Of a stretch of 20,167 nt of DNA, positions 1 to 20,167 are shown in pieces. Source of the stretch: a virus; the IMG/VR virus record IMGVR_UViG_3300047560_000198, positions 1 to 20,167 of that record; one strand, written 5' to 3'. The notes under the pieces are model-generated. The model was given only the letters and a program-made list of their open reading frames with translations, was not told where the DNA came from and searched no databases. A program made the position numbers and the translations under genes. Every line of letters starts with the position of its first letter. The stretch's first letter is position 1.

Positions 1-2
1 GG

Positions 3-8
3 GTATAT
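3..8 (+). promoter_or_regulatory. Possible -10 element at left edge
   Basis: A TATATA hexamer lies at the window edge inside GGGTATAT. The same eight bases occur at 8143-8150 around the -10 box of the stronger promoter before the second gene block. A matching -35 would lie outside the window, so this is only a hint that the packaging operon has its own promoter here. Confidence 0.25.
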
Positions 9-24
9 ATTTTTGGGGACTTGC

Positions 25-44
25 GAACGTTCCTGAGAACGTTT
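25..44. promoter_or_regulatory. GAAC/GTTC dyad, possible operator
   Basis: AACGTTC (26-32), a CTGA loop and GAACGTT (37-43) form a perfect 7-bp inverted repeat, extended by a G-T pair. No U-tract follows, so it is not a terminator. It contains GTTC-N4-GAAC and lies about 170 bp upstream of a LexA-type DNA-binding gene. LexA operators in several phyla are built from GAAC/GTTC half-sites, though usually in the opposite orientation. It runs directly into CGTTTAAA (40-47), the core also repeated in the promoter near 8112-8142. An operator role is inference. Confidence 0.35.
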
Positions 45-63
45 AAACTCTGGTTGTCTGTGG

Positions 64-96
64 CGGTTTTGCATCGAGGTGTCAGCTACAAAACCG
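64..96 (+). other. 8-bp stem-loop in leader
   Basis: CGGTTTTG (64-71) pairs perfectly with CAAAACCG (89-96) across a 17-nt loop. It sits between the GAAC dyad and the tRNA-like fold, in the untranslated leader of the packaging operon. No T-run follows, so it is not an obvious terminator. It could be an RNA structure or a DNA recognition element. No function can be assigned. Confidence 0.4.
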
Positions 97-131
97 GGCG
101 GTCACTGGGGATGTTTGTCCACGGACTGGAA

Positions 132-198
132 GGCCGTAACTCAACTGGTAGAGCGTTCTTGTATGAGGACGGATGTGAGGTTCAAGTCCCACCGGCCA
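132..198 (+). tRNA. Degenerate tRNA-like element (isotype uncertain)
   Basis: A 67-nt segment folds like a shrunken tRNA. Acceptor-like arms GGCCG (132-136) and CGGCC (193-197) give 5 bp instead of 7, followed by TA as at positions 8-9. The D-arm has CTC/GAG (140-142, 151-153) around AACTGGTA. The anticodon arm has 5 bp (154-158 with 167-171) around an 8-nt loop containing GTA (Tyr). An alternative 7-nt loop gives TGT (Thr) but a poor stem. The T-arm has 5 bp with one bulged A (178) around TTCAAGT. An A follows the acceptor and CCA is not encoded. The short acceptor, bulge and enlarged loop suggest a decayed tRNA, a tRNA mimic or an aberrant tRNA. The operon's first ribosome-binding site begins five bases later. 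Confidence 0.45.
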
Positions 199-212
199 TT
201 TCAGGAGGATTT

Positions 213-443
213 ATGACAGAGAGACAGGAATTGGTGTTGAAGTTCATCAAGGCGTACATCAGGATTCATGGGGCGTCGCCGTCGTATGAGGCGATTGCTG
301 ATGGGTTGAAGATGAAGTCCAAGTCGAATATTCACCGGATTGTTCACCGGTTGAAGCAGGATGGGCATTTGACCCTACAGCCATACAAGTTCCATTCGAT
401 CAAGGTGGTGGATCGTTCTTTGGATGAGGTGCTATCACTGTGA
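213..443 (+). CDS. LexA-type winged-helix DNA-binding protein, no peptidase
   Basis: This 76-aa protein matches the LexA N-terminal DNA-binding domain: TERQELVLKFI helix, HGASPSYEAIADGL (19-32), recognition helix SKSNIHRIVHRLKQDG (36-51), then a short wing. It ends there, with no Ala-Gly cleavage site and no Ser/Lys dyad, so it cannot autocleave. The ATG at 213 is preferred because AGGAGG (203-208) lies just upstream. An in-frame start at 21 would translate through the tRNA-like fold. It occupies the slot where a small terminase subunit usually sits and overlaps the large terminase gene by 4 nt. It may be a regulator or a DNA-recognition partner of terminase. The fold is confident; the role is inferred. 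Confidence 0.8.
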   Translation: MTERQELVLKFIKAYIRIHGASPSYEAIADGLKMKSKSNIHRIVHRLKQDGHLTLQPYKFHSIKVVDRSLDEVLSL

Positions 444-1945
444 GCTTGTTGAGCAAGGAAGAAGTTCACGGGTACTTGGAGCTCTTGGATCGGGTATCCC
501 CGGCGGAGCAGAAGAAGGTCTACCAGCTCTTGGAGATTGACCGAATCCAGAGGTGTCAGGACTCTTTCTTGTTTTATGTGACCCAGATGTGGCCCGGATT
601 TATATCGGGCAAGCACCATGCCATCATGGCAAATGCCTTTGAGAGGGTGGCAAAGGGGGAGCTGAAGAGGTTGATCATCAACATGCCTCCCCGGCACACC
701 AAGTCGGAGTTTGCCTCCTACCTCCTGCCTTCGTGGTTCTTGGGGAAGTTCCCGCACAAGAAGATCATTCAGACCGCCCACACTGCTGAATTGGCGGTCG
801 GCTTTGGCCGCAAGGTCAGGAACTTGGTGGGCTCGGATGAATACCAGAAGGTCTTCAATACCAAGCTGTCTACTGACTCCAAGGCCGCCGGGAGATGGAA
901 CACCGAAAACGGAGGCGACTACTTTGCTATTGGTGTTGGCGGCGCTGTGACGGGTAAGGGCGCTGATCTTCTGATCATCGATGACCCGCACTCAGAACAG
1001 GAAGCCCGCCAGAATAATCCAGCGATCTACGACGGGGTTTATGAGTGGTACACCTCCGGCCCTCGCCAGCGTCTCCAGCCGGGCGGGGCAATCATCATTG
1101 TGATGACCCGGTGGGCAAAAAGGGACTTGACCGGCCAGATCCTCAAGAACTCCCAGAAGGATGGAACCAATGAGTGGGAGGTGATCGAGTTCCCTGCCAT
1201 CCTGCCATCGGGTAACCCCCTATGGCCCGCCTTTTGGAAGATTGAAGAACTTGAGGCGCTGAAAGCTGAACTGCCGGTCGCCAAGTGGAACGCCCAGTAC
1301 CAACAGAGCCCAACCTCGGAAGAGGGCGCGATCATCAAGCGGGAACACTGGCGGATCTGGGACAGCGACACACCCCCGCCGTGCGACTACATCATCCAGT
1401 CTTGGGACACGGCCTTTGAGAAAACGAACCGGTCTGACTACTCGGCTTGCACCACTTGGGGAGTCTTCCAACACCCGGACAAGAGCGGCAACTACAAGCC
1501 CAACCTGATTGCGCTCGATGCGTTCAAAGCCCGCATGGAGTTCCCTGAGTTGAAGAGCAAAGCCTTCCAGATGTGGAAGGAATGGAACCCTGACACGCTC
1601 ATCGTGGAAAAGAAGGCGGCTGGAGCCCCTTTGATCTATGAGTTGAGGCAGATGGGCATCCCTCTTTCTGAATATACACCGGGCAAAGGAAACGATAAGA
1701 TTGCGCGTGTAAACGCTATTTCTGACTTGTTTGCCTCTGGCGTGGTCTGGTGTCCAGCAACAAGGTGGGCCGATGAACTCATGGACGAATTGGCCTCCTT
1801 CCCCAATGGCGACAACGATGACTTGGTGGACTCAACCTCACAAGCCCTGTTGAGGTACAGGCAAGGCGGCTTCATTTCAGTCGAGACCGACGAGAAGGAA
1901 GAGATGTCTTGGTTCAAGAAGCGCCACCGCTTCTACACCGTTTAA
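440..1945 (+). CDS. terL: Terminase large subunit
   Basis: This is the phage DNA-packaging motor, which powers DNA translocation into the prohead and cuts the concatemer. At 501 aa it has family-typical length. The ATPase domain shows a Walker A-like PPRHTKS (84-90), Walker B LLIIDDP (177-183) and the coupling motif TRW (223-225). The C-terminal RNase H-like nuclease shows SWDTA (D323), IVEKKAAG (E390) and NGDNDDLVDS (457-466), giving the expected acidic cluster. The GTG start at 440 overlaps the upstream stop (GTGA), implying translational coupling. No separate canonical small terminase is visible, so the upstream LexA-type protein may be its partner. The C-terminal extension after about 480 is short and basic-aromatic. 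Confidence 0.96.
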   Translation: MSLLSKEEVHGYLELLDRVSPAEQKKVYQLLEIDRIQRCQDSFLFYVTQMWPGFISGKHHAIMANAFERVAKGELKRLIINMPPRHTKSEFASYLLPSWFLGKFPHKKIIQTAHTAELAVGFGRKVRNLVGSDEYQKVFNTKLSTDSKAAGRWNTENGGDYFAIGVGGAVTGKGADLLIIDDPHSEQEARQNNPAIYDGVYEWYTSGPRQRLQPGGAIIIVMTRWAKRDLTGQILKNSQKDGTNEWEVIEFPAILPSGNPLWPAFWKIEELEALKAELPVAKWNAQYQQSPTSEEGAIIKREHWRIWDSDTPPPCDYIIQSWDTAFEKTNRSDYSACTTWGVFQHPDKSGNYKPNLIALDAFKARMEFPELKSKAFQMWKEWNPDTLIVEKKAAGAPLIYELRQMGIPLSEYTPGKGNDKIARVNAISDLFASGVVWCPATRWADELMDELASFPNGDNDDLVDSTSQALLRYRQGGFISVETDEKEEMSWFKKRHRFYTV

Positions 1946-1951
1946 GGAAAC

Positions 1952-4387
1952 ATGATGGCAATCAGCAAAGGTCTGTACCAAGCCCCGCAAGGGATCGAAG
2001 ACTCCCCCGCAGTGGAGGTGGAGATCGAAAATCCCGATGCGGTCCACATTGAGATGGATGGCATGGAGATCGACCTCATGCCTATGCCCGAAGGCCCCGG
2101 AGATTTCGGGGCAAACTTGGCGGAATACATCGATGACGGCGAACTCTCCTCGATCTCCTCTGAGTTGATGGCGGATTTTGAGCGCGACCAGCGCGACCGA
2201 CGCGAGTGGATCGACACGTACGTGGAGGGTTTGAAACTTCTGGGTTTGCGTTACGAGGAAAGAACGGAACCTTGGCTGGGTGCATGCGGCGTTTTCCACC
2301 CCATGCTCACCGAATCGGTGGTCAGGTTCCAGTCAGAAGCCATCATGGAGACGTTCCCTGCGATGGGCCCCGTCAAAACCCAGCTGATTGGCAAGGAAAC
2401 CCCCGAAAAAGAGGAGGCGGCACTGCGAGTTCAGCAGGACATGAACTACCAACTCACGGAAGTCATGTCGGAATACCGCCCGGAGCACGAAAAAATGCTC
2501 TGGAGCCTCCCAATCACCGGTTCTGCCTTCAAAAAGGTCTACTACGACCCCTCAAAAGGCCGCCAAGTGTCCATTTTTGTGCCCGCCGAGGATATTGTTG
2601 TCCCCTACGGCGCGTCAAATTTGGAAAACGCGCCCCGCGTGACCCACATCATGCGGAAAACCAAGAACGAAATCCTGAAATTGCAGGAGGCGGGCTTCTA
2701 TCGGGACGTGGAACTGGGCGATCCGGGCTACGAAATCGATGAAATCGAGAAGCAGAAGGCCGAAGAACAGGGTATCACCGCCGTCGAGGACAACCGCTTC
2801 CGCATTTTGGAGGTTCAGGTCGACCTTGATCTCAAAGGCTACGAGGACAAGGACAAAAACGGCCAGCCAACCGGCATTGCTTTGCCGTATATTGTGACCC
2901 TTGACAAGGGAACTGGAGAAGTTCTGGCGATCCGCCGAAACTGGTATGAAGAAGACGAACTCCACCTCAAGCGACAGCACTTCGTCCACTACCAATACAT
3001 CCCCGGCTTCGGGTTCTACGGCTTCGGGCTTATCCATCTCATTGGAGGTTACGCTAAGTCCGCTACCATGCTCATCCGCCAACTGGTTGATGCTGGCACT
3101 CTCTCAAATCTCCCCGGGGGCCTTAAATCACGGGGCCTTCGGATTAAAGGTGATGACACTCCCATCACCCCGGGAGAGTTCAGGGACGTAGACGTTCCCT
3201 CTGGTTCGATCCGCGACAACATCCTGCCCCTGCCCTACAAGGAGCCGAGCCAAGTTCTCTTCGCTCTGTTCCAAAACATCGTGGAAGAGGGCCGCTCCTT
3301 TGCCTCATCGGGCGACATGAACGTCAGCGACATGTCAGCCCAAGCACCGGTGGGCACGACTTTGGCAATCCTTGAGCGCACCCTGAAGGTCATGGGCGCG
3401 GTTCAGTCCCGCATGCACTTCTCCATGAAGGCGGAGTTCAAACTGCTCAAGGGCATCATTGCCGACTTCTGCCCCGAGGAGTACTCCTACGAGCCAGAGG
3501 AAGGTAGCCGCTTCGCCAAGCGTTCGGACTACGACTCGGTGGATGTGATCCCCGTGTCCGACCCCAACGCCGCGACGATGGCACAGAAGATCGTGCAGTA
3601 TCAGGCGGTTCTCCAGTTGGCGCAGAGCGCCCCGGACATCTACAACATGCCTCTCCTTCACCGCCAGATGATTGAGGTCTTGGGCGTGAAGAACGCCAAC
3701 AAGCTGATTCCGCTGGAGGATGATGCGATCCCGGTGGACCCCGTGCAGGAAAACCAGAACATCCTGATCGGCAAACCCGTCAAGGCGTTCATCGAGCAGA
3801 ACCATCAGGCCCACATTCAGGTCCACATGCTGGCGATGCAAGACCCCAAGATCGCCCAGTTGGTCGGCCAGAACCCCCGCGCTCCAATGATTCAGGCGGA
3901 GATGATGGCCCACATCAACGAGCACATCGCTTTCGAGTACCGCAAGCAGATGGAGATGGCGATGGGCATGGTTCTGCCGGGCGAGGAGAACAACAAGCAG
4001 GTCTCTTCAGAACAGGCGGATCAGATTGCCATCCAAGCGGCACAGGCGGCCCAACAACTCTTCCAGCGCAACAGCGCGGAGGCCGCCGCCCAAGCCGCCC
4101 AACAGCAGATGCAAGACCCGATTGTCCAGATGCAGATGCAGGAGTTGCAACTCAAACAGCAAGACCTGCAACTCAAGGCCCAGAAACAGCAGATCGAGGC
4201 GGCAGAGAAGGCCGACCGCATCCGCGTGGAAGAAGAGCGCATCAAGGCTCAGAAAGAGATTGCCGCCATGCAAGTGGCCGCAAACGCCGCCGCCGCCCGG
4301 GACAAGCTTGCCAAAAGCCAAGAGCTCGAAGGCATGAAGATCGGGGCGGACATTGCCAAAAACCGCCACCAAAGGCCCAGTAAATGA
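1952..4387 (+). CDS. Portal protein with long Gln-rich coiled-coil tail
   Basis: This 811-aa protein follows terminase directly, as portals do, and should form the 12-mer ring at the head vertex through which DNA passes. The core has the pattern of large podovirus-type portals (about 700-800 aa): RTEPWLGACGVFHPMLTESV near 110-130 and WSLPITGSAFKKVYYDPSKG near 180-200. Residues 678-811 are extremely Gln/Ala/Lys-rich and predicted coiled coil, which fits the P22-type helical barrel or a scaffold-contact tail. Tandem ATGs lie at 1952 and 1955. The AAGGA at 1944-1948 spaces better to 1955, so the true start may be one codon later. It overlaps the next gene by 4 nt. Confidence 0.9.
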   Translation: MMAISKGLYQAPQGIEDSPAVEVEIENPDAVHIEMDGMEIDLMPMPEGPGDFGANLAEYIDDGELSSISSELMADFERDQRDRREWIDTYVEGLKLLGLRYEERTEPWLGACGVFHPMLTESVVRFQSEAIMETFPAMGPVKTQLIGKETPEKEEAALRVQQDMNYQLTEVMSEYRPEHEKMLWSLPITGSAFKKVYYDPSKGRQVSIFVPAEDIVVPYGASNLENAPRVTHIMRKTKNEILKLQEAGFYRDVELGDPGYEIDEIEKQKAEEQGITAVEDNRFRILEVQVDLDLKGYEDKDKNGQPTGIALPYIVTLDKGTGEVLAIRRNWYEEDELHLKRQHFVHYQYIPGFGFYGFGLIHLIGGYAKSATMLIRQLVDAGTLSNLPGGLKSRGLRIKGDDTPITPGEFRDVDVPSGSIRDNILPLPYKEPSQVLFALFQNIVEEGRSFASSGDMNVSDMSAQAPVGTTLAILERTLKVMGAVQSRMHFSMKAEFKLLKGIIADFCPEEYSYEPEEGSRFAKRSDYDSVDVIPVSDPNAATMAQKIVQYQAVLQLAQSAPDIYNMPLLHRQMIEVLGVKNANKLIPLEDDAIPVDPVQENQNILIGKPVKAFIEQNHQAHIQVHMLAMQDPKIAQLVGQNPRAPMIQAEMMAHINEHIAFEYRKQMEMAMGMVLPGEENNKQVSSEQADQIAIQAAQAAQQLFQRNSAEAAAQAAQQQMQDPIVQMQMQELQLKQQDLQLKAQKQQIEAAEKADRIRVEEERIKAQKEIAAMQVAANAAAARDKLAKSQELEGMKIGADIAKNRHQRPSK

Positions 4388-4587
4388 AATCTGAACTCCA
4401 TGTCCTCGCACATGTGCAACGTGAATTGAAAAAACTTGCCGACGAAAACATCGCCTTCTTGGCGGCCAGTCGTGCCGACTCGTTTGACGAGTACAAAAAA
4501 GTCTGTGGGGTGATCCGAGGTCTAAGCCTTGCAGACTCAATCATCAATGACCTTGTGCAAAAAATGGAGAGTTCAGATGACGACTGA
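4384..4587 (+). CDS. Small conserved phage protein between portal and co-chaperonin
   Basis: This 67-aa protein of unknown function starts at an ATGA overlap with the portal stop and overlaps the following gene by 11 nt, so it is probably translationally coupled. It looks all-helical and soluble, with a Leu-rich N-terminal helix (HVLAHVQRELKKLADENIAFL), a second helix around DEYKKVCGVIRGLSLADSIINDLVQKM, and an acidic end (SSDDD). There is no signal peptide or membrane segment. The position suggests a role in head assembly, but the sequence does not identify a function. Confidence 0.8.
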   Translation: MKSELHVLAHVQRELKKLADENIAFLAASRADSFDEYKKVCGVIRGLSLADSIINDLVQKMESSDDD

Positions 4588-4993
4588 GGTGAACCCGGCG
4601 CTTGCCGTGGATCTATCCAAGATCCTCAACAAGCCAGCCGAGCAAAAGGCAAAACAATTGCCTGATCCCAAAACCTTCCGACTCCTTTGCGTTGTCCCCG
4701 AGGCAATGGAGGAGTATGCCGACAGCGATGTTGGCTTGGTGAAGTCGAGCAAGGAGATCTGGAAAGAAGAAATTCTGACCCCCGTCCTCTTTGTGATCAA
4801 GCTAGGCCCCGATGCCTATGCCGACAAAACACGGTTCCCCAATGGGCCGTCCTGCAAGGAAGGTGATTTCGTCATCGTCCGACCCAACTCAGGCACTCGC
4901 CTGAAGATTCATGGCCGAGAGTTCCGCATCATCAATGATGACGAGGTCGAGGCCACCGTTGAGGATCCGCGTGGCATTACCCGCGCTGCTTGA
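4577..4993 (+). CDS. GroES-like co-chaperonin (Cpn10 fold)
   Basis: This 138-aa protein has a GroES-like pattern after a roughly 30-residue N-terminal extension. The first strand is TFRLLCVVPEA (33-43). A candidate mobile loop around 46-60 contains the hydrophobic tripeptide GLV (53-55), where GroES carries its GroEL-binding IVL-like residues. VIKLGPDAYAD (73-83) matches the conserved VVAVGPG segment. KEGDFVIVRPNSGTRLKIHG (94-113) and REFRIINDDEVEATVED (114-130) match the C-terminal barrel strands of GroES. The ATG at 4577 is chosen because GGAG (4566-4569) is well spaced. T4 gp31 and other phage co-chaperonins replace GroES during capsid-protein folding. The location between portal and scaffold supports the same job here. 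Confidence 0.8.
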   Translation: MTTEVNPALAVDLSKILNKPAEQKAKQLPDPKTFRLLCVVPEAMEEYADSDVGLVKSSKEIWKEEILTPVLFVIKLGPDAYADKTRFPNGPSCKEGDFVIVRPNSGTRLKIHGREFRIINDDEVEATVEDPRGITRAA

Positions 4994-5004
4994 GGAGTTT
5001 AAAC

Positions 5005-5985
5005 ATGGCAACAAAATTTGGGGATGATTTCAAATTTCCCGATGAGCAGGAAGACAAGGAAGTCGAAGCCTCCAACAAGATCGAGGTGGAGATTGAGGAC
5101 GATACTCCTGAAGAGGATCGCGGTCGAAAGCCCGCCCCTCCTCCTGAAGATCCGACTGATGACGAGCTTGCGTCATACGATGAGCGGGTTCAGTCCCGCA
5201 TCAAGAAGTTCACCCGTGGATACCACGACGAGCGCCGCGCCAAAGAACAGGCCGAGCGCGAACGTCAGGCGGCAGAGGAGTTCGCCCGCAGTGTCTACGA
5301 GGAGAACAAGAAGCTCAAGGAGCAACTCAGCTCTGGAAGCAAGGTCTTCATTGAGCAGAACAAGTCTTCCGCACAGCTTGAGCTTGACTCGGCCAAGTCG
5401 GCCTTCAAGAAGGCCTACGAGGACGGCGATGCAGAGGCTATCGTGGCGGCACAGGAGGCAGTGGCCCGTGCAACCATGAAGCTTGAGAAGGCCCAAGATC
5501 TCAAGCCCATCCAGCATGAAGACAAAGAGTTTGAGCAGGCCCGGCCCGTCGAACAACCCCAAGCCAAACTCAGCCCGCGCACCCAGCGTTGGATCCAAAA
5601 GAACAGCGATTGGTGGGGCGTGGATGACGAAATGACAATGGCGGCGGTCGGCATTGACAAACGTTTACAAAAGGAATATGGTTCGGATTACGTCGGCACT
5701 GAGGAGTACTTCAGGGCTATTGACAGCGTAATGCGAAAAAGATTTCCTGAGCACTTCGAGGCTCAGAGCGAAGAGGACGATGATCCGCCTCCCAAAAAGA
5801 GATCAGACCCGGACGAGGATGACTCCCGCCGTGCAAATCGCGCTTCAGTTGTGGCTCCGGCCGACCGAAGCTCCCCACCAACTCGTGTGAAGTTGAAGGG
5901 TTCTCAGGTCTCCCTCGCGAGACGACTGGGGATTACTCCACAAGCATACGCGGAACAGGTTGCAAAATTGAAAAGAGGTGAATGA
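5005..5985 (+). CDS. Capsid scaffolding protein
   Basis: This 326-aa protein has scaffold architecture: a very acidic N-terminus (1-38), a proline stretch PAPPPEDP (43-50), a long charged coiled coil (about 60-165), a folded segment RTQRWIQKNSDWWG (192-205), another acidic patch (255-273) and a basic C-terminus. The end, VKLKGSQVSLARRLGITPQAYAEQVAKLKRGE in sense, has a SQVxxARxLGITPxxYAxQ pattern common in phage scaffolds and may contact the capsid protein. The ATG at 5005 has GAGGAG at 4992-4997, so an upstream in-frame alternative start at 4990 is rejected. The order portal, scaffold, then capsid fits. Confidence 0.8.
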   Translation: MATKFGDDFKFPDEQEDKEVEASNKIEVEIEDDTPEEDRGRKPAPPPEDPTDDELASYDERVQSRIKKFTRGYHDERRAKEQAERERQAAEEFARSVYEENKKLKEQLSSGSKVFIEQNKSSAQLELDSAKSAFKKAYEDGDAEAIVAAQEAVARATMKLEKAQDLKPIQHEDKEFEQARPVEQPQAKLSPRTQRWIQKNSDWWGVDDEMTMAAVGIDKRLQKEYGSDYVGTEEYFRAIDSVMRKRFPEHFEAQSEEDDDPPPKKRSDPDEDDSRRANRASVVAPADRSSPPTRVKLKGSQVSLARRLGITPQAYAEQVAKLKRGE

Positions 5986-6452
5986 TGGAAGCTACTCAAA
6001 ACGTTCAAACTAGGACTCCCCGTAAGGTGGAGACGCGAGCTCTGACCGAGCAACGCCAGAAATCTTGGCGTGCGCCTGAAACCTTGCCCAGTCCCGATCC
6101 CCGTCCCGGGTGGAAACACCGCTGGATTCGGATCTCGACGCTTGGGACAGCAGATCCCTCGAACATCTCTAGCAAACTGCGCGAAGGGTACGAGCCCTGC
6201 CGGGCCGAAGAATACCCCGAGCTGAGATTGCACGCCACCACCGATGGTCGTTTCCAAGGAAACATCGAAGTGGGCGGCCTGTTGCTTTGCCGAATTCCCG
6301 AAGAGTTCATGGAACAACGTGCCCAGCACTTTGAAAACCAGAACAGAGCTCAGATGGAGTCGGTGGACAACAATTTCCTTCGTGATAGCGATCCTCGGAT
6401 GCAGAAGTTCTCTGAAAAATCATCCAAGGTATCGTTTGGTTCTGGTTCTTAA
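5982..6452 (+). CDS. Head-region structural protein, unknown role
   Basis: A 156-aa protein between the scaffold and capsid genes, coupled to the scaffold by an ATGA overlap. A second ATG at 5985 spaces better with the upstream AGAGG. The N-terminal third is basic and Pro/Arg-rich (RTPRKVETRALTEQRQKSWR, PSPDPRPGWKHRWIR). The middle resembles a small beta domain (ATTDGRFQGNIEVGGLLLCRIPEEFMEQRAQHF). The C-terminus is polar and probably disordered (DSDPRMQKFSEKSSKVSFGSG). It is probably a minor head or head-completion protein. The family is not recognised with confidence. Confidence 0.7.
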   Translation: MMEATQNVQTRTPRKVETRALTEQRQKSWRAPETLPSPDPRPGWKHRWIRISTLGTADPSNISSKLREGYEPCRAEEYPELRLHATTDGRFQGNIEVGGLLLCRIPEEFMEQRAQHFENQNRAQMESVDNNFLRDSDPRMQKFSEKSSKVSFGSGS

Positions 6453-6468
6453 ACTTTAGGAGTCTCTC

Positions 6469-7143
6469 ATGGCTTATCCCACCGTCTCGGCCCCGTACGG
6501 GCTGAAACCGGTCAATTTGATCGGTGGTCAGGTGTTCGCTGGAGCAACTCGCCAAATCGTCATCGCAAACTCTGCTGGTACTGGTTACAACACCAACATT
6601 TTTTACGGCGACGTGGTGAAACTCGCTTCGACGGGCACTCTTCAAGTTGACACCGGCACGACTACGGCTACCCCCGTTGGCGTGTTCATGGGCTGTCAAT
6701 ACATCAGTGCAGTGACTGGTCAGCTGACCTTCTCTCAGTACTACCCCGCCAGCTTGGCAGTGAAATCTGGTACGGACATTCTGGCCTTCGTGGCTGATGA
6801 TCCTGATCAGCTTTTCAAGGCTGTGTTGGTCACCGGTACTACTGCTGATGACACGACCTCTGGTTTGCTCCCCGCTTACCTTGGCCGCACTGTGATTGGT
6901 TCCAACGCCCAGCTGGTTCAGAACACGGGTTCGACCACCACCGGTGATTCCAAAGTCGGTATCTATACCGCCGCTGGAGCAACCACCACGGCAACCCTCC
7001 CCATCCGCATCATTGATGTGGTTCCCGATACTGCAAACTCTTCCGGCAACTTCGTTGAAGTGATCGTGAAGTGGAATGCCCCCAACGTGACTGGTCAAAC
7101 GGTTGCCGGTGGTCATCAGTATCTCAACCCGACTGGCGTCTGA
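6469..7143 (+). CDS. Beta-rich structural protein upstream of capsid, possible decoration protein
   Basis: This 224-aa protein is dominated by Thr, Val, Gly and Ser, with alternating hydrophobic residues typical of beta-structured virion proteins. It begins MAYPTVSAPYGLKPVNLIGG and has segments such as GDVVKLASTGTLQVD and TPVGVFMGCQYISAVTGQLTFSQYY. There is no signal peptide or membrane helix. A good ribosome-binding site (AGGAG about 6 nt upstream of ATG) and its place immediately before the major capsid gene suggest an abundant head component such as a decoration or cement protein. That role is inferred from position and composition. Confidence 0.75.
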   Translation: MAYPTVSAPYGLKPVNLIGGQVFAGATRQIVIANSAGTGYNTNIFYGDVVKLASTGTLQVDTGTTTATPVGVFMGCQYISAVTGQLTFSQYYPASLAVKSGTDILAFVADDPDQLFKAVLVTGTTADDTTSGLLPAYLGRTVIGSNAQLVQNTGSTTTGDSKVGIYTAAGATTTATLPIRIIDVVPDTANSSGNFVEVIVKWNAPNVTGQTVAGGHQYLNPTGV

Positions 7144-7158
7144 TCCAAGGAGTAAAAA

Positions 7159-8070
7159 ATGGCTATTTCACGCGCACAACTGCTGAAAGAGTTGCTCCCC
7201 GGCCTGAACGCCCTGTTCGGCATGGAGTACGCTCGTTACGGCGAAGAACACAAAGAGATCTACGAAACCGAGACCTCTGAGCGTTCGTTTGAAGAAGAAA
7301 CCAAGCTGTCTGGCTTCTCTGCCGCACCGGTGAAGAACGAAGGTTCTGCCATCGCGTACGACAACGCACAGGAAGCTTGGACTACCCGCTATACGCACGA
7401 AACCATCGCTTTGGGTTTCTCGATCACCGAAGAGGCGATCGAAGACAACCTGTACGACAGCCTGTCTGCTCGTTACACCAAATCGCTGGCCCGTGCTATG
7501 GCTTACACCAAGCAGGTCAAGGCCGCCGCCGTCCTGAACAATGGCTTCTCTGCCAGCTACCCCGGTGGCGACGGCGTGGCTCTGTTCAGCACTGCTCACC
7601 CCTTGGTTTCTGGTGGAACCAACAGCAACACTCCCTCCACCCAAGTTGACCTGAACGAGACTTCCTTGGAAGCCGCCGTTATTCAGATCGCCGCTTGGAC
7701 GGATGAACGTGGTCTGCTGATCGCCGCCAAACCCAAGAAAATGGTTATCCCCCCGGCTCTGATGTTCGTCGCCGAGCGTCTCCTTGAGACTTCTCTGCGT
7801 GTCGGTACAAACGACAACGACATCAACGCCATCAAGAACATGGGCGCTGTGCCGGAAGGCTACACCGTCAACCACTTCTTGACGGATAACAACGCTTGGT
7901 TCCTGACGACCGACGTGCCCAACGGCATGAAGCACTTTGTCCGCACCCCCTTGCAGAACAGCATGGACGGTGACTTCGACACTGGCAACGTGCGCTACAA
8001 GGCTCGTGAGCGTTACAGCTTCGGCTGGTCTGACCCTCTGGGTATGTGGGGTTCTTCGGGTTCGTCCTGA
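7159..8070 (+). CDS. Major capsid protein (HK97-fold, Mu gpT-like)
   Basis: This 303-aa protein is the likely capsid shell subunit. Features typical of gpT-like HK97-fold capsid proteins include a helical N-terminus, an acidic E-loop region (SERSFEEETKLSGF), ETIALGFSITEEAIEDNLYDSLSARYTKSLARAMAYTKQ forming the spine-helix region, DGVALFSTAHPL (near 135-146), and a C-terminal domain with IAAKPKKMVIPPALMFVAERLLE and RYKARERYSFGWSDPLGMWG. A strong AAGGAG site (7147-7152) precedes the ATG, and a strong terminator follows, as expected for a highly expressed last gene of a head operon. No separate protease gene is seen, and the scaffold is a separate gene. Confidence 0.9.
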   Translation: MAISRAQLLKELLPGLNALFGMEYARYGEEHKEIYETETSERSFEEETKLSGFSAAPVKNEGSAIAYDNAQEAWTTRYTHETIALGFSITEEAIEDNLYDSLSARYTKSLARAMAYTKQVKAAAVLNNGFSASYPGGDGVALFSTAHPLVSGGTNSNTPSTQVDLNETSLEAAVIQIAAWTDERGLLIAAKPKKMVIPPALMFVAERLLETSLRVGTNDNDINAIKNMGAVPEGYTVNHFLTDNNAWFLTTDVPNGMKHFVRTPLQNSMDGDFDTGNVRYKARERYSFGWSDPLGMWGSSGSS

Positions 8071-8085
8071 TCCAACCACACAGGG

Positions 8086-8110
8086 AAAGGGAGCTTCGGC
8101 TCCCTTTTTT
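8086..8110 (+). terminator. Rho-independent terminator after major capsid gene
   Basis: AAAGGGAGC (8086-8094), a TTCG tetraloop and GCTCCCTTT (8099-8107) form a perfect 9-bp stem running into a six-T tract (8105-8110). The UUCG loop and U-tract make this a textbook intrinsic terminator. It ends the packaging/capsid operon and lies directly before the next promoter. Confidence 0.95.
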
Positions 8111-8111
8111 G

Positions 8112-8142
8112 CGTTTAAATGCTTGTGTGCCCCGTTTAAATG
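8112..8142 (+). repeat. Two CGTTTAAATG direct repeats, operator-like
   Basis: Identical 10-mers at 8112-8121 and 8133-8142 are 21 bp apart, two DNA helical turns, so they face the same side of the helix. Each is a near-palindrome in its context (8111-8122; 8130-8145). One abuts the -35 box upstream and the other occupies the -35/-10 spacer. The core CGTTTAAA also occurs at 40-47 in the other untranslated leader. This is a strong candidate binding site for a phage or host regulator. Confidence 0.6.
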
Positions 8143-8151
8143 GGGTATATT
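8123..8151 (+). promoter_or_regulatory. Sigma70-like promoter for connector/tail block
   Basis: A TTGTGT -35 box (8123-8128) and a TATATT -10 box (8146-8151) are separated by exactly 17 bp, the optimal spacing. It lies just after the capsid terminator and about 90 bp before the next gene, so it probably drives the downstream block. The spacer is itself a near-perfect dyad (8130-8145), and 8141-8158 is another (TGGGGT/ACCCCA) across the -10 and start region, so it may be regulated. Confidence 0.7.
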
Positions 8152-8173
8152 GACCCCAACCGGAGTTCCCGGT

Positions 8174-8212
8174 GTGTCAGACTGATCCGGCAGATGCGTA
8201 CACAACTGACAC
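8174..8212 (+). other. 5'-leader stem-loop of the second block
   Basis: GTGTCAG (8174-8180) and CTGACAC (8206-8212) form a perfect 7-bp inverted repeat around a 25-nt loop, in the transcribed leader upstream of the gene at 8241. It could stabilise the mRNA 5' end or affect translation. No riboswitch class is recognised. Confidence 0.4.
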
Positions 8213-8240
8213 GCTGATCTTTGTACGAAGGACAATTCAA

Positions 8241-8738
8241 ATGGCAGTCTCTACGACCCAATCAATCTGGCGCTCGGGCGGCGGCGATCAGACTCGCACC
8301 GCCTACTGCGGCACTGGCCTCATGGTCGCCCAGTTCTACATCGCCGACATCACTGCGGCCAACACGACCAAAGTTGTGGTCTCCTCGACCAACAGCGCGA
8401 ACGTGATTCTTCCTGCCAATGCAGTGATCACCTCGATCAACATCACCGCCACCACTTCGACTGGCGGCACTTCTCCCACCATCGACATGGGCTTCACCCT
8501 GTACACCGCTGGCACGACCAGTGGTCAGGCTCTGTTGAACGAACAGCCCTCCGATGCCAAGGCGACCGTCAACCTCAGCACCGCCACCAAGGGCGCTTCC
8601 TTGGGTGCAGTGATGTCGTCCACCGACTTCGTCTACCTCACCGGTGGTGTTGGCGCTTCTGCCGCATCCAGCGGCGCTGTGACTGGCTTTGTCACCTACT
8701 ACGTTGTCGATCCCTACGGCGGTCAGCAGAACGTCTAA
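8241..8738 (+). CDS. Beta-rich virion structural protein
   Basis: A 165-aa Thr/Ala/Ser/Gly-rich protein with alternating hydrophobic residues and no charged helices, typical of small phage structural proteins. Recognisable stretches are MVAQFYIADITAANTTKVVV, NVILPANAVITSINITATTSTGG and VYLTGGVGASAASSGAVTGFVTYYVVD, the last near the C-terminus. The ATG at 8241 follows GAAGGA (8227-8232). An in-frame start at 8172 would lie inside the leader hairpin and has no ribosome-binding site. It is the first gene after the new promoter. It may be a head decoration, head-fibre or tail component. The exact role is unknown. Confidence 0.75.
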   Translation: MAVSTTQSIWRSGGGDQTRTAYCGTGLMVAQFYIADITAANTTKVVVSSTNSANVILPANAVITSINITATTSTGGTSPTIDMGFTLYTAGTTSGQALLNEQPSDAKATVNLSTATKGASLGAVMSSTDFVYLTGGVGASAASSGAVTGFVTYYVVDPYGGQQNV

Positions 8739-8750
8739 AAGGAGCATCAC

Positions 8751-9041
8751 ATGACGATGCAATACGACGTTAAATCAGCGCACTTGAACGCGTCTGGTTC
8801 TGTTTTCGCAGGGCCAGCGCGGGTCAAAGGCTTCTCGATTTGCGCGACTGCCAGTCAGGCCGGAACCCTCGTTTTGAAAGACGGGGGCTCTAGTGGGACG
8901 AATTTGCTTGAGGTTGACATTCCGTCCAACTCAAACCCCAACTCGTTCTACACCCTGATCCCCGGCGAAGGAATCAAGTTCAGCACAAACGTCTACGCGT
9001 CGCTGACCAACATTGCTTCTGTCACGGTGTACTATGGCTAA
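8751..9041 (+). CDS. Small beta-sandwich-like virion protein
   Basis: A 96-aa protein with a strong AAAGGAG site 6 nt before the ATG. The pattern of short strands (ARVKGFSICATASQAGTLVLKDGGSSGTNLLEVDI; FYTLIPGEGIKFSTNVYASLTNIASVTVYYG) is typical of small phage structural proteins that add one copy of a beta domain to the head or tail surface. It has no membrane segment. Its 3' end overlaps the next gene by 8 nt. The role is inferred from fold type and neighbours. Confidence 0.75.
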   Translation: MTMQYDVKSAHLNASGSVFAGPARVKGFSICATASQAGTLVLKDGGSSGTNLLEVDIPSNSNPNSFYTLIPGEGIKFSTNVYASLTNIASVTVYYG

Positions 9042-9279
9042 GACCCCAGCATGGCAACGCAAGGAAGGGAAGAATCCCAACGGAGGCTTGAACGCGAAGG
9101 GTCGCGCCTCTGCCAAGAAGCAAGGAATGAATCTCAAGCCCCCTCAGCCCGAGGGCGGCTCACGCCGAGACTCTTTCTGCGCTCGTATGGAAGGGATGAA
9201 AAAGAAGCTCACGAGCGCCAAGACCGCAAAAGATCCCAATTCGAGGATTAACAAATCCTTGAAAGCTTGGAATTGCTGA
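9034..9279 (+). CDS. Small basic protein, DUF6321-like
   Basis: An 81-aa Lys/Arg-rich protein (14 Lys and 6 Arg against 5 acidic residues). The pattern TPAWQRKEGKNPNGGLNAKGRA, then PPQPEGGSRRDSFCARMEGMKK and KDPNSRINKSLKAWNC, matches from memory the conserved DUF6321 family found in many phages. Function is unknown. The ATG at 9034 is used because homologues begin MxKTPAWQ. An upstream in-frame TTG at 9013 is less likely. Two cysteines (C49, C81) are present. It opens the run of basic proteins and is probably DNA-interacting or virion-internal, though this is not shown. Confidence 0.75.
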   Translation: MAKTPAWQRKEGKNPNGGLNAKGRASAKKQGMNLKPPQPEGGSRRDSFCARMEGMKKKLTSAKTAKDPNSRINKSLKAWNC

Positions 9280-9287
9280 GGTGGTAA

Positions 9288-9536
9288 ATGGAAATGATGT
9301 TGTGGAACGTTGTTCTTTCCTTTCTTTCCGCGCTGTTTCTCTGGGGTATCAAGCTGATGTGGGACGAGATGCAACGCATCCAAATCCTGCTCAACAGAAC
9401 CCGCGAGGAAGTTGCCAAGGAGTATGTGACCAAGGTAGATGTCCACATGGACATGGGCCGGATCATCGACAGGCTGGACCGGATGGATGCCAAGCTTGAT
9501 GCTTTTATGAAGGAGCAACGCAGTGCCATCAACTAG
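9288..9536 (+). CDS. Small membrane-anchored coiled-coil protein
   Basis: An 82-aa protein with one N-terminal hydrophobic helix (about residues 4-23, including WNVVLSFLSALFLWGIKLMW) followed by a charged heptad-like helix (about 25-77, RIIDRLDRMDAKLDAFMKEQ). This topology is shared by small holin-like, spanin-like and membrane-accessory phage proteins. There is no lipobox and no nearby endolysin, so a lysis role is only a possibility. It may instead be a membrane-contacting tail or ejection component. Its end overlaps the next gene by 14 nt. Confidence 0.7.
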   Translation: MEMMLWNVVLSFLSALFLWGIKLMWDEMQRIQILLNRTREEVAKEYVTKVDVHMDMGRIIDRLDRMDAKLDAFMKEQRSAIN

Positions 9537-10017
9537 CAATAAACAACACAATTTCATGGCGGCTGTGGCTAACAACCCAGAGTTTGCCAAGAAAGCAGGA
9601 GTCCCACAGTCGGTGGGAAGCGAGTTCGTGAAAGCGGACAAGCGCAAGGCGGCAGGCGGCTCTCGGGCCGATCTTCAATCAGTCAACAAGCCCAAGACCA
9701 ATCAGGGCTCCCAAGAACTTTTCTCACGAGGTGGCGAAATGAAAGAATCCAAAGCAATGGCAAAAAAGGAAATCTCCTTCATGCAAAAAAAGGGCGCTCC
9801 CAAGTCCATGATCAAGCATGAGAAGGAAGAGTACGGCATGAAGAGTGGCGGCATGAAGAAGATGGCTTCTGGCGGCATCACCACCGCCAAGATGGGCACG
9901 GTCCGAACCGCCGCTCCTAGCCGTGATGGCGTGGCCGCAAAGGGCAAGACCAAAGGCACTCAAATCAAGATGTCCGGCTCCAAGCCGCTGGGCATGAAAA
10001 AAGGCGGCAAAGCCTGA
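9523..10017 (+). CDS. Modular basic phage protein with GKTKG tail motif
   Basis: A 164-aa basic protein starting at GTG 9523, with AGGAG at 9511-9515. It has three short modules joined by Gly/Lys linkers: KQHNFMAAVANNPEFAKKAG to about residue 40, SKAMAKKEISFMQKKGAPKSMIKHE (76-100), and a C-terminal KKMASGG (112-118) plus RDGVAAKGKTKG (134-145). The last module recurs in the next two genes. All modules are patterns seen in uncultured phage genomes but have no known function. It is probably a virion-associated or DNA-associated protein. It overlaps the upstream gene, suggesting coupled translation. Confidence 0.7.
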   Translation: MPSTSNKQHNFMAAVANNPEFAKKAGVPQSVGSEFVKADKRKAAGGSRADLQSVNKPKTNQGSQELFSRGGEMKESKAMAKKEISFMQKKGAPKSMIKHEKEEYGMKSGGMKKMASGGITTAKMGTVRTAAPSRDGVAAKGKTKGTQIKMSGSKPLGMKKGGKA

Positions 10018-10032
10018 TCTAAGGAGGCCATC

Positions 10033-10674
10033 ATGGCAAAAAGAAGTGGTGCAGGTAATCTGGCCGGGCTGGCTAGTCTGGCCGCTCTGGGCTATATGGC
10101 CCTCAAAGGTAAAGGCGAGTCCGCCCCGGTTGAAGATCGGGCGGCCAAGCCCGCTGGAGAGTATGACCCAATTGCAAGCGGCGATTGGAGCTATGGTGAG
10201 CAAGGCATGATGGCAAAAGAGCCCGACCGGGAGTCCAAAGTTGCGCCTCCCAAGGCATCTGCCAAGGCTGATGTGCAAGAAGACAGCGGCACTCCAGATC
10301 GCCGTGGCCTCTCCGAGGCCGCAAGCATGGCTCGAAACTACAAGCCGCGCCGCGATGATCCCGGTACGCTTGACCTGCGCGGCACTTCTGAGGCCCAGCG
10401 CATGGACAAGTACTACCGTCCCCGCCGTGGCCGCGCTCCTGAAGTCACCCGCGAGGACATTGAGCAAGCCAAGAAGACGGCTGATCAGCCTTTCTTCAGC
10501 GAAAAGGGGCTCACCCCCTACGCTCCGTACGTCATGGCCCCCGGCCAGAGGTACAAGAAGGGCGGCGCAGTCAAGGTCAAGAAGATGGCTTCTGGCGGGA
10601 TGACCACTTCATCCGCTTCCAAACGTGCTGACGGGATTGCTCAGAAGGGCAAGACTCGCGGCAAGATGTACTGA
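10033..10674 (+). CDS. Basic phage protein with internal 24-aa repeat and RADGIA tail motif
   Basis: A 213-aa protein with a strong AAGGAGG site (10021-10027). It starts with a short hydrophobic Ala/Leu segment (NLAGLASLAALGYMAL, 9-24), possibly a membrane-active helix. Two 24-residue repeats follow at 84-107 and 109-132, sharing the pattern GTxDxRGxSEAxxM...Y(K/R)PRR. After an acidic helix it ends with KKGGAVKVKKMASGG and the shared motif RADGIAQKGKTRGKMY (198-213). No enzyme motif is present. It may be a head-internal or ejected protein given the hydrophobic N-terminus and location, but this is inference. Confidence 0.65.
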   Translation: MAKRSGAGNLAGLASLAALGYMALKGKGESAPVEDRAAKPAGEYDPIASGDWSYGEQGMMAKEPDRESKVAPPKASAKADVQEDSGTPDRRGLSEAASMARNYKPRRDDPGTLDLRGTSEAQRMDKYYRPRRGRAPEVTREDIEQAKKTADQPFFSEKGLTPYAPYVMAPGQRYKKGGAVKVKKMASGGMTTSSASKRADGIAQKGKTRGKMY

Positions 10675-10682
10675 GGTGCAAC

Positions 10683-10937
10683 ATGGCAGAGAACATCCCC
10701 GAGTGGGCCAAGCAAGCAAAGCAAGAGGCTTCTGACGCCGAACAGCGCAAGAAGGACACGGCGGCTTATGACAAGGCCTCCCCTGAGCCTGACACCACGT
10801 TTGGCAAGCTGAAAAGCGTCATCCGCAAGGCTGGTGGCGGTACTGCTTCTGCCCGAGCTGACGGCATTGCCCAGCGCGGCAAGACCCGTGGAACCATGAT
10901 CATGTGTGGTGGCGGCTACGCCAAGGGCAAAAAATGA
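10683..10937 (+). CDS. Small basic protein with RADGIA-GKTRG motif
   Basis: An 84-aa protein. The first half is helical and charged (IPEWAKQAKQEASDAEQRKKDTAAYDKA), followed by a Gly-rich linker and RADGIAQRGKTRGTMIM (58-74), the same motif that ends the two preceding proteins. It finishes GGGYAKGKK. A GAGG at 10673-10676 precedes the ATG. It overlaps the next gene by 4 nt. Function is unknown. Repetition of the C-terminal module in three consecutive genes suggests a shared partner or localisation. Confidence 0.7.
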   Translation: MAENIPEWAKQAKQEASDAEQRKKDTAAYDKASPEPDTTFGKLKSVIRKAGGGTASARADGIAQRGKTRGTMIMCGGGYAKGKK

Positions 10938-11458
10938 GAGCCTCGCGTGGCATGGGGGCCATCAACCCGTCCAAGATGCCAAAGAAGAAGGTCATCCAGC
11001 GAACGGATGACCCGAACGACGTTGACATGTACGCCAAGGGCGGCAAGGTCAAAAAGATGGCTGAGGGCGATTTGGTTGACGAGGTCAGCCTGAAGCCCAG
11101 ATATGCCACCTCCCAGCCTGATTTTTCGGCTCTTGGGGCAACTCTTTCGGGGCGCAAGCGACTCAGCAAGGATGAGGATCTCGAGGGGTACGTTGACCTT
11201 GATGCCATGAAAGTCAGGGGCCAAGGAACCAAGGGCCAAGCATCTCGCGTTGGGTTCAACTACACCAAACGCTTCAAAGATGGCGGGGAGTCCAAAGTCA
11301 ATCAGGCGGGTGTTTACACCAAGCCGGGGATGAGGAAAGCTCTGTTTGAGTCGATCAAGTCTCGGGCGGTGCAAGGCACGGCGGCAGGTCAGTGGTCGGC
11401 CCGCAAGGCCCAACTGCTTGCCAAGCAGTACAAAGCCAAGGGCGGCGGGTACAAGTGA
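10934..11458 (+). CDS. Modular basic phage protein (GQWSARKAQ family)
   Basis: A 174-aa protein starting at an ATGA overlap. The N-terminal module GMGAINPSKMPKKK...RTDDPND leads to YAKGGKVKKMAEGD (33-46). A middle segment VSLKPRYATSQPDF...LSGRKRL (51-76) resembles short beta-rich phage modules. The C-terminal module VYTKPGMRKALFESIKSRAV, then GTAAGQWSARKAQLLAKQYK (148-167), is a pattern widespread in environmental phages, with a basic amphipathic helix and GGGYK end. Function is unknown. It may be a fusion of modules that occur as separate genes elsewhere. The 3' GTGA overlap couples it to the next gene. Confidence 0.7.
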   Translation: MRASRGMGAINPSKMPKKKVIQRTDDPNDVDMYAKGGKVKKMAEGDLVDEVSLKPRYATSQPDFSALGATLSGRKRLSKDEDLEGYVDLDAMKVRGQGTKGQASRVGFNYTKRFKDGGESKVNQAGVYTKPGMRKALFESIKSRAVQGTAAGQWSARKAQLLAKQYKAKGGGYK

Positions 11459-11688
11459 AAAAACCTCAGCAATCCCTCAAAGATTGGACTGCACAAAAGT
11501 GGAGGACGAAAAGTGGTAAACGCTCTTCTGACACAGGTGAAAGGTATCTTCCTGAAGCTGCGATCAAAGCTCTCAGCCCTGCTGAGTATGCTTCGACAAC
11601 GCGTGCAAAACGTGCTGGCAAAGCTTCGGGGAAACAATTCGTGAAGCAACCACCCAAGGTGGCGGCAAAAACAGCGAGGTACAGATAA
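11455..11688 (+). CDS. Small basic protein, DUF5872-like
   Basis: A 77-aa strongly basic protein (13 Lys, 7 Arg, 5 acidic). KKPQQSLKDWTAQKWRTKSG, GERYLPEAAIKALSPAEYA and TRAKRAGKASGKQFVKQP match, from memory, the DUF5872 family, which occurs in phages and giant viruses and has no established function. The GTG at 11455 overlaps the previous stop (GTGA), and homologues start MKKP, which supports it over an upstream ATG. The next ATG overlaps its TAA by one base. It probably binds nucleic acid or works in the virion, given charge and neighbours. Confidence 0.75.
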   Translation: MKKPQQSLKDWTAQKWRTKSGKRSSDTGERYLPEAAIKALSPAEYASTTRAKRAGKASGKQFVKQPPKVAAKTARYR

Positions 11689-11864
11689 TGGCTGAGAAAT
11701 GGATCCAAAAAGCAGTGAAGAAGCCCGGGGCTCTGCGCTCCGCGCTTGGTGCGAAAGAAGGGAAGCCAATTCCCGCAGGGAAGCTTGCCAAAGCCGCCAA
11801 GGCTCCGGGCAAGATGGGCCAGCGTGCCCGTCTGGCTCAAACCCTGAAGAAACTGGGGAAGTAA
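11688..11864 (+). CDS. 58-aa basic protein (KWIQKAVKKPGALR family)
   Basis: A short gene read directly: ATG 11688 overlaps the upstream TAA by one base and the stop is 11862-11864, with the next ATG immediately after. The protein has 13 Lys, 3 Arg and only 2 Glu. It has the pattern EKWIQKAVKKPGALRSALG, EGKPIPAGKL, then GKMGQRARLAQTLKKLGK, which I recognise as a conserved small phage family without known function. Perfect tiling between neighbours supports that it is real. A role binding DNA or capsid is possible, not shown. Confidence 0.75.
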   Translation: MAEKWIQKAVKKPGALRSALGAKEGKPIPAGKLAKAAKAPGKMGQRARLAQTLKKLGK

Positions 11865-12800
11865 ATGGCTCAGACATCCGGCGTATCAGCATTCAACCTT
11901 GACCTCACCGAGCTGGTGGAGGAAGCGTTTGAGCGTGCCGGAAGGGAATTGCGCTCCGGTTACGACCTGAGAACCGCCCGCCGCAGTTTAAACATCATGT
12001 TCGCTGACTGGGCCAACCGGGGCATCAACCTGTGGACCATCGAGACCGGAACGATCAACTTGGTTCAGGGGCAGAACACCTACGCTCTGCCCGTGGACAC
12101 CATCGACTTGCTGGAGCATGTGATCCGCACCGGTGGGAACCAAGCGGCCATTCAGGCCGACCTGACTATTACCCGAATCAGCGTCTCCACCTACGCCACC
12201 ATCCCAAACAAGCTGACACAGGCCCGCCCGATTCAGGTTTGGATTCAGCGGTACAACGGCCAGCAGTCTCCGACCGGGCTGGCAATTGACCAAACTGGCG
12301 GCATGGGCGCAACCGATACGCAGGTCACCTTGGATTCGACAGTGGGCCTCCCTGCCTCCGGGTTCGTGAAGATCGAAAACGAGATCATCAACTACGGCTA
12401 CATCTCAGGGAATACCCTGTACAACTGCTTCCGGGGTCAGGCCAACACCACGGCGGCCAGCCATGCCAACGGGACTTCCGTGTACTGGCAACAGCTCCCA
12501 GCCATCACGGTCTGGCCCACGCCCGACAACGCCCAGCAGTATCAGTTCGTGTACTGGCGCTTGCGCCGCACGCAGGACGCAGGTGGCGGCGTAAACATCA
12601 TGGACGTGCCGTTCCGCTTCATCCCCTGCATGGCGGCTGGTTTGGCCTACCAAATCGCCACCAAGATCCCAGAGGGCACAGAGAGGCTTGCAATCTTGAA
12701 ACAGCAGTACGACGAGGCTTGGGAGCTTGCGGCGTACGAGGATCATGAGAAGGCCGCTTTGAGGCTTGTGCCTCGGCAGATGTACATCGGGCGGGCCTGA
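11865..12800 (+). CDS. gp4-like head-tail connector protein with inserted beta domain
   Basis: A 311-aa protein. The N-terminal helical part (LTELVEEAFERAGRELRSGYDLRTARRSLNIMFADWANRGINLW) plus TGTINLVQGQNTYALPVDTIDLLEHVIR resembles P22 gp4-like head-completion proteins that extend the portal. The C-terminal part returns to helices (FIPCMAAGLAYQIATKIP...LKQQYDEAW). Residues about 149-207 look like an inserted beta domain (TDTQVTLDSTVGLPASGFVKI; NTLYNCFRGQANTTAASHANG), with ITVWPTPD resuming after it. It starts directly after the preceding stop. The connector role is fairly likely from pattern and position; the precise family was not checked. Confidence 0.7.
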   Translation: MAQTSGVSAFNLDLTELVEEAFERAGRELRSGYDLRTARRSLNIMFADWANRGINLWTIETGTINLVQGQNTYALPVDTIDLLEHVIRTGGNQAAIQADLTITRISVSTYATIPNKLTQARPIQVWIQRYNGQQSPTGLAIDQTGGMGATDTQVTLDSTVGLPASGFVKIENEIINYGYISGNTLYNCFRGQANTTAASHANGTSVYWQQLPAITVWPTPDNAQQYQFVYWRLRRTQDAGGGVNIMDVPFRFIPCMAAGLAYQIATKIPEGTERLAILKQQYDEAWELAAYEDHEKAALRLVPRQMYIGRA

Positions 12801-13186
12801 TGGGGAATAGGTTTGCTTCTGGCAAATGGGCAATCTCGCAGTGCGACCGCTGTGACCAGCGGTTCCTGCTGAAGGTTCTCAAGAAGGAAGTCATCAAGGG
12901 TCGCAACTACGACCTGCTGGTCTGCCCGGAATGCTGGGATCCTGATCAGCCTCAGTTGCACCTTGGCGAGTTCCCTGTTGATGATCCACAGGCGCTGAGA
13001 AATCCACGCCCTGACCGCAGTTACGTCACGTCTGGCTTGGATGCCAACGGGTATCTGTCGGGCGGGAGCAGAGACATTCAATGGGGCTGGAACCCGGTTG
13101 GCGGGTCACGTTCGATTGATAACGGGCTGACACCCAACTACTTGGTTTTGTCAGTGGAAATTGGTACAGTCACAGTTACCGTGTAA
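12800..13186 (+). CDS. Zinc-ribbon virion-module protein
   Basis: A 128-aa protein with a likely four-cysteine zinc site: CDRC (C15, C18) and CPEC (C42, C45), separated by a basic strand-turn segment (RFLLKVLKKEVIKGRNYDLLV). It continues with the conserved WDPDQPQLHLGEFPVDDPQALRNPRPD, then a Gly-rich stretch IQWGWNPVGG, and ends in beta-like EIGTVTVTV. I recognise this layout from many phage structural modules, where its function is unassigned. A one-base overlap (TGATG) couples it to the connector gene. It is probably a small head-tail or tail component stabilised by Zn. Confidence 0.75.
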   Translation: MGNRFASGKWAISQCDRCDQRFLLKVLKKEVIKGRNYDLLVCPECWDPDQPQLHLGEFPVDDPQALRNPRPDRSYVTSGLDANGYLSGGSRDIQWGWNPVGGSRSIDNGLTPNYLVLSVEIGTVTVTV

Positions 13187-13195
13187 GGAGCAAAA

Positions 13196-13366
13196 ATGGA
13201 CAAGAAGCAAGTCAAGCAGATCGCTGACACCGAAGTGCGGAAGCACGAAAAGCGCATGCACGGAGCCAAGATGGCAAAGGGCGGCGTCACCACCGATGCG
13301 ATGAAAAAGTACGGTCGCAATGTGGCTCGTGTCATGAATCAAACCGGTTCCAAGCGCGGAGGCTGA
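13196..13366 (+). CDS. 56-aa basic protein (KYGRNVARVMNQ family)
   Basis: A short gene read directly: ATG 13196, TGA 13364-13366, with AAGGAG 9 nt upstream of a run of As before the ATG. The protein has 10 Lys and 5 Arg against 5 acidic residues. It begins MDKKQVKQIADTEVRKHEKRM, passes through an AKGGVTT turn, and ends with MKKYGRNVARVMNQTGSKRGG, a pattern I recognise in environmental phages. A helix-turn-basic helix shape is likely. Function is unknown. Confidence 0.7.
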   Translation: MDKKQVKQIADTEVRKHEKRMHGAKMAKGGVTTDAMKKYGRNVARVMNQTGSKRGG

Positions 13367-13367
13367 T

Positions 13368-13619
13368 ATGGCAAAGTACAGCATGAAAAAGGGCGGCAAG
13401 GAAGTTGGACCTGCGTCCACCTACGCCGAGCCCCACACGATGAAGGGCAAGAAAGTCACTGCCGCCCCGACTCCCAAGCCGTTGAAGGCTGACGATCTGA
13501 ATCCTTCTGCTGGCAACATCTCCAAGGGCAACTACCCGCCCGTCAAGACTTCTGGTATCAAAATCCGTGGCACTGGCGCGGCAACCAAAGGCCTGATGGC
13601 CCGTGGCCCGATGGCGTGA
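13368..13619 (+). CDS. Small Lys/Gly/Pro-rich protein (IRGTGAATKG family)
   Basis: An 83-aa basic, probably largely disordered protein. It begins MAKYSMKKGGKEVG and ends SGIKIRGTGAATKGLMARGPMA, a C-terminal pattern common in uncultured phage genomes. A GGAGG (13358-13362) is well spaced to the ATG. No enzyme or membrane motif is present. It closes the basic cluster just before the adaptor-like gene. A virion-internal or assembly role is inferred only from place and composition. Confidence 0.7.
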   Translation: MAKYSMKKGGKEVGPASTYAEPHTMKGKKVTAAPTPKPLKADDLNPSAGNISKGNYPPVKTSGIKIRGTGAATKGLMARGPMA

Positions 13620-13626
13620 GGTTTGA

Positions 13627-14337
13627 ATGACCTACGATGAGCTTGTTGCGGCGATTCAGTCGTACACCGAGAACCAATTCCCAACGACCTACTTGGCCGA
13701 TGGGTCTGGTGTTACCTCGACCACCCAGATCAACACGTTCATCAAGCAAGCGGAACAGCGGATCTTCAACACGATCCAGTTCCCATCGCTTCGCAGGAAC
13801 GTCACTGGGCTGACGACCACCAACAACAAGTACCTGTCCTGCCCGAGTGACTTCTTGGCCGTCTATTCGATGGCGGTTGTGGATGCGCTGGGTGCGTACG
13901 AGTACCTGCTGAACAAGGATGTGAACTTCATCCGTCAGGCGTACCCGACCCCCACGGACACGGCCACACCGAAGTACTACGCCCTCTTTGGCCCTACGAC
14001 CACGAGCGGCGGCAGTCCCACCATCACCAACGAGCTGTCGTTCATCCTTGGCCCCACCCCTGATGCGGCCTACACGGTTGAGCTTCACTACTTCTACTAC
14101 CCGACCTCGATTGTTGACTCCAATGACGGCCACACATGGCTGGGCGACAACTTCGACTCCGTGCTTCTGTACGGCTCGTTGGTCGAGTCAGCTACATTCA
14201 TGAAGGCTGAGGCCGATATGGTGGCGTTGTACAACCAAAAATACCAAGAAGCTCTTGCTTTGGCAAAGCGACTTGGAGACGGCATGGAGCGTCAGGATGC
14301 GTACCGTTCTGGTCAATACAGACAGGCGGTCACATGA
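13627..14337 (+). CDS. Head-tail adaptor-like protein
   Basis: A 236-aa protein with helical N-terminus (TYDELVAAIQSYTEN, then INTFIKQAEQRIFNTIQFPSLRRN) followed by LTTTNNKYLSCPSDFLAVYSMAVV, YEYLLNKDVNFIRQAYP and NELSFILGPTPDAAYTVELHYFYYPTSIV. It ends with a helical hairpin (VALYNQKYQEALALAKRL). This arrangement, helices then a beta sheet with a C-terminal helix, is the pattern of phage adaptor proteins at the portal-tail junction (SU10-type adaptors, from memory). It overlaps the next gene by 4 nt. Its resemblance in layout to the gene at 11865 suggests two adaptor layers. Family assignment is moderately sure. Confidence 0.65.
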   Translation: MTYDELVAAIQSYTENQFPTTYLADGSGVTSTTQINTFIKQAEQRIFNTIQFPSLRRNVTGLTTTNNKYLSCPSDFLAVYSMAVVDALGAYEYLLNKDVNFIRQAYPTPTDTATPKYYALFGPTTTSGGSPTITNELSFILGPTPDAAYTVELHYFYYPTSIVDSNDGHTWLGDNFDSVLLYGSLVESATFMKAEADMVALYNQKYQEALALAKRLGDGMERQDAYRSGQYRQAVT

Positions 14338-14753
14338 GCATCATGCAAGGGGCCACCACGAGCTTCAAGGTCGAACTGCTCGACGGGGTTCACAACTTCC
14401 TGACCGACACGTTCAAGATCGCCCTCTATACCGGCAACGCGTCTTTGGGGGCGGACACGACTGTCTACACAACCAGCAACGAGGTGACCGGCACTGGGTA
14501 CACGGCGGGCGGCAACACGCTCACTGCAACCACGCCAACCTCGTCTGGCACGGTGGCCTACGTGTCCTTTGCAAACACCTCTTGGTCGTCTGCATCGTTT
14601 ACAGCGAGAGCCGCCCTCATCTACAATGCCACGCAAGGCAACAAGTCTGTGGCGGTGTTGGACTTTGGCTCTGACAAGACGGTATCAAACAGCACTTTCA
14701 CAATCACTTTCCCAGTCGCCGATGCCTCCAACGCCATCGTGCGTATCGCATAA
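14334..14753 (+). CDS. Beta-rich tail structural protein
   Basis: A 139-aa protein starting at an ATGA overlap with the adaptor gene. TSFKVELLDGVHNFLTDTFKIALYTG, NEVTGTGYTAGGNTLTATTPTSSGTVAYVSFANTSW in parts, and RAALIYNATQGNKSVAVLDFGSDKTV are typical of a phage tail-protein family in which a metal-free beta sandwich is repeated along a fibre or baseplate-like structure. It contains no enzyme motif. The exact position in the virion is unknown. Translation is probably coupled to the adaptor. Confidence 0.7.
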   Translation: MSIMQGATTSFKVELLDGVHNFLTDTFKIALYTGNASLGADTTVYTTSNEVTGTGYTAGGNTLTATTPTSSGTVAYVSFANTSWSSASFTARAALIYNATQGNKSVAVLDFGSDKTVSNSTFTITFPVADASNAIVRIA

Positions 14754-14764
14754 GGAGAAATCCC

Positions 14765-15343
14765 ATGTTGGACAACAAAGCAAAAGCCTTTGACCAGTTC
14801 GAGGCATCGGTCGTCGCAAAGCAGGATTCTTCTGAGCATGTGACTGCGGGCGGCTTCTTCACTGTCGAGTGCTTCGACAAGGACGGCAACCTGAAGTGGA
14901 AAGAGGAAAACCACAACCTCGTGGTGAACGTCGGTCTTCAGGACATGAACGCCAAGTACTTCACGGGTTCGAGCTACACGGCGGCTTGGTACATCGGCCT
15001 CTACGGTTCTGGTTCAACCAACAACCCTGCGGCTTCTGACACCATGTCCTCCCACGCTGGCTGGACTGAGGTGACGGCGTACAGCCAGTCCACCCGCCCT
15101 GCCTGTACGTTTGGCACTCCCACCACGGCAAACCCGTCTGTGGCAACCAACTCTGCCTCTCCCGCATCGTTCAGCATCAACGGCACGACCACCGTGGGCG
15201 GCGCATTCCTCACGAGCAACAACACCAAGGGCGGCACGACTGGCACGCTCTTCTCCGCTTCTGATTTCACTGGCGGCGACCGTTCGGTGGTGTCTGGTGA
15301 CACGCTGACGGTGACCTACACCTTCAGCTTGACTGCGACTTAA
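14765..15343 (+). CDS. Tail structural protein
   Basis: A 192-aa protein with AAGGAG (14752-14757) before the ATG. The first 60 residues are charged (KAFDQFEASVVAKQDSSEHV; GNLKWKEENHNLVVNVGLQDM). The rest is a Thr/Ser/Gly/Ala-rich beta domain containing AAWYIGLYGSG and NPAASDTMSSHAGWTEVTAY, patterns found in a widespread phage tail family. The C-terminus ends in a strand (SGDTLTVTYTFSLTAT). It forms a pair with the preceding gene, which has similar style. A tail-surface or fibre-attachment role is inferred. Confidence 0.7.
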   Translation: MLDNKAKAFDQFEASVVAKQDSSEHVTAGGFFTVECFDKDGNLKWKEENHNLVVNVGLQDMNAKYFTGSSYTAAWYIGLYGSGSTNNPAASDTMSSHAGWTEVTAYSQSTRPACTFGTPTTANPSVATNSASPASFSINGTTTVGGAFLTSNNTKGGTTGTLFSASDFTGGDRSVVSGDTLTVTYTFSLTAT

Positions 15344-15352
15344 GGAGGCATG

Positions 15353-15532
15353 ATGGCTAAGTTTCAAAAGGGTGATGTTGTTCGTGTAAACGCCGTAGTT
15401 CCGCAAGGCCCGGTTCAGGGCTTTCGCATGGACGAAGAGACGGGCGAGGTCTACTGCTTGATCGAGTGGACTGACGCCAACGGTGAAACCCAACAACGCT
15501 GGTTCAAAGAAAATGACCTGACTGGAGTGTGA
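15353..15532 (+). CDS. Small SH3/Tudor-like protein
   Basis: A 59-aa single-domain protein with five probable strands: FQKGDVVRVNA, QGFRMDEETG, EVYCLIEWTDANGE and TQQRWFKENDLTGV. The KGDVVxV start and EWTDxxGxxxxRWFxExxL end resemble small SH3- or Tudor-like barrels in phage tail modules. Tandem ATGs lie at 15350 and 15353. AAGGAGG (15342-15348) is too close to the first, so 15353 is preferred. It might be an adaptor or chaperone for tail proteins. Function is unknown. Confidence 0.7.
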   Translation: MAKFQKGDVVRVNAVVPQGPVQGFRMDEETGEVYCLIEWTDANGETQQRWFKENDLTGV

Positions 15533-15535
15533 TAA

Positions 15536-15964
15536 ATGGCTTTCGTTCTTGCCGACCGGGTCAAGGAGACTACGACCACGACAGGGACGGGAACCGTCAC
15601 ACTGGGTGGAGCCGCTACAGGCTTCCAATCGTTTTCTGCCATTGGCAACGCCAATTCCACCTACTACACCATCGCTGGGCAAGGCACGGCTGAATGGGAG
15701 GTGGGGATTGGGACGTACACCTCCAGCGGCACAACCCTCTCCCGGGACACAGTCTTGGCTTCCAGCAACGCTGGGAGCAAGGTCAACTTCTCTGCTGGCA
15801 CAAAGGATGTCTTTGTCACCCAGCCAGCGGAAACGACTGTCGTCGTGAGCAACAACCCGGGGACATCTGGGCAGGTTCTCACATCCAACGGAACTGGGGT
15901 TGTCCCGAGCTGGCAGACTTCTGCCGTTGAGCCAGCCTACTTCCTTGCAACCATGATGGGCTGA
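15536..15964 (+). CDS. Tail-fibre-like domain protein (DRVKETTTTTGTGTVTL family)
   Basis: A 142-aa protein beginning MAFVLADRVKETTTTTGTGT, followed by ATGFQSFSAIGNANSTYYTIAG, WEVGIGTYTSSGTTLSRDTVLASSN and KVNFSAGTKDVFVTQPAE. I recognise this block as a recurrent module at or near phage tail-fibre N-termini. It then has a flexible linker (NNPGTSGQVLTSNGTG) and ends with YFLATMMG. It is probably a fibre base or fibre-associated subunit. Here the module stands alone rather than being fused to a receptor-binding tip, which may be provided by neighbouring genes. Confidence 0.75.
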   Translation: MAFVLADRVKETTTTTGTGTVTLGGAATGFQSFSAIGNANSTYYTIAGQGTAEWEVGIGTYTSSGTTLSRDTVLASSNAGSKVNFSAGTKDVFVTQPAETTVVVSNNPGTSGQVLTSNGTGVVPSWQTSAVEPAYFLATMMG

Positions 15965-15965
15965 T

Positions 15966-16292
15966 ATGGCTACATACGCAAATACCTCCTATGTCGCCAA
16001 GAACGTTGGCACATCCGCATCCACTCTCACGACGGTGGCAAGCGCGACAACCATTGCGATCACGAGCTTGGTTGTGGCAAACACGACCACGTCCCCGATC
16101 ACCTGTGATGTGTACTTCACCCGGTCTGCGGTGGACTACTACTTGGTCAAGACGGCAACTGTGCCAGTGGGCGGGTCGCTGGAAGTGATTGGCGGCAACA
16201 GGGTGGTGCTGATTGCATCGGATGCCTTGAAGGTTGTCTCAAGCGCCGCAAGCTCTGCGGACGTGATTGTTTCTGTCCTGACGGCGGTCTGA
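15966..16292 (+). CDS. Small beta-sandwich tail protein
   Basis: A 108-aa Thr/Val/Ser/Ala-rich protein. ATTIAITSLVVANTTTSPITCDVYFTRSAVDYYLVKTATVPVGGSLEVIGGNRVVLIASDALKVVSS, read in parts, gives a seven- or eight-strand pattern with alternating hydrophobics, as in small phage tail-surface proteins. It starts 2 nt after the preceding stop. It has no membrane segment. It is probably a fibre-associated subunit; the role is inferred from the neighbours. Confidence 0.7.
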   Translation: MATYANTSYVAKNVGTSASTLTTVASATTIAITSLVVANTTTSPITCDVYFTRSAVDYYLVKTATVPVGGSLEVIGGNRVVLIASDALKVVSSAASSADVIVSVLTAV

Positions 16293-16293
16293 C

Positions 16294-16743
16294 ATGGCGT
16301 TCATCGGCAACACCAACACCACCCAAGCGTTTACACCCGCGATTGACTATTTCAGCGGGAATGGCTCCACCACGGCATTCACTTTGTCGCGCCCGGTGGC
16401 GTCAGTGGCGCAGGTGCAGGTTGTCATTGAGAACGTGCCCCAGAACCCGAGCAGTGCCTACACCATCAGTAGCAATACCATCACGTTCACCTCTGCCCCG
16501 CCCAGCGGAACGAACAACATCTATGTGTACTACACCAGCCCCATCACGCAGATCATTGCGCCGGGACAAAGCACGGTGAATCAGGTTTCGCTTGGCATCA
16601 TCAATTTCTATACTAACCCGCAAAATATCGTGGCGAACTACACCCTGCCTGATGGGTACAACGCCATGTCTGCCGGTCCTGTGACGGTGGCAACCGGTGT
16701 GACGGTGACTGTGCCCACGGGCTCAACTTGGACGGTGGTGTAA
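16294..16743 (+). CDS. Tail-fibre-like protein with SGNGST beta domain
   Basis: A 149-aa protein. The N-terminal domain (about 1-85) contains YFSGNGSTTAFTLSRPVASV, VVIENVPQNPSSAYTI and TITFTSAPPSGTNNIYVYYTSP. The same domain begins the protein at 19051, so these are paralogues sharing one module. The second half (INFYTNPQNIVANYTLPDGYNAMSAGPVTV) is a different strand-rich part with VTVPTGSTWTVV at the end, a pattern common in phage proteins of this type. It ends with TAA overlapping the next ATG by one base. It is probably a fibre subunit. Confidence 0.75.
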   Translation: MAFIGNTNTTQAFTPAIDYFSGNGSTTAFTLSRPVASVAQVQVVIENVPQNPSSAYTISSNTITFTSAPPSGTNNIYVYYTSPITQIIAPGQSTVNQVSLGIINFYTNPQNIVANYTLPDGYNAMSAGPVTVATGVTVTVPTGSTWTVV

Positions 16744-17096
16744 TGAGTACGCTCAAGGTAACAACTATTCAGAACCTGTCCGGCACGGAGGTGTACACCG
16801 CCAAGGCGTGGGTGAACTTCAACGGGACTGGAACTGTCGCCATCCGGGCCAGCGGGAACGTTTCATCAATCACTGACAACGGCACGGGTGATTACACCGT
16901 GAACTTCACTGTGGCAATGACGGATGCGAATTACAGTGGGGTTGCTTTATTTGGAAATGGGAATACTGTTTCTGTTGCTCCGGTTGCAGATATTGGTGCA
17001 GCACCAACAACAAGCGCGTTTAGAGTTTTATCCTACTTAAGATCAACAGGTGCGGCTTTAGATGTGGCGTATTGCAACGTCGCCATTTTCCGCTGA
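16743..17096 (+). CDS. Tail-fibre-like paralogue 1
   Basis: A 117-aa protein beginning STLKVTTIQNLSGTE. The conserved core is KAWVNFNGTGTVAIRASGNV followed by SSITDNGTGDYTVNFTVAM and DANY. A variable second half follows, then the conserved end NVAIFR. The same plan occurs in the genes at 17106 and 17514, so it is one of three tandem paralogues. An internal ATG at 16743 overlaps the previous TAA and is used rather than 16728. The variable half (about 16935-17070) is noticeably AT-richer than the core. It is probably a receptor-contacting fibre tip. Confidence 0.75.
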   Translation: MSTLKVTTIQNLSGTEVYTAKAWVNFNGTGTVAIRASGNVSSITDNGTGDYTVNFTVAMTDANYSGVALFGNGNTVSVAPVADIGAAPTTSAFRVLSYLRSTGAALDVAYCNVAIFR

Positions 17097-17105
17097 GATC
17101 AAATC

Positions 17106-17501
17106 ATGTCCACCATCAAGACCACGACACTCAGCAACGTAGCAGGAACTTCATCGGTTCCTGTGGATACCGTCATCAATGGCAGTGCCAAGGCGTGGGC
17201 GCGCTTTGATGGAACTTCGGGCACCTTATATGGCGGGTTCAACATTTCGTCAGTCACAGATAACGGCACCGGCAATTTCACGTTGAATTTCATAACTGCT
17301 TTTTCGGATACAAATTATTCGCTTGTTGCAATGGCGGAGCCAAGTGGAGGAACCTACTATCAAGTCATGGGCAAATCCTCTACTGGGGCGTTTTCTCGGA
17401 CAACCAGCACGGCACAAGTTTGTACGGCCTACGTAACGAGCACTGGTGGTGCAAGTACTTTGTACGACTGTACCTACATTAATGTAGTAGTCTTCCGCTG
17501 A
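17106..17501 (+). CDS. Tail-fibre-like paralogue 2
   Basis: A 131-aa protein with the same plan as its two neighbours: STIKTTTLSNVAGTSS start, then KAWARFDGTSGTLYGGFNIS and SVTDNGTGNFTLNFITAFSDTNY as the core, a variable half, and a VVVFR end. The core is more diverged than those of paralogues 1 and 3. Two of the conserved strands are clear, as is the DNGTG turn. The variable half (about 17290-17400) contains AT-richer codons and several Tyr and Ser residues, plausible for ligand contact. Each copy is separate with its own start, not a fusion. Confidence 0.75.
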   Translation: MSTIKTTTLSNVAGTSSVPVDTVINGSAKAWARFDGTSGTLYGGFNISSVTDNGTGNFTLNFITAFSDTNYSLVAMAEPSGGTYYQVMGKSSTGAFSRTTSTAQVCTAYVTSTGGASTLYDCTYINVVVFR

Positions 17502-17513
17502 AAGGACACCAAC

Positions 17514-17885
17514 ATGGCAATGACAATCAGCGGATCAAACGGAGTCACCTACCCAGACGGCACATCTCAGGCGTCTGGCTCTCAGGCTTGCAAGGCGTGG
17601 GTGAACTTCAACGGGACAGGGACTGTGGCAATCAGAGCTTCGTACAACGTGAGCTCAATCACTGACAACGGGGCTGGCGACTACACAGTGAACTTCACGA
17701 CTGCCATGCCTGATGCCAACTACACAACCTTTTGCTCTAATAGAGAAAACTATGTCACTGGCACTTCCGATACTTGGGGGTTTTTATATGAGGGTCAACC
17801 AACTACATCAGCAACCCGAGTGCAAACAGGTCAAACGGCTGGTAAGTTCGACTCCGTTGAAGTTAACGTTGTCGTCTTCCGATAA
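17514..17885 (+). CDS. Tail-fibre-like paralogue 3
   Basis: A 123-aa protein. After a short N-terminal piece (TISGSNGVTYPDGTSQASGS) it has the core KAWVNFNGTGTVAIRASYNV, SSITDNGAGDYTVNFTTAM, DANY, nearly identical in protein and similar in DNA to paralogue 1. It then has a different second half (with EGQPTTSATRVQTGQTAGKFD) and ends EVNVVVFR. The GxxYPDGTxQ N-terminal pattern is common in phage fibre proteins. An AAGGA precedes the ATG. Position and modularity suggest a variable receptor-binding subunit. Confidence 0.75.
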   Translation: MAMTISGSNGVTYPDGTSQASGSQACKAWVNFNGTGTVAIRASYNVSSITDNGAGDYTVNFTTAMPDANYTTFCSNRENYVTGTSDTWGFLYEGQPTTSATRVQTGQTAGKFDSVEVNVVVFR

Positions 17886-17903
17886 TTCTTTCAAGGAGAA
17901 ACC

Positions 17904-18101
17904 ATGACTCAACGAATCATTTACCCAACAGACGAAGGCGGTGTAGCCGTCATCATCCCCACGCCGGAGGCATTGCAGTCCATGTCGATCAGAGACATTG
18001 CGCTCAAGGATGTCCCCGCCGGGAAGCCTTACAAGATCGTGGATGTGCAAGACATTCCGTCTGACCGCACGTTCCGCAACGCATGGGAGTACCAAGAATG
18101 A
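17904..18101 (+). CDS. Small fibre-associated protein, possible assembly chaperone
   Basis: A 65-aa soluble protein: RIIYPTDEGGVAVIIPTPEALQSMSIRDIALKDVPAGKPYKIVDVQDIPSDRTFRNAWEYQE in sequence order begins with two strands, then an acidic helix and a DxxDIPSDRTFRNAWE end. I recognise this as a small family found beside phage tail-fibre genes. It differs in composition from the beta-rich fibre proteins, which fits a chaperone or capping role. AAGGAG precedes the ATG. Its stop overlaps the next start (ATGA), and the pair recurs together in other phages, from memory. Function is unproven. Confidence 0.7.
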   Translation: MTQRIIYPTDEGGVAVIIPTPEALQSMSIRDIALKDVPAGKPYKIVDVQDIPSDRTFRNAWEYQE

Positions 18102-18331
18102 TTGTCGTCAACATCAACAAAGCCAAGACCATTGCTCATGACATGCGCCGCGCCGCTCGTGCAGAAGAGTTTGCGCCATTGGATGCCGCCATCATGAAGC
18201 AGATCCCCGGAACGGACGTTCAGGCGGTTGAAGCAGAGCGTCAAGCCATCCGAGACAAGTACGCAACCATCCAGACCAACATTGACTCCGCAACCACGCC
18301 GGACGAGATCAAGTCTGCCTTGGGGATCTAA
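18098..18331 (+). CDS. Small helical partner protein, possible assembly chaperone
   Basis: A 77-aa soluble protein starting at an ATGA overlap. IVVNINKAKTIAHDMRRAARAEEFAPLDAAIMKQIPG forms a strand and an amphipathic helix. VEAERQAIRDKYATIQTNIDSATTPDEIKSALGI is a long charged helix resembling the C-terminal helix of tail-fibre-assembly proteins. Tight coupling to the preceding gene suggests they act together. The start at 18098 is preferred over 18083 because of the overlap and family start pattern (MIVVNI). It ends directly against the next ATG. Confidence 0.7.
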   Translation: MIVVNINKAKTIAHDMRRAARAEEFAPLDAAIMKQIPGTDVQAVEAERQAIRDKYATIQTNIDSATTPDEIKSALGI

Positions 18332-18793
18332 ATGCCGATCAGCAAGGTGTCGCAACAGGGGATGTACGCCGGGGCGGTGTTGCAGGTTGTGCAAACTCAG
18401 TACTCAACCGCTACAACCACAACCTCAAGCGCGCAGACATCAACTGGTTGCACAGCGTCAATTACTCCGTCATCATCTACCAACAAGGTTTTGGCAATTT
18501 TGAATATGCCAACTAGGCATAACTCGGTTGGTCAAAACGGTGCCGGACAAATCAGTAGAAACTCAGGCGCGGCACTTTCTGGATTGGTGCAAGATTACTA
18601 TGCTCCGTCTGGTACGGGCATTTCTGGGAACATCAATATTGTTTGGCTTGATAGCCCTGCCACAACATCTTCTGTGACATACACGGCCACATTTGGCGTT
18701 AACGGGTCTGGCGGGACATTGGCGATCAACAGTGATTTCAACAACACAAACAATGGTGTGACATATCTGACTTTGTTGGAGATCTCAGCATGA
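18332..18793 (+). CDS. Tail-fibre-like surface protein
   Basis: A 153-aa protein with conserved first half: GAVLQVVQTQYSTATTTTSS, CTASITPSSSTNKVLAILNM. The second half is more variable and AT-richer, with a beta pattern NINIVWLDSPATTSSVTYTATFGV, ending YLTLLEISA. The module around VLQVVQTxY and ITPSSxxNKVL is common in phage tail-fibre and tail-tip proteins. It sits between the putative chaperones and the next small protein, overlapping the latter by 4 nt. A role in receptor contact is inferred. Confidence 0.75.
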   Translation: MPISKVSQQGMYAGAVLQVVQTQYSTATTTTSSAQTSTGCTASITPSSSTNKVLAILNMPTRHNSVGQNGAGQISRNSGAALSGLVQDYYAPSGTGISGNINIVWLDSPATTSSVTYTATFGVNGSGGTLAINSDFNNTNNGVTYLTLLEISA

Positions 18794-19047
18794 ATCACAA
18801 AGCCATTTTTGCTCTCAACCCATCTGTTGTCACTATTCGTGGAGATGAGGCATTTGATGCACAAGGCAACCCAGTTGAATTTGACCCCTCCGCAGTTGAA
18901 GCTTGGGTTGATCCCGAAGCCTACAAAGACCTGCGTCGTGCGGAATATCCGTCCATCGTGGATCAACTCGACACGCTGTACCACGGCGGGTACGATGCTT
19001 GGAAGGCCAGCATCAAGGCCGTGAAAGACAAATACCCGAAGGGATAA
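18790..19047 (+). CDS. Small acidic tail-associated protein with XkdW-like end
   Basis: An 85-aa protein: KAIFALNPSVVTIRGDEAFDAQGNPVEFDPSAVEAWVDPE is strand-rich and acidic, then YKDLRRAEYPSIVDQLDTLYHGGYDAWKASIKAVKDKYPKG is helical. The RxxEYPSIxDQLDxLYHGG...W...I...K.KYPK pattern resembles the C-terminal motif of small XkdW-like phage proteins near tail fibres. It may cap or chaperone fibre subunits. Translation is coupled by ATGA to the preceding gene. There is no signal or membrane segment. Function is uncertain. Confidence 0.7.
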   Translation: MNHKAIFALNPSVVTIRGDEAFDAQGNPVEFDPSAVEAWVDPEAYKDLRRAEYPSIVDQLDTLYHGGYDAWKASIKAVKDKYPKG

Positions 19048-19050
19048 ACC

Positions 19051-20079
19051 GTGGCATACATTGGCAACAACCCACTCAGCGTAGCCTTCCTGACTGATCA
19101 GTTCAGCGGGAACGGGTCAACTGTTGCCTTCACGTTGTCCGTGGCTCCGGCAAACACTGCGTCCATCCTTGTGGCTGTCACGGGCGTGGTTCAAGACCCA
19201 TCGACCTACAGCGTCTCTGGCACAACCCTCACATTCTCTGCCGCGCCTCCATCCGGCACGGGGAACATCTCTGTTCGGTATCTGGGCATCCCAGCTTCTG
19301 GGGTTACGACCACGGCCTACCGCACAGTCACAGACAGCACCGCCACGGCGGGTCAGACGACCTTCACCATCCCGAGCTACACCGTTGGGTATTTGAACGT
19401 TTACCGCAACGGGGTGCGACTTGCCGCCGCAGACTTCACCGCCACCTCGGGCACGACAGTGGTTCTTGGGACTGCCGCAACGGCGGGTGACACCATCACC
19501 ACCGAATCGTTCTATGTCTCGTCGGTGCTCAATGCCATCCCTGCAACCTCTGGCAGTGTGGCGGCTTCGTATTTAGTGACTGGGTCAATCACACCAACTT
19601 ACTTGGCCCAGCCTCTGACGGCTGGTACTGCGGTTGCAACAACTTCTGGGACTTCGATTGACTTCACTGGGATTCCATCATGGGTGAAGCGCATCACTGT
19701 GATGTTGAATGGGGTGAGCAGCAATGGGACATCCAATTTCACCGTTCAAATTGGTTCTGGTTCAATCGTCACATCTGGGTATGCGTGTCAGTTGAGTGCG
19801 GCTACTTCAGCTTGGGCCGGATCAATTAGCACCTACACAGACGCGTTTCACGTTTTTAATACCGGATATGCGGCAGGATTGGCGTATGGGCATGCTTTTT
19901 TAACCCTTATTTCTGGGAATACATGGGTGTATTCTTCAAATGTTATTTCAAACGACCCTAGAGCATCCCAAGGTACTGGCAGTTACGCTCTTTCTGGTGC
20001 GCTTGATCGAATTCGCTTTACTACATCATCCGGAACAAATACCTTCGACGCCGGAACAATCAACATTCTTTATGAGTAA
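19051..20079 (+). CDS. Large multi-domain tail-fibre protein
   Basis: A 342-aa protein starting at GTG 19051 after AAGGGAT. Domain 1 (about 1-82) is the SGNGST module shared with the gene at 16294. Domain 2 (about 85-165) is TAGQTTFTIPSYTVGYLNVYRNGVRL plus TTVVLGTAATAGDTITTESFYVSS, a common phage fibre module. Residues 165-200 are a linker (IPATSGSVAASYLVTGS). Domain 3 (200-342) has SIDFTGIPSWVKRITVMLNGVSSNGTS and ends FDAGTINILYE, a beta-rich tip. The tip's DNA (about 19820-20060) is AT-richer than the start. This is the longest fibre protein in the window and is likely a main receptor-binding component. Confidence 0.8.
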   Translation: MAYIGNNPLSVAFLTDQFSGNGSTVAFTLSVAPANTASILVAVTGVVQDPSTYSVSGTTLTFSAAPPSGTGNISVRYLGIPASGVTTTAYRTVTDSTATAGQTTFTIPSYTVGYLNVYRNGVRLAAADFTATSGTTVVLGTAATAGDTITTESFYVSSVLNAIPATSGSVAASYLVTGSITPTYLAQPLTAGTAVATTSGTSIDFTGIPSWVKRITVMLNGVSSNGTSNFTVQIGSGSIVTSGYACQLSAATSAWAGSISTYTDAFHVFNTGYAAGLAYGHAFLTLISGNTWVYSSNVISNDPRASQGTGSYALSGALDRIRFTTSSGTNTFDAGTINILYE

Positions 20080-20082
20080 GCC

Positions 20083-20167
20083 ATGACACAAGCCGCAGTT
20101 TTGGCGTCAAACGCCAGCCTCATGACAACGCCGTCTGGCACAGCCCCGTCTTACATTTGCCGCGCAT
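20083..20167 (+). CDS. Partial tail-fibre-like gene at window end
   Basis: An open frame starts at ATG 20083, 3 nt after the previous stop, and runs off the window without a stop. The 28 visible residues (MTQAAVLASNASLMTTPSGT and onward) are small and beta-compatible. The position after a fibre gene and the starting pattern suggest another fibre or tail protein. Too little is visible for more. Confidence 0.6.
   Translation, partial: MTQAAVLASNASLMTTPSGTAPSYICRA

Follow-up and report, generated by a model that had tools for sequence, protein, structure and literature searches.

The scaffolding protein of P22-type phages binds the coat protein through its basic C-terminus. In phage T4 the internal proteins IPI, IPII and IPIII are small and basic, occur in many copies in the head and carry a common short terminal peptide, the capsid-targeting sequence (CTS); in relatives of T4 they are replaced by other basic proteins with CTS-like ends (PMC9026906). 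The window analysed here (the whole stretch of DNA, 20 167 nucleotides) comes from an environmental phage with a short tail and holds about one third of the genome of this phage type. Its head module encodes nine basic proteins, three of which share a C-terminal peptide of about 20 residues, called the tag below. From the sequence, these genes are best read as encoding head proteins that are packaged as a set and directed to the head by the C-terminal tag some of them share, which would work as in T4 without being homologous to the CTS (probability about 0.5). Among cultured phages, the present one is closest to Planktothrix phage Pag-Yong1 and lake phage DSL-LC04; its capsid protein is 88–96 % identical in the closest relatives and 71 % identical in Pag-Yong1. 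The records of MinM2 and Pra-JY27 have the same length and the same terminase and DUF6321 match scores as that of Pag-Yong1. Genes are named by their start positions (Table 1).

Table 1. Features of the head module in the window; net charge was counted as K+R−D−E.
Feature	Position	Strand	Net charge	Match, occurrence or basis
Major capsid protein, module anchor	7159..8070	+		phrog_371 major head protein, E 2e-23
81-aa basic protein, DUF6321, untagged here	9034..9279	+	+15	Pfam PF19846, E 6.5e-19
82-aa non-basic protein, hydrophobic N-terminus, interrupts the run	9288..9536	+	−1	weak PHROG matches
164-aa basic protein, N-terminal element and tagged C-terminus	9523..10017	+	+22	largest tagged cluster, n = 87
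44-aa N-terminal element of 9523	9523..9654	+		common to phiKZ gp165.1, CBB_322 / GAP32_317
Tag form of 9523, about 20 residues ahead of the C-terminus: APSRDGVAAKGKTKGT, then ..MKKGGKA-stop	9910..9957	+
213-aa basic protein: hydrophobic N-terminal segment, low-complexity middle, tag at extreme C-terminus	10033..10674	+	+13
C-terminal tag of 10033: SSASKRADGIAQKGKTRGKMY-stop	10609..10674	+		alignment and logo of relatives
84-aa basic protein, tagged	10683..10937	+	+7
Tag of 10683: TASARADGIAQRGKTRGTMI, then MCGGGYAKGKK-stop	10842..10901	+
174-aa basic protein, N-terminal RGMGAINPSKMP element, C-terminal GQWSARKAQLLAKQYKAKGGGYK element	10934..11458	+	+18	phrog_17747 over 118–174
77-aa basic protein	11455..11688	+	+15	phrog_14910, E 3e-35
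58-aa basic protein	11688..11864	+	+14	in 18/104 capsid-to-adaptor contigs
Adaptor-like protein, non-basic, downstream anchor	11865..12800	+	−4	DSL-LC04 relative annotated as Pam1-type adaptor
Conserved non-basic protein between the two adaptor-like genes	12800..13186	+	−1	in 104/104 capsid-to-adaptor contigs
56-aa basic protein	13196..13366	+	+10	in 67/104 capsid-to-adaptor contigs
83-aa basic protein, ends RGTGAATKGLMARGPMA	13368..13619	+	+11	resembles C-termini in HTVC023P (RGGGAAVRGMGFKGVF)
Second adaptor-like / virion protein, downstream anchor	13627..14337	+		phrog_2941 virion structural protein, E 7e-17

All nine basic open reading frames named in an earlier, sequence-only reading of this DNA were present at the starts given there (9523 and 11455 begin with GTG). 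The run that it described is broken by 9288, 11865 and 12800. Its charges of +10 to +15 for 9034, 11455, 11688 and 13196 were correct; 9523 and 10934, which it had left uncounted, exceed these four. A net charge of at least +7 was found for exactly nine of the 37 genes of the window, all in one ten-gene group (hypergeometric p = 8e-8), and the maximum outside the basic run was +2. As for the short linkers said to be shared, KKMASGG occurs twice (9523 and 10033) and KKMA three times; AKGGKVKKM was found in 10934 only. The element that is really shared is the tag, DG[I/V]Ax[K/R]GKT, in 9523, 10033 and 10683. This most informative feature, which lies behind the KKMASGG-type linkers, had been missed.

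That all the families lack a known function held for most of them (DUF6321 and unnamed PHROGs), the exception being the N-terminus of 9523. PHROG matches were obtained for the first 44 aa of 9523, the last 57 aa of 10934, 11455 and, weakly, 11688; the only named ones among them, phrog_22033 and phrog_25121 (both 'virion structural protein'), match the N-terminus of 9523. Proteins 10033, 10683 and 13368 gave no Pfam or PHROG match and 13196 a single marginal one; HU/IHF/histone-like Pfam domains were matched by none of the basic proteins. Protein 9034 is a member of DUF6321 by a whole-domain match above the curated cut-off (68.8 bits against 28.5; profile positions 1–72 of 72 covered), and its relatives are often tagged. 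Predicted models of 9034 (pLDDT 77.5, pTM 0.46) and 11455 (pLDDT 79.8, pTM 0.64) are both small and helical; neither had a convincing structural match in the PDB, and PDB profile searches with the DUF6321 and 11455 alignments returned short chance matches only. Among 33 relatives of 11455, 42 of the 77 positions are invariant and no tag occurs; identity is 55–70 % in HMO-2011, pelagi- and roseophages. The C-terminal element of 10934 corresponds to the end part of a 119-aa HMO-2011 protein and to nearly the entire length of a 59-aa pelagiphage protein. The last ca. 40 aa of 10033 are mostly 77–89 % identical in relatives, the body being about 36 % identical or not alignable. The RGTGAATKGLMARGPMA ending of 13368 is possibly a second type of C-terminal tag. 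Searches of phage records by tblastn with 13368, and with a 40-aa piece carrying the tag, gave no matches, probably owing to short length and the low-complexity filter.

DUF6321, the N-terminus of 9523, 11455 and the C-terminus of 10934 recur in unrelated phages, and the trio of DUF6321, 11455 and the 10934 C-terminus is also found together in pelagiphages. The N-terminal element of 9523 is 76 % identical to its phiKZ counterpart over 42 aa and recurs at the N-terminus of CBB_322, a jumbo-phage protein identified with 30 peptides in purified CBB virions (PMC5259590). T4-GC119, a protein ending in DUF6321, bears the database note which in Syn33 marks the S-SM1 virion-proteome set of 41 proteins, and from this annotation we infer that it is present in virions. 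In the T7-like phage P-SCSP1d a DUF6321 gene directly follows the capsid gene and is separated from tail tubular gp11 by a single small gene. Packaging, which the sequence-only reading proposed for a set that may condense DNA, be ejected with it or build an internal head structure, gains indirect support through relatives of the 9523 N-terminus and, by inference, of DUF6321; this virion evidence covers homologous pieces in other phages rather than tagged proteins or members of this capsid clade. Linked as against scattered occurrence, the check set by that reading, was examined in 104 contigs with this capsid gene (≥75 % identity) and the second adaptor. The families are linked, co-occurring in these capsid-to-adaptor contigs: DUF6321 in all 104, the 9523 N-terminal element in 93, 11455 in 87 and 13196 in 67, with at least one tag in 97.

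The tag is a real, modular peptide under selection at the protein level; it is restricted to the region between capsid and adaptors and goes with one capsid clade. Its consensus is SASxRADG[I/C]Ax[K/R]GKT[K/R]G[K/R][M/I]x. The core was matched 464 times in 245 loci, 463 times on the + strand; all closed matches lie at most 48 aa from the stop codon, 293 of them with exactly five residues after GKT, and some tags precede 10–48 more residues, so that a free C-terminus is not always required. At the K/R positions the charge is kept, with K and R interchanging, and the uncharged residues beside the searched core (S, A, S, A, and the G after GKT[KR]) are conserved at about 80 % or more. Relatives carry one to six tags per genome, on dozens of dissimilar bodies (84 BLAST clusters, 27 of them with at least two members). 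Of 351 tags, 349 lie between the capsid and the second adaptor gene; where a locus covers the stretch from capsid to first adaptor, a tag is present in 127 of 139 cases. Across 20 records of 58–87 kb, the 47 tag sites are within a few kb of each other in each record; two tag clusters were seen in one contig only, a chimera that joins two related phages, with each cluster lying in a head module. The tag is almost confined to the clade with this capsid protein: at a capsid identity of at least 70 %, 127 of 135 loci are tagged; at 61–66 %, none of four genomes is. Such co-occurrence is also expected from shared ancestry of the entire module. In cultured Pag-Yong1, whose recorded host is Planktothrix agardhii FACHB-1261, a tagged protein of 308 aa (UMO75986.1, +18) lies between capsid and portal-adaptor; its tag was found only by translating the DNA. 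The same phage encodes an 81-aa DUF6321 protein and a +17 protein, UMO75987.1.

A chance or host origin of the tag was rejected, since the pattern was met in only four contigs among 85 000 prokaryote genomes (257 Gb). Three of these belong to this phage type; in the remaining one (L249), a bacterial contig of 75 % GC without phage anchors, the tag stands at the extreme end, which is probably a chimeric contig end. A P-loop NTPase, as GxxxxGKT might suggest, was also rejected: relatives have GHT, GYT or GRT in place of GKT, and the proteins ending with this motif are short and mostly of low complexity, with no Rossmann-like domain around it. In the literature searched, most subscription journals lying outside it, neither DUF6321 nor phiKZ gp165.1 is mentioned, and no such tag is described among encapsidation signals of phage internal proteins; the latter is weak evidence of novelty.

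For tags from different genomes, sitting on bodies of the same family does not raise the similarity (0.647, against 0.644 for different families), and the excess within a genome is small (0.654 vs. 0.635). Identical tag residues use the same codon in only 47 % of cases, even inside one genome. Because the tags lack a family signal and the codons differ at identical residues, selection acts on the peptide; an origin of the similarity by copying of DNA, through recent duplication or as a repeated element, was rejected on the same codon evidence, since codons differ at about half of the identical residues even within a genome. The tag is present on 39 of the 240 DUF6321-like ORFs fetched, and has thus been gained and lost on one and the same type of body.

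This last result bears directly on a duplication origin, in which one ancestral basic protein would have given rise to the tagged ones, the bodies diverging and the tag being kept for its own structure without any targeting. The tagged genes adjoin each other, and some clusters share KKMASGG and a DLAGLAALG N-terminus; the same body with and without the tag, the tag sequences without family signal and the inclusion among the bodies of DUF6321, which is untagged in many phages, make such a leftover very improbable. Binding of the tag to nucleic acid through its Arg/Lys/Gly pattern would likewise place the basic proteins in the virion, via the DNA instead of a capsid or scaffold address. Tag and bodies are indeed basic and the K/R positions are conserved as charge, but a plain charge-driven peptide would not need the conserved uncharged flanks, and other phages with the same basic families lack the tag, which keeps to one capsid clade, so that we regard this explanation as unlikely.

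The position beside the capsid gene, the tight link to the capsid clade and the lack of a recognised separate prohead protease among the genes of this third of a genome would also suit assembly helpers, that is, scaffold cofactors or prohead-core parts whose tag binds transiently and which are gone before DNA packaging and missing from mature virions. Against this stand CBB_322 and, by inference, T4-GC119 in mature virions. The tagged proteins, one to six different ones in a genome and with bodies that change fast, also resemble cargo more than a core scaffold; we hold assembly helpers to be distinctly unlikely. Early-acting or host-directed proteins, for example anti-host peptides, might merely be placed in the late module without being structural, as most families are without known function and gene content differs among relatives. 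The strict head-module position in nearly all relatives and the virion detection of related proteins leave this with hardly any credit.

The preferred reading, a packaged set addressed to the head, makes packaging of the basic proteins in this phage likely and head targeting by the tag plausible. They would be small head proteins forming a fast-changing set that is packaged together with the DNA. The tag would serve as an address label and bind a common partner during prohead assembly; since it co-occurs with one capsid clade, the lineage's own major capsid protein or scaffolding protein is the most likely partner. Unrelated bodies would be drawn into the head by the tag, as the T4 CTS does for IPI–III; inside, the Lys-rich bodies would probably be placed next to the packaged DNA and may leave the head with it at ejection. 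A broader proposal is possible, at somewhat less than even odds: as a C-terminal, apparently uncleaved peptide, the tag may be an open cargo port, any protein that gains it being loaded, through which an abundant freshwater lineage would have swapped dozens of proteins.

Hypothetical genes between capsid and tail genes are numerous in environmental phage genomes. If the address function is true, the shared tag would unite dozens of unnamed families in one class open to testing and predict which phage proteins travel in virions. Beside T4 there would then be another, independent case of a short peptide deciding entry into a phage head. Short-tailed phages would have their own counterpart of the T4 CTS, independent of it, and the tag would be a ready-made peptide with which chosen proteins could be loaded into heads. 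Pag-Yong1, which is sequenced and has a named host and a tagged protein, makes the idea directly testable.

Of the known systems, the T4 internal proteins are closest in kind: there, as here, several small basic proteins with unrelated bodies share one short terminal peptide. The T4 CTS is N-terminal, of about ten residues and cleaved by the gp21 protease, whereas the present tag is C-terminal, of about 20 residues and of another consensus; because of its C-terminal position the proteins are not classed with the T4 IP/CTS members, which are known to be packaged, the present ones being known from sequence. P22-type scaffolding, likewise of a short-tailed phage, also has a basic C-terminal peptide for recognition of the capsid protein (a recognition that is putative here), but comprises one scaffold with a folded helix-turn-helix, in contrast to many proteins with a short Gly-rich tag. 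DUF6321, to which 9034 belongs, also forms the end of large proteins that T4-like cyanophages encode between gp16 and gp17; here it stands alone, 81 aa long, beside the capsid gene and can be tagged in relatives. The 44-aa N-terminal element of 9523 is shared with phiKZ gp165.1 and the jumbo-phage virion protein CBB_322 / GAP32_317, which have no tag and whose remainder is unrelated and either short (58 aa in all) or long (848 aa). HMO-2011-type phages and pelagiphages carry the 11455 and 10934 C-terminal families alongside DUF6321 or a weakly similar protein; they are untagged and form separate lineages by terminase and capsid.

The nine genes proposed by the sequence-only reading as small, strongly basic proteins were correctly positioned and their products are basic; they are exactly those genes of the window with a net charge of at least +7, all others being at +2 or below (hypergeometric p = 8e-8). 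The run is broken by three non-basic genes (9288, 11865 and 12800, named by start coordinate), and the sharing of linkers is below what had been stated: KKMASGG occurs twice and KKMA three times, AKGGKVKKM once. The window is a 20,167-base IMG/VR virus record. From terminase and portal its gene order passes through a GroES-like and a scaffold-like gene to capsid and cement-like proteins; the basic run follows, then two adaptor-like genes and the tail genes. Top terminase matches were seawater phage 023Pt_psg01, pelagiphage HTVC027P and lake phage DSL-LC04 (53-58%); capsid identity was 61-66% to these three and 71% to Planktothrix phage Pag-Yong1. Related stretches of environmental contigs numbered at least 600, and in the best 80 the capsids were 86-96% identical. 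Coordinates are collected in the table.

Features of the window and of related phages
Sequence	Position	Feature	Observation
Window	4574-4993	GroES-like co-chaperonin gene	portal-scaffold interval; retained in the clade and in distant relatives
Window	9034 (start)	basic protein	DUF6321 (PF19846)
Window	9288-9536	82-residue protein inside the basic run	one hydrophobic segment; NRTREEVAKEYVTK motif; weak likeness to phrog_462 'lipoprotein'
Window	9523, 10033, 10683 (starts)	basic proteins	C-terminal tag
Window	10033-10100	start of 10033 (cluster 1, with relatives)	short hydrophobic segment (DLAGLAALGALGY-like) at the start of many family proteins
Window	10934, 11455, 11688, 13196 (starts)	basic proteins	
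Window	11865-12800	first adaptor-like gene	
Window	13368-13619	basic protein	RGxGAAxxGxxxxG motif at end
Window	13627-14337	second adaptor-like gene	
Window	16728-17885	three adjoining genes	paralogous products (KAWVNFNGTGTVAIRAS..SSITDNGTGDYTVNF), repeated tail-fibre-like domain
DSL-LC04 (L003)	1768-2218	small basic proteins	partial DUF5872 match below cut-off, divided between two adjoining genes
HTVC023P (L375)	17481-18509	proteins ending in RGxGAAxxGxxxxG	
HTVC023P (L375)	17864-18133	small basic protein	partial DUF5872 match below cut-off
Pag-Yong1		tagged protein	flanked by minor capsid and portal-adaptor genes

A search with 10033 returned relatives in which the last 40 residues were mostly 77-89% identical and the remainder diverged; the ends of 9523 and 10683 resemble that of 10033, all three containing DG[I/V]Ax[K/R]GKT. 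Counted over the initial set of 245 loci together with the window, the core of this tag was matched 464 times, 463 of them on the plus strand, and every closed match lay within 48 residues of the stop. Tags of the main class run precisely five residues past GKT and have the consensus SASxRADG[I/C]Ax[K/R]GKT[K/R]G[K/R][M/I][V/C/Y]. The search pattern itself required D, G, G, K and T; A, S, R and A before the core and G after it lie outside the pattern, are at least 80% conserved and provide independent evidence for the tag. A second class carries 10-25 further residues, often with GGK(A/C) at the end. A P-loop was considered for GKT; since relatives also show degenerate GHT, GYT and GRT forms, the resemblance is merely formal. 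In many proteins of the 10033 family the tag is preceded by an initial hydrophobic stretch, perhaps a membrane-active or packing helix, and a low-complexity region.

The bodies preceding the tag fell into 84 BLAST clusters (27 with at least two members); some of the clusters may be distant relatives of one another, which leaves it uncertain how many independent families there are. DUF6321-type ORFs occurred with the tag (39) and without it (201). Tags of one family in different genomes were no more alike than those of different families (0.647 vs 0.644), a coarse comparison based on looser clusters, one of them a large linked cluster of 327; within a genome, similarity was slightly above permuted values (0.654 vs 0.635, 0/500 permutations). 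Only 47% of identical tag residues within a genome shared a codon, which indicates that the peptide is conserved, not the DNA. It is almost certain that the tag exists and is under selection.

Tags lay between the capsid and second adaptor gene in 349 of 351 cases, and at least one was present in 127/139 loci spanning capsid to first adaptor. Twenty long records (58-87 kb) held 47 tag sites, which in each record were grouped within a few kb. One contig of 74,238 bases (G002) had two tag clusters and, on reading, two different head modules, and is apparently chimeric, combining two related phages. At a capsid identity of at least 70%, tags were found in 127/135 loci; none was found in the four genomes at 61-66% (DSL-LC04, HTVC027P, 023Pt_psg01 and HTVC023P). 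Tagged relatives are environmental contigs with the sole exception of Pag-Yong1, which encodes one tagged protein (308 residues, +18, C-terminus RDGCAKRGRTKGRFI). Since the capsid gene, 10033 and 11455 had served to obtain most of the loci, it is chiefly pattern scans, which do not presuppose a link to the capsid clade, that support this link; among ~85,000 prokaryote genomes four contigs matched, three being this phage type. HTVC023P has a different repeated-looking C-terminus, RGxGAAxRGxxFxG; the motif type RGxGAAxxGxxxxG may be another address tag of sister lineages. OL906435, OQ594354 and PP438419, from phages named after Planktothrix, Synechococcus and Planktothricoides, are each 65,014 bases long with identical match scores, and are probably one genome deposited three times.

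DUF6321 was present in all 104 capsid-to-adaptor contigs; 93 of these contained the 9523 N-terminal element, and 11455 and 13196 were present in 87 and 67, respectively; 42 positions of 11455 were invariant across 33 relatives. Pelagibacter phages HTVC033P and Lederberg carry the DUF6321, 11455 and 10934-C-terminal families together amid further very basic small proteins, and HMO-2011 the latter two plus a protein weakly like DUF6321. The DUF6321 gene of T7-like P-SCSP1d follows the capsid gene, then come one small gene and tail tubular gp11; in T4-like cyanophages the domain forms the C-terminal end of a ~430-860-residue protein in the gp16-gp17 interval. Models of two small proteins gave no convincing fold match.

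Virion evidence comes from other phages. The N-terminus of CBB_322 (848 residues) is the 9523 N-terminal element, and this protein was detected in purified CBB virions (30 unique peptides, 43.6% coverage; PMC5259590). T4-GC119, which ends in DUF6321, is annotated as structural in S-B43 and in Syn33 bears the note 'similar to Synechococcus phage S-SM1 protein'. Across the Syn33 stretches covered, this note stands on gp4, gp5, gp13, gp14, gp15, gp18, gp48, gp53 and GC15, and on no replication gene or terminase, in agreement with the virion proteins that PMC3037559 names as newly detected; together, note and names suggest that T4-GC119 is present in virions. Packaging of the window's basic proteins, as the sequence-only reading had proposed, is likely. 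In the best-supported reading the tag would be a head-targeting label, bound by a partner belonging to this capsid lineage; its putative role as the targeting signal is given a probability of about 0.5.

The T4 internal proteins IPI-III are packaged in hundreds of copies and then ejected (PMC9026906). Compared with the T4 peptide the tag is C-terminal, longer and of other sequence, and no separate protease was recognised near the tagged genes. The likeness to IPI-III lies in small, basic, divergent bodies joined to one common terminal peptide (PMC9026906).
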